This document shows positions 1 to 64,000 of a stretch of DNA of 64,000 nt, piece by piece. Origin of the DNA: Magnetococcales bacterium HCHbin5 (lineage in GTDB: Bacteria; Pseudomonadota; Magnetococcia; Magnetococcales; Magnetaquicoccaceae); contig PEAG01000001.1 in assembly GCA_002753505.1 (NCBI GenBank), positions 124,001 to 188,000 on the forward strand. The letters are read 5' to 3'. The translations under genes and the position numbers were made by a program. Each line of letters opens with the position of its first letter. Positions within the stretch are counted from its first letter, which is position 1. The notes beneath the pieces were generated by a model that was not told the origin of the DNA, made no database searches, and saw only the letters and a list, made by a program, of their open reading frames with translations.

Positions 1-1152
1 TTTGAGGCATTCTGCGTGGGTACCTATCCGGACGGCTCGAGCGTGCCTTCGTCGGAGCTGTTTGAAAAGGTGTGCAGCTCAGAAGATTGGGAGTTGATAG
101 ACCGCTTGCGGCTGCTTTTGCATCTGAAAAGCTTCAAGGCTTCCGGGGTGGAGGATCGTTGGATCTTTACCAATCTTCATCCGCGGATCATGCTGGGTCA
201 CAAGGAGCCCGACCCGAGTTTTCTGATGGCTGCTTTGGAGTATACCGGCCTCTCCCCCAATCAAGTGGTGGTGGCTCTGCGTGAGCACTCCCAGGAGCGT
301 CAGGCCAGGCTGGTTGAGGTCATTGAGGTGCTGCGCCAGTTGGGCTGTCTGGTGGTGTTTGATGACTTTTTGGCCGAATCGGCCAACCTGGACAGTTTGT
401 GGAAGTTGCGTCCCGACATTGTGAAGCTGAACAGGGTCTGGCTGGAGAATGCAGCGCAGAGTGGGCGTGCCAAGCGTATGCTGGCCAAACTGGTCTCTTT
501 GGTTCATGCCTCCGGGGCATTGGTGTTGATTGAACAGATTGCTTCCGAGGAGGAGGCTTTCATGGCCATGCGGATGGAGGCCGATTTTCTCCAGGGCACA
601 TTCTGGGGCCCCCATGAGACCGGAGTGTCGCTGGCACGCCGTGGGGGCAAGGATTCAGCCAGTCAGATCATGGACAACTCATTCGCCGTGTTGCTGGCCA
701 AGGGTGAACGGGTTGCGGAGCAGGATCATCGACAGGTCGATTTTGAGATGGGCTGCTTTAGTGGGGATGTGATGGAGTGCGCTTGGTCGCTGTCAGATGG
801 GGTTCCTCTGGAGACTGCGGCCTATAATCTGCTGCACATACCCAGGGTGGAGCGTGTTTACCTGTTGAATCGGCGTGGGGTGCAGTCGGAGCCCGATCTG
901 TTTCGCAAGGGGGAGCCGCTGCATCTGGATCCTCGCTACAAGCCTTTGCGGGATTCGACCGGTGCCACCTGGACCCGTCGCTTCAGTTTCCATGATGCCA
1001 TTCGCAATCCGGGTGTCGTGCAGCTTTCGCCCCCATACCGTTCCAACGCCAGCCGGAGTGTGTGCGTCACCCTGTCTGTTACGGTCAATATCCAGGACGA
1101 GGTTCACGTCCTCTGCTGTGACGTGGAGTGGCGGGAGGGTGTCGTACTCTAA
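1..1152 (+). CDS. Degenerate EAL-domain protein with C-terminal sensor-like domain (5' partial)
   Basis: The reading frame is open to the left edge, so the start lies outside the window; the first visible residues FEAFCVG sit where an EAL domain has its EAL signature. Further EAL landmarks follow: NLHPR (for NxSxxQ), FDDF, DIVKLNR and FLQGTFWG. Several key positions are altered: ExTE reads ALRE, the DFGTGYSS loop reads DFLAESAN, and AEGVET reads IEQIAS. The roughly 130 C-terminal residues (VERVYLLNRRGVQ, QLSPPYRSN, VLCCDVEW) resemble the PAS/Cache-like domain after EAL in YkuI-type proteins. Inference: a c-di-GMP-binding or protein-interacting EAL protein, probably without phosphodiesterase activity. 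The next gene starts 2 nt after the stop, so they are likely co-transcribed. Confidence 0.75.
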   Translation, partial: FEAFCVGTYPDGSSVPSSELFEKVCSSEDWELIDRLRLLLHLKSFKASGVEDRWIFTNLHPRIMLGHKEPDPSFLMAALEYTGLSPNQVVVALREHSQERQARLVEVIEVLRQLGCLVVFDDFLAESANLDSLWKLRPDIVKLNRVWLENAAQSGRAKRMLAKLVSLVHASGALVLIEQIASEEEAFMAMRMEADFLQGTFWGPHETGVSLARRGGKDSASQIMDNSFAVLLAKGERVAEQDHRQVDFEMGCFSGDVMECAWSLSDGVPLETAAYNLLHIPRVERVYLLNRRGVQSEPDLFRKGEPLHLDPRYKPLRDSTGATWTRRFSFHDAIRNPGVVQLSPPYRSNASRSVCVTLSVTVNIQDEVHVLCCDVEWREGVVL

Positions 1153-1154
1153 CA

Positions 1155-1973
1155 ATGGATCCTATTGTTCCCAATGGTCTCTTTGAGTGTGTGCGGGCGC
1201 AGTTGTTGGCCCCAAAGGTGCTGACCGTACGGGTTGGCGGCACGATTTGTGGACTCATGGGTGTAGATGATCCACTGGACGGTCTGGCATTGGACCTGTT
1301 GCGTGCCCGTGAGCCGTTCGAGGTGGAGTTGTTGCTTTCTCCCCTGTTTACGCCTACCCATACCGAGATGGAGGCGTGTGAGTCTGTCCTGCCCCTCGAA
1401 GGAATAGGGAAGGAAGCGCAGGAACGATTGGTTACCAGTTTGGCCAATGAAGATCTTTTTTGTCCGGTCTCTTATGGCCATCGCGCTCAGGCTGTACCGG
1501 TCATGGAGGTGGTGATTGAGCGTTATGTGCGCTTGTTGCATTTAAGTTTGGCCATCCATCCCTTGTTGCGCCCTGTTGTACAGGCCTGGGTGGATGACAA
1601 GGAGCGTTCGGTGCTTTCCAGCTTGGCACGTCGTTCCGTTTGGCACTCGGAACAGAGGGCCCGGCTGCTGGGTGATGTATTGCAGGTCATGAAAGAGAGA
1701 GAGACTTTTCGGGTGGACAAAGTTCGGTTTCTGACCGATTTTGTTGTTACATACCGTCCGAATGGCAAGCAGGAGCTGTTGCACATGTTGTCCAGCCTGC
1801 TGGAAGCCTATCATCAGGACAGCGAGCATCCCATCTATAATCAGCAATTGGAGCATTACCAGGGCGGGAACATCCGCTCGCGGTACTGTGGCGCGGATGT
1901 CAGGTCATTTCGAGTGGCCATGGCGAACGCGCTGATCGCCGATTGTGACCCTTCTCCGGTAATGCCTGCTTAG
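1155..1973 (+). CDS. Conserved-looking protein of unknown function
   Basis: A 272-residue soluble protein, with no signal peptide or membrane segment visible. I do not recognise the family. ATG 1155 is chosen because it lies 2 nt after the stop of the EAL gene; a GTG at 1128 would overlap that gene and seems less likely. The N-terminal third holds hydrophobic strands (VLTVRVGGTICGLMGVD), and the rest looks mainly helical, with many Leu, Arg and Glu residues (LLHLSLAIHPLLRPVVQAW, then LLHMLSSLLEAY). Tight linkage to a degenerate EAL protein suggests a partner in the same signalling pathway, but that is inference only. Codon use resembles its neighbours, so a real gene is likely. Confidence 0.7.
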   Translation: MDPIVPNGLFECVRAQLLAPKVLTVRVGGTICGLMGVDDPLDGLALDLLRAREPFEVELLLSPLFTPTHTEMEACESVLPLEGIGKEAQERLVTSLANEDLFCPVSYGHRAQAVPVMEVVIERYVRLLHLSLAIHPLLRPVVQAWVDDKERSVLSSLARRSVWHSEQRARLLGDVLQVMKERETFRVDKVRFLTDFVVTYRPNGKQELLHMLSSLLEAYHQDSEHPIYNQQLEHYQGGNIRSRYCGADVRSFRVAMANALIADCDPSPVMPA

Positions 1974-2197
1974 AGCCTGTTTTAGAACGCCTCTATCACT
2001 GGTTATTCCTGCCGCATTCGATCCTTTGCGCCGGATTCGCTCAATGAATTATGATGGCAGGTGCTTTGTGTGAGGCGGCTGTCTGTTTGTATTGCAGGGG
2101 GACACAAGCCAAACCGTGATCGATCGACTGACAGGAAGGAAGAACCCGGCCCAGACTGCTTGAACGCAGATCGGGTGTGTCATACACGGGGGTGTAA

Positions 2198-2611
2198 GTG
2201 GACGTTGAAACGCCTAAGCAAACAGAACAAAAGCCTGGAAACTGGGCAAAACTCATTGCTGTGTGGCTGTTTATTATCCTGATAGCCATCGGTGTTGCCC
2301 GGGGTGTCAAAGTGTATCGGGATGCTCTGCAAGAAAAGCGAACGGCTTGTCTCAACATTATTATGGACCAGGGACTTGACCTGGATAATCTGGAGGTAAA
2401 AGCGTTATACGCCGAGATTACCCTGACCAACTGGTTGCCAAGGCTGGACGAATTAACGATTTTACTCAAGCAGATGGCTGTTAGACTCGCCAAGCAAAGA
2501 CCCAAAAACCCGGAATCAGGCAGCTATATGGATTATATTCAGCGTCATCAATTGCCGTTCGATGCAAGAGAGGCGTTGGAGTGGCAGGCGCGTGCGTCGC
2601 GCCATCGATAA
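2198..2611 (+). CDS. Small single-pass membrane protein, unknown function
   Basis: 137 residues from a GTG start, with a G-rich stretch (2188-2192) just upstream as a weak ribosome site. A short polar N-terminus (about 18 residues with Lys, Gln and Glu) precedes one strong membrane segment at about residues 20-37 (LIAVWLFIILIAIGVARG). The rest is charged and helical, probably facing the periplasm. No family is recognised. The frame is open and the membrane topology is plausible, but without homology support confidence is moderate. The Sel1-like gene follows 70 nt downstream on the same strand. Confidence 0.55.
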   Translation: MDVETPKQTEQKPGNWAKLIAVWLFIILIAIGVARGVKVYRDALQEKRTACLNIIMDQGLDLDNLEVKALYAEITLTNWLPRLDELTILLKQMAVRLAKQRPKNPESGSYMDYIQRHQLPFDAREALEWQARASRHR

Positions 2612-2680
2612 AACAGAGTCTCTGCAACACGAACCCGACAACCCTGTGACCGTTACCAAGGAGGTTAAACGATATAGACG

Positions 2681-2887
2681 ATGGATGATTTTATTGCGGA
2701 TGTGCAAAAATCTGCTGAACAGGGAGATGACGAGGCCCAGTTCAAGCTTGGATTTATGTATGCAAAGGGGTTGGGTATTGCCCTGGACGAAAAACAGGCA
2801 GCAATATGGTTCGGCAAATCTGCCGCCCAGGGAAACGTAGGGGCTCAGTTTCAGCTTGATTTGCTGCAGAAAGCCAACAAGGCGTAG
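2681..2887 (+). CDS. Small Sel1-like repeat protein
   Basis: 68 residues. It carries one recognisable Sel1/TPR-like unit (EAQFKLGFMYAKGLGIALDE, then AAIWFGKSAAQG) followed by the start of a second (NVGAQFQLDLL). Sel1 repeats are helical pairs that mediate protein contacts, often in cell-envelope or signalling proteins; full-length members carry many more copies, so this is a mini-protein or a remnant. An in-frame stop at 2675-2677 makes ATG 2681 the first usable start. The AAGGAGG at 2658-2664 is about 16 nt upstream, longer than ideal. Function unknown. Confidence 0.6.
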   Translation: MDDFIADVQKSAEQGDDEAQFKLGFMYAKGLGIALDEKQAAIWFGKSAAQGNVGAQFQLDLLQKANKA

Positions 2888-2932
2888 AGCCTCGTTTGGA
2901 TTTTTTTTTTGCAGCCGCAGAACGTGGAGATG

Positions 2933-2955
2933 AAAAAGGCCACCGCTGCGTGGCC
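2933..2955 (-). terminator. Intrinsic terminator of the tRNA-Asn gene
   Basis: On the minus strand a 6-bp GC-rich stem, GGCCAC / GTGGCC (2950-2955 with 2938-2943), is followed directly by five T residues (2937-2933). It begins 17 nt beyond the CCA end of the tRNA, as expected for a single-gene tRNA unit. Confidence 0.65.
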
Positions 2956-2971
2956 AGGGGGGGGCGAAAAT

Positions 2972-3047
2972 TGGCTCCTCGGCGTGGACTCGAACCACGG
3001 ACAAGGTGATTAACAGTCACCTGCTCTGCCAACTGAGCTACCGAGGA
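2972..3047 (-). tRNA. tRNA-Asn (anticodon GTT), CCA encoded
   Basis: The reverse strand folds as a standard 76-nt tRNA. The acceptor stem is TCCTCGG with CCGAGGA, followed by discriminator G and an encoded CCA (complement of 2972-2974). The D arm contains AGCTCAGTTGGCAGAGC. The anticodon stem GGTGA / TCACC encloses loop CTGTTAA with anticodon GTT. The T arm contains GTTCGAGTC. The overall sequence closely resembles the bacterial tRNA-Asn consensus. It is a stand-alone unit with its own promoter and terminator. I saw no integrated element next to it. Confidence 0.97.
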
Positions 3048-3067
3048 GTAAGACTAAATCGGGGGAC

Positions 3068-3097
3068 ACTATACGCAATGGTACAGAGGTCAGTCAA
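3068..3097 (-). promoter_or_regulatory. Sigma70-type promoter of tRNA-Asn
   Basis: Read on the minus strand, TTGACT (3097-3092) and TATAGT (3073-3068) are separated by 18 nt, close to consensus. Transcription would start near 3061, about 14 nt before the mature tRNA 5' end, which fits a short leader. Confidence 0.75.
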
Positions 3098-3205
3098 GTA
3101 AAAAAGCGTTCCCGCTGAAAGGAACCAATCGATGATCGTGGCTGGGACTGGCCACTGCGGGGGATGATATGGGCAAGCCTGCTTCTATTCAATGGGGATA
3201 ATCAA

Positions 3206-4204
3206 ATGACAACCTGCACGCAATGCCACAGAACGGTGGCGGATACGGCCTTTTTTTGCCCAAACTGCTCCAGCCCGCTGTTCCGGGATAGTGGACCGGC
3301 TGCCTCTTCGGCCACCGCTTCGACGGCAGCGGTTGTCTCTCCTTGGGGTGTGGCTGCTGCAACGACAGCGTTGCCCGACCGTACCCCGCCAGCGCGCTAT
3401 CCCCGCGCCAAACGTTGCCATGAGGTGGATTATGAGATCATTGGCCATGATACCCAGTTGGTTGAGATAGAGCTGGACCCGGGTGAAACGGTCATTGCAG
3501 AAGCGGGTGCCATGAATTACATGGAAGACGGTATTGTGTTTGCCGCCAAGATGGGGGATGGTTCCACCCCCGATGCAGGCATTTTTTCCAGCCTGTTGGC
3601 GGTGGGACAGCGACTCTTGACGGGTGAATCGCTGTTTGTCACCCATTTCACCAATGAAGGGGTGGGAAAACGGCGGGTCGCATTTGCGGCCCCTTTTCCA
3701 GGCCGCATTATCCCGCTGGATTTGGCAGCCTTGGGTGGAGAGGTTTTGTGTCAAAAGGATGCCTTTCTATGTGCCGCCCTGGGTACCTCTGTTGGTATTG
3801 CCTTTACCCAGCGGTTGGGGGCTGGCTTTTTTGGCGGGGAAGGCTTTATTTTGCAAAAACTGGTTGGCGATGGTTTTGCCTTTCTGCATGCCTGTGGAGC
3901 CATTGTCCAAAAGGAGCTGAGGGGAGAGTTGCTGCGGGTGGATACCGGCTGTCTGGTGGCCATGACCCCCGGCATTGACTATACCATTGAACGAGCCGGG
4001 GGACTCAAATCGATGTTTTTTGGGGGCGAGGGGCTTTTTTTGGCAACATTACAGGGGCATGGTACCGTTTGGTTGCAGAGTCTGCCTTTTTCCCGTTTGG
4101 CAGACCGTATCCTGGCCAACAGTTCCAGCTCACAGGGGGGAGGAGGGGAGAGTCAGGGGGAGTCTTCCCTGCTGGGTAATTTGGGCCGATTTATCGAGAG
4201 GTAA
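3206..4204 (+). CDS. TIGR00266 / AIM24-like protein with N-terminal zinc ribbon
   Basis: 332 residues. The N-terminus has a double CxxC zinc ribbon (CTQC at residues 4-7, CPNC at about 22-25), then an Ala/Thr/Pro linker to about residue 75. The rest matches the TIGR00266/AIM24 beta-barrel family: [33 protein letters not shown], a Gly-rich [12 protein letters not shown] repeated as [12 protein letters not shown], and [17 protein letters not shown]. Family function in bacteria is unknown; the mitochondrial relative AIM24 affects inner-membrane organisation. ATG 3206 is preferred over the frame-open 3164 because GGGGA lies 7 nt upstream and the zinc ribbon begins there. The C-terminus is Ser/Gly-rich. 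Confidence 0.85.
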
Positions 4205-4604
4205 CTGTTTTGACCCAACCGGTTTTTCCCAGGGGTCAGGGCCGCCATCTGTCGACTGCACCAGCAAAAAGGGGACAGGCCATTTATTTGTTTTGCAGAG
4301 GCGGGTCAAGTTTGTTACCATTGCGCCGGTGCTGTGTGTGGGCGTTGTCGTTGCAAGTCCGCAGGGTTGATTCTCCAGGTCATACCACATAAACCGCGCT
4401 GGCACCCGCTGTGTGTCAGCACCTCTGTAAGAGCACCCCTCCTTCTTGAAACCGTAAGTCGTGGAGTCGCGTGGGTGGTTCCTGTCGTTGACCGGTGGGC
4501 CGTCTTTTGCGCCGGTATTATTTCTGTTGATCCAGGCTGGTTATATTAATATTTACAGGAAAATCTCGTCACAGAGATGTTTCCTTCCATGGGGATCCCT
4601 TTCA
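4205..4604 (+). other. 400-bp intergenic region before rimK
   Basis: No convincing coding frame: the short ORFs here lack a ribosome site and family resemblance. I see no strong hairpin followed by T residues after the TIGR00266 gene. An AT-rich patch (4547-4558, TTATATTAATAT) about 45 nt upstream of rimK is the most promoter-like stretch, but no clean -35/-10 pair can be assigned. It probably contains the rimK promoter and leader. Confidence 0.3.
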
Positions 4605-5510
4605 ATGAAAATACTTATGCTGGCCTGCAATCCCAATCTCTATTCCCATCGTCGTCTGGTGGAGGCTGCGACAACGCGGGGCCATCAAATGGATATTGTC
4701 AACACCTTGCGCTGTTTTGTGAATATTACCTCCCATCGGCCGGACGTACGCTACGGAACCGTGCGACTGACCGATTATGATGCGGTCATTCCGCGTATTG
4801 GTGCCTCGGTCACCTTTTATGGGTTGGCCATTCTGCGCCAGTTTGAGATGATGGGGGTTTTCCCCCTCAACGAATCGGTGGCCATTGGGCGTTCGCGGGA
4901 CAAATTGCGTTCGCTGCAACTCATGGCCAGGGATGGCATCGGTCTGCCTGTGACCGCCTTTGCCCATGATACCCAGCGTACCGAGGATGTGATTGAAATA
5001 GCTGGCGGGGCTCCGGTGGTGATCAAGTTGTTGGAGGGTACCCAGGGGGTTGGGGTGGTGTTGGGAGAGACCCACAAGTCAGCCAAATCGGTGATCGAGG
5101 CGTTTCGTGGTGCCAAGGTGAACATTCTGGTGCAGGAGTATATCAAGGAGGCGGGGGCCACCGATATCCGGGCCCTGGTGGTGGACGACAAGGTGGTTGC
5201 TGCCATGCAACGGACCGGGGCTGAAGGGGAGTTTCGTTCCAACCTGCATCGGGGCGGCAGTGCCAAGCCAATCCGCATCACCCCGGAGGAGCGCAGCACG
5301 GCGGTCCGCGCGGCCAAGTGCATGGGGCTGAATGTGTGTGGTGTCGATCTATTGCGTTCCAATCACGGCCCGGTGGTCATGGAGGTCAACTCCTCACCCG
5401 GACTGGAGGGGGTGGAAAAGGCTACTGGTATCGATGTGGCCGGGCTGATTATCGATTTTCTGGTCCGGCGCGCCAAGGTTGGCAGAACGCAAACGAGAGG
5501 CAGGGGATGA
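4605..5510 (+). CDS. rimK: RimK: ATP-dependent ribosomal protein S6 glutamate ligase
   Basis: 301 residues, matching the usual RimK length (about 300). RimK is an ATP-grasp ligase that adds glutamate residues to the C-terminus of ribosomal protein S6 and can make poly-glutamate. Family sequence runs the full length: [88 protein letters not shown] and the metal-site stretch [18 protein letters not shown] 4605 is chosen over the open upstream frame because the conserved N-terminus starts there and GGGGA lies 9 nt upstream. The next gene is convergent, so rimK is probably monocistronic. Confidence 0.93.
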
Positions 5511-5599
5511 CGGCAGATTCTGTGCTGCGGAGGGGGATCCGCCGCCCGGTTTTTCCCGGCGTGCCGTGACTGCGGTTTCAGGGACACCAGTCGGCTCTG

Positions 5600-6676
5600 T
5601 TACTCCACGACAAGCTGTTCAATGGTGCGGGTGTTCCAATCCAGCACAGCGGCGCGTTTGGTCATCTTGGCGGCCAGGTTGCTGAACTCTTCCCGTAATA
5701 CCTTGCTGGCGAAAGAGGCGAGGAAACGGGATTTCAGTTCCGCCCGTGCCCGGTCAACCCCAATCTCATCATAGGGAGCCGCAGCCAGCAACAAAAAGCC
5801 GTCATCTGGAATGCGGCCTGCCTTCATGTTGTTTTCAATGATGGCGGCGGCTTTTCGCAGCGGGTCGGCCAAATCCGGGCTGTAGGGTCCAATAATCAGC
5901 GCAAGATTGGGGGTATGCAAAAAATCAAATCCACGTCCCAGACAAATCATCCACTCATGGTGTTCCACACTGAGCTGGCGTTCCTGTCGCCGCAGTTGTT
6001 CCCGCACCACGGCAATATGTTCCAGGTTGCCGTACAGCAAAGGCAGCAGGTCGGCCCGCATCTGAACCGGCATATCGGGTAGAATGGCCGTCAATTGTGG
6101 CTCCAGCGTTACGGCGTCAGCCGCCGCAACAGTCGCCAGATTGAGGTTGGTTCCATTGTTGCCGTGGATCACCAGGGCGTCTTCATCGGTTTCAAAACCA
6201 CATACCAGTGGATAAACAGTGCGATGGTCACCACCAAATATGTATTCCACTTGGCGACGGATTTCGTAGGTGTGAGCGATCGCGGATTCCGTATTGTAGT
6301 GGAAACCGGCACAGTCCCGTTCGGGGTCACCCTTTGACCAATGATAGGTGATCAGGATAAGTACCCGCCGACCCGAGTTGGTCATGCGGAGAACGTGATG
6401 GGCCAATACTTCGCCCATATGCGGCCAGCCCAGATCAAAGATGCCACCCAGGTTGCGAAAGGGCATCAGAATGCCGGTGGGAGTGTTGGTGGCGAAAGGA
6501 ATATTGATACGACCATCCATGCACTTCAGCACCACAATGGCTGTGGGATGTTTGGCCAGATAGTGTCGCCGTGCCAGCCAGGCCTCTGGACTGCGAAAGG
6601 TCTCACCGTATCGATGAGCAAGCTCAAACAGCCAATCCACACGTTCCGCAATAGGCTTGTTGTGCATGTCACTCAT
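5600..6676 (-). CDS. Putative zinc carbonic anhydrase-like protein (CsoSCA-type motifs)
   Basis: 358 residues. The N-terminal half carries a beta-carbonic-anhydrase-like metal signature: Cys-Met-Asp-Gly-Arg (LKCMDGRINIP), then, after a 'FRNLGG' stretch, a His and Cys separated by ten residues (HWSKGDPERDCAGFH). The C-x-D-x-R plus H-x(10)-C pattern recalls the carboxysome shell enzyme CsoSCA more than ordinary beta enzymes (H-x2-C). The C-terminal half lacks an obvious second motif set. Expected role is reversible CO2 hydration, but no RuBisCO or shell genes lie nearby, so the role is uncertain. Start ATG 6676 has AAGGAA about 9 nt upstream. It is transcribed divergently from the ATP-grasp cluster. 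Confidence 0.6.
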   Translation of the reverse strand: MSDMHNKPIAERVDWLFELAHRYGETFRSPEAWLARRHYLAKHPTAIVVLKCMDGRINIPFATNTPTGILMPFRNLGGIFDLGWPHMGEVLAHHVLRMTNSGRRVLILITYHWSKGDPERDCAGFHYNTESAIAHTYEIRRQVEYIFGGDHRTVYPLVCGFETDEDALVIHGNNGTNLNLATVAAADAVTLEPQLTAILPDMPVQMRADLLPLLYGNLEHIAVVREQLRRQERQLSVEHHEWMICLGRGFDFLHTPNLALIIGPYSPDLADPLRKAAAIIENNMKAGRIPDDGFLLLAAAPYDEIGVDRARAELKSRFLASFASKVLREEFSNLAAKMTKRAAVLDWNTRTIEQLVVE

Positions 6677-6933
6677 GAAACCGTTCCTTGTGGTTGTCTG
6701 TTATTGCCCAATCATTTTTTTTATCAGACAAAACGGCCAGAGGCAGATTTGCCGCTGGCGTGGAGCCAAAAAAGCGGGATCACTCATACCATAACCGAAT
6801 AGGGGTGAAAACCGTTTTTGCCGAGCCTCGATAAAAAAGCGGTGTGATGGTACACTTCCCCCTTTGTTGCGGGGTGTTCAATTCCTGGAATCTCCCCTCG
6901 TCTTCAGCATCGTCATTATGGCCTGAAAACAGA

Positions 6934-9495
6934 ATGATTGTTTCCCCACACGCCCTGACCACCTCCTCCCTGAGCCCATTCCTGGAAGGATATCAACTCT
7001 CTTCCGGTTGGGATGAGCTGTTTGCCGCTGATGGCAGCGTGCGCCCGGCCTGGCAGGAAATTATCACTTTTCTGGAACAAATGGGTTCCAGGCAATTGGA
7101 AAGCTGTCGCATTGAGAGCCAACGGTTGCTGCGCGAATCGGGTGTCACCCACAACCTTTACGGCGGTACCAAAACGCCCAAACTGCCCTGGGAGCTTGAC
7201 CTGCTGCCCTATGTGATCACCGGGCCGGAGTGGTCACTGCTGGAACGTGGATTGCAGCAACGGATCGTCCTGCTGGGCATGATCTTGACCGATTTGACGG
7301 GACCGGAAAAATTGTTTCGGGATGGTTTGTTGCCGCCGGAACTTTTTTTTGCCCATCCGGCCTGGCATCCCACCTGGCACAATCTGCGTGCGTCTGGAGC
7401 CTTTCCACTGACCTTTTGTGCGGTCGATCTGGCGCGACGCAGTGACGGCGGATTTGCCGTATTGGCGGACTATTGCGATATGCCCTCCGGGGCGGGTTAT
7501 GTGCTGGAAAATCGAATGATTTTGACCAGAGTGATCCCGGGTCTGTTCAAACAGCTGAACATACGCCGCCTGCTGCCATTTTTTGCCTCCCTGCGCAGTA
7601 ACCTGGAGGCACTGGCTGTCAACAACCCGCAGGATCCCCACATTGTCATGATGGCTGGCGGGTTGATGAAAGAGGCCAACTTTGAGCAGGTTTTTCTCTC
7701 CAACTATTTGGGATTGACCCTCGCCCAGGGAGATGACATGACGGTGCGTAACGGCCGTCTTGCCATCAAAACACTGGATGGGTTGCGACCGGTCGACGTG
7801 ATTTTGCGGCGGGTGGCCGACATCGACTGTGACTCCCTCGAGCTGCGTGGAGATTGTTGCCAGGGTGTGACCGGCCTGATGCACGCGCTGCGGCGCGGCA
7901 CGCTGGGTATGGCCAATGCGCCCGGTACCGGTATGCTGGAAAATTTGGGCCTGATACCGTATCTGCCAGAGTTGTGTCGGGCCCTGCTGGGAGAGGATCT
8001 GCTGCTGCCATCGATTGCCACCTGGTGGTGCGGTGACCCCGTTCAACGCCATCATGTCATCGCCCATTTCAACGACATGGTCATCAAGCCCTTGCGCCCC
8101 ATGGCCAGCGAACCCGTGACCGTTGTCAGTGAAGTGAGCCATGCGGTGCGGGAGCAACTGTTGGAGCGGATCAAGCGCAACCCGGCCCTTTATGTGGGTC
8201 AACTCCCCTTTCAACCGGGGACGGCCCCCGTACTGAGTGCTGGCCGCATTGAACCCAAATCCGTGGTCGTGCGGAGCTTTATCACCGCCAACCGCAAAGA
8301 GCGGGAGGTGTTGCCGGGTGGGTTGGCCCGTTTTTCTGTTCAGCATGCCCACTCAAAAGAGCAATATGATGTCAGCAAGGGGGTCTGGATCCTCTCTGAC
8401 GAACCGGCACCGCCCACCCCGAGGGCGCGGGATCTGCATCCCATCGAGGCCCCCCTGCTGGTGGGAGAGTTGCCCAGCCGGGTGGCGGAAAACCTGTTCT
8501 GGATCGGTCGTTACGCGGAACGGGCCGAGTATGCCATTCGGATCATGCGCACCATTCTCCTGCTGTGGCACGAGGAGAGCAGCTTGCCGGAAGACCAAAG
8601 TCAACAATGTCTGAAAATTCTTCTGGTCACCTTTGCCCGCATTACCGGGGGGGCCCCGGCTTTCCTGGGTGAGGATGCCGAAAGCCGATTGGCCGACCCG
8701 GAGGAGACACTGCTGGCCGCCATTCTCAATGCGGACCAGCCCGGTTCCATCACCTCCATGCTGGCCGCTCTCGTGCGCAGTACCCAGATGGTACGGGAGC
8801 GGTTCAGTCTGGATACCTGGCAGGTCATCCAGCAGATCATCAAGGGGTTGGAGGGGATGCAAACCAGTCGCGACTACCGTTTGTCAGAGATTCGGCGCGA
8901 GATTGATCTTTTCATCACTCTGTTGATGGCCTTTTCCGGGCAAATCATGGAGAGCATGACCCAGGGGCAGGGATGGCGTTTTCTCAATTCGGGCAGGCGG
9001 TTGGAACGGGCCATTTATACCATTGGTTTGGTGGAAGGCACGATGATAAAGCAGATTCAAACCCAGCACGAAAATGCTGTCCTTGAGTTTTTGCTTATCA
9101 TCACCGACAGTTTGATCACCTTTCGACGCCGCTATCGCTCACGCCTGGAGGCTCGACCAGTGCTGGACCTGATTTTGTTGGATGAAACCAACCCGCGTTC
9201 GCTGGCCTTTCAGATCCAGGCCCTGGACGAACACGCTGCCCATCTGCCCCGTTCGCGCCGCATGCCCAGCTATCGCTCGCCGGAAGGACGCATCACTCTG
9301 GATGCGCTATCGGCTCTGCGGCTGGCGGATCCTCAGTTGATTTCCGTTACAGCGCGAGAGGAGGGGACGCACCGGCCAAATCTGGAAGAGCTGTTGCTGC
9401 ATATCAATGGTCTGCTCTCTGTCTATTCGGCAACCCTCTCCAGCAGCTTTTTTCAACACACCCAGCCGCGCAAGCAGTTGGCAGCCATTTTTTAA
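6934..9495 (+). CDS. Fused circularly permuted ATP-grasp / alpha-E protein
   Basis: 853 residues. Residues about 70-470 are a circularly permuted ATP-grasp ligase (DUF404/DUF407 type): YVLENRMILTRVIPG near 188, DVILRRVADIDCDSLELRGD near 287, GTLGMANAPGTGMLEN near 322. Residues about 507-840 form an alpha-E (DUF403) helical domain beginning LPSRVAENLFWIGRYAERAE. Such proteins are predicted to join amino acids or peptides, the alpha-E domain acting as partner; no substrate is established. The frame is open from 6844, but MIVSPHAL at 6934 is the last ATG before conserved sequence; no start has a strong ribosome site. It heads a five-gene co-directional cluster with transglutaminases. The downstream split copy encodes the same two domains as separate proteins. 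Confidence 0.85.
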   Translation: MIVSPHALTTSSLSPFLEGYQLSSGWDELFAADGSVRPAWQEIITFLEQMGSRQLESCRIESQRLLRESGVTHNLYGGTKTPKLPWELDLLPYVITGPEWSLLERGLQQRIVLLGMILTDLTGPEKLFRDGLLPPELFFAHPAWHPTWHNLRASGAFPLTFCAVDLARRSDGGFAVLADYCDMPSGAGYVLENRMILTRVIPGLFKQLNIRRLLPFFASLRSNLEALAVNNPQDPHIVMMAGGLMKEANFEQVFLSNYLGLTLAQGDDMTVRNGRLAIKTLDGLRPVDVILRRVADIDCDSLELRGDCCQGVTGLMHALRRGTLGMANAPGTGMLENLGLIPYLPELCRALLGEDLLLPSIATWWCGDPVQRHHVIAHFNDMVIKPLRPMASEPVTVVSEVSHAVREQLLERIKRNPALYVGQLPFQPGTAPVLSAGRIEPKSVVVRSFITANRKEREVLPGGLARFSVQHAHSKEQYDVSKGVWILSDEPAPPTPRARDLHPIEAPLLVGELPSRVAENLFWIGRYAERAEYAIRIMRTILLLWHEESSLPEDQSQQCLKILLVTFARITGGAPAFLGEDAESRLADPEETLLAAILNADQPGSITSMLAALVRSTQMVRERFSLDTWQVIQQIIKGLEGMQTSRDYRLSEIRREIDLFITLLMAFSGQIMESMTQGQGWRFLNSGRRLERAIYTIGLVEGTMIKQIQTQHENAVLEFLLIITDSLITFRRRYRSRLEARPVLDLILLDETNPRSLAFQIQALDEHAAHLPRSRRMPSYRSPEGRITLDALSALRLADPQLISVTAREEGTHRPNLEELLLHINGLLSVYSATLSSSFFQHTQPRKQLAAIF

Positions 9496-9506
9496 GACGG
9501 GATGCC

Positions 9507-10412
9507 ATGCATTACCATATCACCCACCGCACCCAATACCTCTACAATGAGCCGGTCAGTCTTTCCCACAATATTCTGTTGCTTACCCCACGGACAACCC
9601 GGTTTCAACAACTCAACCGCTTTGAGACACGCATTGATCCCAAACCCAGCCTGATGGAGGAGATGAGCGACCGATTCGGCAACAGCAAACGTTACTTTGA
9701 AATTCATGAATCCCATGAGGTTCTCAACATTACCGCTCGGAGTGAGGTTACAACCTGCAGGCGCGATCTCTCCATCCTGGAGCGTTCCATGCCCTGGGAG
9801 CAGGTGGTACGCCGACTTCGAGAGGATCGTGACGCGAAATCCATTCTTAACCGCTTGTTTTTGCTTGTTTCTCCGTTGGCTGAACCCGGCAAGGCCATAC
9901 TCGATTTTGTCACCCCCTCCTTTCCCCCCGGTCGTCCCGTGCTGGAAGCGGTATGGGATCTGACCGGGCGGATTCATCAGGGATTTCGCTATGCGCCCGG
10001 CAGTACCGAGATCTCCACCCCCCTGCATGAGGTGATGAAACGTCGTGAAGGGGTGTGTCAGGATTTTGCCCATCTCCAGATCGCTGCCCTGCGCCTCATG
10101 GGATTGGCGGCCTGTTATGTCAGCGGTTACCTGGAAACCCGTCCCCCCCCTGGTCAACCCCGATTGGTCGGGGCAGACGCCTCCCATGCCTGGATCGCGG
10201 TCCGTATTCCGGATCTGGGTTGGATACCCTTTGACCCTACAAATAATGTGGTTGCTGGAGAGAGCCATATCATGGTAGCCTGCGGGCGCGATTATAGTGA
10301 TGTAGCTCCGGTCAGCGGCATCATCATAGGGGGATCGCACCACACCCTGGAGGTCTCCGTGGATGTGCTGCCGGTCCCGGAGAACGCCTTTCATGGTTCC
10401 GGTAAAACCTGA
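9507..10412 (+). CDS. Transglutaminase-like cysteine protease family protein
   Basis: 301 residues. The N-terminal bacterial transglutaminase-like region (MHYHITHRTQYLYNEPVSLS) is followed by the catalytic core with all three expected residues: Cys in EGVCQDFAHL (about 183), His in DASHAWIAV (about 228) and Asp in PFDPTNN (about 243). Family members without an animal-type context are thought to act as cysteine proteases or amidases rather than cross-linkers. No signal peptide is visible, so it is probably cytoplasmic. It starts 11 nt after the fused ATP-grasp gene and is followed 36 nt later by the large DUF2126 protein, so translation is likely coupled within one operon. Confidence 0.88.
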   Translation: MHYHITHRTQYLYNEPVSLSHNILLLTPRTTRFQQLNRFETRIDPKPSLMEEMSDRFGNSKRYFEIHESHEVLNITARSEVTTCRRDLSILERSMPWEQVVRRLREDRDAKSILNRLFLLVSPLAEPGKAILDFVTPSFPPGRPVLEAVWDLTGRIHQGFRYAPGSTEISTPLHEVMKRREGVCQDFAHLQIAALRLMGLAACYVSGYLETRPPPGQPRLVGADASHAWIAVRIPDLGWIPFDPTNNVVAGESHIMVACGRDYSDVAPVSGIIIGGSHHTLEVSVDVLPVPENAFHGSGKT

Positions 10413-10448
10413 ACCCCATGCCGTAAATTGATAGATGAGAGTTGTTCC

Positions 10449-13400
10449 ATGTCCATTCGTATTGCCCTGCGCCATCGTACCCTCTACCACTATGACCGCC
10501 TTGTCAGCCTGTCGCCCCATGTGATTCGGTTACGCCCTGCGGTCCATACCCGCACCCCCATCCTTTCCTACTCTTTGCGGGTGCGTCCAGAGAACCACTT
10601 TATCAATTGGCAACAGGATCCGTTTGGCAATTTTCTGGCCCGGCTGGTCTTTCCAGACAAGACCCGCTCGTTGGAAATCGATGTCGAACTGGTTGCCGAA
10701 CTCTCTGTCATCAATCCGTTCGATTTTTTTGTCGAAGAGTATGCGGAAAACTATCCGTTTCGCTATGATGCCCAACTCAAGCAGGAGTTGATCCCCTATT
10801 GTCAGATTCGGGATGACGGCCCGCTGTTGCGGGAACTGCTCGCCACTGTGGACCGCACAAAGTGCAGAACCGTTGATTTTTTGGTGGCTCTCAACCGGCA
10901 GGTCTACCAGAAAGTGGGTTATACCATTCGGGTACAGGCGGGGGTGCAGAGCTGCGAGGAGACCCTGACCCTGAAGACCGGCTCCTGCCGTGACAGTACC
11001 TGGTTGTTGGTTCAGCTCATGCGCCATTTGGGGTTGGCGGCCCGCTTTGTCTCCGGCTATCTGGTTCAGTTGGCCCCGGACGCAAAAAATCTCGATGGTC
11101 CATCCGGTCCAGAGAAAGATTTTACCGACCTGCACGCATGGGCAGAGGTCTATCTGCCGGGGGCGGGTTGGGTGGGGTTGGATCCCACCTCGGGTCTTTT
11201 TGTCGGTGAGGGACATATCCCGTTGGCCTGTACTCCCGATCCGGTCAGTGCCGCTCCGGTGACGGGTCTGACGGATCTGTGTGAGGTCAGCTTTGAATAC
11301 GACAACAGCGTCAAACGGATTCACGAAGATCCCCGCGTCACCAAGCCCTACAGCAGTGATCAGTGGCAACTGATCGACGCCTTGGGTCGCAAGACCGATG
11401 CGCTGCTGCGGGAGATGGATGTACGCCTGACCATGGGGGGAGAGCCCACCTTTGTCTCCATCGACGACATGGATGGCGCAGAGTGGACCGTCGCTGCCCT
11501 GGGTGAACATAAACGGGCCCTGGCCGGTGATCTGCTCCGCCGTCTGCGCGATGCGTTTGCCCCTGGAGGTGTACTCCATTTTGGGCAGGGAAAGTGGTAT
11601 CCGGGGGAGCCACTGCCTCGGTGGGCCTTGGCCTGTCTGTGGCGCAGCGATGGTTTGCCTTTGTGGCAGGATGCCGCTCTGCAAGCCGATGAAACCCGTG
11701 ATTATGGCCACGGTGTGCAGGAAGCCCGGCGGTTTGCCGAGGCACTGGCCTGTCGTTTGGGACTTTCCAGCCGCTTTGTCATGGCCGCATTTGAGGATCC
11801 GTTTCATGCGGTTTGGCAAGAGAATAATTTGCCGGAAAATCTGGATCCATTGGCCCTGAATCTCGCCGATCCCGCAGAACGTCGCCGCCTCGCCAATATT
11901 TTATCGCGCGGTTTGAATAGCCCGGCCGGCTATGTTCTACCCTTGGGGGCGGCTGGAGAGGGCTGGCGATCCAGCGTCTGGCCATTGCGTCGCCGGCAAC
12001 TCTTCTTGTTACCAGGGGACTCCCCGATCGGCTTCCGTCTGCCGCTGGAAAGCCTGCCCTGGCTGGCCCCCGAAAAACGGGAGGAGTCCTTTGCCGAAGA
12101 CCCCATGCAGAGCCATCCCCCCCTGGGCCAGTATGATGGTTTGGCAGCCGTCGGGGCGGTTCAGCAACCCTCAACCGGGAAGGTGGAAGCGGTAGAGGTG
12201 ATTCACACCGCCCTCTGCCTGGAGGCCCGTGACGGTCGTCTGCACCTGTTTTTGCCCCCCTTGACCCGTCTGGAGGAGGCCGCTGATCTGCTGGCCCGTA
12301 TCGAAGCGACCGCTGCAGAACTCAACATGCCCGTGGTGCTGGAGGGGTACGAGCCTCCGCGGGATTATCGCCTGAAACGGCTGCTGGTCACCCCCGATCC
12401 GGGGGTGATTGAGGTCAATATCCACCCCGCCACCTCCTGGGAAGAGCAGGTATCCATCACCGAAACCCTCTATGCCCAGGCCCGCCTTGCCCGCCTGGGC
12501 ACGGAAAAATTTATGGTGGATGGTCGTCATACCGGCACCAGCGGTGGCAATCATATCACGCTTGGGGGGATCACCCCGGCGGACAGCCCGCTGTTGCGTC
12601 GACCGGATCTGCTGCGCAGCCTGATCACCTATTGGCAACATCATCCCGGCCTCTCCTACCTGTTCAGTGGCCTGTTTATCGGTGCAACCAGTCAGGCCCC
12701 CAGGGTGGATGAGGGACGGGATGAGGCACTCTATGAGCTGGAAATCGCCTTTCGGGAGATGCCTGACAGCAGCAGTGGTGCCAAGGTTGCCCCCTGGCTG
12801 GTGGACCGTTTGCTGCGCAATTTGTTGGTGGATATTACCGGCAACACCCATCGGGCCGAGTTTTGCATCGATAAGCTCTACTCCCCGGACGGCCCGGCCG
12901 GTCGTCTCGGTCTGCTGGAGCTGCGTGCCTTTGAGATGCCTCCCCATGCGCAAATGAGTCTGGCCCAAACCCTGTTGCTGCGCTGTCTGGTTGCCTGGTT
13001 CTGGCAGCAACCCTATCGCAAACCGTTGACCCATTGGGGTACGGAGCTGCATGACCGCTTTTTGCTGCCCCATTTTGTTCGTGCCGATATGCGGGATGTC
13101 TGCCGCGATCTTCGGGAGGCCGGTCTGCCCTTTCTGCCGGAGTGGCTTGAGCCCTTCATGGAGTTTCGCTTTCCCCATTATGGCACCCTGGATCTGGAAG
13201 GGATACGCATTGAGCTGCGGATGGCACTGGAACCGTGGAATGTGCTGGGCGAGGAGGTCAGCCGGTCAGGGGTCTCCCGCTTTGTCGACTCCTCCATGGA
13301 ACGGCTGGAGGTCGTGGTCAGCGGCATGACGGAGGGACGGCATGCGTTGTTGTGCAACGGTCGTCGTCTGCCCTTGCGTGCTACCGGTATTCATGGGGTC

Positions 13401-13787
13401 CATGTGGTCGGAGTGCGGTATCGTGCCTGGCACCCCCCTTCCGCCCTGCATCCCACCATCGGTATTCACTCCCCTCTGGTTTTTGATCTGATCGACACCT
13501 GGAACGGGCGACCGTTGGGTGGCTGCACCTACCATGTCGCCCACCCGGGGGGACGCAACTATGAAACCTTTCCGGTCAACGCCTTTGAGGCGGAGTCGCG
13601 CCGCATCGCCCGTTTCTGGGATATGGGGCATACCCCTGGTCCGCTGCAACATCCGCCCGCGCAGGCCGGGTTGGGCAGCTTTGTTCCCCAGGGCAGCCTG
13701 GATCCCCCCAAGGCACCCCTCACGGAGGAGTGGAACCCGGCCTATCCCTATACGCTGGACTTGCGTCGTCGCCCGGATTGGGAATAA
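10449..13787 (+). CDS. Large transglutaminase / DUF2126 protein
   Basis: 1112 residues. Residues 1-290 repeat the transglutaminase-like layout: N-terminal region RHRTLYHYDRLVSLSPH, then Cys in KTGSCRDSTWLL (about 180), His in LHAWAEVYLPG (about 229) and Asp in GLDPTSG (about 244). From MGGEPTFVSIDDMDGAEW (about 328) to the end is the long DUF2126 region, including FMVDGRHTGTSGGNHITLGG and a basic C-terminus. The family normally lies beside ATP-grasp/alpha-E genes, as here. No signal peptide or membrane segment is seen. ATG 10449 is preferred to a TTG at 10428 because the conserved MSIRIALRH start and a GATGAGAG stretch 8 nt upstream fit it. Biochemical activity is not established. Confidence 0.9.
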   Translation: MSIRIALRHRTLYHYDRLVSLSPHVIRLRPAVHTRTPILSYSLRVRPENHFINWQQDPFGNFLARLVFPDKTRSLEIDVELVAELSVINPFDFFVEEYAENYPFRYDAQLKQELIPYCQIRDDGPLLRELLATVDRTKCRTVDFLVALNRQVYQKVGYTIRVQAGVQSCEETLTLKTGSCRDSTWLLVQLMRHLGLAARFVSGYLVQLAPDAKNLDGPSGPEKDFTDLHAWAEVYLPGAGWVGLDPTSGLFVGEGHIPLACTPDPVSAAPVTGLTDLCEVSFEYDNSVKRIHEDPRVTKPYSSDQWQLIDALGRKTDALLREMDVRLTMGGEPTFVSIDDMDGAEWTVAALGEHKRALAGDLLRRLRDAFAPGGVLHFGQGKWYPGEPLPRWALACLWRSDGLPLWQDAALQADETRDYGHGVQEARRFAEALACRLGLSSRFVMAAFEDPFHAVWQENNLPENLDPLALNLADPAERRRLANILSRGLNSPAGYVLPLGAAGEGWRSSVWPLRRRQLFLLPGDSPIGFRLPLESLPWLAPEKREESFAEDPMQSHPPLGQYDGLAAVGAVQQPSTGKVEAVEVIHTALCLEARDGRLHLFLPPLTRLEEAADLLARIEATAAELNMPVVLEGYEPPRDYRLKRLLVTPDPGVIEVNIHPATSWEEQVSITETLYAQARLARLGTEKFMVDGRHTGTSGGNHITLGGITPADSPLLRRPDLLRSLITYWQHHPGLSYLFSGLFIGATSQAPRVDEGRDEALYELEIAFREMPDSSSGAKVAPWLVDRLLRNLLVDITGNTHRAEFCIDKLYSPDGPAGRLGLLELRAFEMPPHAQMSLAQTLLLRCLVAWFWQQPYRKPLTHWGTELHDRFLLPHFVRADMRDVCRDLREAGLPFLPEWLEPFMEFRFPHYGTLDLEGIRIELRMALEPWNVLGEEVSRSGVSRFVDSSMERLEVVVSGMTEGRHALLCNGRRLPLRATGIHGVHVVGVRYRAWHPPSALHPTIGIHSPLVFDLIDTWNGRPLGGCTYHVAHPGGRNYETFPVNAFEAESRRIARFWDMGHTPGPLQHPPAQAGLGSFVPQGSLDPPKAPLTEEWNPAYPYTLDLRRRPDWE

Positions 13788-13880
13788 AAAAGGGGATGCA
13801 ACAAAACTGTGTACCTTGTTTGTAACAAGAGAGCAGTAAGTGGTTACAATCCTTGGTCGGCTGTTCGGGAGAATGGGAAT

Positions 13881-15332
13881 ATGGGCATTGATTGGGGCAA
13901 CTATCCGCGTGGAACATTTTACGACGAGTTGATCGATCATCACGGGATGCCACGCCCTTATGCACAGTTGGTATGCGACCACATTGCCGGCTTGAGCCCG
14001 GAGGCGTTGCACCTGCGTCAGGTGGCGGCGGAGCTGGCGGTGGTCAACCTGGGTATCACCTTTACCATCTATTCCGATGCGGGCAACATTGACCGCTCCT
14101 GGCCGTTCGACATCATCCCCCGGATCATTGATCTGACCGAGTGGCGTCGGGTTCGGGAGGGGCTGGTGCAGCGGGTGACCGCCTTGAACCTGTTCATTGA
14201 CGACCTGTACAACGCCCAGAAAATTATCAAAGACGGTGTTTTCCCCGGGGAGTTGCTGGCCGATTCCCGCAATTTTCGCCCCCAGTGTGTCGGCATGCAT
14301 CCCAAACACGGCGTTTGGGCCCACGTGTGCGGCTCGGATCTGCTCCGGGACCGGGATGGTACCCTCTATGTGCTGGAGGACAATTTGCGGGTGCCGTCCG
14401 GGGTCTCTTACATGTTGGAAAACCGCTTGATCACCAAGCGGGTATTTCCCGAACTGCTGCGCAGTCTGGCACCGTTGCCGGTGGATGATTATCCCTCCCA
14501 CCTGTTTGATACCCTGGCCAGTTTGAGTCCTCGCCCTGGAGAGGTGCCGTGCGTGGTGGTTCTGACCCCGGGCATCTACAACTCGGCCTATTTTGAGCAT
14601 GCCTATCTGGCCCAGCAGATGGGGGTGGAGTTGGTGGAGGGACGCGATCTGGTGGTGGATGAAGATGATTGTCTCTACATCAACACCATTTTTGGAGCCA
14701 AACGGGTCGATGTCATTTATCGCCGGGTGGATGATCTGTTTATCGATCCCGAGGTATTCAATCCCGAGTCCACCCTGGGCGTGAAGGGGATGATGCGGGC
14801 CTGGCGCAAGGGCAAAGTGGCCTTGGCCAATGCCCCCGGTTCGGGGGTGGCCGATGACAAGGTGGTTTATGCCTTTGTCCCGCAAATGATCCGCTACTAT
14901 CTGGACCAGGATCCCATCCTGCCCAATGTGCATACCTACAAGTGCATGGTTCCAGCCGAGCGGGCCTACGTTCTCGATCATCTGGATGAGTTGGTGGTGA
15001 AGCCGGCCAATGAGTCTGGCGGTTATGGCATGTTGATCGGTCCGCACGCCAGTGTGGAGGATCGACGCACATTTGCAGCCCTTATTCAGGAAAATCCCCG
15101 CAATTATATTGCCCAGCCAACCCTGACCATGTCCACCGCGCCGACAGTATTTGGCACCCAGGTGGAGCCCCGCCATTTGGATTTGCGACCCTTTATCCTG
15201 CAGGGAGAAAAACATCAACTGACCGCTGGCGGCCTGACCCGGGTGGCACTGCGCAAGGGTTCCCTGGTGGTGAACTCTTCCCAGGGGGGTGGCAGCAAGG
15301 ATACCTGGATTGTCGATTTGGGAGGGAAATGA
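13881..15332 (+). CDS. Circularly permuted ATP-grasp protein (split form)
   Basis: 483 residues with the full circularly permuted ATP-grasp pattern (DUF404/DUF407): LEDNLRVPSGVSYMLENR near 163, DVIYRRVDDLFID near 275, GKVALANAPGSGVADDK near 310, ELVVKPANESGGYGMLIG near 372. It is thus a second copy of the N-terminal half of the fused protein at 6934-9495, but without the alpha-E domain, which is encoded by the next gene. It is predicted to catalyse ATP-dependent peptide or amide bond formation on an unknown substrate. ATG 13881 follows GGGAATATG-type purine-rich sequence; a GTG at 13809 would add 24 unconserved residues. The alpha-E gene begins 2 nt after its stop. Confidence 0.9.
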   Translation: MGIDWGNYPRGTFYDELIDHHGMPRPYAQLVCDHIAGLSPEALHLRQVAAELAVVNLGITFTIYSDAGNIDRSWPFDIIPRIIDLTEWRRVREGLVQRVTALNLFIDDLYNAQKIIKDGVFPGELLADSRNFRPQCVGMHPKHGVWAHVCGSDLLRDRDGTLYVLEDNLRVPSGVSYMLENRLITKRVFPELLRSLAPLPVDDYPSHLFDTLASLSPRPGEVPCVVVLTPGIYNSAYFEHAYLAQQMGVELVEGRDLVVDEDDCLYINTIFGAKRVDVIYRRVDDLFIDPEVFNPESTLGVKGMMRAWRKGKVALANAPGSGVADDKVVYAFVPQMIRYYLDQDPILPNVHTYKCMVPAERAYVLDHLDELVVKPANESGGYGMLIGPHASVEDRRTFAALIQENPRNYIAQPTLTMSTAPTVFGTQVEPRHLDLRPFILQGEKHQLTAGGLTRVALRKGSLVVNSSQGGGSKDTWIVDLGGK

Positions 15333-15334
15333 CC

Positions 15335-16333
15335 ATGTTGTGTCGCGTTGCTGAAAATATCTACTGGATGGCACGTTATCTGGAGCGGGCTGAAAACATG
15401 GCCAGACTGCTGATTGTCACCACCCATGCCCTGCTGGATGCCCCCATTTTTATGCGTAACGATCAAAAAGGCGGCAAGGGCAGCGATTTTTTGTCTACCG
15501 TCGGTTATGGGACCGATTGGCCCTCGCTGGTGATTATTACCGGTGGTCAGGATCTGTTTGCCCGATCGGGCCAAGTGGCCAACGAGGAGTCGGTGATGCG
15601 GTTCATGACCTGCGACAAGGAGAATCCCAGCTCCATTCTCTCTTCGCTCTTCTCGGCCCGGGAAAATTTACGTACAACCCGTGACCTTTTCCCCCGCAAG
15701 GCGATGGAGTACCTGAATGCCATGTATCTGGGCTTCAAGGAGCAGATCGATGCCGGCTTGCAGGATGAGGGGATACTCTACAAGACTCTGGACCACGTGA
15801 TTCAGGATAGCCAAAAGATAACCGGCCTGCTGTTTGGAACCATGAGCCGGAACAGTGCCTTCGAGTTTTTTCGTCTTGGGCAGATTATTGAGCGGGCGGA
15901 TATGACCACCCGCATTCTCGATGTGGGCGGGGTAAGCATGCGGGGTATTTTGAAAGACCCGACCATGTTGCCGTTTATCAACTCCATCTGGTTGAACATA
16001 TTGCGTGCCCTTTCCGGCGAGCAGATGTACCGCCACCATGTCAATCCGCGCATCCGACTGCCGGAGGTGTTGACCTTTTTGCTCATGGATGAGCAGTTTC
16101 CACGGGCTTTCAACTGCTGCCTGGGTACCGTCTCCTTCAGTTTGACCAATCTGGTCAACAATGAGGCTCCTTTGATCACGGTGAGCAACATGAAATCGAC
16201 CCTGCACACTGCCGACCTCAACGCCCTGTTGCAAAAGGATCAGCTGCCGGCTTTTCTCGATCAGTTGCAAAAAGAGCTGGGCCATTTGTGCGATGAGATC
16301 AACCGGGTCTATTTTCCAACCCTGGCGGCCTGA
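15335..16333 (+). CDS. Alpha-E domain protein (DUF403), partner of the split ATP-grasp
   Basis: 332 residues, all alpha-E domain, beginning MLCRVAENIYWMARYLERAE, the typical family start. ATG 15335 is chosen because GGGAGGG (15320-15326) is 8 nt upstream; ATG 15329 overlaps the previous stop and is too close to it. It contains an Asn/Asp/Ser-rich insert (residues about 40-90) relative to the fused copy, then the helical core FFRLGQIIERADMTTRILD. Alpha-E proteins almost always accompany a circularly permuted ATP-grasp enzyme, presumably as a complex. A hairpin overlapping the stop codon may end the transcript. Confidence 0.9.
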   Translation: MLCRVAENIYWMARYLERAENMARLLIVTTHALLDAPIFMRNDQKGGKGSDFLSTVGYGTDWPSLVIITGGQDLFARSGQVANEESVMRFMTCDKENPSSILSSLFSARENLRTTRDLFPRKAMEYLNAMYLGFKEQIDAGLQDEGILYKTLDHVIQDSQKITGLLFGTMSRNSAFEFFRLGQIIERADMTTRILDVGGVSMRGILKDPTMLPFINSIWLNILRALSGEQMYRHHVNPRIRLPEVLTFLLMDEQFPRAFNCCLGTVSFSLTNLVNNEAPLITVSNMKSTLHTADLNALLQKDQLPAFLDQLQKELGHLCDEINRVYFPTLAA

Positions 16334-16345
16334 CGCCGGGCCGCC
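16324..16345 (+). terminator. Possible terminator hairpin after the alpha-E gene
   Basis: A 7-bp perfect GC stem, GGCGGCC (16324-16330) with GGCCGCC (16339-16345), has an 8-nt loop that includes the stop codon. There is no T-run, so it may act as an attenuating or mRNA-stabilising hairpin rather than a strong intrinsic terminator. Confidence 0.3.
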
Positions 16346-16575
16346 TGACGCTGAAAGGAACTGGCCGGGTCGGGGATGCAAGCGGCCAGCCCTCCCCGCA
16401 AATCCGCTGGCAATGACGATGGATCCTGTTTTGCGGCCCTCGATTCATGCTATAAGGAGGCCCGTGGTGTTGCGCCTCTTGTCCACCCCAACGCCCCTCT
16501 GCCCCCTGCCTGGGAGAGGACCAGGGAGCCGGCAACCCTCCGCATGGTTTAATTTTTTTTGGGAGGAGACCAACG

Positions 16576-17913
16576 ATGGAGCAAAAAAGGGTGGATTTGT
16601 CCCTGCTGAAGAGCCCGGATTACAAGGGATCGGTGCAAAATCTCTATCACCTGCAGGATGGCAGCGACTGCATGGTGTGCGAGACCACCGCGTCGGGTTC
16701 GGTCTTTGATGTGGGTTCCATCTTCAGCATCGCCGGCAGCGACCTTTGCCGGGCCGCTTTCCGCCATTTTATCTTCTCCCTCATGCACGCGCCGACCGCC
16801 TGGCAGGCGGTTGGGGATCAGCTGCAACAGGAGTATGGCGAAAAGCAACGTTTCCTGAACTTTATCCATGCCAAACGCTCGGACGGCAAAGGGTTGCTGG
16901 AACAGTTTCAGACCCATGGGGCCATGACACACCACCTGGGCATGATTGACCGGGCAACCGGGGTGGTCTACAAGGACGCTTTTCCGGCCCAGGTCAGCCC
17001 CTTTGTGCTGGTGGAAAAATTTACCGTCATCAAACCGCTGCCCATCTCCTACCGGTCCAGCCATTTTTGGGACTACTCCCCCTATAAAAACCAGACCCGT
17101 CACGTGGTGCCGTTGGAAAATATTGTCCGTCTGGGCATTACCTCCGGTTCCTCGCTGTACCAGAAATTTCTCCGCATGGGGGAGCAGCATCGGCGTCTCT
17201 TTCTGAAAGAGATGGGGGTGGAGGAGCTGCCGCTCTGGCGATTTTTCCCGGTGCCCATCGCCGACTTTACCAGCAAATATGAACCGGAGGACCGCGCCCT
17301 GAGCTACCAGGAGGCCCTGCATATTTCCGGTTGCAGCGGCGAACAGTTCCTGGATCTGATCCGCATGACCCTGTTGGGTACCCTGCTGGTGCAGGGTGTT
17401 TTCAAAGAACTCTCGCTGACACTCTGGGATATCAAGTGGGAAGTGGCCAGAAAGGGCAGCCAATTGCTCTTTGTGGATACCATCGATACCGACTCGCTCC
17501 GGGTGACCTGTACCGTGACGGAAGATGAACATGAAATGTTTGTTCACTTCAACAAACAGGCCATTCGTGACTATTACAAAATCATGCACGCCGATTGGAT
17601 CGAGGCCATCAAATCTTCCAAGGCGGAGGCTGCTGCCCATGGCGTCTCGTTTCACGAACTGCTGGAGGCGGGGCAAAAGTCGGGCCGTTATCCCAATACA
17701 CCTGTTATCCAGGAGTCATTCCTGAAAATTCAGGAGAAAAAATTTGCCGTTTTGCTGGCCCATATCCTGGAACGCTCCCAACAAGGTGATACCGCTGCCG
17801 CCCGCGTCGAACGGGCCCAGCAGGTGCGTGCCATCGCCCGGGAAGAGGTTGATTTTTACCGGCAGGCCGGGGCCATTCACTCCTATCTGGCCATCAATGG
17901 CCTGCGGCATTGA
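16576..17913 (+). CDS. purC: Divergent SAICAR synthetase (PurC-like)
   Basis: 445 residues, much longer than the usual PurC (about 240 in bacteria, 300 in fungi). PurC joins CAIR and aspartate in purine synthesis. Core motifs are present but altered: KGSVQNLYHL for GKVRDLY; VPLENIVRLGITSGSSLYQK for the IPLEVVVRNYxxGS segment; LWDIKWEV for LxDxKxEFG; FVDTIDTDSLRVT where the family reads DExxTPDSSR; FNKQAIRDYY for DKQxxRDW. Extra sequence surrounds these. A strong GGGAGGAG lies 7 nt upstream of ATG 16576. purL starts 3 nt after its stop, which strongly supports a purine role. It could instead be a paralogue acting on a different substrate. Confidence 0.75.
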   Translation: MEQKRVDLSLLKSPDYKGSVQNLYHLQDGSDCMVCETTASGSVFDVGSIFSIAGSDLCRAAFRHFIFSLMHAPTAWQAVGDQLQQEYGEKQRFLNFIHAKRSDGKGLLEQFQTHGAMTHHLGMIDRATGVVYKDAFPAQVSPFVLVEKFTVIKPLPISYRSSHFWDYSPYKNQTRHVVPLENIVRLGITSGSSLYQKFLRMGEQHRRLFLKEMGVEELPLWRFFPVPIADFTSKYEPEDRALSYQEALHISGCSGEQFLDLIRMTLLGTLLVQGVFKELSLTLWDIKWEVARKGSQLLFVDTIDTDSLRVTCTVTEDEHEMFVHFNKQAIRDYYKIMHADWIEAIKSSKAEAAAHGVSFHELLEAGQKSGRYPNTPVIQESFLKIQEKKFAVLLAHILERSQQGDTAAARVERAQQVRAIAREEVDFYRQAGAIHSYLAINGLRH

Positions 17914-17916
17914 CGG

Positions 17917-20900
17917 ATGGCAGAGATCCTTTCATCCCCAACGGACGATCACCCGACCCAGCCCCAGAGTGCGGATTTGGCCCATTTTGTCGTTCTGCCT
18001 GGCACAGAGGGCCCTTCGCCCTTCCGCCTGGAGGCCCTGCGGGGGGCGGGCGTTCCGCTGTCGGTGGCCCGTTATCTCCACTTTGCCACTCTGAAGGCTC
18101 CCCTTGACCCCCGGCAGCAGGCCCTGCTGGAGGCCCTGCTGTCGGTTGGTGTGGCGCAACCGGATGGCCAGGCGGCAACGCTGGCCCCGGCCGCAGACGC
18201 TGTGCTGGTCATTCCCCGGATCGGTTCCATCTCTCCCTGGTCAACCAAAGCCACCGAAATTGCCCACCGCTGTGGCTTGACCGAGGTGATTCGTCTGGAA
18301 CGGGGGTTGTGGTATGGTTTCGATCGGGTGTTGGAGCCCGGGGCACGCCAGCTCCTCTGGCCGCTGCTGCATGACCGCATGACCCAGCAGGTGGTGGAGC
18401 AGCTGGAACAGGCTCAGGCCCTGTTTCAGGCGACCCAACGCCGTCCACTGCTGACCATTCCCCTGCAACAGGAGGGCCGTGCCGCCCTGTCGTTGGCCAA
18501 TCAGCAGCTGGGTTTGGCCCTGTCGGAGGGGGAGTTGGACTACCTGTTGGCCCATTTCAGCCGCCTTGGGCGCGACCCGACCGATGTGGAGTTGATGATG
18601 TTTGCCCAGGCCAACTCGGAACATTGTCGACACAAAATTTTTAATGCCCGCTGGATCATCGATGGCCTGCCCCAGACTGAAAGCCTGTTTGGCATGATTC
18701 GCCATACGGAACGCTGTTCACCGCAAGGTACCGTCCTGGCCTATCGGGACAATGCCGCCATCATGGAGGGGGGGATCGGGCAGCGGTTTTATCCCGACCC
18801 GGAGAGCCGGGTCTACGGCTTTCATGGGGGTACCACCCACCTGCTGATGAAGGTGGAGACCCATAACCATCCCACCGCCATCTCTCCCTATCCGGGTGCC
18901 GCAACCGGCTCCGGCGGCGAGATTCGGGATGAGGGAGCGACCGGCCAGGGTTCGCAACCCAAGGGCGGGTTGACCGGCTTTTCGGTCTCCAATCTGCGCA
19001 TTCCCGGCCACGAACAGCCCTGGGAAATGGATCATGGCAAGCCGGAACATATTGTCTCTGCCCTGGAAATCATGGTGGAGGCCCCGTTGGGGGCGGCGGC
19101 CTTCAACAATGAGTTTGGCCGTCCCAATCTGACCGGCTATTTTCGCACCTTTGAGCAGGAGGTGGCCGGGGAGATTCGAGGCTATCACAAGCCCATCATG
19201 ATTGCCGGCGGGATGGGAAGCCTGGATGCCAGCCATGTGGAAAAACAGCCGATACCAGCCGGCAGCCTGATTGTGCAACTGGGAGGACCGGCCATGCTGA
19301 TCGGGCTGGGTGGGGGAGCGGCCTCTTCCCAGACCAGCGGCACTTCGCAGGCAGAGCTGGATTTCAAGAGTGTGCAGCGGGAAAATGCCGAAATGCAACG
19401 CCGTTGTCAGGAGGTCATCAACGGCTGTTGCCGGTTGGGGCGCGCCAACCCGATCCTCTCCATTCATGATGTCGGCGCAGGAGGGCTCTCCAATGCGGTC
19501 CCGGAGTTGCTGCATGGGGGCGGGGCAGGGGGGCGAATCCGGCTGGCCGCCATTCCCAATGCCGACCCGGCCATGTCGCCGATGGAAATCTGGTGCAATG
19601 AAGCGCAGGAGCGGTATGTGCTGGCCATCTCTCCCCTCCATCAGGGGGCGTTTGAGGCTCTGTGTGCCCGGGAACAGTGCCCGTTTGCCATTCTGGGAAG
19701 CGCGACCACAGAACAACATCTGTTGTTGGTGGATGAAACAACAACACCCCCTGCACTCGCCATCGATCTGCCGCTGGCGGTCTTGCTGGGCAATCCCCCC
19801 GCGATGGAGCGGCAGGTCAGCCGTCATACACCAACCCTGCCGCCGCTGCAGACCGCCGGCATTGAACTGGCCGAGGCGGCCCGGCGCGTTTTGCGACTGC
19901 CCACAGTGGCAGACAAAGGTTTTCTGATCACCATTGGCGACCGCTCGGTTACGGGCCTGGTTTGCCGGGACCAGATGGTCGGGCCCTGGCAGGTGCCGGT
20001 GGCGGATGTCGCGGTGACCTGTCGGGGGTATGAGGGGGTGGCAGGGGAGGCGATGGCGATGGGGGAGCGGACCCCGGTCGCCTTGATCAATGGCCCTGCT
20101 TCGGCCCGCCTGGCCATTGCAGAGGCGATCACCAATCTGGCAGCCGCCTCCATCGACCGTCTGCAACAGGTCAAGCTTTCCGCCAACTGGATGGCAGCGG
20201 CCGGTCATCCGGGGGAGGATGCTCGCCTGTTTGACACGGTGCGGGCGGTGGGACTGGAACTCTGCCCCCGGTTGGGCATCGGCATTCCGGTCGGCAAGGA
20301 CTCCCTCTCCATGAAAACGGTCTGGCAGACCGCCGCCGGAAAACAGCAGGTGGTTGCGCCGGTTTCGTTGATTGTTTCCGCCTTTGCGGCTGTGACGGAT
20401 GTACGCTCTACCCTTACCCCTCAATTGCGGCGGCAGCAGGGCGGCAGCAGGCTGATCCTGATTGATCTCAGTCGGCAAAAAAACCGTCTGGGCGGATCGG
20501 CCCTGGCTCAGGTCTATGCACAGTTGGGCAACGAATCCGCTGATCTGGACGAACCGGAGCTGCTGGTTGACTTTTTTGCCGCCATCCAGGCCCTGCATGG
20601 CGAGCAACGCATTTTATCCTACCATGATCGCAGCGACGGCGGTCTGTTTGTCACCCTGTGCGAGATGGCGTTTGCGGGTCATACCGGGTTGACGGTGGAG
20701 CTGGCCGATTTGGGCACAGAGCCGTTGGCCGTCCTGTTTGCCGAAGAGCCGGGCGCGGTCATTCAGGTTGCCCAGGCCGAGCTGTCGACGGTGCTGGCCC
20801 GGTTGGAGGGTATCGGCCATGTGCGTGCCATCGGTACGCTGAGCGAGGATGATCATCTCACCTTTTGCTGGCAGGGCCAATCCCTGCTGCGTGCCAGTCG

Positions 20901-21855
20901 GGTGGATTGGCAGCGGCTTTGGGCCGAGACCAGTTGGTTGATCCGTACCCGGCGGGATGATCCCGAGTGCGCCCGCCAGGAGTACGATGCCCTGTTGGAC
21001 GCCGGGGATCCGGGTTTGACCATTCACTGGCCGGGCGAGACAGTACCCCAACCGGTCATGATCAACACCGGCAAACGGCCTCGGGTGGCCATTCTGCGTG
21101 AGCAGGGGACCAATGGGCAGATGGAGATGGCGGCTGCCTTTGACCGGGCAGGTTTTGAATCGGTGGATCTGCCGATGAGCGACCTGTTGACGGGCAGGAG
21201 CGGGTTGCAATCGTTCCAGGGCATGGCCGTTTGTGGTGGATTTTCCTACGGGGATGTGCTGGGAGCGGGGGCCGGGTGGGCCAAGTCCATTCTGTTCCAC
21301 GATACGCTGCGCACCGCCTTTGCCGCCTTTTTCCAGCGTCCAGACACCTTCAGCCTGGGTGTCTGCAATGGCTGTCAAATGTTGAGCCAACTGAGCAGCC
21401 TGATTCCCGGTGCCGAGGCGTGGCCCCGCTTTTTGCCCAACCGGAGCGGTCGTTTTGAGGCCCGCTTCTCTCTGGTTCGCATTCCCGCCAACCGTTCGGT
21501 CCTGCTCTCTGCCATGGCCGGTTCCCAATTGGCCGTACCCTGTTCCCACGGCGAGGGACGGGTTGCCTTCGACCGACCTGAAATGGCCGAGCTGTTGTTG
21601 GCTCAGGGAGGGGTGACCCTGCAATTTGTCGACAATCGGGGTGCCGTCACGGAGCGTTATCCCGCCAATCCCAATGGTTCGCCGTTGGGGATAACCGGCG
21701 TCACCAGCAAAGACGGCCGCGTAACCATACTGATGCCCCACCCGGAACGGGTTTTTCGAACCGTGCAAAACAGTTGGCACCCGGACCATTGGCCGGAGGA
21801 GGGGGCCTGGTTGCAGCTGTTCCACAACGCCCGTCGATGGCTGGAGACAGGGTAG
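17917..21855 (+). CDS. purL: PurL: phosphoribosylformylglycinamidine synthase (large, glutaminase-fused)
   Basis: 1312 residues, the expected size of the long PurL. It converts FGAR, glutamine and ATP to FGAM in purine synthesis. Domains in order: N-terminal PurS-like region; linker; two AIRS-type ATP-binding halves ([83 protein letters not shown]); and a C-terminal class-I glutaminase ([19 protein letters not shown], Cys in [13 protein letters not shown], His/Glu in PHPERVFR). All catalytic landmarks appear intact. It is translated directly after the purC-like gene (3-nt gap) and is probably the last gene of that operon. Confidence 0.97.
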
Positions 21856-21945
21856 GCAGCCGGGATCTTTTTCTGCTTGTGGCTTTTTCTTCCTATGGCA
21901 CAGGGTAAAATTTCTGTTACATATTTGTCGGTGTGGTAAAACTTT

Positions 21946-21978
21946 CCCCGGCTGCCTGGGCGGGTCGGGGGGCTTTTT
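21946..21978 (+). terminator. Possible terminator downstream of purL
   Basis: CCCCG (21946-21950) pairs with CGGGG (21966-21970) around a G/C-rich loop. It is followed after GGC by five T residues (21974-21978). The stem is short and the loop long, so strength is uncertain, but the position about 90 nt after purL is plausible. Confidence 0.35.
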
Positions 21979-22000
21979 GTACGCTTTCACTTGATTTTTT

Positions 22001-22043
22001 GCCGTAGGGGCTGTAGTGTCCCCACGGCAAGGCAGGGCCCTGC
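22001..22043 (+). promoter_or_regulatory. Hairpin plus palindrome in the rquA leader
   Basis: GCCGT-A-GGGG (22001-22010) pairs with CCCC-ACGGC (22020-22028): nine base pairs with one bulged A and a 9-nt loop. A perfect 12-bp palindrome GCAGGGCCCTGC (22032-22043) follows. Both lie within 90 nt upstream of the rquA start. They may be an operator or RNA structure controlling rquA, but no known regulator site is recognised. Confidence 0.35.
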
Positions 22044-22086
22044 ATGGGGGAAAAGCGTCTTGCTTTCTGGGTGTAGGGTGGACACA

Positions 22087-22947
22087 ATGGACTCTAAGGA
22101 TGCGGTTGTTATGGAAAAAGGCTTGACGGCCAGACCATCTGTTGCGTTGCAATTGCGCATATCGGATTCGCTGGTGGTTCCGCAATATCTGGAGCAGACC
22201 TATTGGTGGGCCTATCTGCACCCGAATGGGGTCCGGTTTTTTGAACGACAATGGCTGGTCAACCTGATTCTGTGGGGTAATTTTGCCCGGTTGCGGGATG
22301 CGGCCCTGACAGAGATGGGCACGACCATCGAGGGCCGTACTCTGCAGGTGGCCTGCGTCTATGGTGATTTTACCCCCCGGATGGCGGATCGGTTGACGCC
22401 GGGGGCCCAGTTGGATGTGGTGGATGTGGCACCCGTGCAATTGGAAAATTTGAAACGCAAATTGAAAAATGGCATGAACGTCCACCTGCATCACCAGGAC
22501 TCCACAGCCCTGGCCTTTCAGGATGGGGAATTTGACAACGTGGTACTCTTTTTCCTGCTGCATGAACAACCGGACGAGGTGAGGGAAAAGACGGTTCGTG
22601 AGGCCATGCGGGTGGTCAAGCCGGGTGGTCGGGTGATTTTTGTCGACTACCACCGCCCCTCCGTATTTAACCCGTTTCGGTATATCATGATCCCCATTTT
22701 GTTCCTGCTGGAGCCCTTCGCGCTGGATTTGTGGGGACAGGAAATTGTCTCCTGGGCCGAAAAATATTGTGCGGACAACCGATCGGTTGGCGGGCAGGCG
22801 GCACTGAAGTCGATCCGCAAAGATACCTTTTTTGGTGGTCTGTACCAGAAGGTGGTACTGGAGCGTGCCCCTTCCAATACCTCTGCCCATGCAACAGGGA
22901 CTCTCTCTACCTCCGACCGGCAGGCCCAAAATGTCCCCACAGCCTAA
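22087..22947 (+). CDS. rquA: RquA: rhodoquinone biosynthesis SAM-dependent enzyme
   Basis: 286 residues, a class-I methyltransferase fold closely resembling RquA, which converts ubiquinone to rhodoquinone using SAM. Characteristic segments are EQTYWWAYLHPNGVRFFERQ, QWLVNLILWGNFARLRDAAL, the altered SAM motif LQVACVYGDFTPRMADRL in place of the acidic/GxGxG methyltransferase motif, LDVVDVAPVQLENLKRKL, and VVLFFLLHEQPDEVREKTV. These match my knowledge of RquA better than UbiE or UbiG. Rhodoquinone allows fumarate reduction under low oxygen, implying facultative anaerobic respiration. ATG 22087 has AGGGTGG about 6 nt upstream. A hairpin and palindrome precede it. The HDAC-like gene overlaps or immediately follows it. 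Confidence 0.82.
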   Translation: MDSKDAVVMEKGLTARPSVALQLRISDSLVVPQYLEQTYWWAYLHPNGVRFFERQWLVNLILWGNFARLRDAALTEMGTTIEGRTLQVACVYGDFTPRMADRLTPGAQLDVVDVAPVQLENLKRKLKNGMNVHLHHQDSTALAFQDGEFDNVVLFFLLHEQPDEVREKTVREAMRVVKPGGRVIFVDYHRPSVFNPFRYIMIPILFLLEPFALDLWGQEIVSWAEKYCADNRSVGGQAALKSIRKDTFFGGLYQKVVLERAPSNTSAHATGTLSTSDRQAQNVPTA

Positions 22948-23917
22948 TATGATCACCCATGTCACGGTTGGCCCGGAGATTGGCCGCTATGGCTTTCCCA
23001 ATGGCCATCCGTTTGGTCCCCACCGGATGGGTCTCTTTTGGGAAGAGGCCCTGCGGCAGGGGCTGGATGCCCACCTCCGCGTCAACAAGCCGGTGCCAGC
23101 CAGCCGGGAGGCGTTGGAAAGGTTTCATACCCCCGCCTATGTTGACCTGGTACAGGAGCTTTCCGAAACGGGGGAGGGATTTCTGGATTATGGCGATACC
23201 CCCGCTTTTCCAGGGGTGTTTGACGCCGCTTCCCATGTGGTGGGTTCTGCCCTGCAGGAGATGGAAAATATCATGGCCGGCCACTGTCGGCGGGCCTTTG
23301 TGCCCATTGCCGGTTTGCACCACGCCAGACCGGAACGGGCCGGTGGGTTTTGTGTCTTCAACGACGCGGGTGTGGTCATCCATACCCTGCGCATCAAACA
23401 TGGCATTCGACGTATCGCCTACGTCGACATTGATGCCCATCACGGTGATGGGGTCTTTTACGCCTTTGAGGCCGACCCTGAGCTGATTTTTGCCGATTTG
23501 CACCAGGATGGTCGCACCCTCTACCCGGGCACCGGTTCGTCGGAGGAGCGGGGCAAAGGGGCTGCGGAGGGCACCAAGCTCAATATTCCCCTGCCTCCCG
23601 GTGCAGGGGATTCGCATTTTGCGCAAGTGTGGCCGCAGGTGGTCGCCTTCCTGCAGGAACACAAGCCGGAATTTTTTATTCTGCAAGCCGGGACGGATTC
23701 CATTGCCGGGGATCCCTTGACCCAGTTGCGCCTCTCCCCCACCACCCATTTTCTGGTAACAACCCGGTTGATTCAGTTGGCGGAGTCCCTGGGGCACGGG
23801 CGTGTTTTGGCCCTGGGAGGAGGCGGTTATAACGGGAAAAATATTGCCAAAGGGTGGTGTGAGGTGGTCCGGGCCATGGTGGAAACTCCGGTTGCCCGGC
23901 GCGATTCCCCGGGCTGA
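22931..23917 (+). CDS. Histone-deacetylase-family amidohydrolase (AcuC/AphA-like)
   Basis: 328 residues. All zinc-hydrolase landmarks of the arginase/deacetylase fold are present: PNGHPFGPHRM at the N-terminus, the paired histidines in GLHHARPERAGGFCVFND, zinc ligands in VDIDAHHGDGV, LQAGTDSIAGDPL with the further ligand Asp, and GGGGYN with the catalytic Tyr. Bacterial members deacetylate acetylated proteins (AcuC) or polyamines (AphA); the substrate here cannot be told. Two starts are possible: ATG 22931, overlapping rquA by 17 nt with AGGC upstream, or ATG 22949, 1 nt after the rquA stop. Either way it is translationally linked to rquA. Confidence 0.9.
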   Translation: MSPQPNMITHVTVGPEIGRYGFPNGHPFGPHRMGLFWEEALRQGLDAHLRVNKPVPASREALERFHTPAYVDLVQELSETGEGFLDYGDTPAFPGVFDAASHVVGSALQEMENIMAGHCRRAFVPIAGLHHARPERAGGFCVFNDAGVVIHTLRIKHGIRRIAYVDIDAHHGDGVFYAFEADPELIFADLHQDGRTLYPGTGSSEERGKGAAEGTKLNIPLPPGAGDSHFAQVWPQVVAFLQEHKPEFFILQAGTDSIAGDPLTQLRLSPTTHFLVTTRLIQLAESLGHGRVLALGGGGYNGKNIAKGWCEVVRAMVETPVARRDSPG

Positions 23918-23966
23918 CACCGGAGAGTTGCATTCCCTTAACGTAACGTATGCGCTTGGAGAGAAG

Positions 23967-24947
23967 ATGGCAAAACAACGGTTGGGTACATATTTCGCGT
24001 ATTTTTTTTCCATATCGATCTTGTACTGTACGATACCGTCTGTAGCAGAGGCCGCGGATGAGGCGTTGCCAGTGGGAGCCGGCCTGACCGGGGCTGCGGA
24101 GGAGACGGCGATCAGCCAGTCCGCCCCGACGGCAGCAACGCCTGTTGAGCATCCTGTTTCGGCGGTGGCGGCTCCTGTTGAGCAGGCTGCTTCGGTGGCG
24201 GCGGCTCCTGTTGACACCCCATCCCCGTCGGGAGAGGCGGCCATTGTTGAACAGCTTCCCTTGAAAGAGGAGGCTGCCACGGACAAAGGCCCTTTGACGG
24301 CCAAGGAGGAGGAGGGGGGTACGCAACCGTTGGCGGACTCTGTCATCACCGCCTCGGTTCCTGAAGGAACCGCCAATACCATGGCCCGTTCCAACCCCGC
24401 TGTGGTTCCCGTCTCCATGACCGACGATCCGACTGTGCCGATTCCCGTTGAAGGAGAGGATTCAGCCGTTCCTGTGACCGTTCCGGCAGTGGAAAGTGCG
24501 CCCATTGCGGATCCATTGACCACGGTTCCGGTCCCGGAAAAACCCATGGAGCCGGAGCCAGCCAAGCAAAAGGAGACAAGCAAGGCTGCGCCTGCCCACT
24601 CTGCGCCCGCGGGGAAGGCTGCTGCGGCCAAGCAACTCTCTCCAACCGCAACCAGGTTGTCACAGCCGGGTTGGAGTGGAATGCCACAGCAGTATGATGC
24701 GGGGGATTGGGGTTGGAGTTGGCGGAAACAGGTGTTTGCGGTCAACCAGCAGATCTACAAGCGTTATTGTATTTCCTGTCATGGTGTTCTCTCTCCCGAC
24801 GGGATGGACGCCCTTGTCATGAGCAAAGCACAACGACCGGGTGGCCCCGGCTTTACGGCCTTTCCCTCGCTTCATTTCGGGGCAGGTGGACCCGGGCACA
24901 GCCGGTGGTATCCAGGAATGCCAGCCGATAGGAGTCATAGAGAGTGA
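23967..24947 (+). CDS. Exported Ala/Pro/Val-rich protein with C-terminal haem c motif
   Basis: 326 residues. A signal peptide (MAKQRLGTYFAYFFSISILY, cleavage after VAEA near residue 29) is followed by about 210 residues of low-complexity Ala, Pro, Val, Glu and Thr, including repeated AAPVEQAAS / AAPVDTPS-type units. The C-terminal 80 residues contain one CxxCH haem-attachment site, KRYCISCHGVLSPDG, and a possible distal Met in YPGMPADRS only a few residues before the stop. This looks like a periplasmic or tethered mono-haem cytochrome with a long flexible spacer. The haem domain is unusually short. GGAGAG lies just upstream of ATG 23967. cobA overlaps its end by 4 nt, linking it to sirohaem or cobalamin supply. 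Confidence 0.7.
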   Translation: MAKQRLGTYFAYFFSISILYCTIPSVAEAADEALPVGAGLTGAAEETAISQSAPTAATPVEHPVSAVAAPVEQAASVAAAPVDTPSPSGEAAIVEQLPLKEEAATDKGPLTAKEEEGGTQPLADSVITASVPEGTANTMARSNPAVVPVSMTDDPTVPIPVEGEDSAVPVTVPAVESAPIADPLTTVPVPEKPMEPEPAKQKETSKAAPAHSAPAGKAAAAKQLSPTATRLSQPGWSGMPQQYDAGDWGWSWRKQVFAVNQQIYKRYCISCHGVLSPDGMDALVMSKAQRPGGPGFTAFPSLHFGAGGPGHSRWYPGMPADRSHRE

Positions 24948-25771
24948 CGGTCATTTCCATTCCCCCCGATCCTGAGTTTTTGCGGCCTGGTATGGTGGCC
25001 CTGGTGGGCGCAGGGCCTGGGGATCCCGACCTGCTGACTGTAGCCGCAATCAAGGCACTGCAGATGGCGGATGTAGTGGTACACGATGCCCTGGTCTCCC
25101 CGGCCATCCTGGAGCTGATACCGGCCGGATGTCAGGTGATTGCAGCGGGCAAGCGGGGCGGCAATCCCGCCTCGGCCTGTCAGTCGGATATCTGTGACTC
25201 CCTGGTTGCCCTGGCACGGCAGAACAAACGGGTGGTGCGCCTGAAAGGGGGCGATCCGTTTGTCTTTGGGCGGGGCGGCGAGGAGGCGTGTCGTTTGGCA
25301 GACGAAGGAATCCTGTTTCGGATTGTGCCGGGTCTGACAGCTGGCATCGCCGGACCGGCCTATGCGGGCATTCCCATCACCCATCGGTTGGTCAATGCCA
25401 ATGTTGCTTTTATCACGGGACAAGAGTCGGCAGAAAACAGCGGCCTGCCGGAGGGTGAGGAGGATCGGGACGGTTCGCGGGTAAACTGGGAGTTGATTGC
25501 CCGGACCTTTCCCGTTTTGATACTCTACATGGCCATGAAAAATCTGGCTTTTGTCAGTCAGCGATTGATGGCTGGCGGTCGCTCTGCAGATACCCCGGTT
25601 GCCTTGATCCAGTGGGCCACCACCCCCCAGCAACGCACCCTGGTGACCTCGTTGGGGAATCTGGTGCAGGATGTGGCCGCTTCGGACTTGAAGCCTCCCG
25701 TCATTATTGTGATCGGCGATGTTGTCCGGTATCGGGAATCCTTGGCCTGGTTTCCGGATTTGACGGTATAG
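24944..25771 (+). CDS. cobA: Uroporphyrinogen-III C-methyltransferase (SUMT)
   Basis: 275 residues. SUMT methylates uroporphyrinogen III twice to precorrin-2, the branch point to sirohaem, cobalamin and haem d1. Motifs: VALVGAGPGDPDLLTVAA, VVHDALVSP, AGKRGGNPAS, RLKGGDPFVFGRGGEEACRL, VPGLTAGIAGPAYAGIPITH and a C-terminal PPVIIVIGDVV. It lacks the CysG dehydrogenase/ferrochelatase domain. GTG 24944 overlaps the previous stop in a GTGA arrangement, with ATAGGAG about 9 nt upstream, so it is probably co-transcribed with the haem-motif protein. Its length and motifs are normal for the family. Confidence 0.94.
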   Translation: MTVISIPPDPEFLRPGMVALVGAGPGDPDLLTVAAIKALQMADVVVHDALVSPAILELIPAGCQVIAAGKRGGNPASACQSDICDSLVALARQNKRVVRLKGGDPFVFGRGGEEACRLADEGILFRIVPGLTAGIAGPAYAGIPITHRLVNANVAFITGQESAENSGLPEGEEDRDGSRVNWELIARTFPVLILYMAMKNLAFVSQRLMAGGRSADTPVALIQWATTPQQRTLVTSLGNLVQDVAASDLKPPVIIVIGDVVRYRESLAWFPDLTV

Positions 25772-25802
25772 ATTTGCTTGCAAAAGTTCCCTTGTGACCG
25801 TC

Positions 25803-26903
25803 TTATACGGAGGAGGGGCGCGCTGCAGGGCGTTTCCCGGTCTGGCGGCGTAGACTGTAAACGTAGGCCAGTACCTCGGCGACAGCCTTGAACAGATCCT
25901 GGGGAATCGGGTTTCCCAACTCCACATCCTTGTACAACACACGGGCCAACGGCGGGTTTTGCACGAGGGGCACGTTGTTTTCCTGGGCGATGGCCCGGAT
26001 GCGGGCGGCCACTTCACCCCGCCCCTTGGCGGTCACAATCGGTGCCGTCATCTCCCCCTGTTTGTACAACAGAGCCGCTGCAAAGTGAGTCGGGTTGGTA
26101 ATCACCACATCCGCCTTTGGCACCTCCTCCATCATGCGCCGCTTGGCCAACTCCCGTTGAATCTGCCGAATCCGTCCCTTGATCAGGGGATCCCCTTCCA
26201 TCTGTTTTTGTTCATCCTTGATCTCCTGTTTGGTCATCCGCAGGCCTTCGTTGTGGTGAAACCGTTGGTAACTGAAATCCAGCAAAGCGATGGCCACAAA
26301 GGTGGAGGTGACAAAAACCATCACGTTGTTAATATCTTCTCCCAAAGCACGCACGATTTCATCCAGCGAAGTGGCGGTCAACATCAGGGTTCGTTCCAGG
26401 GTGTCCTGCAAAGCCCAGTAAACGGCGATGGAAATAATGGCTATTTTCAGGGTGGATTTAACCAACTCGATCAGGGAACGGGTGGAAAAGAGTCGTCCCA
26501 AGCCGGTGATGGGATTGATTTTGGAAAATTTGGGGATGACGGGTTCCCAGGAGAGGACAAAACCGTGCTGAATAAGGGAGGCGGTAATACTCATGAGTAG
26601 AAAAATGATAAAAAAAGGGGCCAAATCAGACAGAACGGCTGCAATGGTGCCCTCCAGCAAGCGGGCCAGACTCTCGACGTTAAAATCATCCTGGATGGCA
26701 CCACTAAAAAAAAATCGCATATGCTGCTGCATGGCGACCCACAACTGGCTGCCCTGAAAATAGAACAGCCCGGTAGCGGCGAGAAACAGAAAGGCGGTGG
26801 AGACCTCTTTGGAGTTGGGTACCTGCCCCTTTTCGCGGGCGTCCGAAAGCCGTTTACTGGTGGGGTCTTCGGTTTTGGAATCTTTGTCGCTGTCTTCAGC
26901 CAT
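25803..26903 (-). CDS. flhB: FlhB: flagellar export gate protein / substrate-specificity switch
   Basis: 366 residues. FlhB sits in the inner membrane at the base of the flagellar type III export apparatus and switches export from hook to filament substrates by self-cleavage at NPTH, which is intact here (VVITNPTHFAAALLY). The N-terminus is the usual charged stretch (EDPTSKRLSDAREKGQVPNS), followed by four membrane segments and the cytoplasmic domain with ARVLYKDVELGNPIPQDL. It lies last in a minus-strand fliQ-fliR-flhB operon, 33 nt after fliR. It converges with cobA, about 30 nt away. Confidence 0.96.
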   Translation of the reverse strand: MAEDSDKDSKTEDPTSKRLSDAREKGQVPNSKEVSTAFLFLAATGLFYFQGSQLWVAMQQHMRFFFSGAIQDDFNVESLARLLEGTIAAVLSDLAPFFIIFLLMSITASLIQHGFVLSWEPVIPKFSKINPITGLGRLFSTRSLIELVKSTLKIAIISIAVYWALQDTLERTLMLTATSLDEIVRALGEDINNVMVFVTSTFVAIALLDFSYQRFHHNEGLRMTKQEIKDEQKQMEGDPLIKGRIRQIQRELAKRRMMEEVPKADVVITNPTHFAAALLYKQGEMTAPIVTAKGRGEVAARIRAIAQENNVPLVQNPPLARVLYKDVELGNPIPQDLFKAVAEVLAYVYSLRRQTGKRPAARPSSV

Positions 26904-26936
26904 GGGTTCAATCCGTTATTGTGAAGGGTTTTGTCT

Positions 26937-27731
26937 TTACAATCCCATCAGTTTGAAGGTGGCACGGATAAAGACAACCGTGTCTCGCATCATCACCTCT
27001 CCAATCACGGCCAGATAGAGTCCCAGTGCCACAAGTCCCATCAACTGCGCGACGGGCATGGAGAGAAAAAACACTTGAATCTGGGGTGAGGCTTTATTGA
27101 TCAGACCCATACCCAGATAGAGCATACTGGTAAAGGTGATAATGGGAGCCGCAATAAGCAGTGCCAGTTTAAACATGCCCAGCAAGGCGATCACAACCGC
27201 GTCCAACAGGGCATTGCCCGGTGGCAGGCCAACCCCGAGGGGGAGGGAGCGGAAAGAGCGGGCCAGCCCTTCCAGCAACATGTGGTGTCCATCCATGGTA
27301 AGGAAAAGCATCAAGCTGGTCAGGTAGAACAGGTTGCTCAACACACCCTCCTGGATGCCGGAGGTGGGATCCATGACCATGGCCATGGAGAGTCCCATTT
27401 GAAACCCCATCACGCCACCAGCCACCTGAGCCGCAAACATGACCCAATGCACCAGCAGGCCGATCACCGCCCCGATCAGCAACTCTGTCAGGGCTGCATA
27501 AAACATGGCGGGCACATTGCCCTCTCCTTCGTGGGGCCAGGGAGCCACCAAGGGATAAACAATAATGGTGAGGGCAACGATCAGGATGGCCTTGACCCGA
27601 CTGGGACCGGCGGTACGAGAAAAAAAAGGCGCAGAGAGAAACAGACCGGATATGCGCACCATGACCAGCAAAATGCGCTCCACTTCGCCGACGCTGAACC
27701 CGAAAAAATCCATCAAGGCTGTAGGATCCAT
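26937..27731 (-). CDS. fliR: FliR: flagellar export gate membrane protein
   Basis: 264 residues with about six hydrophobic segments. FliR joins FliP and FliQ in the export gate of the flagellar secretion system. Family-like stretches include RVKAILIVALTIIVYPLVAP, VHWVMFAAQVAGGVMGFQMG and MVMDPTSGIQEGVLSNLFYL. ATG 27731 has GGAGAT 6 nt upstream on the minus strand. It lies between fliQ (21-nt gap) and flhB, the usual order. Its length is normal for the family. Confidence 0.95.
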   Translation of the reverse strand: MDPTALMDFFGFSVGEVERILLVMVRISGLFLSAPFFSRTAGPSRVKAILIVALTIIVYPLVAPWPHEGEGNVPAMFYAALTELLIGAVIGLLVHWVMFAAQVAGGVMGFQMGLSMAMVMDPTSGIQEGVLSNLFYLTSLMLFLTMDGHHMLLEGLARSFRSLPLGVGLPPGNALLDAVVIALLGMFKLALLIAAPIITFTSMLYLGMGLINKASPQIQVFFLSMPVAQLMGLVALGLYLAVIGEVMMRDTVVFIRATFKLMGL

Positions 27732-27752
27732 GGGGGATCTCCGTCTGGCCGG

Positions 27753-28022
27753 TCAGCTGAGCATGCCGGGTATGGCACTGAAAAGTCGACTGAAATAGTC
27801 CATCAACGTCTGAATCATCCAGGGCAGGGTGATCACCAGAGCCAGAAAAGTGGCCAGAATTTTGGGAATAAAGGTCAGGGTCATTTCCTGAATCTGGGTG
27901 ACAGACTGAAAGAGGGAGATGATGATACCCACGACCAGGGCTGTCAGCAGCATGGGTGCGGAGACGAGCAGTGCCACCTTCAGGGCATCGGTCACCAACT
28001 CCAGGACAACTTCCACCGGCAT
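27753..28022 (-). CDS. fliQ: FliQ: flagellar export gate membrane protein
   Basis: 89 residues with two hydrophobic hairpin segments, the standard FliQ size and topology: LVTDALKVALLVSAPMLLTA and IISLFQSVTQIQEMTLTFIP. It forms the export gate together with FliP and FliR. It is the first gene of the minus-strand fliQ-fliR-flhB group. fliP, which commonly precedes fliQ, is absent here: the upstream neighbour is a divergent non-flagellar gene, so fliP must be elsewhere. Confidence 0.95.
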   Translation of the reverse strand: MPVEVVLELVTDALKVALLVSAPMLLTALVVGIIISLFQSVTQIQEMTLTFIPKILATFLALVITLPWMIQTLMDYFSRLFSAIPGMLS

Positions 28023-28342
28023 CGCCAGACTCCTTCATTGACTGCCCGGACGGTTTTATCCGTTGATCGGGCGAGCGGATCATCCCCTGTCAAGGGGTAC
28101 AACTGGTTCAGATTTTAACTTAACCATTCCCGGTGTCTACCAGAAAATGGCAAAAGGGGTAAAAAAAAATTGCTCCGTCAAAATGAGGTTATGGTTTGGC
28201 ATTTTTTTGCCGATCCTCTATAGTGAGGGCTCTGTGGCAGGCCCCTCTGCCTGGAGAGTGCTTTTCTACGCTGAACCTGCTTTGGCCAGTGTGTCACCTG
28301 GAACAGGATGCAGGTGACCGATCCATTATCGAGGAGAAACAG
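28023..28342. other. Divergent intergenic region between fliQ and the coiled-coil gene
   Basis: 320 bp without a supported gene. It holds a good sigma70-like promoter facing right (28196-28224) and presumably the fliQ promoter facing left. An A-tract (28161-28169) and the T-rich promoter spacer make the centre bendable. No repeats of note. Confidence 0.4.
28196..28224 (+). promoter_or_regulatory. Sigma70-type promoter for the secreted coiled-coil gene
   Basis: TTGGCA (28196-28201) and TATAGT (28219-28224) are separated by 17 nt, close to consensus. The predicted start near 28231 would leave about a 110-nt leader before the gene at 28343. Confidence 0.55.
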
Positions 28343-28927
28343 ATGCAACGCTTGGCTTTTTCCCCCTATCGACGCTCCCTGTCTTATGCCCTGGTTGCCG
28401 GCACTCTCTGGTTATTGCCCGTTTCGGATGCTTCGGCCCGTTTGGCCAACTGGTACCCCGAAACGCCGATGGAGCAGGTAGAGCAGACGGAGACCATCAA
28501 CGCCCAGTTGCAGGAGTTGGATCAGCTGCGGGAGGAGCAGTTGATAGAGCGGACCCGGGCGGAAGAGACCTTGGCCGATCTGTTGGACCAGTTGCAAGCG
28601 GCCGAAGCGGACCTGAAGGCCCACCAAAAACCGCTGCTGGAGATGACGGAAAAATATCGCCGCACCCAGGCCATCTCCATGGTTGACCCGATGATGGACC
28701 CGGCCGCGCAGCGTCAGGAGTACCTGCGGCTCAAACGGGAGACCGAGGTCAATATTCGTGATCGGCAGGACCGGGTGGAGTGGCTCAATCAGCAGATCCA
28801 GGCCGCGACTCAAAACTTGGCCGATGCCCGCCTGAAGATGAATGTCACCCTGAGCCAGATTGACCGGCTTTGGAAACATCGGGAAATCATCAGCAAATTG
28901 GTCTTTCTGCACGTTGTCAATGATTGA
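28343..28927 (+). CDS. Secreted coiled-coil protein, unknown function
   Basis: 194 residues. A signal peptide (basic MQRLAFSPYRR, then SYALVAGTLWLLPV, cleavage near SDASA at residue 32) precedes an almost entirely helical, Glu/Gln/Arg/Leu-rich body that predicts a long coiled coil (ETINAQLQELDQLREEQLIE, LLDQLQAAEADLKAHQ, RVEWLNQQIQAATQNLADAR). It has no cysteine-based or lipobox motif. GAGGAG sits 6 nt before ATG 28343. It is probably periplasmic or envelope-associated. It is divergent from fliQ, but nothing ties it to the flagellum. It ends at a strong hairpin shared with the convergent efflux operon. Confidence 0.75.
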   Translation: MQRLAFSPYRRSLSYALVAGTLWLLPVSDASARLANWYPETPMEQVEQTETINAQLQELDQLREEQLIERTRAEETLADLLDQLQAAEADLKAHQKPLLEMTEKYRRTQAISMVDPMMDPAAQRQEYLRLKRETEVNIRDRQDRVEWLNQQIQAATQNLADARLKMNVTLSQIDRLWKHREIISKLVFLHVVND

Positions 28928-28995
28928 TCTTCCAGTGTGAGAGCGCATCTCCATACAGCTCTCCCCAATATTTTTGGACCGCTTTGATCATTGCA

Positions 28996-29026
28996 GGGCC
29001 TGGGAACCGTCGCGGTTCCCAGGCCC
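28996..29026. terminator. Bidirectional hairpin between convergent genes
   Basis: A perfect 14-bp GC-rich inverted repeat, GGGCCTGGGAACCG (28996-29009) with its complement at 29013-29026, has a 3-nt loop. It lies between a plus-strand gene ending at 28927 and a minus-strand gene ending at 29054. The T-rich tail TTGTTGCTT follows on the plus strand. It probably terminates or insulates both transcripts. Confidence 0.7.
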
Positions 29027-29053
29027 TTGTTGCTTGGGCTCGCTGTGAGAGTG

Positions 29054-30451
29054 TCAGTGAACACCTCCCCCCAACGCCTTGTACAAGGCCACCTGGTTGA
29101 TCAAACAGTATCTTTGCGCCACGCGAATCTGTTGCTCGATGGCATGAAGGGCCTGCTCCGCTTCCAGTACTGCTTGTCTGCCATCCAATCCGGCCTGGAA
29201 ACGGTCCCGGATCAGGGCCAGTCGGGCCCGCTGGGCCGTCCGACTGGCGGCCATGGCCTGGAGACGCTCCAACCAGCTCTCGTGCGAGGTCAGCCCGTCG
29301 GCCACCTCCCGAAAGGCCTGCTGTAACACCTTCTCATATTCCGCCAACAAAACGGCGCGTTCCGCCTCCACCGCCGCCTGCTCCTGCTGTCGGCGGGAAA
29401 AGTCAAAAATGGGCAATTCAAGCTGGGGCAGAAAGCTCCAGCTGGCACTGCCCGGTTGAAACAGTCCCCGCAACCCCTGGCTGGCACTGCCCACCGAGCT
29501 GGTCAGGGTGATGCGAGGCCAAAAGGCTGCCCGCGCCACCCCAATATTGGCATTGGCCGCCATTAAATGGTGCTCGGCTGCCCGGACATCGGGGCGCGCG
29601 GCCAATACCTGGGCGGGTAGCGACTGGGGCGGTTTGACCGCCAACACTAGGTCGTGCAGTGCAGGCCACGGTTGGAGCGGATCCAGACTTTCGCCGGTCA
29701 GTAACTGCAAAGCGTTGAGAGACAAAGCCGCTTGCCGTTTCAAGTCTGCCAGCTCTGCCCGAACCCCCTCCACCCCGATCTCCGCCAACCATTTGCCCTG
29801 GGCCGTCGCAATCCCGGCCTTTTCCCGCTGGGCCACCAGGGCCCCAATGGCCTGTTGGGCCTTCCATTGGGCTTCGGCAATGACAACCTGTTCAGACAAG
29901 CCGCGCCAGGTCAGCCATGTTTCCATCACCTGCGAGATCAGAATAACCTGCACAGCCAGCATGCTCTCTTCACTGGCCAGATAGGTGGCCCGGGCGGCCT
30001 CTTCCATACTGCGCAGGCGGCCCCAAAAATCCAGTTCAAAAGCGGGTAGCCGCACACCCACATCCGCCCGCTGGCTGATGGCCGGTTGCCCGCTGGCAGA
30101 GAGGTCAGCCGGCACACGCACCGATTGCTGCGACGCCTCTCCCTGCAGGGTCGGCCATCGGCTGCTGTGCGTTGCTCCCAGCAAGGCCCTGGCTCTCTCC
30201 ATGCGGGCCGTGGCAGCCTTCAGGTCACGGCTGGACTCCAACGCAGTGGAAACAAGCTTTTGCAACAACGGATTGTCATAAAAGGCACGCCAGGGTGGCG
30301 GCTGGGGTGCCGACTGCTCTGCCGCAATGACGACAGGCCACTGCTTGGGAACAGGGGCTTCGGGCAACGAAAAGGCTGGAGTCAGGGAGCAACCCGTTGT
30401 CGCCCAGAGCAACGGCAAAACCGGCAACCAGCGCAGACGACGATCCATCAT
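29054..30451 (-). CDS. Outer-membrane efflux lipoprotein (NodT/OprM family)
   Basis: 465 residues. It is the TolC-like outer-membrane channel of an RND system. It starts with MMDRRLRWLPVLPLLW and a lipobox ending TTGC-S, so it should be a lipoprotein. Two outer-membrane efflux repeats follow, with typical segments such as SSRDLKAATARMERARALLG, AFELDFWGRLRSMEEAAR, ARPDVRAAEHHLMAANANIG and RLALIRDRFQAGLDGRQAVL. ATG 30451 overlaps the stop of the pump gene in an ATGA arrangement, so translation is coupled. The open frame further upstream overlaps the pump gene and is not used. Confidence 0.93.
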   Translation of the reverse strand: MMDRRLRWLPVLPLLWATTGCSLTPAFSLPEAPVPKQWPVVIAAEQSAPQPPPWRAFYDNPLLQKLVSTALESSRDLKAATARMERARALLGATHSSRWPTLQGEASQQSVRVPADLSASGQPAISQRADVGVRLPAFELDFWGRLRSMEEAARATYLASEESMLAVQVILISQVMETWLTWRGLSEQVVIAEAQWKAQQAIGALVAQREKAGIATAQGKWLAEIGVEGVRAELADLKRQAALSLNALQLLTGESLDPLQPWPALHDLVLAVKPPQSLPAQVLAARPDVRAAEHHLMAANANIGVARAAFWPRITLTSSVGSASQGLRGLFQPGSASWSFLPQLELPIFDFSRRQQEQAAVEAERAVLLAEYEKVLQQAFREVADGLTSHESWLERLQAMAASRTAQRARLALIRDRFQAGLDGRQAVLEAEQALHAIEQQIRVAQRYCLINQVALYKALGGGVH

Positions 30452-33400
30452 GCTGAGTCCCCCCTGTGCGCATCGTGGGTTGCCGGCCTGGAGGCAGATG
30501 GGTTGGCTTGCTCCGGGAACAGACGCCGGACCGTGACAAACAGCACCGGAATCAAAACCAGACCCAACAGGGTGGCGGAGACCATGCCACCCATGACGCC
30601 GGTGCCAATGGCGCGCCGACTGGCTGCGCCGGCACCGCTGGAAAAGACCAGGGGCATCACCCCCAGGATAAAGGCGGCTGAGGTCATGACAATGGGACGA
30701 AAACGCATCCGGCACGCTTCCAGAGTCGCCTCCAGCAGAGGCACCCCCTGGCTGGATAGCGTGCGGGCAAACTCCACAATCAAAATGGCATTTTTGGCAG
30801 ACAAGCCAATGACGGCCACCAGTCCCACCTTGAAATAGACATCGTTGGGCATTCCGAAGCCCAGAACGGCCATCACCGCACCAAAAAGGCCGATGGGCAC
30901 AATCAGCAAGACCGCAAAGGGGATGGACCAGCTTTCATACAGGGCTGCCAGACACAAAAAGACCACCAACAGCGAGAGTCCAAACAGCATCGGCACCTGG
31001 GCACTGGAGAGGGACTCTTCAAAGGAGGTGGCAGACCACTCATAGCCGATGCCGGGGGGCAACTGCTGCACCAGTGCCGCCATGGCAGCCATGGCCTCAC
31101 CCGTACTGCGCCCCGGGGCGGGATTGCCGGATATTTTCATGGCAGGCATGCCGTTATAGCGGTCCAGTTTGGGGGAGCCGGTCAACCAACTCGCCTCCAC
31201 AAACTCTGCCAACGGGATCAGGTTGCCGGTCCGATTGCGTACCCGAACCGCCAGAATGGCCGCCTGATCGGCACGGGTGTTGGCATTGGCCTGCATTTGC
31301 ACCTGCAGGATGCGTCCATCCTTGGTAAAATCATTGACATAGGCAGAGCCCAACGTTACCTGCAGGGTTTCGTTCAATTCGCTCGGCTCGATTCCCAGGG
31401 TTGCGGCCTTGGTACGATTGACGGTGAGCAACAGTTGGGGGCCTGCCTCCTGTCCCTCGGGCCGCACCCCGCCCAGGATGGGCTCCTGAGCTGCCAGTCC
31501 CAGCAGTTGATTGCGCGCCTCCAGCAACCGTTCCCGACCGACACCACCCCGATCCTGCAAGCGGAGATCAAAGCCTCCCACCGCAGAGAGTTCTGGAATG
31601 GGGGGAACGTTGATGGCAAAAATGAGGGATTGCTTGATCTGTGACAACGCCCCGTTGGCCCGCATGACCAGGGAGCCAACCTGTTGGGTCGGCGTTTGTC
31701 GCTCATCCCACTCTTTCAGACGGCTGAAGACAATGGCCGCATTTTGGCCCCGTCCGAAAAAACTGAATCCACCCACCCCCACCACTTTGGCCACCTCCGG
31801 CTGTTGCAGATAATAGTTTTCCACCTGGGAAAGAATATCCAGCGTCCGTTGCTGGGTTGCGCCAGGGGGCAACTGGATAATGCTGATAAAATAGCCCTGG
31901 TCTTCGTCCGGCAAAAATCCCCCCGGCAGTTTCAATACCAGCCAGCCCGCCGTCGAGGCGATGGCCAGATAAAGGGCCAGATAAAACAGGGGTCGGTGCA
32001 AGACAGAGCCGACCAGGGAGCGATATCGCTGGCTGGCACGCCAAAACAGCGCGGCAAAAGCCGCCAGAACACCCCGATGATGGCCATGCACACCGGATTG
32101 GGGGGGACGGAGCAGGGTGGCACACAAGGCGGGGGTCAAGGTGAGGGCCATCAGGGCCGAAAAGAGCATCGTCAGCACCAACGTGACAGCAAATTGCCGA
32201 TAAATGGCCCCCACACTGCCGCTGAAAAAGGCCATGGGGATAAAAACGGAGGACAATACCAGGGTGATGCCGACGATGGCCCCAAAAATCTGGCCCATGG
32301 CCTTTTCGGTAGCCGGGCGGGCGGCCAGGGACTCCTCGGCCATGACCCGCTCCACATTTTCCACCACCACGATGGCATCATCCACCACGATACCGATGGA
32401 GAGTACCATGGCAAACAGGGTCAACACGTTGATGGAGTATCCCAGCAGATAGATGCCCACCAATGCCCCTGTCAATGCCACCGGAACCACAATGGTGGGA
32501 ATCAGGGTGGCACGCAGGTTGCCCAGGAAAAGATACATGACCAAAAATACCAGCACCATGGCCTCTGCCAAAGTGATGAGGACTTCGTGGATGGAGATGC
32601 GGATAAAGTTGGAGGTATCGTAGGGAATATCCCAGGCAATACCCGCCGGGAAAAATTTTTCCAGCTCCCGCATACGCTCCTTGATCCGTTGGGCTGTCTC
32701 CAGGGCGTTGGCCCCGGGTGCCACCTTGATCCCGATGGCTGCCGTGGGTTGGCCGTTGAGGCGGGCGCGAATGGTATACTCCTGCGCGCCCCACTCCACC
32801 TGTCCCACATCCTTGAGGCGCACAGTGGAGCCATCGGGCGCGGCACGCAAAATCACATTGCCAAAGGCTTCGGCACTCGACAGCCGGCCACGGACCAGGA
32901 TCGGTGCATTGATCTCCTGACCCGGCAGTGCAGGCAACTGGCCCAGCTCCCCGGTGACCAGTTGGCTGTTCTGGGCCCGAACGGCGCGCAGGGCCTCACC
33001 CGGTGAGATGCCAAACTCGGCCAACCGCACCGGATCCAGCCAAATGCGCATGGCATACTCGGTTCCAAACAGATTGGCCTCGCCGACACCGGGTACACGG
33101 CGTAAATGTTCCAACACCGAACCCGCCGTGTAACTGCCCAGGGCCACCGGGTCATGGGTGAGATCGGGAGAAAAAATGGTGATAAACATGAGATAGTTGC
33201 GGCGGGATTTGACGACCGTGATTCCCTGCCGCCGCACCTCCTCCGGCAGGCGGGCCTCCACCCGTTTGATGCGGTTCTGGGCATCCACCGAGGCAATGTC
33301 CAGATTGGTGCCGGAGGCAAAGGTGATGGTCAGGGTCATGGTGCCCATGGAGTCACTGGCCGACTCCATGTACAGCAGATGCTCCAAACCGTTCATCTCC

Positions 33401-33603
33401 TGCTCGATCAGGGCTGTGACCGTCTCTTCCACCACCTGGGCGGATGCACCTGGATAGGTTGCCGTAATCGCAATCGCGGGCGGTGCCACGTCAGGGTATT
33501 GGGCCACCGGCAGCTTGCTCAGGGAGAGCAGGCCGGTCAGAAGGATAACCAGGGCAATAACCCAGGCAAAAACAGGGCGATCAATAAAAAATCTTGGCAG
33601 CAT
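30448..33603 (-). CDS. RND efflux pump inner-membrane transporter (HAE1/AcrB-like)
   Basis: 1051 residues, the standard size for AcrB/MexB-type proton antiporters that export hydrophobic and amphiphilic compounds. It starts MLPRFFIDRPVFAWVIALVI, typical of the family, followed by LPVAQYPDVAPPAIAI. The proton-relay Asp pair is intact in SIGIVVDDAIVVVENVERVM. Twelve membrane segments and two large periplasmic loops are expected. It forms a tripartite pump with the adaptor encoded 9 nt upstream and the NodT-like channel overlapping downstream. No regulator gene (TetR or MarR) lies next to the operon within the window. Confidence 0.96.
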   Translation of the reverse strand: MLPRFFIDRPVFAWVIALVILLTGLLSLSKLPVAQYPDVAPPAIAITATYPGASAQVVEETVTALIEQEMNGLEHLLYMESASDSMGTMTLTITFASGTNLDIASVDAQNRIKRVEARLPEEVRRQGITVVKSRRNYLMFITIFSPDLTHDPVALGSYTAGSVLEHLRRVPGVGEANLFGTEYAMRIWLDPVRLAEFGISPGEALRAVRAQNSQLVTGELGQLPALPGQEINAPILVRGRLSSAEAFGNVILRAAPDGSTVRLKDVGQVEWGAQEYTIRARLNGQPTAAIGIKVAPGANALETAQRIKERMRELEKFFPAGIAWDIPYDTSNFIRISIHEVLITLAEAMVLVFLVMYLFLGNLRATLIPTIVVPVALTGALVGIYLLGYSINVLTLFAMVLSIGIVVDDAIVVVENVERVMAEESLAARPATEKAMGQIFGAIVGITLVLSSVFIPMAFFSGSVGAIYRQFAVTLVLTMLFSALMALTLTPALCATLLRPPQSGVHGHHRGVLAAFAALFWRASQRYRSLVGSVLHRPLFYLALYLAIASTAGWLVLKLPGGFLPDEDQGYFISIIQLPPGATQQRTLDILSQVENYYLQQPEVAKVVGVGGFSFFGRGQNAAIVFSRLKEWDERQTPTQQVGSLVMRANGALSQIKQSLIFAINVPPIPELSAVGGFDLRLQDRGGVGRERLLEARNQLLGLAAQEPILGGVRPEGQEAGPQLLLTVNRTKAATLGIEPSELNETLQVTLGSAYVNDFTKDGRILQVQMQANANTRADQAAILAVRVRNRTGNLIPLAEFVEASWLTGSPKLDRYNGMPAMKISGNPAPGRSTGEAMAAMAALVQQLPPGIGYEWSATSFEESLSSAQVPMLFGLSLLVVFLCLAALYESWSIPFAVLLIVPIGLFGAVMAVLGFGMPNDVYFKVGLVAVIGLSAKNAILIVEFARTLSSQGVPLLEATLEACRMRFRPIVMTSAAFILGVMPLVFSSGAGAASRRAIGTGVMGGMVSATLLGLVLIPVLFVTVRRLFPEQANPSASRPATHDAHRGDSA

Positions 33604-33612
33604 GGCGCAATC

Positions 33613-34818
33613 CTACCGACTGGCAGAGGCGGGCGAGCCGGGGGCCGATTGGCTGCCGGATCCCACAGCGGGGGGAGGGGCCACCCAATCCTTGGGTGTT
33701 ACCACGCTGCCCGGACGCGCCTTTTGCACCCCATTCAGAATAACCTTTTCTCCCTCCTTCAACCCCTCTGTCACGATCCAATCCTGGCCGGAAAAGCCAC
33801 CGGTCTGGATGGGGCGCGGCGTGACTTTTTGTTGTTCGTTCACCATCAACACAATCTGTCCCTGTGGCGCAGCCTGCACGGCCCGTTGCGGTACCGTAAC
33901 CCCTTCGGCGGTGGCCAGGGCAAGTTGTACCTGAACATATTGTCCGGGGAGTAAAATTTTGTCTGGATTGGGAAACTCTGCCCGCAACGCCACCGAACCG
34001 GTCAAGGGGTCCACCGCCATGTCGGTAAATTGCAGCTTGCCCGGCTGCGGGTAGGGGATATTGTCCTCCAGCAACAGGCGAATATCCACCTCTTGAACAG
34101 GCTGGGCCCCTCCCTGCCGCATGGCACGCCGCAGGCGGAAAAACTCTGGACTGGATTGGCTGAAGTTGACCCAGATGGGATCCAGCTGTTCAATGGTGGC
34201 TAGGTGGGTCGCCTCTTTCTGGCCCACCAATGCCCCTTCGGTGACCAAACTGCGACCGATACGACCCTCGATGGGCGCGGCAATGTGGGCATATTCCAGG
34301 TCAATACGGGCCCGATGCAGACCGGCTTCCGCCGCCTCGGCCTCGGCCACGGCTTTTTTGTACTGGGCCTCAGCCTGCTCAAACTCCTGCCGGCTGACCG
34401 CATGGCTGGCCAGCAGCGGTTGCATCCGTTCCATGGTCTGTTTGGCCAACTGGCGTTCCGCCTGGGAGCGGTCCAGCAGGGCTTGAGCCGTCTGCAGCTG
34501 GCTCTCCAGCGGGCGGGCATCCAGCCGATAGAGCAGGGCACCCGCCTTGACCTCTGATCCTTCGCTGAAAAGACGCTGTTCGACAATGCCCGCCACCCTG
34601 GCGCGGATTTCCGCCGTCCGTACCGCCTGCAGACGACCGGGAATTTGCTGTTGCAAAGCAATGGTCTTGCGCACGGCCGACACCATCTCCACCTCCATGG
34701 GGGGAGGGGCCGCTTTGGCAGCGGCCGTTTTATTGCCGGAGTTGTCGCTGGCACTGCAACCGGCCAGCAGCAACCCCCACGAGGCGGCAATGAACAGGGA
34801 TAACGGGCGGGGAAACAT
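33613..34818 (-). CDS. RND efflux periplasmic adaptor lipoprotein (MFP)
   Basis: 401 residues. A lipoprotein signal (FIAASWGLLLAGC-S) is followed by the membrane-fusion-protein layout: barrel and lipoyl half-motif PGRLQAVRTAEIRARVAGI, SEVKAGALLYRLDARPLESQ, a coiled-coil hairpin rich in Gln, Glu and Ala (residues about 100-160), ARIDLEYAHIAAPIEGRIGR, and a C-terminal barrel with LLPGQYVQVQLAL. It bridges the pump and the outer-membrane channel. ATG 34818 is chosen because AAGGAG is 5 nt upstream; a GTG at 34824 lies inside that ribosome site. It is the first gene of the three-gene minus-strand operon. Confidence 0.94.
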   Translation of the reverse strand: MFPRPLSLFIAASWGLLLAGCSASDNSGNKTAAAKAAPPPMEVEMVSAVRKTIALQQQIPGRLQAVRTAEIRARVAGIVEQRLFSEGSEVKAGALLYRLDARPLESQLQTAQALLDRSQAERQLAKQTMERMQPLLASHAVSRQEFEQAEAQYKKAVAEAEAAEAGLHRARIDLEYAHIAAPIEGRIGRSLVTEGALVGQKEATHLATIEQLDPIWVNFSQSSPEFFRLRRAMRQGGAQPVQEVDIRLLLEDNIPYPQPGKLQFTDMAVDPLTGSVALRAEFPNPDKILLPGQYVQVQLALATAEGVTVPQRAVQAAPQGQIVLMVNEQQKVTPRPIQTGGFSGQDWIVTEGLKEGEKVILNGVQKARPGSVVTPKDWVAPPPAVGSGSQSAPGSPASASR

Positions 34819-34947
34819 GACCACTCCTTGTCAGACAGGTACGCTGATGGGGCACTGTTGCGTGCAGCCTTTCGCTGCCAAGCAAAACGGGGTCATTGTA
34901 TGCCTGGGCAGGGCAATACGCCAGGATCTGTTGAGGTTGCCACCGCT

Positions 34948-36612
34948 TCAGCGGCGGGCTACCACCACCCGCTTGGGATCGACATGGATTGTGCGCATCG
35001 GCAGTCCGCGCAGGGACCATGCCGCAAAATCCTGTTGATCAAACACAGCCACCGCCTGCGGTGCGGCCAGCCACTGTTCCTGGAAGCGGCTCTCCTCTGC
35101 CAGCCACTTTTCCGGCTCCTGTTGGATGCCAAACTTCAGCTCTCCCTGGTATTTGACCAGCACAATGTTGCGGTTCAAATAGAATGGCAGCGACTGGAAA
35201 TAACAGTCGACAAAATAGACCGGCGTGTTGGCGTCCGCGACAGCGGCAATGGCGGTTGCCGCCTGACGGCTGGAGTTGGTGGCGGAAAAGCTCTGTGCCC
35301 CCCAGGCGAGCAGTTGGACAGCCAGCAGGGTGGAGACAACCAGCGAGGCCAGGGCGGTCGCGCCCCGACACCGTTGCCAAAGCGAGATCCCCACCGCCAC
35401 CCCCAAAACGGAACCGGCTGCCAGAATCCAGGGACGCGCATCCAACAGCATGGCAACCGGGTAGAGTCTGTTGGCAAACAGTGCCACCTGTGTCCCCGCC
35501 GCCAGCAACGAAACAGCCAGAATGGCGGCCATTCGGCTCTCCCAGCCGACCGCCAACAGGCTGTCGCGGGAGAGGTGACGGCCCAGCAGCAGGGCGAGGG
35601 GAGGGAAAAGGGGAAGAATATAGGGGATCAACTTGGATTGAGAGAGGGAAAAAAAGCAGAGAATAAACACCATGTAGACCCACAGCAATCGTACCGGATC
35701 AAAGCCCCCGGCGCGTTCCGCAAAACCGGGCCGTAACAAAACCACCACGCTCCGATGGCTCCAAGGCATGCTGCCCAGCAGCAACACCCCAATAAAATAC
35801 CATCCTGCACCACCCCGACCATGCGCGGTCTGGGTGTATCTTTCCAGGTGTTCATGAATAAAAAAAAAGTGCAAAAATTCCGGATGGAGCCGGCTCATGG
35901 CAACAAACCAGGGGGCGGAGAGGAGCAAAAACAGCAAAATCCCCCATTTTAACTGCATATGTCGCCACAAACCCCAATCCCGTTGCCAGAGGGTATAGAG
36001 GATCAGACTGGCACCCGGCAGCAACAGTCCGATCACCCCTTTGCTCAGACAGGCCCCGGCCAGGGCGGCCCAGGCCAACAGCATATTGTTGCGGCAGGCG
36101 CGGGGATTGTTGTCACGCTCCGTCTGGGCCACCATCAGGGCCCCCATGCCCAGCATCAGCCAGACGGAGGTACTCATATCCAGGGTATTGAAATGGCCCA
36201 AGACACCATACAGGAACAGGCTGGCCAGAATCATGCCGGCGTACCAACCGGCGGTGGTGCCAAACAGGCGGCTGCCGACCCGAATCACCCATAAAATGCC
36301 CACAAACCCCATGAGGGCTCCCCACAACCGACTGCTGGCGGCATGAACACCCCACTGCTGATAAAAAAATGCGGTCGCCCAATAGTGCAAAGGGGGTTTT
36401 TCAAAATAGTTAAAACCGTCCAGACGGGGCGTCAGCCACTCTCCGCTGACAACCATCTCCCGGGGAATTTCCGCATAACGCCCCTCATCCGGCTCATTCA
36501 GATCCCGGTATCCCAGCAAGGAAAACCATAACACGCCCAGGACGATCAGCAGTGCCAGCCCCCAGGGTGGTCTCTGCTGTTGGGAAACCGCTTCGCTCGA
36601 CTCGTTTGCCAT
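34948..36612 (-). CDS. ArnT-like glycosyltransferase of the PMT/GT39-GT83 type
   Basis: 554 residues with a short N-terminal tail and about 11-12 membrane segments, followed by a soluble C-terminal domain. The catalytic first loop is typical: YRDLNEPDEGRYAEIPREM with the acidic pair, then FNYFEKPPLHYWATAFFYQQ. Such enzymes move a sugar from undecaprenyl phosphate to lipid A or another envelope acceptor on the periplasmic side. ArnT adds aminoarabinose and gives cationic-peptide resistance, but no arn genes are nearby, so the substrate is open. ATG 36612 has GGAG 7 nt upstream. It is separated from the efflux operon by 129 nt, so it may be a separate unit. Confidence 0.85.
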   Translation of the reverse strand: MANESSEAVSQQQRPPWGLALLIVLGVLWFSLLGYRDLNEPDEGRYAEIPREMVVSGEWLTPRLDGFNYFEKPPLHYWATAFFYQQWGVHAASSRLWGALMGFVGILWVIRVGSRLFGTTAGWYAGMILASLFLYGVLGHFNTLDMSTSVWLMLGMGALMVAQTERDNNPRACRNNMLLAWAALAGACLSKGVIGLLLPGASLILYTLWQRDWGLWRHMQLKWGILLFLLLSAPWFVAMSRLHPEFLHFFFIHEHLERYTQTAHGRGGAGWYFIGVLLLGSMPWSHRSVVVLLRPGFAERAGGFDPVRLLWVYMVFILCFFSLSQSKLIPYILPLFPPLALLLGRHLSRDSLLAVGWESRMAAILAVSLLAAGTQVALFANRLYPVAMLLDARPWILAAGSVLGVAVGISLWQRCRGATALASLVVSTLLAVQLLAWGAQSFSATNSSRQAATAIAAVADANTPVYFVDCYFQSLPFYLNRNIVLVKYQGELKFGIQQEPEKWLAEESRFQEQWLAAPQAVAVFDQQDFAAWSLRGLPMRTIHVDPKRVVVARR

Positions 36613-36795
36613 TTTCAAACTCCAACATCAATCCATTCACGCCACACCGGAGGACTCTAGCACAATCAGGTCCGTTGCATGGAGTGCTTTTGTTACTGCA
36701 TCGTTGCACTGGATGACAGCATCGACCAAAGGGTTGCAACACCCGTTGCATGGCGGTTTTATTGCAAAATTTCGCACTTCCCCCGCTCTTTTTTG

Positions 36796-36824
36796 TTGCC
36801 ATTCCATGCTGATTCTGTGAGAAT
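36796..36824 (+). promoter_or_regulatory. Candidate promoter of the MHYT hybrid kinase operon
   Basis: TTGCCA (36796-36801) and GAGAAT (36819-36824) are 17 nt apart, about 65 nt upstream of the start at 36890. The -35 is good and the -10 only partial. The surrounding region (36613-36889) contains TTGCATGG-type repeats but no gene. Confidence 0.35.
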
Positions 36825-36889
36825 GGCCGGTCATTTTTTGTTACACTCTGTGCGCCACTGATTGAATTCCCCTTTGAGGAAAGGTTGGC

Positions 36890-39800
36890 ATGATGATGCA
36901 TTTTGTACCCCAGGGATTGGATTTAAGTACAGCCCTTGTCGGGGTATATGAAATCCCGCTGTTGGTTTTATCGCTGTTGGCTGCCTATTTGGGAAGTTTT
37001 TCCGGTCTGGCGATGATTAAACCTTTGCGGGAGACGGAACATCCCGTTCAGAGAAGGGTATGGTTGCTCTTTGGTGCCACGGCTTTTGGCAACGGTGTCT
37101 TCGGCATGCATTTTGTTGGCATGCTGGCTTTCAAACTGCCCGTTGCGGTCCATTATGATGTTGCTCTGACCATGATTTCCGGTCTGCCTGCCATATTGAC
37201 CGCCGGTTGGATGCTGCACCTGGTGGAGCGAAGCCGCTATAACGCACGGCTATCCTGGGTGGGCGGGAGCGTTGGAGGGGCGGGTATTGGCCTCATGCAC
37301 TACACCGGCATGATGGCGATGCGGATGGAAGTACAGATGCTGTTTGACCCTGCATTGTTTGCACTTTCCATCCTGTCCGCCATGTTTTTGGCTGTCCTTG
37401 CCGTTCATGCGCGTCACTTGGCCCGCCTGGTGGGGTTGAACCCGGACCAGGGCTTCGGGCGTCAGTTGGCTCCCATGATCATGGCCTCTGCCATCTCCAG
37501 TATGCACTATCTGGCCATGGCAGCCACCCGCTTTATTCCAGGGCAAAGGGTTGACGCCTCGTCAGGACTCCTGCTGGATCCCCTGGTACTGGGAATCGGT
37601 TTGGCCATCGTTTTTTTTATTCTGGTCGCCTCTTTCCTGTTTGCCCTCTATCTGCACGACAGCCAGCACCCCCCCCACCAGCTTTTTTTTATGTTGGTCT
37701 CGCCTTTTCATAAAGAGAACAGGGATATTCTGCTGCGCTCATCGGCCATTAGCCTGGGCATGTATTGCACCATCTTCTGGGTGGCTGCCTACATCTACGG
37801 TATTACGATTGCCCAACAAGACAATGCCACCTGGCCTTTGCAGGATGGACAGGACCATCTTGCCATGGAAATCTTGTTTGTCTGTGGCTGTATCTTCAGT
37901 CTGTTTGTCGCCTGGCTGGTGGCACTGTTTACCGTAACCCGTCGTCTGGCTGACAGGGCGGAGATGGAGGCCAGGCGCGAGTTGGAGTTTCAAAAACGCG
38001 CCCTGGATGAACACGCCATCGTCTCCACCACGGACAAGCGAGGGGTGATCACCTATATCAATGAAAAATTTGTTGCCATCAGCGGCTATACTTCGGCAGA
38101 ACTGCTGGGAAAAAATCATCGGATGGTCAAATCCGGTGAGCATCCCCCCGAATTTTTTCAAACCCTGTGGAAAACCATCAGCAGTGGACAGGTCTGGCAC
38201 GGAGAGGTCAAAAACCGGGCCAAGGATGGCTCTTTCTATTGGGTACAGGCCACCGTGGTGCCCTTTCTGGATGACGATGGCAAACCGTTCAAGTATGTCT
38301 CCATCCGCACAGACATAACCGCCATGAAGGCGTTGGAGGCCAATTTAATGGTCGCCAAAGAGCAGGCAGAGGCCGCCGGGCGCGCCAAAAGCGATTTCCT
38401 GGCCAACATGAGCCATGAAATTCGTACCCCCATGAATGCCATCATCGGCTTGAGCCATCTTTGCCTGCAGACCCAATTGACCACCCGACAAAAGGATTAT
38501 ATTCGGAAGGTCTACAACTCTGCCACCTCTCTGCTCCGCATCATCAATGATATTCTTGACTTTTCCAAGATTGATGCCGGTCGTCTCGACATGGAGGCGA
38601 TCGATTTTACCCTGGAAGAGGTGTTGGGAACCATGGCCTCCATGATCTCCCTGAAGGCCCAGGAAAAGCAGTTGGAATTTTTGATGGAGACTGCGGTGGA
38701 TATTCCCACCAGCCTGATCGGGGATCCGCTGCGGCTGGGTCAAATTTTGATCAACCTGGCCAACAATGCCATCAAATTTACCGAAAATGGCGAGGTGGTT
38801 GTAGAGACCAGACTGCTGGAAAAGGGGGAAAACACCGTACACCTTCAGTTTACCGTGCGGGATACCGGTATCGGGATGACACCGGAGCAGTTGTCCGGTC
38901 TGTTCCAGGCATTTTCCCAGGCCGACTCTTCGGTGACCCGCAAATATGGGGGCACCGGGCTGGGATTGACAATTGCCAAACGGCTGATCGAGATGATGGG
39001 AGGCACCATCCGGGTGGAGAGCGTGATCGGAAAGGGTACCCGATTCATTTTTGATGTCCATTTGGGGTACACCAGCCAGACGGTAAAAAAAGCATTGCTG
39101 CCCGGTACCAATCTGCGGGGATTGAAGGTGCTGGCTGTGGATGACAATGAGAGTGCGCGCAACGTGATTGCCGACTATTTGACCTCCTTCAGTTTCAAGG
39201 TGACCAAAGCCTCTGATGCCAAAGAGGCCATCATTGCCATCCAGGAGGCGGATATGGTCGGCGAGCCGTTTGATCTGCTGGTTACCGATTACATGATGCC
39301 TGAGATGGATGGGATTACTGCCGTTGCCACCATGCGGAAAGATTTGGCGTTGAGCCGGTTTCCAGTCGTGATCATGGCCACCGCCTATGGAGAGGAACAG
39401 GTGGTCAAACGGGCGAGCCAGGAGGCGCAGGTCGATGGTTTTCTGGTCAAGCCCATCAACCAAAGCCTGCTGTTCGAGTCGATCATGGAGGTATTTGGCC
39501 AGGTCCAGGGAGACGAACACAAGAGTGGTCCTGGCAACAGCGGCAATGTGCGGGATTTCAGGGCAGTCTTGTCGGGTGCCAGACTGCTGGTGGTCGAAGA
39601 CAACGAAATCAACCAGCAGGTGGCCAGGGAGTTGTTGGAACAGGCGAATATTACGGTGCTGTTGGCCCAGAACGGCCTGGAGGCGGTCAAATGTGTGGCT
39701 AAAGAAAAGCTGGATGGCGTACTGATGGATGTGCAAATGCCGGTCATGGATGGTCTGACGGCCACCCGGGAAATTCGCAAAGATGACCGGTTTGCACGCC

Positions 39801-40648
39801 TGCCTATTTTGGCGATGACCGCTAACGCCATGTCCGGGGACCGGGAACTCTGCCTCAATGCAGGTATGCAGGATCATATTGCCAAACCGGTGGATCCCAG
39901 GGAGCTGTATAACACCTTGGCCCGTTGGATCAAACCCTCCACCCCGCAACCTGTCCCGGCCACCCCGCCGGAGGCGGAGGAGAGAGAGCGCGACGGGGAG
40001 GATTGGCTCCCTGAAATTCCCGGACTCGACACCCGGGTTGGATTGCGTCGTATGGGTGGCAACATCAAGGGCTATCAAAATTTATTGGCCAAGTTTCGCG
40101 CCAATCAGGGGGAGGCTGCCACGGCCATCCGGGAGGCGTTGGCCAATCTGGACCGCAGCACGGCAGAACGCCTGGCTCACACCTTGAAAGGGGTTGCGGG
40201 TGCCATTGGTGCAGGTGAGTTGGAAGAGAGGGCCAAAACGGTGGAATCTGCCATCAAAGGCATGGAGAGTGCGGAAAGGTTGGCAAACAAACTGGAGGGG
40301 ATGGCCGCTGAACTGGCCAACCTGTGTGCTTTGCTGGATCAATCCCTTCCGGTGGAAAATGGCTCAACAACGGTTGCGGAGGCCACAGAGGGGGAGGAGG
40401 AGCCGGAACAAAAAGCACTGCGTTTGCAGTTGTTCAGGAAGGTTGCCCAGCAATTGGCCCTGTTTGACTCAGAGGTGGAAGAGACCCTTACCGCTCTGCA
40501 TACCCATACCCGCTCTGGCCCAATGCAGGAATGGGTGATCAAATTGCAAAAGCAGGTGGCCCGCTACGAATTTGAAGAGGCGACTGCAACGATCAGACAG
40601 TGCGCGGAAACTTTGCATATTGACTTGGAGGCTGTGGATGCAGCCTGA
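36890..40648 (+). CDS. MHYT-domain hybrid histidine kinase (MHYT-PAS-HisKA-HATPase-REC-REC-HPt)
   Basis: 1252 residues. The N-terminal sensor has seven membrane segments with three MHYT-type motifs (GMHFVGM, LMHYTGMMAM, SMHYLAMAA), which are thought to bind metal and sense O2, CO or NO. A PAS domain follows (about 370-475), then HisKA with the phospho-His in [18 protein letters not shown] (about 507), HATPase (DTGIGM, GGTGLGLTI), two receiver domains (Asp in [13 protein letters not shown] near 800 and LMDVQMPVMDG near 946) and an HPt domain (His in LAHTLKGVAGAIG near 1098). A further 90-residue C-terminal segment is shared with the two paralogues downstream. GAGGAAAGG precedes ATG 36890. The next kinase gene starts 17 nt downstream. 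Confidence 0.95.
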   Translation: MMMHFVPQGLDLSTALVGVYEIPLLVLSLLAAYLGSFSGLAMIKPLRETEHPVQRRVWLLFGATAFGNGVFGMHFVGMLAFKLPVAVHYDVALTMISGLPAILTAGWMLHLVERSRYNARLSWVGGSVGGAGIGLMHYTGMMAMRMEVQMLFDPALFALSILSAMFLAVLAVHARHLARLVGLNPDQGFGRQLAPMIMASAISSMHYLAMAATRFIPGQRVDASSGLLLDPLVLGIGLAIVFFILVASFLFALYLHDSQHPPHQLFFMLVSPFHKENRDILLRSSAISLGMYCTIFWVAAYIYGITIAQQDNATWPLQDGQDHLAMEILFVCGCIFSLFVAWLVALFTVTRRLADRAEMEARRELEFQKRALDEHAIVSTTDKRGVITYINEKFVAISGYTSAELLGKNHRMVKSGEHPPEFFQTLWKTISSGQVWHGEVKNRAKDGSFYWVQATVVPFLDDDGKPFKYVSIRTDITAMKALEANLMVAKEQAEAAGRAKSDFLANMSHEIRTPMNAIIGLSHLCLQTQLTTRQKDYIRKVYNSATSLLRIINDILDFSKIDAGRLDMEAIDFTLEEVLGTMASMISLKAQEKQLEFLMETAVDIPTSLIGDPLRLGQILINLANNAIKFTENGEVVVETRLLEKGENTVHLQFTVRDTGIGMTPEQLSGLFQAFSQADSSVTRKYGGTGLGLTIAKRLIEMMGGTIRVESVIGKGTRFIFDVHLGYTSQTVKKALLPGTNLRGLKVLAVDDNESARNVIADYLTSFSFKVTKASDAKEAIIAIQEADMVGEPFDLLVTDYMMPEMDGITAVATMRKDLALSRFPVVIMATAYGEEQVVKRASQEAQVDGFLVKPINQSLLFESIMEVFGQVQGDEHKSGPGNSGNVRDFRAVLSGARLLVVEDNEINQQVARELLEQANITVLLAQNGLEAVKCVAKEKLDGVLMDVQMPVMDGLTATREIRKDDRFARLPILAMTANAMSGDRELCLNAGMQDHIAKPVDPRELYNTLARWIKPSTPQPVPATPPEAEERERDGEDWLPEIPGLDTRVGLRRMGGNIKGYQNLLAKFRANQGEAATAIREALANLDRSTAERLAHTLKGVAGAIGAGELEERAKTVESAIKGMESAERLANKLEGMAAELANLCALLDQSLPVENGSTTVAEATEGEEEPEQKALRLQLFRKVAQQLALFDSEVEETLTALHTHTRSGPMQEWVIKLQKQVARYEFEEATATIRQCAETLHIDLEAVDAA

Positions 40649-40665
40649 TTCGGAGGGCCGAAAAA

Positions 40666-43600
40666 ATGACGAATGAGGGTAGCAAACCCGCCATCCTGAT
40701 TGTGGACGATGCTCCGGAAAACCTGGATCTATTGAAGTCCGCCCTGGTAGAGCAGTACAAGGTGCGCCCTGCCATCAGCGGCTCTCTGGCTTTGCGCTTG
40801 GCTCTCATGGAACCACAGCCGGATCTGATTTTGTTGGATGTCATGATGCCGGACATGGATGGCTTCGAGGTTTGCCGACAACTGAAACGGGATGAGCGTA
40901 CCCGGGATATTCCGGTCATTTTTATCACGGCCAAATCCGGTGACCAGGACGAGTTGGAAGGGTTGCAGATGGGCGCGGTGGATTATATCACCAAACCCAT
41001 CAGTCTTCCCATTGTCCAAGCCCGGGTACGAACCCATCTGGCTTTGAGAGAGATCCGCCGGGCCATGGAAGAAAAAAATCACCGTCTTTATGAGATCAAT
41101 GAACGGTTGACCGACAGTATGGAGCAGCTTTCCGCTTCGGAGGAACGGTTTCGGAGTCTGGTGCAGACCATTCCTGATATTGTTTATAAAATTGATTCTG
41201 AAGGTCGATTCACCTTTTTGAACAAATCCATCGAGCGGCTGGGCTATCACCAGTCTGAATTGATCGGTAAACATTTTTCGGAAATCATTCACAGTGCGGA
41301 TGTCCATGATGCCAGTCTGGAAAAGGTGTTGGAGCGTCTTGGCAGGGGGACCAGCCACCCCAATCAAAAACTGTTTGATGAAAGACGCTCCGGGGTACGC
41401 ATGACCGTAGGGTTGGAGCTGCGCCTGCGAACCAAGAAGGGCCACTCCGAAACCATTTATGAACTGAAAAATATTGATTCGAATCTGTTGAGCGTGGAGG
41501 TCAACAGTACCGGTTTGTACGGGGATGTAGGGAGCGAAACCTCGTACCGGAGCCGCCAGTATGTCGGTACGGTCGGGGTGATTCGGGATATAACGGATCG
41601 CCAGAAGGCCCAAAATGCACTTGCAGAAGAGCGTAAATTATTGCGGCAACTGGTGGATGCGGTGCCGTTGCCCATTTTCTTGTTTGAAGCAGAAGGGCAA
41701 CTGATCTTGTCCAATGAGGCTTTTCAGCAATTTGTCGGCATCCCCGGTGACTCCCTGGATGGCGTGTTTCTGAACGAGTTGTTTTGTCTGGAGGATCAGC
41801 ACAGCGTTCGTGGATTGCTGGAATCTTTGCATCAAGTTCCGGATGCGGATAGGATTCATCAGGAGCTGACGGTCAAGGCGGGCGACGACAGTCTCCGTAT
41901 CTTGAATGTGACCTTGCTTAAATTTCACAAGACAGCCCAGGAAAAGTTGACCATCATCGGTGTCATGGTGGACGTTACCGAAGAGCGGGCTTTCACTGTC
42001 CAGTTGATACAGGCCAAAAAAGAGGCGGACAGGCTTGCCAGGCAGGCTGCGGAGGCCAGTCGGGCCAAGGGGGACTTTTTGGCCAACATGAGCCATGAAA
42101 TCCGCACCCCCCTCAATGCCGTGATTGGCTTGACCCATCTCTGTTTGCAGACATCCTTGACCGAACAACAGCGGGACTATCTTGCCAAAGTGGGGCTCAG
42201 TGCCAATGCCCTGCTGCAACTGATCAATGATATTCTGGATTTTTCCAAGATTGAGGCCGGCAAGCTCACCATGGAAAAAAGCGGCTTTGCCCTGGAAGAG
42301 GTGTTGGGAAGCGTTGCCACCATCCTGGGTATCAAGAGCCAGGAAAAAGGGTTGGCGTTGTTATTGGAGACCCGCAGCAATGTGCCCGGCCGTTTGCTGG
42401 GAGATTCCCATCGTTTGGGCCAAATTTTGACCAACCTGGCCAGTAATGCCGTCAAGTTTACCGAAAAAGGGCAGGTTTCCATCACAACGGAGCTGTTGGA
42501 GGAAAAAACAGGCACTGTCGTGCTGCAATTTTCTGTGCGGGACACCGGTATTGGCATGTCGGCCGAACAGGTGGGCAATCTGTTCCAGGAATTTTCCCAG
42601 GGCGACAGCTCGATCACCCGCAAATATGGTGGTACCGGGTTGGGGTTGGCGATCAGCAAACGCTTGGTGGAGATGATGGGGGGGCAGATCCAGGTCGAAA
42701 GTGCTCCCGGGCAGGGGAGTTGTTTCAGCTTTACCGCCGAGTTCAGCAAATGGGCGAACGCGCCATCGCCAGCGGTTCCGATAGCCGGCACCACCGGGCA
42801 ACCGGGCTCCAGAACAGCCTACGGTGACCGTTCCCGATTGACAGGCCAAAAGGTCATGCTGGTAGAGGATAATGAGATCAACCAGCAGGTTGCAAAAGAG
42901 CTGCTGGAACAGGTGGGCATCCAGGTAACGATTGCCCGGCACGGGCAGGAGGCGGTAAATCTGCTGCAGCAATTGTCGGTGGATCAGGTGTTGATGGATC
43001 TGCAAATGCCTGTGATGGATGGATTGACGGCCAGTCGGATCATTCGACAAACCCTGAAGCTCGCACAGATACCCATCATCGCCATGACGGCCAATGCCCT
43101 GGTGGGTGACCGGGAAAAATGTCTGGCAGCCGGGATGAACGACCACATTGCCAAGCCTGTGGTACCAGAGGAGCTTTATAACACACTGCTGAAGTGGTTG
43201 CCCGATCAAGGGGGATCACTGGCTCCACGGGCAATTCCATCCGCTGCTGACGCCGCTCAGGAAGTGGAACCCTTGTTTCCCCCCATCGCGGGGGTTGATG
43301 TGACACAGGGGATGCGCAATGTGGGCGGCAATGCCACCTTATACCAGAATTTGCTGCTTAAATTTTCCCAAAATCAGGGTGGATCCTGTCAAGTGATCAA
43401 GGCGTGTCTGGCGAACAAGGATGTTCCGCTGCTGGAGCGTACCGCCCACACCTTGAAAGGGGTGGCGTCAACCGTCGGTGCCCTCGCCTTGGCAAAATGG
43501 GCGGGAAACATTGAAAAACTGTCCAGAACCCCTGAAAATTGGGACCATTTGCCGGAGTTGGCTGATGCAGCAGCCACAGAGCTGGCACGGGTTACAGCCG

Positions 43601-43908
43601 CCATAGAGAGCAATCTGTCACAGCTCAGGCGGGAGACAGTGGGGGAGTCGCCAACAACGGAGGCGGTGGTCTCTCCGACTGATTTGGCTCCCCTGTTTCA
43701 GAAAGCCGTCGGGTTTCTCCGCCATTTTGACTCGGCGGTGGAGGCCGTAATTCAAGAGATTGTCCCGTTGGCACGGCATCCCGCCCGCAGTGAACGGCTG
43801 CATGCCATTCGGACAGCACTGGCTGTTTATAACTTTGAACAAGCCCTTTCCCTCTTCCACGAGTGGGCGACGGCAGAGGGAATTGCATTGGAGAGTGATC
43901 CGTCATGA
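40666..43908 (+). CDS. Soluble hybrid histidine kinase (REC-PAS-PAS-HisKA-HATPase-REC-HPt)
   Basis: 1080 residues without membrane segments. An N-terminal receiver (ILIVDDAPENLDLLKSAL; Asp in LILLDVMMPDMDG near 56) precedes PAS domains at about 160-310 and 325-450, HisKA with His in [18 protein letters not shown] (about 477), HATPase (DTGIGM, GGTGLGLAI), a second receiver (Asp in LMDLQMPVMDG near 775) and an HPt domain (AHTLKGVASTVG near 927). The N-terminal receiver suggests it is downstream of another kinase, plausibly the MHYT protein encoded 17 nt upstream. GGAGGG lies upstream of ATG 40666. It overlaps the HD-GYP gene by 4 nt (ATGA). Confidence 0.95.
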   Translation: MTNEGSKPAILIVDDAPENLDLLKSALVEQYKVRPAISGSLALRLALMEPQPDLILLDVMMPDMDGFEVCRQLKRDERTRDIPVIFITAKSGDQDELEGLQMGAVDYITKPISLPIVQARVRTHLALREIRRAMEEKNHRLYEINERLTDSMEQLSASEERFRSLVQTIPDIVYKIDSEGRFTFLNKSIERLGYHQSELIGKHFSEIIHSADVHDASLEKVLERLGRGTSHPNQKLFDERRSGVRMTVGLELRLRTKKGHSETIYELKNIDSNLLSVEVNSTGLYGDVGSETSYRSRQYVGTVGVIRDITDRQKAQNALAEERKLLRQLVDAVPLPIFLFEAEGQLILSNEAFQQFVGIPGDSLDGVFLNELFCLEDQHSVRGLLESLHQVPDADRIHQELTVKAGDDSLRILNVTLLKFHKTAQEKLTIIGVMVDVTEERAFTVQLIQAKKEADRLARQAAEASRAKGDFLANMSHEIRTPLNAVIGLTHLCLQTSLTEQQRDYLAKVGLSANALLQLINDILDFSKIEAGKLTMEKSGFALEEVLGSVATILGIKSQEKGLALLLETRSNVPGRLLGDSHRLGQILTNLASNAVKFTEKGQVSITTELLEEKTGTVVLQFSVRDTGIGMSAEQVGNLFQEFSQGDSSITRKYGGTGLGLAISKRLVEMMGGQIQVESAPGQGSCFSFTAEFSKWANAPSPAVPIAGTTGQPGSRTAYGDRSRLTGQKVMLVEDNEINQQVAKELLEQVGIQVTIARHGQEAVNLLQQLSVDQVLMDLQMPVMDGLTASRIIRQTLKLAQIPIIAMTANALVGDREKCLAAGMNDHIAKPVVPEELYNTLLKWLPDQGGSLAPRAIPSAADAAQEVEPLFPPIAGVDVTQGMRNVGGNATLYQNLLLKFSQNQGGSCQVIKACLANKDVPLLERTAHTLKGVASTVGALALAKWAGNIEKLSRTPENWDHLPELADAAATELARVTAAIESNLSQLRRETVGESPTTEAVVSPTDLAPLFQKAVGFLRHFDSAVEAVIQEIVPLARHPARSERLHAIRTALAVYNFEQALSLFHEWATAEGIALESDPS

Positions 43909-44957
43909 CGCACCCGGTACAAAAGACAGTTCTGATCGTAGACGATACCCCGGAAAATCTGGATATTCTGAAAGAGATTCTCACTCCGCATTACCGGGTC
44001 CAGATTGCGACCAATGGTCGTTTGGCCATCAAGGTTGCGCTCTCTCCGAATCCACCCGACTTGATCCTGTTGGATGTCATGATGCCAGAGATGGACGGCT
44101 ATGAGGCCTGCCGACTGCTCAAGGAGATGGATCGGACCCGGGATATTCCGATACTTTTTGTCACCGCCAAATCGGAAATGGAGGATGAAATCAAGGGGTT
44201 TGAGTTGGGGGCAGCGGACTATCTGATCAAGCCTGTCACGCCGCCCATTGTCCTGACCAGGGTAAAAACCCATCTGGCATTGCATGACCAGAAAAAACAT
44301 TTGGCTGATCAAGTGGCTGTCCGAACAGCGCAACTGCAGATTCGCAATATTGAGTTGGAGGAGATCCGGCAAGAGGTGATCAACCAACTGGGCCGAGCGG
44401 CGGAATATCGGGATAATGAAACCGGTTTGCACGTGATGCGCATGAGTCGCTATGTGCGCCTGCTGGCTTTGCGGTGTGGGTTGAGCGAACCGGAGGCTGA
44501 TCGATTGATGTCCGCCTCTCCCATGCATGATTTGGGTAAAATAGGTATTCCGGACCATATACTGCTGAAGCCCGGCAAGTTGACAGAAGAGGAGTTTGCC
44601 ACCATGCAAACGCATTGTGACATAGGCTATAAAATTATTGGCAAACAAAGCTCCGAAATTTTGACCTTGGGGGGGGTGATTGCCTTGACCCATCATGAAA
44701 AATGGAACGGCTGCGGTTATCCGAGAAAACTGGCCGGGGAGGCGATTCCTTTGGCGGGCCGGCTTGCAGCCATTGGAGATGTTTTTGATGCGTTGACCTC
44801 TGTCAGGCCCTATAAAAGGGCCTGGTCGGTGGAGGATGCCTTGGATCTGATCCGCAAGGAGGCCGGTTCCCATTTTGATCCCAGATTGGCCGAGCTGTTT
44901 GTTGGGTTGCGATCTGAGGTGGTCGCAATCATGGAACAGTATCAGGAGGCAGAATGA
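43905..44957 (+). CDS. Response regulator with HD-GYP c-di-GMP phosphodiesterase domain (RpfG-like)
   Basis: 350 residues. Receiver domain 1-125 (TVLIVDDTPENLDILKEI; Asp in LILLDVMMPEMDG near 55) and, from about 165, an HD-GYP domain with MHDLGKIGIPDHILLKPGKL and THHEKWNGCGYP, both intact. The expected activity is hydrolysis of c-di-GMP, controlled by phosphorylation. It is translationally coupled to the preceding hybrid kinase (ATGA overlap), and the two receivers are similar, so phosphotransfer from that kinase's HPt is the natural inference. A short hairpin with eight T residues follows and likely ends the three-gene operon. Confidence 0.95.
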   Translation: MTHPVQKTVLIVDDTPENLDILKEILTPHYRVQIATNGRLAIKVALSPNPPDLILLDVMMPEMDGYEACRLLKEMDRTRDIPILFVTAKSEMEDEIKGFELGAADYLIKPVTPPIVLTRVKTHLALHDQKKHLADQVAVRTAQLQIRNIELEEIRQEVINQLGRAAEYRDNETGLHVMRMSRYVRLLALRCGLSEPEADRLMSASPMHDLGKIGIPDHILLKPGKLTEEEFATMQTHCDIGYKIIGKQSSEILTLGGVIALTHHEKWNGCGYPRKLAGEAIPLAGRLAAIGDVFDALTSVRPYKRAWSVEDALDLIRKEAGSHFDPRLAELFVGLRSEVVAIMEQYQEAE

Positions 44958-44979
44958 AACGGATGCATCTCCACAATAT

Positions 44980-45002
44980 CCTTGCCTTTCAAGGTTTTTT
45001 TT
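44980..45002 (+). terminator. Intrinsic terminator after the HD-GYP gene
   Basis: CCTTG (44980-44984) pairs with CAAGG (44990-44994) across a 5-nt loop and is followed directly by eight T residues. The stem is short but the T-tract is long. It is 23 nt after the stop at 44957 and marks the end of the kinase-kinase-HD-GYP operon. Confidence 0.55.
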
Positions 45003-45060
45003 GCCCCCGCAGAGGGGATGATATTTTCCCAACAATTGGACAACTGCAGGACAGGTCGTG

Positions 45061-45759
45061 ATGAAATATTTCAGATATTCTTGCTCATGTTTTGTTGCCG
45101 GGCTGAGAGAATGCAGCATAAATATTGGGTTTGTTTTTTTACTTTTTTCCGCCTGCCTCATGATTTCCGCTGTGGAAATCCATGCCGAAGATGCGGGAAA
45201 GTTACTGAATTTTGAAGAGAAAATTGCTACGATCGAAAACGTCAAGGCTCTCAGGCAGGGGGGCTTCGTTCTTTATATGCGTCACGGAACCACAGATACA
45301 TCCATTCCGGATCGTGTCCCTCATGTGGACCTGAATGATTGCACAACCCAACGACCGCTGACCGAGGAGGGACGACAGCTGGCTGCCAGCGTGGGTCAGG
45401 AAATCCGTCATCACGGCATTCCCGTGGGTGATGTGCTGGTCAGCCCCATGTGCCGGACCAGGCAAACCGCCGAGGCAGCATTTGGAAAAGATTTTGTCGT
45501 CAATGCGGGACTCATGTATACAGCAAATCTCACCAGTGAGGAAAAGGTTCAGCGCAAGGAAATCACCCATCGTCTGCTTTCGACACCGCTCTCTTCCGGT
45601 ACCAACCGGGTGATCGTTGCCCACGCGCCAAACATGATGGACGCCGCAGGATATTTTCCAAAGCCTGAGGGGATTGTTGTCATTTTTCGCCCCATGGGTG
45701 AAAAGGGTTTTGAGTACATTGCCAGTATTCCTCCTGCTCGTTGGCAAGAGCTGAAATAG
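45061..45759 (+). CDS. Secreted histidine-phosphatase family protein
   Basis: 232 residues. An N-terminal hydrophobic segment (CSINIGFVFLLFSACLMISA, cleavage near IHAEDAG) suggests export. The phosphoglycerate-mutase-like core begins VLYMRHGTTDTSIP with the nucleophilic His of the RHG motif, continues RPLTEEGRQLAASVGQEIRH and LVSPMCRTRQTAEAAFG, and has the second His in VIVAHAPNM. The family dephosphorylates diverse small molecules or proteins (SixA and Ais are relatives); the substrate is unknown. Its position inside a kinase cluster recalls SixA, which targets HPt phospho-His, but the signal peptide argues against that. ATG 45061 follows AGGACAGG by a short gap. Confidence 0.85.
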   Translation: MKYFRYSCSCFVAGLRECSINIGFVFLLFSACLMISAVEIHAEDAGKLLNFEEKIATIENVKALRQGGFVLYMRHGTTDTSIPDRVPHVDLNDCTTQRPLTEEGRQLAASVGQEIRHHGIPVGDVLVSPMCRTRQTAEAAFGKDFVVNAGLMYTANLTSEEKVQRKEITHRLLSTPLSSGTNRVIVAHAPNMMDAAGYFPKPEGIVVIFRPMGEKGFEYIASIPPARWQELK

Positions 45760-45802
45760 TGCCGCACCCTTATTGAGTCATCGTCCAGGGAATGTGTAAC
45801 CC

Positions 45803-48800
45803 ATGCGAAAATGGTCGCTCTCTTTTGTCATCTTCCTGCCTGTCGTAGCCGTTGCGGTCATTGTTGGAGCCATAAATATTGTCTCTCTCAACTGGCTGCG
45901 ACAGGAGAGCGACTCTTTTGCCATCCAGGGAGAACATGACCTGCTGGTTTTGGAAACCTTGAATAAACTGAGTTCCAATATTCAGGCCAACCATCACCTG
46001 GTATCCGACACATTAGACAAAGCCTCCGCCGGACAGATGCGCGAGGAAGATGCCTATCTCATTCACTCCAGAGTTGTCGATCAACTCGCCCTGCTCAAAA
46101 AGCAGGTCAGCGAACTCTCTCGGGAGCCGGAGGTTATCAGCTATGATCAACAGGCGACCCTTTCTTTGGTGAATGCGTTTGCCCGTTACAGTAATTTTAT
46201 CATGATGACTACGGATATCGTCGCCATCGATCCCAAACGGGCAACCGAGTACCTGTTCAAAGCTCAGAAGGCTTTCATCGGTGTGAATCACGCCCTGCAC
46301 GCCGTTTCGGTGGAACTGGTCAATCATACCGCCAATCATATCGCCACTGGCTCGGCCTCACTGAGCAAACTGTTTTATCAGGTGGTTGCGGTCACAGTGA
46401 TTGGCGTAGTTGTCATGATGATTTTGTCTTTTCTGTCCGGGAGAGGGCTCCGTCATCGTTTAACGCGCCTGGCAGACCTGTTGGCCTTGCTCTCTCGACA
46501 CAAAGGGGATCCCTCGCAATTGCCGCCATGGATATGGAACATGCATCATGGCCGCATCACCGAAATCGGTCATTTGGCCACTGCAGTGACGGTTTTTCAT
46601 GAGGTTCTGCATGAACGCCATCGGGCGCACCAGGAGATTGAACGACATCGGGACCATCTGGAAGAGATGGTTCGGGAACGGACGCTGGAACTCGTTCACG
46701 CCAAGACGATCGCCGAGCAAGCCATGCATGATGCGGACAAGGCCAATCGGGCTAAAAGTGATTTTTTGGCTAACATGAGTCATGAAATCCGCACCCCCAT
46801 GAACGCCATCATTGGTTTGAGCCATCTGTGCCTGCAGACACAGTTGACGGGTCGACAGAAAGATTATCTGCGCAAGGTACACAACTCGGCCACCGCGCTG
46901 TTACGGATCATCAACGATATTCTCGATTATTCCAAGATTGAGGCGGGCCGCATGGACATGGAGAGCATCGACTTCACTCTGGAGGAGGTACTGGGAAATC
47001 TGGCATCTGTGGTCTCACTGAAGGCCCAGGAAAAGCACCTGGAATTTATCATGGAAACCACGGTGGATATTCCTCCGAGTCTGCTGGGCGATTCCCTGCG
47101 GCTGGGGCAGATCCTGACCAATTTGACCAACAACGCCATCAAGTTTACGGAAACAGGAGAGGTTGCCGTCATCACCGAACTCCTTGAGCGGGGTGACGAT
47201 TACGTTCAGCTTCAGTTCACCGTGCGGGACAGCGGTATTGGCATGACCCAGGAGCAGATTGCAAAGCTGTTTCAGGCTTTCAGCCAAGCGGACTCTTCCA
47301 CCACGCGCAAATATGGGGGAACCGGTTTGGGGTTGGTCATCTCCAAGCAGTTGGTCGAGATGATGGGTGGGAGCGTGCGCGTGGAGAGTGAACCAGGTGT
47401 GGGTAGTCGCTTCATTTTTGAGGTGCGTTTGGGTATTGGAAACCGCTCCGTGAAGAGGAGCCTTGTTCCAACTCCCGACCTGCGGGGAATGAAGGTTCTT
47501 GCCGTGGATGACAATGAAAGTGCCCGCAACGTCATGACGGACTATCTGACCTCTTTTACCTTCGATGTGACTTCTGCTGTTGACGGCAAGGAGGCCATCA
47601 TCGCCGTGCAAGCGGCTGAGAGGAACGGGAAGCCTTTTGATCTGGTGATCACGGACTACATGATGCCGGAAATGGACGGTATTGCCGCCATCACCAGGAT
47701 ACGGAATGATTCAGGATTGAGAAAAATTCCGGTGGTGATCATGGCCACAGCTTACGGCGAGGAGGGTGTGGTTAAACGGGCCATCAAAGAGGCTTTGGTT
47801 GATGGGTTTCTGGTCAAACCCATCAACCAAAGCCTGCTGTTTGAAACCATCATGGAGGCATTTGGAAAGAGATTCCCCGAGGACAGGAAGGATTCAGCCA
47901 ATACAAGTGGCTCTCTGGACTTTATGAATGCTCTCTCCGGTGCCAAAATATTGCTTGCCGAAGATAATGAGATCAATCAACAGGTAGCCTGTGAACTTCT
48001 GGAACAGGCCAACATCACGGTGGTCGTGGCTGAAAATGGCAAACAGGCTTTGGAGATGGTCTATAAGGAGAACTTTGACGGGGTGCTGATGGATGTGCAG
48101 ATGCCAATCATGGACGGTTTGGCCGCCACTCGTGAGATACGCAAGGATGCACGCTTCGCCAACCTGCCCATACTGGCCATGACTGCCAATGCCATGTCCG
48201 GCGACCGGGAACGCTGTATGGAAGCGGGTATGCAGGATCACATTGCCAAACCGGTAGATCCCAGCGCGATGTATGCCACCCTCGCCAGATGGATAAAGCC
48301 GGCCTCACCCACCTCTTTGCCAAAACCTGCAGAGCAGGAACACCAGGATAAAAATGGTGCAGAGGAGCTTTGTATGCCAGAGATTTCTGGTGTTGACACG
48401 AAAGCCGGGCTGCTGCGAATGGGAGGCAATCTCAAGGGATATTTAAATCTGCTGGCCAAATTTCGCACCAACCAGGAGGGGGCCGCCACGGCCATCCGCA
48501 AGGCGTTGGCGGCCAATGATTCGGCAACGGCTGAACGTCTCGCCCATACTGTGAAGGGGGTGGCTGCTGCGATTGGTGCGGATACCCTGGCAGAGAAGGC
48601 CAGGGTGTTGGAGTCCGAAATCAAAGCAAAAACCCATATCGTCCAGATTGAGAAATCTTTGCGTGATATGGCTGCGGAACTGGCTGCCCTTTGCGACCGC
48701 CTGGATCGCGCCCTGCCCGGGGAGACAGCTGTGGAGCAACCTGGACCGGTAACGGAGGAGACGGCAAAATCGCGCAGTCTGCGCAATCAACTCCTCAGGA

Positions 48801-49003
48801 AGGCTGCCAGACAGTTGTCCGTTTTTGATGCAGACGTTGAAAAGACCCTTTTGGATATTCGCACGTGTGTACTGCCACAGGAGACATTGGATCAGGTGGT
48901 CAAAATAGAACGACAGGTTGCAGCCTATGACTTTGACGGTGCAGCAGCGACATTAAAGACGCATGCAGAGGCTCTGTGCCTGGATCTGGAGGCAGAGGTA
49001 TGA
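45803..49003 (+). CDS. Membrane hybrid histidine kinase (periplasmic sensor-HisKA-HATPase-REC-REC-HPt)
   Basis: 1066 residues. Two membrane segments (about 7-29 and 192-214) flank a helical periplasmic sensor of about 160 residues. A HAMP-like linker and coiled coil follow ([20 protein letters not shown]), then HisKA with His in [18 protein letters not shown] (about 328), HATPase (GGTGLGLVI), two receivers (Asp in [13 protein letters not shown] near 618 and [11 protein letters not shown] near 762) and HPt ([12 protein letters not shown] near 915). From the HisKA onward it closely parallels the MHYT kinase at 36890-40648, including near-identical stretches such as [19 protein letters not shown], so the two are recent paralogues with different sensors. 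AGGGA lies upstream of ATG 45803. Confidence 0.95.
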
Positions 49004-49039
49004 ACTGTAGTTGCCGGGACGCCTGACTGTTCATAACTC

Positions 49040-49058
49040 CCTGCCTCCGTTTGGCAGG
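49040..49058. terminator. Weak hairpin between convergent genes
   Basis: CCTGCC (49040-49045) pairs with GGCAGG (49053-49058) around a 7-nt loop, between the kinase gene ending at 49003 and the minus-strand gene ending at 49082. There is no T-run; it may be a weak bidirectional terminator. Confidence 0.35.
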
Positions 49059-49081
49059 AAGTGGTGGAAGAGGGCGGATTT

Positions 49082-50368
49082 CTATCCATGACCATGATGT
49101 GCAACAGCTTCCCGGTCGGAAGCGTGTTCCGGTGACGGCAAAATCTTCACCTCACGAATGCAATGCAGAGCCGCTTTGGTAACGATAATCGTGGTACCAT
49201 CATGGACCATGCTGTCCCCCTCTTTGGGAATTTCCTGGAAATGGTCCAGGAGAAAGCCGCCGAGGGTCTCATAGTGGCCATCCGGCAGGGTGATGCCCAG
49301 TTCGTCCCGCAGGGCAACAAGCCGCATGCGGGGATTGACCCGCCAGCCACCTGATTCCAGAGATTGCCACCAGGTAGTCGTTTTTTCACCGACATCGTAT
49401 TCATCCCGCATATCGCCAACCACCCGTTCCAGTATATCCTCCAGGGTGATCATCCCCTCACATCCACCGAATTCGTCAACGATAACAGCCATGTTTGCCC
49501 CATCCCGCTGGAAGGTTAACAGCAAACTTTCGATGCTTTTTGCACCCGGGATGTAGTGAATCGGTTTGACGTAGGATTTGATGGGTTTAGTCTCTGGCAG
49601 ATCCAGCAAATCGATGGTGTTGACATAGCCCACCACGTTGTCGATCCGATCTGCATGGACTGGCAAAATCAGATGGGCACAGGAACTGGACAACTGCAGT
49701 GCCTGGCCACAGGTGGCATTCTGATCGACGGTTTTTAACTCAATCAGGGGAACCATGATGTCTCTGGCCTGCGTCTCGCCAAAGTTGAAAAGTCGGCGTA
49801 TCATGCTTTTCTCGATCGGCAAAATGTCGGTTTCGCTGGGCTGCATCTGCAAAACCAGGTCAATCTCTTCCCGCAGGCAGATAGGGTTTTTTTTGCTCTT
49901 GCCGCCCAGAAAAAGGTTGATCAACTTGAAAAACATGGTAAAGACCAGGATGACCGGATAAAAGACAAAGGAGGATGCTTTAAGCACAAAGATGATGCGC
50001 GGTGTCAATACGTCCGCTTTTTGCTGAAACACACTTTTGGGCACAATCTCGCCGAATACCCAGATCAGCGGTGCAGAAATCATAATACCAACCCACGCCA
50101 TCTCCTGGCCCAGCAGTTCGATGGCAAACAAGGTGGCGAGGGAAGAGTTGGTCACGATGGCAATGTTGATACCCACCAAAGTGGTGGTCAGCAGGTGCTC
50201 TGGCCGGCGCAACATATCCATGGCCAATCGCGCCCCTTTGGAACCTTTGGCCGCCTGATGACGCAACTTGAGACGATCCGCACTGACAACGGCAATTTCA
50301 GAACCGGCATAAAAGGCCTCCACCAACAGGCACAACACGATTAACGGAGGAATGATCCAGATGTCCAT
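49082..50368 (-). CDS. CNNM/CorC-type membrane protein (DUF21-CBS-CorC_HlyC), copy 1
   Basis: 428 residues. An N-terminal DUF21/CNNM membrane domain (WIIPPLIVLCLLVEAFYAGS, about four segments to residue 170) precedes a CBS pair (about 200-320; LPIEKSMIRRLFNFGETQAR, VIVDEFGGCEGMITLEDILE) and a CorC_HlyC domain (about 340-410; ALRDELGITLPDGHYETLGG). Once called hemolysins, these are now linked to Mg2+/Co2+ extrusion or Na+/Mg2+ exchange. Its start shares one base with the stop of the upstream paralogue (TAATG), so the two are translationally coupled and probably form a heteromeric pair. Confidence 0.93.
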   Translation of the reverse strand: MDIWIIPPLIVLCLLVEAFYAGSEIAVVSADRLKLRHQAAKGSKGARLAMDMLRRPEHLLTTTLVGINIAIVTNSSLATLFAIELLGQEMAWVGIMISAPLIWVFGEIVPKSVFQQKADVLTPRIIFVLKASSFVFYPVILVFTMFFKLINLFLGGKSKKNPICLREEIDLVLQMQPSETDILPIEKSMIRRLFNFGETQARDIMVPLIELKTVDQNATCGQALQLSSSCAHLILPVHADRIDNVVGYVNTIDLLDLPETKPIKSYVKPIHYIPGAKSIESLLLTFQRDGANMAVIVDEFGGCEGMITLEDILERVVGDMRDEYDVGEKTTTWWQSLESGGWRVNPRMRLVALRDELGITLPDGHYETLGGFLLDHFQEIPKEGDSMVHDGTTIIVTKAALHCIREVKILPSPEHASDREAVAHHGHG

Positions 50369-51780
50369 TATAGTTTACTTTCCTCTGTTGAGGGGGATTG
50401 AGGGGATGGTGTTGCCCTATCCAATGGGTGCTCTTGGGGGGAGGAACGGCTCTCTCTGGTTGTTGCTGTGCCTTGTTCAACAGGGTCTGGCACCGATTTT
50501 GCCCTGTTTTGACAGACAGACACCTTTGCGACACGGTTGTTTTCCAACTCCAGCACGGTGAGCTCCCAGCCGGATACCGTTATTTTTTGGCCCAACTCTG
50601 GCAACTCTCCCAGGATTTCCAGCACCATTCCGCCCACCGTTTCCGCATCGACTTCCGGAAAGGCACTCCCCACCATCTGGCTGAATTTGTCCATCGGTAC
50701 CACCCCCTCCAATACATAACAGCCATTGGCTGCGGGAGCGGTCGTGCCGGAGGCTCCATCTGCAGGAGGGACATGGAGGTTGCCAAAAATAATTTCCAGC
50801 AGATCGTGCATGGTGATCAGGCCAATGATGCCACCAAACTCATCCACCACCATCGCCAAGGAGTGGTTTTTTTCCTTGAAGGATTGAAACAGGGAGGAGA
50901 CCAGCCGATTGGCGGAAACGATGGCAGGCTTGCGCAACAGAGTCATCGGATTAAGAGTGGCTTTACCGGTTGCAGAGATGCTTTTGACCAAATCCCGCAC
51001 GTGCAGGATACCCACCAGATCATCACGGTGGCCATCATAGACGGGAATGCGGGTATAACCGGTCTGCTTGCAGGCCAGGATGATTTCGTCCAGGCTGGCA
51101 GATTTGGCCAGAAAAAATATTTTGGCCCGCGGAACCATCACATCCTTGACCCGGATGTTGCCAAAATTAAAAATATTATCGATGTAGATCCGTTCTGTGC
51201 TGTCAATGGCCCCGTCCTGGCTGGCCTGTTCTGCGAGGGTACGCACCATCTCCTCCGTGATGGTGGACTGTTTTCCCTTTTGTTCTCCGATCAGGAGGGT
51301 AATGAAAAGGTTTGAAACCCATCCCACCACCGTACGCAACGGACCGATCAGACGGCGAAACACAGCCAACGGAGGGGCCACAAACCCGGCCACAACGCTG
51401 TTGTTGCGGACGGCAATGGTCTTCGGGGTGATCTCTCCAAACAGCAGCAGGATGGGCAACATGACCAGAATGTTAAGCCACCATTTTTCCTCGCCACCGA
51501 AAAAAGTGATCAGCAAGGTCGCGGAAATATTGGAGGCCGCCACATTGACCAATTCGTTGCCAATCAGAATGGTGGTAATCAGAGCCCGTGGATCTTTCAG
51601 CATCGTGCGGATCAGATCCAGCCGGGGGTGGTTCTCCTTGGCCATCTGATCCAACTGGATCTGGTTCAGGGAAAACAGAGCCACTTCGCTGCCAGAAAAA
51701 AAGGCCGAGCACCCCAGCAGGACGACAAACAGCACAAGTTGGATGATAAGCATGGGGTCGAACAACAGAGGGGTTTCCAT
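50368..51780 (-). CDS. CNNM/CorC-type membrane protein (DUF21-CBS-CorC_HlyC), copy 2
   Basis: 470 residues with the same architecture as its downstream partner: DUF21 membrane domain (IIQLVLFVVLLGCSAFFSGS), CBS pair (STERIYIDNIFNFGNIRVKD, MVVDEFGGIIGLITMHDLLE) and CorC_HlyC domain (VPMDKFSQMVGSAFPEVDAE). It has an extra charged tail of about 45 residues rich in Pro, Ser and Arg. It is expected in divalent-cation transport or tolerance. ATG 51780 has AGGAG about 8 nt upstream. It is the first gene of the pair; terD lies 32 nt upstream in the same direction, so all three may be one operon. Confidence 0.93.
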   Translation of the reverse strand: METPLLFDPMLIIQLVLFVVLLGCSAFFSGSEVALFSLNQIQLDQMAKENHPRLDLIRTMLKDPRALITTILIGNELVNVAASNISATLLITFFGGEEKWWLNILVMLPILLLFGEITPKTIAVRNNSVVAGFVAPPLAVFRRLIGPLRTVVGWVSNLFITLLIGEQKGKQSTITEEMVRTLAEQASQDGAIDSTERIYIDNIFNFGNIRVKDVMVPRAKIFFLAKSASLDEIILACKQTGYTRIPVYDGHRDDLVGILHVRDLVKSISATGKATLNPMTLLRKPAIVSANRLVSSLFQSFKEKNHSLAMVVDEFGGIIGLITMHDLLEIIFGNLHVPPADGASGTTAPAANGCYVLEGVVPMDKFSQMVGSAFPEVDAETVGGMVLEILGELPELGQKITVSGWELTVLELENNRVAKVSVCQNRAKSVPDPVEQGTATTRESRSSPQEHPLDRATPSPQSPSTEESKL

Positions 51781-51812
51781 CCATAACTCCTGTAAAATAT
51801 AAGGATTTTGTT

Positions 51813-52397
51813 TTACAAATAGCTTTTGACGACCGGCAGGAGATCGTGTGGTGTCTTGCCATGGTCAAACGAGCCGATGGCATGCATGCGCCACTCTCCC
51901 ACATGACGGTAAAGTTTGGTCATGATCATGGCGGTATGTTCCCCATGACTGTCCAGACTGTAGCGGGCGATCTCCTGCTGGCTGTCGGCTTCCAGCAAGC
52001 GACAGTAGGCGTTCTGGACCCGATCAAAGCTTTGACCGTTATAGCTGTTGACCACAAAGACCAGCGTTGTTACGGTGGGTGGCAGTTGAGAAAGTTTCAC
52101 CACAATCTGCTCGTCGTCCCCCTCGCCGGCTCCGGTTACATTGTCGCCGGTATGCTGAACGGCACCATTCAGGCCGCTCAATTGATCGAACCAGACAATA
52201 TCGACCAGTTGTCCGGCTTTGTCAAACAGCAGGCAGGAGGCATCCAGATCAATCTCACTGCTAAGCCCAAAAAAGCCGAGCAACCCCTTTTTGGGGGCGG
52301 ACACATCCCAACCCAGGCCCAGGACCACCTTGTCCAAGGCTTCGCCGGACTCCTTGGATAAACGAATTTTTTGACCCTTTTGCAAAGAAATGGACAT
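51813..52397 (-). CDS. TerD-family protein (tellurite resistance / calcium-binding)
   Basis: 194 residues, full length for TerD: MSISLQKGQKIRLSKESGEA, VVLGLGWDVSAP, EIDLDASCLLFDKAGQLVDI, DNVTGAGEGDDEQIVVKLSQ and VVNSYNGQSFDRVQNAYCRL. TerD proteins bind Ca2+ through the Asp-rich loops (DLDAS, GDNxTGxGxGDDE), which are intact, and are tied to tellurite and phage tolerance and membrane-linked stress responses. The rest of a ter operon is absent. GGAGGTGA lies 6 nt upstream of ATG 52397, an excellent ribosome site. Lying just upstream of two CorC-type transporters, it may share a metal or stress role. Confidence 0.93.
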   Translation of the reverse strand: MSISLQKGQKIRLSKESGEALDKVVLGLGWDVSAPKKGLLGFFGLSSEIDLDASCLLFDKAGQLVDIVWFDQLSGLNGAVQHTGDNVTGAGEGDDEQIVVKLSQLPPTVTTLVFVVNSYNGQSFDRVQNAYCRLLEADSQQEIARYSLDSHGEHTAMIMTKLYRHVGEWRMHAIGSFDHGKTPHDLLPVVKSYL

Positions 52398-52697
52398 GAT
52401 CAGTCACCTCCGAAATAACAGGTTGGTTTGTTGAGCAATCTCCACAGGCTGCATTATAGCATCCCATGGTCGGATCATAACATCTCTTTGTTCCAGTCAG
52501 GAAACATAATCGGGCTCCCATTCAACCCGGATTCAGCTTCAAACGATATTCTTTAAGACTAAAAAAGGGGGGAGGAACAGTCTGCCTTGCACACAGTGAT
52601 AAAATAATTGCACCGTTGAGTGGATTAAATCCTGTGACTATTGCTCTCTTTCTTCTATAATAAGACCGGTTTATCTGCCGGATGGGGAGGAGGAAAA
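52398..52697. other. Divergent intergenic region between terD and pdxJ
   Basis: 300 bp with no supported gene. It holds a candidate rightward promoter (52616-52644), a purine-rich stretch (52561-52576) and presumably the terD promoter facing left. No clear operator symmetry is seen. Confidence 0.35.
52616..52644 (+). promoter_or_regulatory. Candidate promoter for pdxJ
   Basis: TTGAGT (52616-52621) and TATTGC (52639-52644) are 17 nt apart, and the transcript would begin about 45 nt before the pdxJ start. The match is only partial. Confidence 0.3.
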
Positions 52698-53432
52698 ATG
52701 ATTAAACTCGGGGTAAATGTTGACCATGTAGCCACCATCAGACAGGCCAGGGAGGGGCGGTGCCCTGATCCGGTACTGGCCGCAGCAGCGGCCGAACAAG
52801 GCGGTGCGGACGGTATCACAGCGCATTTGCGGGAAGATCGCCGTCATATCCAGGAACGGGATATCCGACTTCTCCTGGAAACCGTGCAAACCAAGGTAAA
52901 CCTGGAGATGGCATCCACCCAGGAGATGCTGGATTTGGCCTGTGAACTGCGCCCAAGCGATTGCTGTCTGGTGCCGGAACGGCGCAAAGAGCTGACCACC
53001 GAAGGGGGATTGAACGTACTGGATAACAGGGAACGCATCCAGGCTGCGGTGCGGCAATTATCCCGTGTCGATATTCGCGTCTCCCTGTTTGTTGACCCGG
53101 ACCTGGAGCAGATACGTGCGGCGGCCGAGGTCAAAACGCCTGTTGTCGAGCTGCATACAGGTCGCTATGCTGCGGCCAAGACCCCGCATCAACTGAAAAA
53201 AGAGCTGGATAAAATCTGGCAGGCCGCCGCACTGGCGCAAGAGTTGGGTTTGATTGTTCATGCGGGTCATGGGCTGGATTTTCACAACGTGCAGGAGATT
53301 GCCGCCATCCCTGGCATGCAGGAGTTGAATATCGGTCATGCCATCGTTGCCCGCGCCGTTTTTGACGGCATGGAGCGTGCCGTACGCGAGATGAAACGGT
53401 TGATGCGGGAAGCCGCCCTCGCCAGTGGATGA
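52698..53432 (+). CDS. pdxJ: PdxJ: pyridoxine 5'-phosphate synthase
   Basis: 244 residues, the normal PdxJ size. It condenses 1-deoxyxylulose 5-phosphate with 3-amino-2-oxopropyl phosphate to make vitamin B6. Family sequence throughout: [91 protein letters not shown] and [23 protein letters not shown] 52698 is preceded by GGGGAGGAGGA and begins the conserved N-terminus. In many bacteria pdxJ precedes acpS, but here the next gene is a secretion-type ATPase. Confidence 0.96.
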
Positions 53433-53439
53433 TCGGTTG

Positions 53440-55749
53440 ATGGATACGGATGCACCGGCAGAGGGCCGTTCCGGCGAAGGTGAGCGCGCACCAGAGCCCG
53501 TTCCGCTGGATCTGCCCCCAAGCAAAAGATCGCTCTTCAATAAAATTCAGGTGCAACTGGCCAAGTCCAACACCTTTTCCGATGTGCTGCCAGAGCTGGA
53601 GGAGCTGTTGCTGCAATTTCTGGAAGGGCAGCGTTTGACGGTCTATCAAAGTGCCCGGGATGGTCAGGAGATTACTGCAAAATTCAAGACCGGCCTCGAA
53701 CTCCATGAAATTCGCCTGCCTCTTTCGGCCAACTCCATTGCCGGTTATGCCGCCCTCAGTGGCAAGGTATTGAATATTGCGGATGTCTACGATGCGGAAG
53801 CATTGACAAGTATCTATCGAACCCTGAAATTTGACAGCAGTTTTGACAAACGTTCCGGTTTTACCTGTCGCGCCATGATGGTGGTTCCCATCAAGTTTGG
53901 TGCCCCCCTGTTGGGGGTGTTGCAGGTCATCAACAAGGTGGGGGGCGAGACTTTTTCGGACAATGATCTGAAATCTGCCCAGATACTGGCTGACATGCTG
54001 GCCAAAAAATTTCATGAAGAGTTTGAGGGAACCGACGGCCCTTATGACCTTCTCATCAAAAAACAGCTTTTGACCCAGGAGCAGTTGGAGGAGTTGACCA
54101 AGCGGGCCAAACGGGAAGCGGTCACCATGACCTCTCTACTGGTGACAGATCTGAAAATATTGCCTGAAATGGTCGCTGCCTCCCTGGAAAGTTATTATCA
54201 GGTGCCGTTCATGCGCTATGATCCCAGCTTTACCCCTCCGAAAAAGCTGCTGAAAAAGTTGAATATGTCCTACCTGCGCCGCCAGTTGTGGGTGCCGTTG
54301 GCGGGTGATCTGGACGATGAAATTGTCATCCTGATCGATAATCCTGCCGATGTCGGTCGCCAAATGGAGATTCAGCGGGCCTTGCCCGCCAAAAAATATA
54401 TTTTTCGGGTCGGTTTCAGCGAAGATATTTTGCAGTATCTGGGTGGGGGATCGGTCTCATCCTATCTGCACGGTTTGACGGCCAAGCTGGAAGAAGAGGA
54501 TGTGGAAGAGGCCGACCGTCCCGACGAGGGGATGGAGACCGGCGATGTCAACGAGAATGAAAATACCATTATCCAACTGGTCAACCGGCTCATCATCGAT
54601 GCCTTCCGGGCAGGAGCCTCCGATATTCATATTGAACCTTCCAAGGGAGCCTCTCCTTCCAAAGTGCGTCTGCGCATTGACGGTATTTGTCGGCCAGCAT
54701 TGGAAATTCCTTCCACTCACATTCGAGCCGTGTTGTCTCGTATCAAAATCATGGCCCGGATGGATATTGCCGAGCGACGCAAACCCCAGGACGGCAAGAT
54801 TGTGATCAAGGTCAAGGGAACCCCCCTGGAGCTGCGGGTTGTGACCATTCCCACCATTTTTGGAGAGGGTTCGGTACTCCGGGTGCTGGCTTCGGGAGGG
54901 GCGTTGCCCTTTGACAATCTGAACCTCTCCGATCGCAACTACCGAGAGTTGGACCGTCTGCTAACCATCCCCCAGGGCATTGTGCTGGTTGTCGGTCCGA
55001 CCGGCTCGGGCAAGACCACCACCCTGCATGCGGTTTTGGGGCGTATCAACACCCCTGACCGCAAAATCTGGACCGCCGAAGATCCGGTCGAGATCACCCA
55101 ACCGGGACTGCAACAGGTTCAGGTGGATCATAAAATTGGTTTCAGTTTTGCCGAGGCGTTGCGCTCATTTTTGCGTGCAGACCCGGATGTGATCTTGATC
55201 GGCGAGATGCGGGACAAGGAGACTGCCCACAGTGGTATCGAGGCCTCGTTGACCGGTCATCTGGTTTTTTCCACGCTGCACACCAACTCTGCCCCGGAAA
55301 CCATTGTCCGATTGTTGGATTTGGGTCTGGATCCCATGAATTTTGCCGATGCCCTGTTGGGTATTCTGGCGCAACGCCTGGTGCGAACCCTCTGTTCCCA
55401 GTGCAAGCAGCACTATAAGCCCTCTGACAGTGAATGGCAGCGATTAAAAAGCCTTTATGGTGAGGAAAATTTTCATGAACTGGGGATTACGCAGGCGGAA
55501 GCGGTCCTGTTTGCCCCGGGTGGTTGTGGCAAATGTGCCAAAACCGGCTACAAAGGCCGCACCGGCGTGCATGAACTGCTGGTGGCCTCTCCGGAAATGA
55601 AAAAGCAGATTGCCCGGGGGGCCAGGGCCGATGAATTGCGCCAACTGGCCATGAAGGAGGGGATGCGTACCCTGTTGCAGGATGGTGTTGCCAAGGTGTT
55701 CAAAGGGCAATGCGACCTGGCTCAACTGTTTCGAGTGGCCTCCGAATAA
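53440..55749 (+). CDS. GspE/PilB-type secretion ATPase with N-terminal GAF domain
   Basis: 769 residues. After a variable Pro/Glu tail, residues about 35-200 form a GAF domain (GQRLTVYQSARDGQEITAKF, RAMMVVPIKFGAPLLGVLQV). A GspE N-terminal domain follows (about 205-345; LIKKQLLTQEQLEELTKRA), then the ATPase: ASDIHIEPSKG, Walker A VVGPTGSGKTTTLHAVLG, Asp box, Walker B DPDVILIGEMRDKETAHSG and a tetracysteine zinc site (CSQCKQHY, CGKCAKTGYKGRTGVHELL). Such hexamers power pilus extension or type II secretion. The GAF domain suggests small-molecule control. No other pilus or secretion gene lies in the window. The start is ambiguous: GTG 53425 or ATG 53440, both overlapping or abutting pdxJ. Confidence 0.9.
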   Translation: MDTDAPAEGRSGEGERAPEPVPLDLPPSKRSLFNKIQVQLAKSNTFSDVLPELEELLLQFLEGQRLTVYQSARDGQEITAKFKTGLELHEIRLPLSANSIAGYAALSGKVLNIADVYDAEALTSIYRTLKFDSSFDKRSGFTCRAMMVVPIKFGAPLLGVLQVINKVGGETFSDNDLKSAQILADMLAKKFHEEFEGTDGPYDLLIKKQLLTQEQLEELTKRAKREAVTMTSLLVTDLKILPEMVAASLESYYQVPFMRYDPSFTPPKKLLKKLNMSYLRRQLWVPLAGDLDDEIVILIDNPADVGRQMEIQRALPAKKYIFRVGFSEDILQYLGGGSVSSYLHGLTAKLEEEDVEEADRPDEGMETGDVNENENTIIQLVNRLIIDAFRAGASDIHIEPSKGASPSKVRLRIDGICRPALEIPSTHIRAVLSRIKIMARMDIAERRKPQDGKIVIKVKGTPLELRVVTIPTIFGEGSVLRVLASGGALPFDNLNLSDRNYRELDRLLTIPQGIVLVVGPTGSGKTTTLHAVLGRINTPDRKIWTAEDPVEITQPGLQQVQVDHKIGFSFAEALRSFLRADPDVILIGEMRDKETAHSGIEASLTGHLVFSTLHTNSAPETIVRLLDLGLDPMNFADALLGILAQRLVRTLCSQCKQHYKPSDSEWQRLKSLYGEENFHELGITQAEAVLFAPGGCGKCAKTGYKGRTGVHELLVASPEMKKQIARGARADELRQLAMKEGMRTLLQDGVAKVFKGQCDLAQLFRVASE

Positions 55750-55875
55750 AAGATTTTTTGTTGTCCTGGTTGAACATCGCAATCATGTCGGCGCACACGA
55801 GGCACATCCCCCAACATGTCGCTCTTCCAGCGGGTATGTCCGGCACAGGGGAGGAGGGGGGATGCAGAACGCGAA

Positions 55876-57573
55876 TCAGGGTACATAACCAGGAATTTGG
55901 CTCTCATCCACCTCATCTATCTGGGAGGGATCCAGATACTGTTCTGCATAGGTCCGATAAATCTTGCTGCGAATGAAAACGTCGAACAGTTCGTGATCGA
56001 TGTGCTGGTCTTTTTTCATGAATCCCAAAATTTTCAACGAGGCGGAAAGGGACTTGGCCGGTTTATAGGGTCGGTCACTGGCGGTCAGTGCCTCAAACAC
56101 ATCGGCAATGGCCATGATCCGAGCCGGAATGGGCATCTGTTCACGTACCAAACCGTCGGGATAACCTTTACCATTCATGGTTTCGTGGTGACTCGCTGCA
56201 AACTCCGGCACCCGCTTCAAATTTTTCGGGAAGGGGAGGGTGTTGAGCATTTTTTTGGTGGCGGTCACGTGATGATTGATGATGGACCGCTCTTCCGGGG
56301 TAAGAGTACCCTTGGGGATGCAGAGGTTATAGACCTCATTTTCCGTTAAAAACGGCTCCTCCTTCCCATCCGGTCCCCTCCAACGGTACCGGCTGATCTG
56401 CTTGATCCGATCTTGCGACGCTTCCGACATGGATTCCCCCCCCCTGTTGGTTTCGATAATAAATTTTTTATCCGAATCCAGTTGGGCCAATCTTTCGTTG
56501 AAGGCTTGTTCAATCAAGGCCAGTTGCGCTTGTTGTTCCGCCGCCGGGGAGGAGAGAATGGCCACCTTGTTGTTAAGATATTCAATTTCAGCGTCCCGTT
56601 TCAACACTTCAAATCGGGTGGTGACCGTTTTGATGCGGTCATAGATGGTTTCCAATTTGGTTGCCTTGTCCACCACATATTCCGGTGTGACCACCTTGCC
56701 ACAATCGTGCATCCAGGCCGCGATCCGAATTTCATACATCTCGTCTTCAGTGGGGTTAAACCCCTTCAGGTCACCCAAATCCGACTCCTTGGCCGCCTTT
56801 GCCAACATTTCGGCAAGAATCGGCACCCGGTTGCCATGACCACCCGTGTAGGGGGACTTGTCGTCGATGGCGGTCGCAATGGTGCGAATGAACGACTCAA
56901 ACAGCTCTTTCAAATCAGCGATCAGTCGCTGATTGGTCAAAGCGATGGCAGCCTGGGAAGCCAACGATTCAGCCAGTTGCTGATCTTCAGGAGAGAAAGG
57001 CTTGATCTCCCCGCTCTCCTGGTCTAAGGAGTTGATCAACTGCAAAACCCCAATCAGGGTGCTTTCGTGATTTTTAAGGGGCACCGTCAAAAAAGATTTG
57101 GAACGATAGTTCATCGCCTTGTCGAAGGCACGCATACCGGAAAAATCAAAGCCATCTGCTTCGTAAGCATCTGGAATATTGACAGTTTGTCCCTTGATGG
57201 CCGTGTAGGCGGCAACCATTGCCAAGTTGGGTTTGCCATGTCGGTAGAGGGGCAACTCCGGCAGTTTGATGGCTACCCCTGTCGTTCCACCCTGGGCAAT
57301 ATTGAGCGAATCGGTACGAAGAATTTGGAATTTAAGGGTTTCGTGATCTGTCACCGTGTACAGGGTACCCGCATCCGCATGGGTCAACGCCTTGGCACCC
57401 ATCAAAATGGTTTCCAACAGCATGTCCGTGTTGCGCATTGAGGAGAGAGCCACACCAATCTCATTGAGACGATTAACCCGCTCCAGCAAATGGCTGCGCA
57501 GCTTATTGATCGCATCCGGGCTAACAGACTGCTGACCTGAAAGTTGATCAGAAATAGAAGGACTTGTACTCAC
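55876..57573 (-). CDS. GAF/HD-GYP cyclic-di-GMP phosphodiesterase
   Basis: 565 residues from a GTG start with AAGGGGG about 6 nt upstream; the frame is open further upstream but that part lacks conservation. A GAF domain (about 40-200; LTHADAGTLYTVTDHE, KSFLTVPLKNHESTLIGVLQ) precedes an HD-GYP domain from about 230: GGHGNRVPILAEMLAKAA, WMHDCGKVVTPEYVVDKATK and SHHETMNGKGYPDGL, all intact. Between the HD and GYP motifs is an insert of roughly 100 residues, rich in Glu, Gln and Arg, longer than usual. Predicted to degrade c-di-GMP in response to a GAF ligand. It converges with the GAF-GspE gene, whose GAF domain resembles its own. Confidence 0.92.
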   Translation of the reverse strand: MSTSPSISDQLSGQQSVSPDAINKLRSHLLERVNRLNEIGVALSSMRNTDMLLETILMGAKALTHADAGTLYTVTDHETLKFQILRTDSLNIAQGGTTGVAIKLPELPLYRHGKPNLAMVAAYTAIKGQTVNIPDAYEADGFDFSGMRAFDKAMNYRSKSFLTVPLKNHESTLIGVLQLINSLDQESGEIKPFSPEDQQLAESLASQAAIALTNQRLIADLKELFESFIRTIATAIDDKSPYTGGHGNRVPILAEMLAKAAKESDLGDLKGFNPTEDEMYEIRIAAWMHDCGKVVTPEYVVDKATKLETIYDRIKTVTTRFEVLKRDAEIEYLNNKVAILSSPAAEQQAQLALIEQAFNERLAQLDSDKKFIIETNRGGESMSEASQDRIKQISRYRWRGPDGKEEPFLTENEVYNLCIPKGTLTPEERSIINHHVTATKKMLNTLPFPKNLKRVPEFAASHHETMNGKGYPDGLVREQMPIPARIMAIADVFEALTASDRPYKPAKSLSASLKILGFMKKDQHIDHELFDVFIRSKIYRTYAEQYLDPSQIDEVDESQIPGYVP

Positions 57574-57999
57574 GCCGAACCCCCTTGATTTGCAGGATAA
57601 AGTGGCTTGACCCAACCGACCGGACACACAAAATACGACAAATTCGGACAAAACACAACAATACAATCCCCACCCACATCTTTGTCCCTCACCAATAGGA
57701 CAAACAGAGTCCGATCACGGACAGGTTTAGCCCACTGCGCACACGTCAATGGAACATTGATCGCCATCACCTGAACCAAATGAGACAAAACAACCTTGTG
57801 CACAGGAAACAGGGTAGGGTACAAAGGAATATCCCAATTGCCAACTGTACATTGTGACCATCCACCACCGGTCGGTAGATGCTATCACACAATCAGGAGG
57901 ATTACCATATTCAATTGCTTTATAAGTTTTTTTGACGAAGGTCTGTGGGGACCTGCAAACCGTAGCATGGCAACTGTTTTTCGAGGTGAAATCAACTTA
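57574..57999. other. Divergent intergenic region with repeated GGACAAA heptamers
   Basis: 426 bp between the HD-GYP gene and trkA, with no supported gene. The heptamer GGACAAA occurs at 57646-57652 and 57698-57704 and in inverse form TTTGTCC at 57681-57687. The last two form a 7-bp inverted repeat with a 10-nt spacer. An AT-rich stretch near 57915-57931 (CAATTGCTTTATAAG) may hold the trkA promoter. Likely promoters for both flanking genes. Confidence 0.4.
57646..57704. repeat. GGACAAA/TTTGTCC heptamer array (possible operator)
   Basis: Three copies of one heptamer: two direct (57646, 57698) and one inverted (57681). The copies at 57681-57687 and 57698-57704 give dyad symmetry with centre-to-centre distance 17 bp, close to two helical turns, a pattern used by dimeric regulators. 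The regulator is unknown. Confidence 0.35.
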
Positions 58000-59388
58000 A
58001 TGGCTCATTCATCCATGCGGGTGGTGGTATTCGGGGCGGGGCTTGTAGGTGAAGCCCTTGGACGCCATATTGCTGATCAAGGTAACAATGTTTGCTTTAT
58101 CGAAGCCAACGCAAATACTGTGCGCAAGATTCGCGAACAGATGGATGTGCAGATTGTGCATGGTACTGCAGAGGATCAGGAGGCTCTGCGGGAGGCCGGG
58201 GTACAAAACGCTGATCTGATCCTGGCGGTCACCAATCAGGATAAAAGCAATATTATTCTTACCCTGATCGCCCGCAGTCTGAATCCCATGGCCCGGATCA
58301 TCACCCGGGTGCGGGACGAAGAGTTTTTGGATAACCGTCTGCTGTGGAAGTCCAGCACCCTGGCGGATACCATCGTCATCAGCCCCGAGCGGGCTGTGAT
58401 AGAAAAAGCGATCCATATTCTGGAGGTGCAACACGCTTTTGATGTGGTGGAATTTCTCGATGGGGAACTGCGCATCGCCGGTTTTCGCCTTTCTGCTGGC
58501 AACCTGCTGGCTGGAAAACCACTCAAAAAATCGCACGCGCTGTTTCCTTCGGCAAACATTCTGGTGGTGGGGGCTGAACGCGGCGATGAGGTGATCATTC
58601 CAACCGGTGAGACCATTCTGGAGGAGGGTGACCGTATTTTTCTGACCCTTCCTCAGAGCATCGACCTGCATGCCATCCTGCCGTTGTTGGGTAAACGTCC
58701 GGTCACCCGGCAAAAATTTGTCATCGCAGGTGGCAGTGCCATCGGTGAACACATTGCCCGCCAATTGGCTCTTAAAGGGCAGCAGGCGGTGATCATTGAA
58801 TCGGATTATGAGCGTTGTGTCACTCTGTCCGAAACACTCAAAAATGCCATCCTTCTGCATGGCGATGTCACCGATGCCTCTCTGCTCAGCCGTGCCATCA
58901 CCCCGGAAACCGTTTTTCTGGCTGTAACCGCCTCTCAGGAGGTCAATTTTTTGATCTCCCTGTTGGCCCAGAAGCGGGGTGCCATGCAGGTGATCACCAT
59001 GATGGATAACGAGGCCTATTATACCATGGCCCCCGAACTGGGTGTGGATGCCATTTTGAGTCCACGCGCGGCAGCCGTGGGTTCCATCCTGCGCTTTATT
59101 CGCATGGGTCGGGTTTTGGATGCCAATCTACTGTTGGGAGGCAAGCTGGATATTTTTCTGACCGAGATCAAGTCGGGTTCCAGTCTGGACAATATTCCCC
59201 TCAAAGATGTCGAGTTTCCCCAAGGGGTGATTGTGGCCGCTGCGATACGCAATAAGGATGTGGTCGTTCCCCATGGCAACTTGCGTATGCAAGAGGGGGA
59301 TTTTGCCGTTTTCGTGGTCAGACCCGGCCGGGCAGCGGTTTTGGATGATCTGATCGCTCCCCGTCGCACGCTGCGACTGCCACTTTGA
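58000..59388 (+). CDS. trkA: TrkA: potassium uptake regulatory subunit
   Basis: 462 residues, the normal size (E. coli 458). TrkA is the cytoplasmic NAD(H)/ATP-binding ring that gates TrkH. It has two RCK repeats: the first begins MRVVVFGAGLVGEALGRHIA (Gly-rich nucleotide loop) and contains LILAVTNQDKSNII; the second starts KFVIAGGSAIGEHIARQLAL near residue 240. Each is followed by a TrkA-C domain. ATG 58000 has GAGGTGA about 9 nt upstream; the frame extends to 57796 without conservation. trkH follows 18 nt downstream, forming the usual pair. Confidence 0.95.
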   Translation: MAHSSMRVVVFGAGLVGEALGRHIADQGNNVCFIEANANTVRKIREQMDVQIVHGTAEDQEALREAGVQNADLILAVTNQDKSNIILTLIARSLNPMARIITRVRDEEFLDNRLLWKSSTLADTIVISPERAVIEKAIHILEVQHAFDVVEFLDGELRIAGFRLSAGNLLAGKPLKKSHALFPSANILVVGAERGDEVIIPTGETILEEGDRIFLTLPQSIDLHAILPLLGKRPVTRQKFVIAGGSAIGEHIARQLALKGQQAVIIESDYERCVTLSETLKNAILLHGDVTDASLLSRAITPETVFLAVTASQEVNFLISLLAQKRGAMQVITMMDNEAYYTMAPELGVDAILSPRAAAVGSILRFIRMGRVLDANLLLGGKLDIFLTEIKSGSSLDNIPLKDVEFPQGVIVAAAIRNKDVVVPHGNLRMQEGDFAVFVVRPGRAAVLDDLIAPRRTLRLPL

Positions 59389-59406
59389 TCCCACAACGAG
59401 GTTGTC

Positions 59407-60912
59407 ATGAATCTGATTCTTAATCTGCGCATTGTTGGGGTTGTGGCGGCCATGCTGGCCATCTTCCAGGTGCCCACCCTGGCCCTGGCCTGGCACTTTG
59501 ACGAAGAGATCATCCCCTTTGTACTCACGTTGCTCACCACCATCATCATCATCCTGATGGCCATGTTGACCCGACGTACCCTGTTTCTCGGCATGCAAGC
59601 CAGGGATGGGGTCGTTGCCGTGATCATGGGCTGGGTGATGATGATCCTGCTGGGGGCATTGCCCTACTATTTTTCGGGTATCATGTCTGGGGTGGATGCC
59701 ATATTTGAGTCTGCATCCGGTTTTACCACCACCGGTTCCACCATCCTGGCAGACATAGAGCGTCTGCCCCAGGGGTTGCTCTTTTGGCGCAGCACCACCC
59801 AGTGGATCGGTGGCATGGGTATTTTGCTGTTGGCTGTAGCCATTATGCCCTATCTTGGGATAGGAGGGGCACAGATCATGAAGGCGGAAATGCCTGGATT
59901 TAAAAAAGATCGAATCGCTCCCCGGGTGACGGATACTGCCCGTATTCTCTGGAGCATCTATCTCGGTTTGACTCTGCTCGCCGGCATCTGTTATTGGCTG
60001 GCTGGCATGCCTGTTTTGGATGCTGTCCATCACGCTTTCACGACTATTTCCATAGGCGGTTTTTCCCCAAAAAATGCCAGCATGGGAGCATACCCCCCAG
60101 CGGTGCAATGGTGTTCCATGCTGTTCATGATCCTGGCGGGGATCAATTTTGTGCTTTATTACCGGTTGCTTTTTAAACGGGAGTGGGGGCCCCTTGGGGA
60201 TGAAGAGTTGCACTGGTATCTATTGACAATCCTGGGGGTGGCCGCCTTTTGTTGTCTGGAGGCCTTTGCCTCCACGGCATCCAATGATCTACACGATGCA
60301 CTGCTGCACGGTCTGTTTCAGGCGGTCAGCCTGGTCACCAACACCGGATATGCCAATGTGGATTGGGAGAGCTGGCCTCTCTATGTACAGATTATCCTGA
60401 TGACAATCGCAATACCTGGTGCCATGTCCGGCTCTACCACCGGTGGGATCAAAATGGTGCGGGCCATCGTGCTGTTCAAGGTGTTGGGAGCCGTGATCAA
60501 CCGCATACTTACCCCGGAGCGGGTGATAGCGGTCAAAATTAACGGCAAACGCATTCCCTCGGATCTGCTGGATGCCGTGATGGCTCTGGGCTTTGCCATC
60601 ACCTTGGCCATGGCGGTCGCTACCATTACCCTGGTGGCCATGGGGCTTGACCTGCAAACCGCTTATTCTGCCGCCCTGACAACGCTGATCAACGTGGGGC
60701 CGGGCATAGGGATGGTTGGCCCCATGGACAACTTTGGTGCCATACCAGACAATGGCAAGTTAATGCTGGTGTTTTTGATGCTGACCGGGCGTTTGGAAGT
60801 GTTTACCGTTCTTATTCTTTTCGTCCCGCATTTTTGGAAACCCGACGCCATCCTCACCACCAACCCCAGCGTGGAAACCAGTCTGCGCATTTCCAAACGG
60901 AAAATGGAATAG
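59407..60912 (+). CDS. trkH: TrkH: potassium-translocating membrane subunit
   Basis: 501 residues with ten or more membrane segments, standard for TrkH/KtrB-type K+ transporters. Pore-loop signatures are seen: SASGFTTTGSTILADIE, FTTISIGGFSPKNASMG, SLVTNTGYANVD and SGSTTGGIKMVRAIVLFKV. It takes up K+ together with TrkA, encoded 18 nt upstream; GAGG precedes ATG 59407. Downstream is a 312-bp gap containing the inverted dif-like sites rather than another gene. Length and motifs are complete. Confidence 0.96.
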   Translation: MNLILNLRIVGVVAAMLAIFQVPTLALAWHFDEEIIPFVLTLLTTIIIILMAMLTRRTLFLGMQARDGVVAVIMGWVMMILLGALPYYFSGIMSGVDAIFESASGFTTTGSTILADIERLPQGLLFWRSTTQWIGGMGILLLAVAIMPYLGIGGAQIMKAEMPGFKKDRIAPRVTDTARILWSIYLGLTLLAGICYWLAGMPVLDAVHHAFTTISIGGFSPKNASMGAYPPAVQWCSMLFMILAGINFVLYYRLLFKREWGPLGDEELHWYLLTILGVAAFCCLEAFASTASNDLHDALLHGLFQAVSLVTNTGYANVDWESWPLYVQIILMTIAIPGAMSGSTTGGIKMVRAIVLFKVLGAVINRILTPERVIAVKINGKRIPSDLLDAVMALGFAITLAMAVATITLVAMGLDLQTAYSAALTTLINVGPGIGMVGPMDNFGAIPDNGKLMLVFLMLTGRLEVFTVLILFVPHFWKPDAILTTNPSVETSLRISKRKME

Positions 60913-61014
60913 CGATGAATCGACGATTTGGTCAACAAACGAAATCGTCCGAAATCGTCGAAGCCAGCCGTCAGGGAGTGGTGTGGCTGCGGCGGGACGG
61001 GTTTGTAATGTCAG

Positions 61015-61042
61015 ATTTAACATAATACATCTTATACGACAG
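61015..61042 (-). other. dif: dif-like XerCD recombination site, copy 1 (inverted)
   Basis: Read on the minus strand, this 28-mer has XerC-type half CTGTCGTATAA, 6-nt centre GATGTA and XerD-type half TTATGTTAAAT. The XerD half is identical to that of E. coli dif. It is the inverted partner of 61085-61112; 27 of 28 bases match that copy. Confidence 0.7.
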
Positions 61043-61084
61043 GATTTCAGGCAGGATTCGGGGGTGGTGATGGCAGGCTAGAGT

Positions 61085-61112
61085 TTGTCGTATAAGATGT
61101 ATTATGTTAAAT
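61085..61112 (+). other. dif: dif-like XerCD recombination site, copy 2
   Basis: On the plus strand the 28-mer has halves TTGTCGTATAA and TTATGTTAAAT around centre GATGTA. This is the 11-6-11 layout of dif, where XerC and XerD resolve chromosome dimers with FtsK. The XerD half matches E. coli dif at 11 of 11 positions; the XerC half at 6 of 11, as is usual between species. Confidence 0.75.
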
Positions 61113-61224
61113 TGCTACTGCCGTCCACCTGGAAACTTGCCGGATGGCCTTTTGCCGCATAGAATCCCCCCCAGGATAGCTGCCAAGCTTAATCACCATC
61201 AGGACCATTTCAGGGAAACATCTT

Positions 61225-63270
61225 ATGACGCGCCGCATCTTGGTTACCAGTGCCCTCCCCTATGCCAACGGTTCCATCCATCTCGGCCATCTGGTCGAAT
61301 ATATTCAAACAGACATCTGGGTACGGTTTCAAAAGTTGCGGGGCAACGACTGCCTCTATTTCTGTGCAGACGACACCCATGGAACGCCGGTCATGATCCG
61401 GGCCCGCAACGAAGGCATCGCGCCGGAGTTGTTGGTGCAACGGATGCACGAGGAGCATCAGGCGGATTTTAAAGCGTTTTCCATTGGTTTCGACAACTAT
61501 TACAGCACCCATTCGGAAGAAAATCGTATCCTTTCCGAAGAGATATACTGCAAAAACCGCGATGCCGGACATGTTCAGACCGCACTGGTGCGTCAAGCCT
61601 ATTGCAACAAGGATGCGATGTTTTTGCCGGACCGCTTTATTCGGGGTACCTGCCCCAGTTGTGGAGCCTTGGACCAGTACGGAGATGCCTGCGAAAGCTG
61701 TTCCGCCACCTACGCGCCTCTGGACCTGAAACAGGCCAAATGTGCCCTCTGTGGTGAGCCGCCGGTTGAAAAATCCTCCGAACACCTGTTTTTCCGGTTG
61801 TCCGATTTCGAACCGTTTTTGAAAGAGTGGACCCGTTCCGGTGCCTTGCAGGCGGAGATGGCCAATAAACTGGATGAATGGTTTGAAAGTGGCCTGAAAA
61901 ATTGGGACATCTCCCGGGATGCCCCCTACTTCGGTTTTGAAATTCCGGATGCAGCGGGCAAATATTTTTATGTCTGGCTTGATGCACCGGTGGGTTATAT
62001 GGCCTCCACCTGGAACTATTGCAAACGAACGGGCCGGTCGTTTGATGCCTATTGGCGTCCAGGGAGTACGGCAGAGGTTTATCATTTTATTGGCAAGGAT
62101 ATTCTCTATTTCCATACCCTGTTCTGGCCTGCCATGCTGCAGGGAGGTGGGTTTCGCACCCCGACGGCGGTTTTTGCCCATGGATTTTTGACCGTCAATG
62201 GCCAGAAAATGTCCAAATCGCGTGGAACATTTATCAATGCCCGCCACTATCTGGACCATTTGGATCCCGAATATTTACGTTACTATTATGCCTGCAAACT
62301 CTCGGGGCGGGTGGATGATCTGGATCTCAACCTGGACGATTTTGTGTTGCGGGTCAATGCGGATATGGTGGGCAAGGTGGTCAACCTGGCGTCCCGGACG
62401 GCGGGGTTTATCCACAAGCAGTTCCAGGGTCAGCTCTGCCCAGATTATCCCGCAGACGGGGGGCTGTATCAGAGCTTTGTTCAGGCCGGAGAAGAGATTG
62501 CTGCCTGGTATGAAGCGCGGGAGTATGCCAAGGCCATGCGTGCCATCATGGCCTTGGCCGACACAGCCAACCGTTATATCGAAGAAAACGCCCCCTGGAG
62601 TCTGGCCAAACAGCAAAAAGAGGCGGAGTTGCATGCTGTCTGTTCTGTTGCCATCAACCTGTTTCGGGTGCTGTTGACCTATCTGGCCCCGGTGCTGCCG
62701 GTCATGGCGGAACGGACCCGGGATCTGTTAAATCTGCCCGCTCTGACATGGGAGGGGTGCCGTCTCCCCCTGTGTGGCACGACGATCAAGCCTTTCAAGC
62801 ATTTGATGGCCCGTGTGGACCCCAAGCAGGTCGAGGCACTGTTGGCGGCTGCGCGTCCCCAGGAGCTTCCCCCGCAGAGCGGAGAGCCGGTATCGCCCCC
62901 TCCCCTCCCCTCCTCCCCACCTGCTCTTGCCACCATCCCGCTGGAGAGTTTCGCCCAGGTGGACTTGCGGGTGGCACGCATTGTTCAGGCCGAGCTGGTT
63001 GCCGGGGCGGATAAATTGTTAAAATTAAACCTGGATCTGGGTCCACTGGGCCCGCGCACCGTCTTTGCCGGCATTCGGGCCGCCTACAGCCCGGAATCGC
63101 TGACCAACCGATTGACGGTCGTGGTGGCCAACCTGTTGCCCCGCAAAATGAAGTTTGGTCTTTCGGAGGGGATGATTCTGGCCGCCAGCAGGGAGGACAA
63201 CACCGATAAAACAGCACTCTTCCTTTTGTCCCCCGATGCCGGGGCCGAACCCGGAATGAAAATTGGCTGA
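61225..63270 (+). CDS. metG: MetG: methionyl-tRNA synthetase
   Basis: 681 residues, the long dimeric form. It charges tRNA-Met. The class-I HIGH motif is IHLGHLVEY, with start [20 protein letters not shown]; the KMSKS loop reads [12 protein letters not shown]. The zinc knuckle is complete ([17 protein letters not shown], then CALCGEPP). The C-terminal tRNA-binding (EMAP/OB) domain follows a Pro-rich linker at about 545-575: [37 protein letters not shown] and [23 protein letters not shown] 61225 lies in ACATCTT-ATG without a strong purine ribosome site, but conservation begins at residue 2. It ends 3 nt from the convergent OmpA-like gene. Confidence 0.97.
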
Positions 63271-63273
63271 CGG

Positions 63274-64000
63274 TTATGGAGCGGCATCAGGAGGTGGAGC
63301 TGTCTCCGCATTGTCAACCTTGTTGGTCGGCGGTTCCACCGCCTTTTGGCCTGCACGGGGGGCCGCAGCGTCATCCAGGTGGATTGCACAGCGGCCAATG
63401 GGCATGTTGACCACAGGCATCCCCTCGCTGCCCGCATCGTCCGCCTGCCGGAACTCCAAACGTACCTCCACCCGTCGACTTTCATCGGCACTCTGCTTGA
63501 TGCCGGTGACAGACGCGCCATCGATAATCAATAACTGCCGCAGTCTCTCCTGCTGATTGCCCGGCATCTCAGCGGAAAACAGGGCACAGACCACCGCCTG
63601 TGCCCTGTTCAGGCTCAGATTGACATTATAGAGGTAGCTTCCCGTCGCGTCGGTATATCCCTCGATATGGATCCGCTTCAGCCACCGCTTTTCCCTGGCC
63701 GGACTCTCTGGTTCCAAATCCAGCAACAGCGGCACAAAACTGCGCAACGACTCCTGGGCCACCGGGGATAATTGGTAGCTGTTGAAGGCAAAGCTGGCTT
63801 TTTCGCCAAAGCTGATGGTGTGGGTGGCGTGATTGATCTCCAATCCCAGATTTTTTTCCTTGGCACGCTGTTCCAGGCGGTTAAGGATGGCCTGAATGGC
63901 GGTCTCCCGCTCCTTTTTTTCCACCAGCGGACGAGACGCAATGGCCACCATGGCGATACTCATGACCACCAGAAACAGCATGGCCAATGCGGTCATCAGA
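63274..64000 (-). CDS. MotB/OmpA-like membrane protein (5' partial)
   Basis: The frame runs off the right edge; the preceding in-frame codon encodes Leu, so LMTALAMLFLVVMSIAMVA is probably the end of the MotB-like DLMTxLxxxFL membrane segment and the true start is outside. A helical stretch (about residues 25-50) precedes an OmpA-type peptidoglycan-binding domain: FNSYQLSPVAQESLRSFVPL, KRIHIEGYTDATGSYLYNVN, LSLNRAQAVVCALF and RRVEVRLEF. The C-terminus is Pro/Ala-rich. Such proteins form ion-driven MotAB-like complexes or envelope anchors (also ZorB in Zorya defence). A MotA-like partner could lie upstream, outside the window. It converges with metG. Confidence 0.8.
   Translation of the reverse strand, partial: LMTALAMLFLVVMSIAMVAIASRPLVEKKERETAIQAILNRLEQRAKEKNLGLEINHATHTISFGEKASFAFNSYQLSPVAQESLRSFVPLLLDLEPESPAREKRWLKRIHIEGYTDATGSYLYNVNLSLNRAQAVVCALFSAEMPGNQQERLRQLLIIDGASVTGIKQSADESRRVEVRLEFRQADDAGSEGMPVVNMPIGRCAIHLDDAAAPRAGQKAVEPPTNKVDNAETAPPPDAAP

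Follow-up and report, generated by a model that had tools for sequence, protein, structure and literature searches.

A predicted CsoSCA2-type carbonic anhydrase gene in a Magnetococcales genome without matches to carboxysome shell or RuBisCO domains

What is the role of a gene that carries the active-site motifs of the carboxysomal carbonic anhydrase CsoSCA in a stretch of DNA where no RuBisCO or carboxysome shell gene occurs? This question is raised by a locus of Magnetococcales bacterium HCHbin5, found in a window (the whole stretch of DNA that was analysed) of 64,000 nucleotides from contig PEAG01000001.1. The gene occupies 5600..6676 on the minus strand, an intact open reading frame (ORF) with an ATG start that encodes 358 residues followed by a stop, exactly as given in a preliminary description made from the sequence alone, which had also correctly read it as convergent with rimK (4461-5510, plus strand; NCBIfam S6--L-glutamate ligase, 416.2 bits) and divergent from an ATP-grasp cluster (6844-16333, plus strand). 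A possible ribosome binding site, AAGGA at 6685..6689 on the minus strand, lies 8 nt ahead of the ATG and is a sequence match only. Scanning of positions 5400-7000 returned one promoter-like and one terminator-like site, numbers that do not exceed the means of shuffled sequence (1.0 and 2.1, respectively).

In a Pfam search at E <= 1, the encoded protein matched CsoSCA_cat (PF20686) only, with 22.6 bits against a cut-off of 21.5, and Pro_CA (PF00484), the domain of ordinary beta carbonic anhydrases, gave no match. The carboxysomal equivalog model TIGR02701 was matched at E 2.5e-9; however, the score of 36.5 bits is far under the cut-off of 241.05, while the carboxysomal copy encoded in genome G218 scores 712.9 bits. 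A search of the PDB sequences with the single protein was not significant (the best CsoSCA row, at E 0.23, stood behind an unrelated protein at 0.2). With a profile built from 36 sequences, five PDB sequences were found at E < 1e-5, all of them CsoSCA (E 9.4e-7 to 6e-6), the next two rows, at E 0.51 and 0.75, being carbonic anhydrases other than CsoSCA; hhalign of the same profile with the carboxysomal CsoSCA of G218 gave a probability of 96.2 and an E-value of 2.6e-9 over 226 columns. These results agree with the earlier impression that the protein resembles CsoSCA rather than ordinary beta carbonic anhydrases. Judged by its sequence, it is a relative of CsoSCA, distinct from carboxysomal CsoSCA itself.

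The window copy was aligned with 35 relatives, giving 36 sequences whose start codons were picked by a script. The catalytic half comprises residues 51-173 (6158..6526, minus strand), which give the CsoSCA_cat match. By homology, C52-x-D54-x-R56 (6509..6523) would provide a zinc cysteine and an Asp-Arg dyad, H112 (6341..6343) the zinc histidine and C122 (6311..6313) the second zinc cysteine. The C-x-D-x-R motif named in the preliminary description is present as C52-M-D54-G-R56, but the H-x(10)-C named beside it has to be amended to H112-x(9)-C122; a spacing of ten is the carboxysomal one, found in both carboxysomal sequences examined (an ORF of locus L024 and 9g4t). In all 36 aligned sequences, nine residues separate the histidine from the second cysteine and 59 separate the first cysteine from the histidine. 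C52, D54 and H112 are invariant (36/36), R56 and C122 are kept in 35/36, and the five residues occur together in 35 of the 36 sequences. The exception is a Nitrospiraceae copy, L087:8788-9894 (-), which has lost R56 and C122 while keeping a full-length frame, and whose sequence suggests that it is inactive or decaying.

Ahead of the catalytic half, residues 1-51 (6524..6676, minus strand) hold two helices predicted with low confidence (H9-26 and H30-42). This short stretch, with 51 residues before the first cysteine in the window copy and 45-63 across all 36 sequences as their starts were chosen by script, replaces the large N-terminal domain of carboxysomal CsoSCA. In the carboxysomal enzyme that domain is responsible for contact with RuBisCO and for hexamer formation. 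At the other end of the chain, the second half (residues 235-358; 5603..5974, minus strand) is beta-carbonic-anhydrase-like, according to the CsoSCA alignments and weaker beta carbonic anhydrase matches described below. Its sole cysteine in the window copy, C245, is Cys in just 24 of the 36 sequences (Gly in 11, Ala in one), so that conservation does not extend to a second Cys-His-Cys site, even though it does cover the histidines H239 (36/36) and H254 (35/36). A single active site per chain is therefore expected, as in CsoSCA.

A structural comparison with CsoSCA and with beta carbonic anhydrases, suggested in the preliminary description, points the same way, albeit from a weak model. The AlphaFold2 model was obtained from just seven seq­uences, and confidence in it is low to medium (mean pLDDT 62.7, pTM 0.54); pLDDT falls below 50 at residues 53-86 and 116-126, that is, around both motifs, which makes the model no guide to active-site geometry. 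Foldseek placed four CsoSCA chains on top (E 5.8e-7 to 5.0e-6, TM to query 0.37-0.44), followed by a row at E 1.5e-2. With VIA-align, the CsoSCA structures 9g4t, 8thm and 2fgy gave Z of 12.3, 11.9 and 10.8, in alignments of 260-275 residues that span both halves up to residue 358 with an rmsd of about 7 A. Five beta carbonic anhydrase entries followed at Z 5.9-5.2, among them matches to the second half alone (CafC, Z 5.8 and 5.5; pea, Z 5.2); these rows are weak support because a Z under 8 may reflect a mere common arrangement. The suggestion of a free-living relative of CsoSCA is thus supported by sequence profile, fold match and active-site conservation.

We consider it likely that the gene encodes a CsoSCA2-group carbonic anhydrase, a zinc enzyme of beta type that stands alone and works in the cytoplasm, and from the above we infer its zinc binding, its carbonic anhydrase activity and its physiological role. 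C52, H112 and C122 would hold the zinc and D54 would pair with R56, leaving the fourth zinc ligand position to water or hydroxide; type I beta carbonic anhydrase chemistry of this kind is described for CsoSCA in PMC11086599. The zinc-hydroxide would then interconvert CO2 and bicarbonate, in a chain of two fused beta-carbonic-anhydrase-like halves of which the first alone would have kept an active site. No signal peptide is seen by eye, which suggests a cytoplasmic location, and we propose that the protein is free in the cytoplasm because the large N-terminal domain is missing. There it would probably supply carboxylases with bicarbonate or CO2, and in some relatives the Dab inorganic-carbon pump may be a partner.

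The alternative to be taken most seriously, which we nevertheless regard as unlikely, is that the protein binds zinc without being mainly a carbonic anhydrase, acting as a CO2/bicarbonate sensor or as a hydrolase of another substrate; a different zinc enzyme had also been entertained in the preliminary description. It would accord with an identity of just 27% (90/336 aligned columns) to the carboxysomal CsoSCA of G218, and with the literature searched, where no activity assay of CsoSCA2 was found (most subscription papers and all supplements lay outside the search). The genes nearby also differ from one carrier to the next: Rhodocyclales loci have PLP enzymes and malic enzyme, L036 has rnf genes and then an HhH-GPD (nth-like) gene, L005 a threonine dehydratase, L034 a PLD-like protein and L013 an MFS protein, and kinase-domain ORFs lie near L003 and L034. 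Against this reading stand the five catalytic residues, intact in all but one aligned sequence, and two kinds of neighbourhood that point to inorganic carbon. One is that of G218 (locus L032), where CsoSCA2 lies behind a LysR-type regulator (region 8068-10124), with some 5 kb between it and a carboxysome locus (15066-18924) in which the carboxysomal CsoSCA adjoins CsoS2; the two types are separate genes in one genome. The other is the proximity of Nitrospiraceae copies to Dab genes.

The neighbourhood comparison comprised 36 loci, 21 of them from the Nitrospira family (18 genomes). DabA was found near CsoSCA2 in four loci, all of this family (4/21). In three, CsoSCA2 and dabA point away from each other across 0.7-1.0 kb (L008, 3-2525 and 3533-4591; L070, 8419-9477 and 10240-12714; L086, 5220-7736 and 8715-9788), and in L084 a Dab block starts about 4 kb from CsoSCA2. 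L086 holds in addition a second, short CsoSCA2 piece at 8375-8578, between the two genes. In L069, a DabB-like end lies 1.6 kb upstream of CsoSCA2 and is followed by the end of the contig. A DabB-like hit about 7 kb from CsoSCA2 in L074 was left uncounted, and a 668-aa Proton_antipo_M neighbour in L007 (Geobacteraceae) was rejected as Dab, genome G399 being without a DabA match. The count of four in 21 is a lower bound, because several loci are on short contigs (L061, L071, L072 and L075 have at most 5 kb); it is a plain count over related sequences, which are not independent events. The placing of Nitrospiraceae copies near the Dab pump in 4/21 loci is an addition made here, and the literature searched, again exclusive of most subscription papers and all supplements, yielded no mention of the pairing. 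Presence in the same genome says little, because DabA occurs in all five CsoSCA2 carriers but also in 36 of the 61 genomes overall; among the whole genomes searched, it was found in 5/9.

The kinase-domain ORFs near CsoSCA2 form one BLAST cluster, L003:11059-13068 (+), L034:6069-7760 (-) and L035:12247-13938 (+), from a Magnetococcales genome and two further proteobacterial genomes, L035 being assigned by cluster only; their proximity may be due to chance.

Around the window gene itself, the neighbours give no pointer to inorganic carbon. The cluster at 6844-16333 encodes two circularly permuted ATP-grasp proteins, Alpha-E domains, two transglutaminase-type proteins and a DUF2126 putative amidoligase; in one of its genes, ATP-grasp and Alpha-E are fused. 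Further off, at 3164-4204 (plus strand), stands a gene for an AIM24 / TIGR00266 protein whose N-terminus, by eye, is zinc-ribbon-like with two Cys pairs. None of the window genes in the first 24 kb, the CsoSCA2 gene aside, clustered with ORFs of 15 other loci, in a comparison where ORFs were picked mechanically, several flanks were short and in some loci a wrong-strand ORF was taken instead of CsoSCA2. A functional tie of the gene to rimK or to the ATP-grasp cluster was considered and is unsupported, neither having been met beside other copies.

CsoSCA2 was carried by five of 61 genomes, the window's own included, by 11 of 398 genomes sampled across the phylum (the same five among them), and, in part as fragments, by 22 of 175 genomes in the family to which G398, the Nitrospira genome with locus L008, belongs. 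From this family, 21 of the 22 longer places (> 250 model positions) were used, namely L008 and 20 others; G537 and the short fragments of G460, G549, G534, G461 and G479 were omitted. The named carriers are two Magnetococcales metagenome-assembled genomes (MAGs), two Azonexus MAGs and one MAG each of Rhodocyclaceae, Geobacteraceae and Nitrospira. The Magnetococcales copies are an addition made here: the string 'magnetococc' is absent from the main text of PMC9164163 (figures were outside the search), and a full-text search found no literature joining 'Magnetococcales' with 'carbonic anhydrase'. Plasmid and phage sequences gave no match to the gene, and none of 22 pattern-matching stretches on viral contigs encoded a relative.

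Within the order, the window copy is 76-78% identical to those of G002, G016/L003 (same family as the window's genome) and G020/L002 (same order), and just 61% identical to the copy of G003/L014, of the same genus. The tree places the window copy in one clade with copies from Magnetococcales and Rhodocyclales (7 rows, support 98/95), while G003/L014 falls outside this clade with no firm placement, for which transfer may be one reading on the sequence evidence. The tree is uninformative on which type came first, because the carboxysomal row sits on a very long branch. An insertion that is non-functional or of foreign origin, brought in by transfer or by assembly contamination, would fit the patchy occurrence of the gene in the 61 genomes, the absence of shared neighbour clusters, the divergent same-genus copy and an estimated contamination of 3.89%; nevertheless, this is highly improbable for a copy that is intact, keeps the catalytic residues and is so close to those of G002, G016 and G020.

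The host assembly has 4.19 Mb in 200 contigs and is 99.45% complete. At E <= 0.001, neither the BMC shell domain PF00936, nor the RuBisCO large chain PF00016, nor Pro_CA PF00484 was found in it. The lack of RuBisCO and shell genes noted earlier for the window therefore holds and extends to the whole genome, which sets the gene apart from carboxysome genes. A carboxysomal CsoSCA that has its carboxysome genes elsewhere in the genome, or lost them recently, would share the fold family and active-site residues of the protein; this reading is hardly credible, since the TIGR02701 score is far too low, the large N-terminal domain is missing, a nearly complete genome is without BMC or RuBisCO matches and both types coexist as separate genes in G218.

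The search for other carbonic anhydrases in this genome covered the alpha class and Pro_CA. An alpha carbonic anhydrase, with a signal-peptide-like N-terminus by eye, is encoded on contig C199, and a DabA gene, with a Proton_antipo_M protein on either side, on contig C87; neither shares the window's contig. Among the five carriers in the 61 genomes, four also have a PF00484 match over the cut-off, the exception being the window's genome, and CsoSCA2 was rejected as a general substitute for beta carbonic anhydrase on this ground; it may replace it in the window's own genome, though this is no rule. Two genomes of the same genus lack a clear copy of either gene, G004 (a sub-cut-off PF00484 match) and G005 (none).

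A broader scenario, which we think quite doubtful, would make CsoSCA2 the sole cytoplasmic carbonic anhydrase here, partnered with Dab in this and other lineages (most clearly in Nitrospiraceae) as a shell-free inorganic-carbon system for a pathway other than the Calvin cycle, with the carboxysomal enzyme as a later, encapsulated offshoot. CsoSCA2 is widespread, and a genome without RuBisCO, shell and Pro_CA matches is a clean setting for its role outside carboxysomes. The Nitrospiraceae copies beside Dab genes suggest a concrete partner, and the Dab neighbourhood is most worth following. PMC9239080, as far as its accessible text goes, deals with Nitrosospira and has no bearing on CsoSCA2 here.

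Among known systems, the carboxysomal CsoSCA of Halothiobacillus neapolitanus (2FGY/9G4T) and Cyanobium (8THM) shares with the window copy the Cys-His-Cys site, the Asp-Arg dyad and a zinc-less second half; the window copy differs by its H-x(9)-C where the carboxysomal enzyme has H-x(10)-C, and by the lack of a large N-terminal domain and of a cso operon. To ordinary beta carbonic anhydrase (Pro_CA) it has a weak fold likeness (Z 5-6) but no Pfam Pro_CA match, and it differs in being made of two halves fused into one chain, for which a single active site is expected. The closest likeness is to published stand-alone sequences. The family appeared in print as CsoSCA2 in 2022 (PMC9164163), where it is suggested that the carboxysomal enzyme may derive from it and where a second, more truncated variant is reported in Nitrospira and Accumulibacter; like the window copy, this variant is a stand-alone gene with a ~40-aa N-terminal domain of two predicted helices, an active and a defunct domain, and every catalytic residue. 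In 2024, the same orphan cluster, within the CsoSCA Pfam, was called 'non-cso sequences' (PMC11086599); like the window copy, these are shorter than the cso-associated enzymes, are without the N-terminal hook motif and have one predicted zinc site per pseudo-dimer, with CsoSCA as best structural match, but hydrogenases (NAD-linked or NiFe) or permeases are frequent among their neighbours, whereas the window copy stands between rimK and the ATP-grasp cluster. In PMC12646314, 15 CsoSCA2 sequences serve as outgroup. By its sequence features, the window protein fits CsoSCA2 as described in print, our tree being built from the relatives gathered here; the family is already in the literature, and the window gene is a further member.

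Follow-up and report, generated by a model that had tools for sequence, protein, structure and literature searches.

The window, the 64,000-nucleotide stretch of DNA analyzed here, carries what its sequence indicates is the chromosomal dif of a Magnetococcales genome, and this dif consists of two sites in inverted orientation and not of one. The locus is a variant of the XerCD-type dif, as one of the usual features, singleness, fails. The pair sits at the replication terminus, at the switch in GC skew and in the orientation of the KOPS motifs. We see roughly an even chance that it works as a composite dif, in which two XerCD complexes would act together in cis at the locus of chromosome dimer resolution.

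Two inverted dif-type sites between trkH and metG

The inverted repeat consists of positions 61015-61041 and 61086-61112, 27 nt that are 100% complementary, as a reading made earlier from the sequence only had described. Its halves belong to two dif-type sites with the 11-6-11 layout and the conserved XerD arm: site A (61015..61042, minus strand; XerC arm CTGTCGTATAA, center GATGTA, XerD arm TTATGTTAAAT) and site B (61085..61112, plus strand; XerC arm TTGTCGTATAA, center GATGTA, and the same XerD arm). They are separated by a spacer of 42 bp (61043..61084, no strand), which gives a start-to-start distance of 70 bp. Searching the window with the dif consensus at up to 3 mismatches returned 2 matches, sites A and B, where shuffled sequences are expected to give 0.00; the assignment of both sites to the dif type was thus borne out.

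The XerC arms face inward and the XerD arms outward, that of site A toward trkH (59407..60912, plus strand) and that of site B toward the methionyl-tRNA synthetase gene metG (61225..63270, plus strand). In the window genome, trkH sits between dif and its ancestral neighbor, a GAF-HD (HD_5) signalling gene (55876..57666, minus strand) that was typed through its orthologues and is separated from dif by trkA-trkH. In relatives, the XerD arm of site A points toward the GAF-HD gene. On the other side, a conserved stretch at 61124..61170 (plus strand), 24 bp from the XerD arm of site B, shows 86-93% identity in three congeners and is probably the metG promoter, judging by its motifs (TTGCCG - 17 bp - TAGAAT). 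An Rfam search of the paired region gave no match near the gathering score, the weak ones being hairpin look-alikes. An assembly artifact was rejected as the origin of the pair, as independent assemblies of related species also carry it.

The pair as the chromosomal dif

The source genome comprises 4.19 Mb in 200 contigs and is 99.45% complete. The XerD arm TTATGTTAAAT has two occurrences in the whole genome, both in the pair, and the next-best dif candidate shows 3 mismatches to the consensus; no better single dif lies elsewhere. The pair is confined to a single locus, without scattered copies, and a mobile dispersed repeat of the MITE type was rejected on this ground. Encoded in the genome are XerD (355.9 bits, above the curated cut-off of 329.6), an XerC-like recombinase whose best family is XerC (TIGR02224; 315.5 bits, under the cut-off of 335.15), and an FtsK with the gamma domain.

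GC skew was computed on the contig of the pair alone (216 kb, with the pair at 185 kb). The cumulative skew rises to ~4450 at the pair and declines past ~200 kb. On the same contig, the KOPS motif GGGNAGGG is present in 39 forward and 11 reverse copies before the pair and in 1 forward and 5 reverse copies after it, the latter a thin sample, with only 31 kb beyond the pair. In a genome of the order assembled as one contig (4,719,581 bp), which we take to be that of the cultured strain Magnetococcus marinus MC-1, a single dif is found at 2.304 Mb, with forward to reverse KOPS counts of 23:4 before it and 2:26 after it. Our assignment of the pair as the chromosomal dif thus follows from its being the genome's only good dif matches, from the encoded XerD, XerC-like and FtsK-gamma proteins, and from its location at the turnover of skew and KOPS. 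A better single dif at the skew minimum and scattered copies had been named by the sequence-only reading as grounds for refuting it, and on both counts the outcome favored that reading.

Near the terminus, past the right end of the window (~208000-216000 of the contig), lies an array of more than 100 copies of a 48-bp repeat (CAGTTGGATGG...), which is probably a very long gene for a repetitive protein with a 16-residue unit.

Distribution and synteny in the Magnetococcales

We searched 48 genomes of the order and examined the surroundings of ~40 sites. Wherever a contig carries both genes, dif lies between the GAF-HD gene and metG, with or without a partner, and metG is its constant neighbor across the order. 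Most families, and MC-1, have one site, and its XerD arm points toward metG; the exception is family f11 (MC-1 and G038), in which the XerD arm of the single site faces the other gene, away from metG. This comparison of sister genomes, which the sequence-only reading had proposed, revealed no inserted phage at the syntenic locus.

The inverted pair was found in 18 genomes, which represent three whole clades and one single-genome family. The window genus, g1, has it in each of its six testable members (G000, the source genome, and G002, G003, G004, G005 and G006), and it also occurs in family f2 and in the genomes with a typed locus of families f8 (4/4) and f13 (7/7). In G004 the pair spans a contig break (distance 60), and the contig of G001 ends at the same point. 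All full-length partners are inverted and lie on the XerC side of dif. A tree of the MetG and GAF-HD proteins, in which G001 and one half of G004 were scored as single owing to these contig breaks, requires four changes between single site and pair, and gains or losses of the pair have therefore occurred. Within g1, f8, and f13, every scorable species keeps the pair. The opposite arrangement (inward pairs with the XerD arms inside; short-spacer pattern) was found in 0/398 genomes, and the exact pair pattern in 0/350 sampled Pseudomonadota outside the Magnetococcales. The pair is dispensable for dimer resolution as such, since many families of the order, presumably that of MC-1 among them, manage with a single site.

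Other configurations were also seen in the order. In families f4, f5, and f14 (L061, L062, L073, and L247), bare XerD half-sites (TTATGTTAAAT or TTATGTCAAAT) without an XerC arm are located 38-118 bp from the single dif, in either orientation. Genome G022 carries two full single dif sites on different contigs (L063 on G022:C88 and L064 on G022:C303), with the centers TTAACA and GATATA, and just one of them adjoins metG; the extra dif could belong to a second replicon or to an Xer-dependent element, or could stem from contamination.

Selection on both sites

Within g1 and f13, the XerD arms share a pairwise identity of 0.95-1.0 and the XerC arms one of 0.74-0.88, at both sites, whereas the adjoining 30 bp of spacer and of outer flank are at a random level of 0.22-0.30. 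Judged from these alignments, the neighborhood is shown to be saturated and both sites to be maintained by selection over deep divergence. Selection was one of two explanations first offered for the likeness of the arms; the other, a recent origin, does not hold, as the pair was retained across three clades with saturated spacers. That both sites are conserved amid saturated flanks is strong evidence that the pair is neither a recent duplication nor a scar in decay. As whole lineages retained both sites while the surrounding DNA was scrambled, the second copy probably has some function.

Spacer length and helical phasing

The sequence of the spacer (61043-61084) is unconserved, and its length is in register with a helical series of ~10 bp. 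The start-to-start distances are 70, 69, 60, 60, 58, and 59 in g1, 60 in f2, 80 and 108 in f8, and 78, 58, 89, 68, and 59 in f13; the 108 of f8 (three near relatives) and the 59 of f13 (three values) were each counted once. These about 14 distances, which are partly related, cluster at 59 + 10n with a resultant of 0.87 at a period of 9.9 bp. When each distance was jittered by up to 5 bp, 1/20,000 trials reached 0.87 (p = 5e-5), and counting the inferred evolutionary steps alone gave p = 0.005. The f8 distance of 108 fits the 9.9-bp period and not one of 10.5 bp. We regard the ~10-bp helical phasing of the sites as strong but not settled, because the set is small and partly related. A spacer that is free in sequence but constrained in length is the usual mark of two bound proteins touching on one face of the helix.

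Centers and probable exchange between partner sites

The two centers of a pair are identical in g1, f2, and G046 (GATGTA or GATATA). In f8, and in f13 except for G046, the second center is NNNRCG, versus ..TA in the first. Strand exchange requires matching bases beside the cleaved arm, as stated for V. cholerae (PMC4246890), and the two sites of such a pair should therefore not recombine with each other. The f13 site with the ..TA center is oriented toward metG in three species and toward the GAF-HD gene in three; together with the turned single site of f11, this suggests that exchange between partner sites probably happened during evolution. Among close species, a spacer motif and an XerC-arm marker hold one orientation (in G003/G004/G006 and in G044/G047), so that frequent inversion is not supported. 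In G046 (L080, ~3906-4022), the inverted repeat does not stop at the dif sites but runs ~15 bp further on either side (GGTCTCGTCTCTGGA / TCCAGAGACGAGACC). It looks as though one half was copied over the opposite one, and such copying may be why both centers of this genome are identical.

Pairs outside the Magnetococcales

A scan of genome contigs for outward-facing pairs returned at least 118 loci. Among the matches listed are at least 16 Pontibacter genomes plus Botryobacter (distance 59-62 bp, second center mostly TATACT), at least 3 Chlorobiaceae, Gemmataceae and other planctomycetes, and single genomes each of Desulfarculales, Sedimenticola, a Methylophagaceae-type bacterium, and Victivallaceae. 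The distance of 73 in the Gemmataceae pairs is off the 59 + 10n series. No such sites beyond the pair occur in the genomes of P. anaerobius, one Chlorobiaceae, two Gemmataceae, Sedimenticola, and the Methylophagaceae-type bacterium. Over a 400-kb stretch of Pontibacter cellulosilyticus, the cumulative skew peaks 3 kb away from the pair.

Some matches to the pair pattern were set aside. A viral contig with a perfect pair (L206) is probably an assembly artifact, because the contig is mirrored and its ORFs repeat in reverse. The Flavobacteriaceae matches correspond to a separate multicopy palindromic element of ~105 bp and were excluded from the dif count. These imperfect palindromes with dif-looking arms (TTATAACTGCTATTATGTAAAAT; L088, L131, L137, L139, L150, and L158) often come in twos, oppositely oriented and separated by 450-600 bp, with mosaic DNA between them. 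They have the look of mobile or cassette-like elements that form one family related to Xer or integrases. In Crocinitomicaceae, other Flavobacteriales, and Taibaiella (L093, L098, L138, L141, L142, L151, L183, and L196), an inverted site stands opposite dif. Its conserved arm is CGCAGACATAA, or TGCAGACATAA in some, and the spacer in most cases ends in AACG...CGTT; going by these motifs, this arrangement is a different, more degenerate paired dif.

A proposed composite dif and the alternatives

In the proposed composite dif, XerC and XerD would load onto both sites, and the two XerCD complexes, on the same face of the helix, would build one joint nucleoprotein structure. The gamma domain of FtsK acts through XerD (PMC5052618). 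With one XerD arm turned toward each replichore, FtsK would reach an XerD half-site first whichever side it came from, and the locus would be symmetric for FtsK. This argument from the side of FtsK reportedly has its basis in E. coli work by Massey and colleagues in 2004. To resolve a dimer, a site would recombine with the same site on the sister chromosome. A working model must limit firing to one site, since recombination at both would cancel resolution; one site would have to be silent, or blocked once the other fires. In f8 and f13, the differing centers would prevent recombination between the sites, so that the second would be an accessory site or an alternative place of docking, and we infer an accessory, non-recombining second site to be the simplest version for these families. 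A broader proposal, to which we give tentative and lesser credence, is a two-headed dif, in which phased, opposed Xer sites would jointly form a dimer resolution machine that responds equally to FtsK from both replichores and has separate origins in Magnetococcales, Pontibacter, Chlorobiaceae, Planctomycetes, and others.

The alternative that survives best, while still unlikely, is that of two independent dif sites without contact in cis, a duplication being kept for redundancy or for higher XerCD occupancy and the distance pattern arising from coincidence or steric packing. Both sites look fully functional in their sequence, and the centers are identical in the window genus, f2, and G046, as this account would have it. 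However, redundancy predicts that one copy would be lost across such divergence, and neither the helical steps, nor the constant outward orientation, nor the recurrent NNNRCG center of f8 and f13 would be predicted.

It is improbable that the pair is a folded single-strand or cruciform substrate whose hairpin stem serves as a double-stranded dif, in the fashion of a CTX-type attP, as the sequence-only reading had considered. The single-stranded fold of the paired segment reaches a z-score of -5.6 against shuffles, the stem in the window is a perfect 27 bp with its center paired, and the contigs of two congeners end inside the pair. Such a score is nevertheless what any 27-bp inverted repeat would yield. 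What disfavors the hairpin is the failure of complementarity elsewhere: the stem is broken at the center in f8 and f13, the sole families with an unpaired center, and in most species it is also broken at the outer XerC bases, where compensatory changes are not obvious. Nor would a hairpin lead one to expect helical phasing.

Less probable again is a decoy or guard against mobile elements that use Xer, by which the second site would titrate their attP or steer insertions to a harmless spot beside dif. Although such elements are known to target dif and the NNNRCG center of f8 and f13 would accept different partners, no integrated element was seen at any pair, phage or plasmid records hold no matching sites, and the phasing is left unexplained.

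We have similarly little faith in an invertible switch, in which Xer recombination would flip the 42-bp spacer beside the metG promoter. A duplicated chromosomal dif able to invert its spacer had been envisaged at the outset; the pair is indeed the only dif of its genome, and its identical centers and inverted orientation make inversion possible in the window genus. The variable orientation of the ..TA site in f13 and the flipped site of f11 would also fit. The inverting part of this claim fares poorly, as spacer and arm orientation are conserved among the comparable species cited above, the f8 and f13 centers forbid inversion, and the spacer holds no gene.

Least of all do we credit the idea that the pair was left by, or is targeted by, a filamentous phage of the CTX type or another element that depends on Xer. 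This early suggestion recalls the two inverted dif-like sites, 90 bp apart, of the CTX attP. Against it, dif has the same flanking genes throughout the order whether or not a pair is present, no phage genes were found among its typed neighbors, phage and plasmid collections gave no match to the pair, viral contigs gave none to the exact Magnetococcales site, and the arms are conserved under selection.

Relation to known systems

The chromosomal dif is taught as one site per chromosome. A second site that is inverted, phased, and selectively kept would mean that some lineages resolve dimers on a composite locus. Two questions thereby become directly testable: how an asymmetric XerCD-dif complex deals with FtsK coming from both sides, and what makes recombination fire just once. 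The natural series of spacer lengths and differing centers offers a ready-made set of mutants. Predictors of a single dif that use the best score would miss the partner site. The published surveys of dif work on a one-site-per-chromosome basis (PMC2731167, PMC3025954), and no description of two, inverted, or paired chromosomal dif sites was found in the open-licence literature.

The Magnetococcales pair shares with the chromosomal dif of the XerCD/FtsK system (Carnoy & Roten 2009, PMC2731167; Kono et al. 2011, PMC3025954) the 28-bp 11-6-11 layout, the conserved XerD arm, the low GC content, the intergenic position at the skew and KOPS switch, and the presence of XerC, XerD, and FtsK-gamma in the genome. 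A Magnetococcus sp. was previously listed with a dif homologue in that work (PMC2731167; PMC3025954). The difference is that there are two inverted sites ~59 + 10n bp apart, with a distinct second center in two families. The attP of the CTX phage (attP1/attP2; PMC4246890) similarly joins two inverted dif-like sites with a short spacer and partly incompatible centers, but it is folded single-stranded phage DNA with a 90-bp spacer, whereas the Magnetococcales sites are chromosomal, vertically inherited, not always complementary, and outside any phage or prophage. The pdif modules of Acinetobacter plasmids (PMC6449649, PMC13141974) likewise place several dif-like sites, recognized by the host XerC and XerD, on one replicon; they bound mobile plasmid gene modules, while the pair encloses no gene and is, by our assignment, the chromosomal dif. 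Finally, in the cer-type resolution sites of plasmids (PMC5357621), an Xer core site is also aided in cis by a neighboring bound protein, but the accessory factors of cer are ArgR and PepA, whereas the neighbor in the Magnetococcales is a second Xer site.
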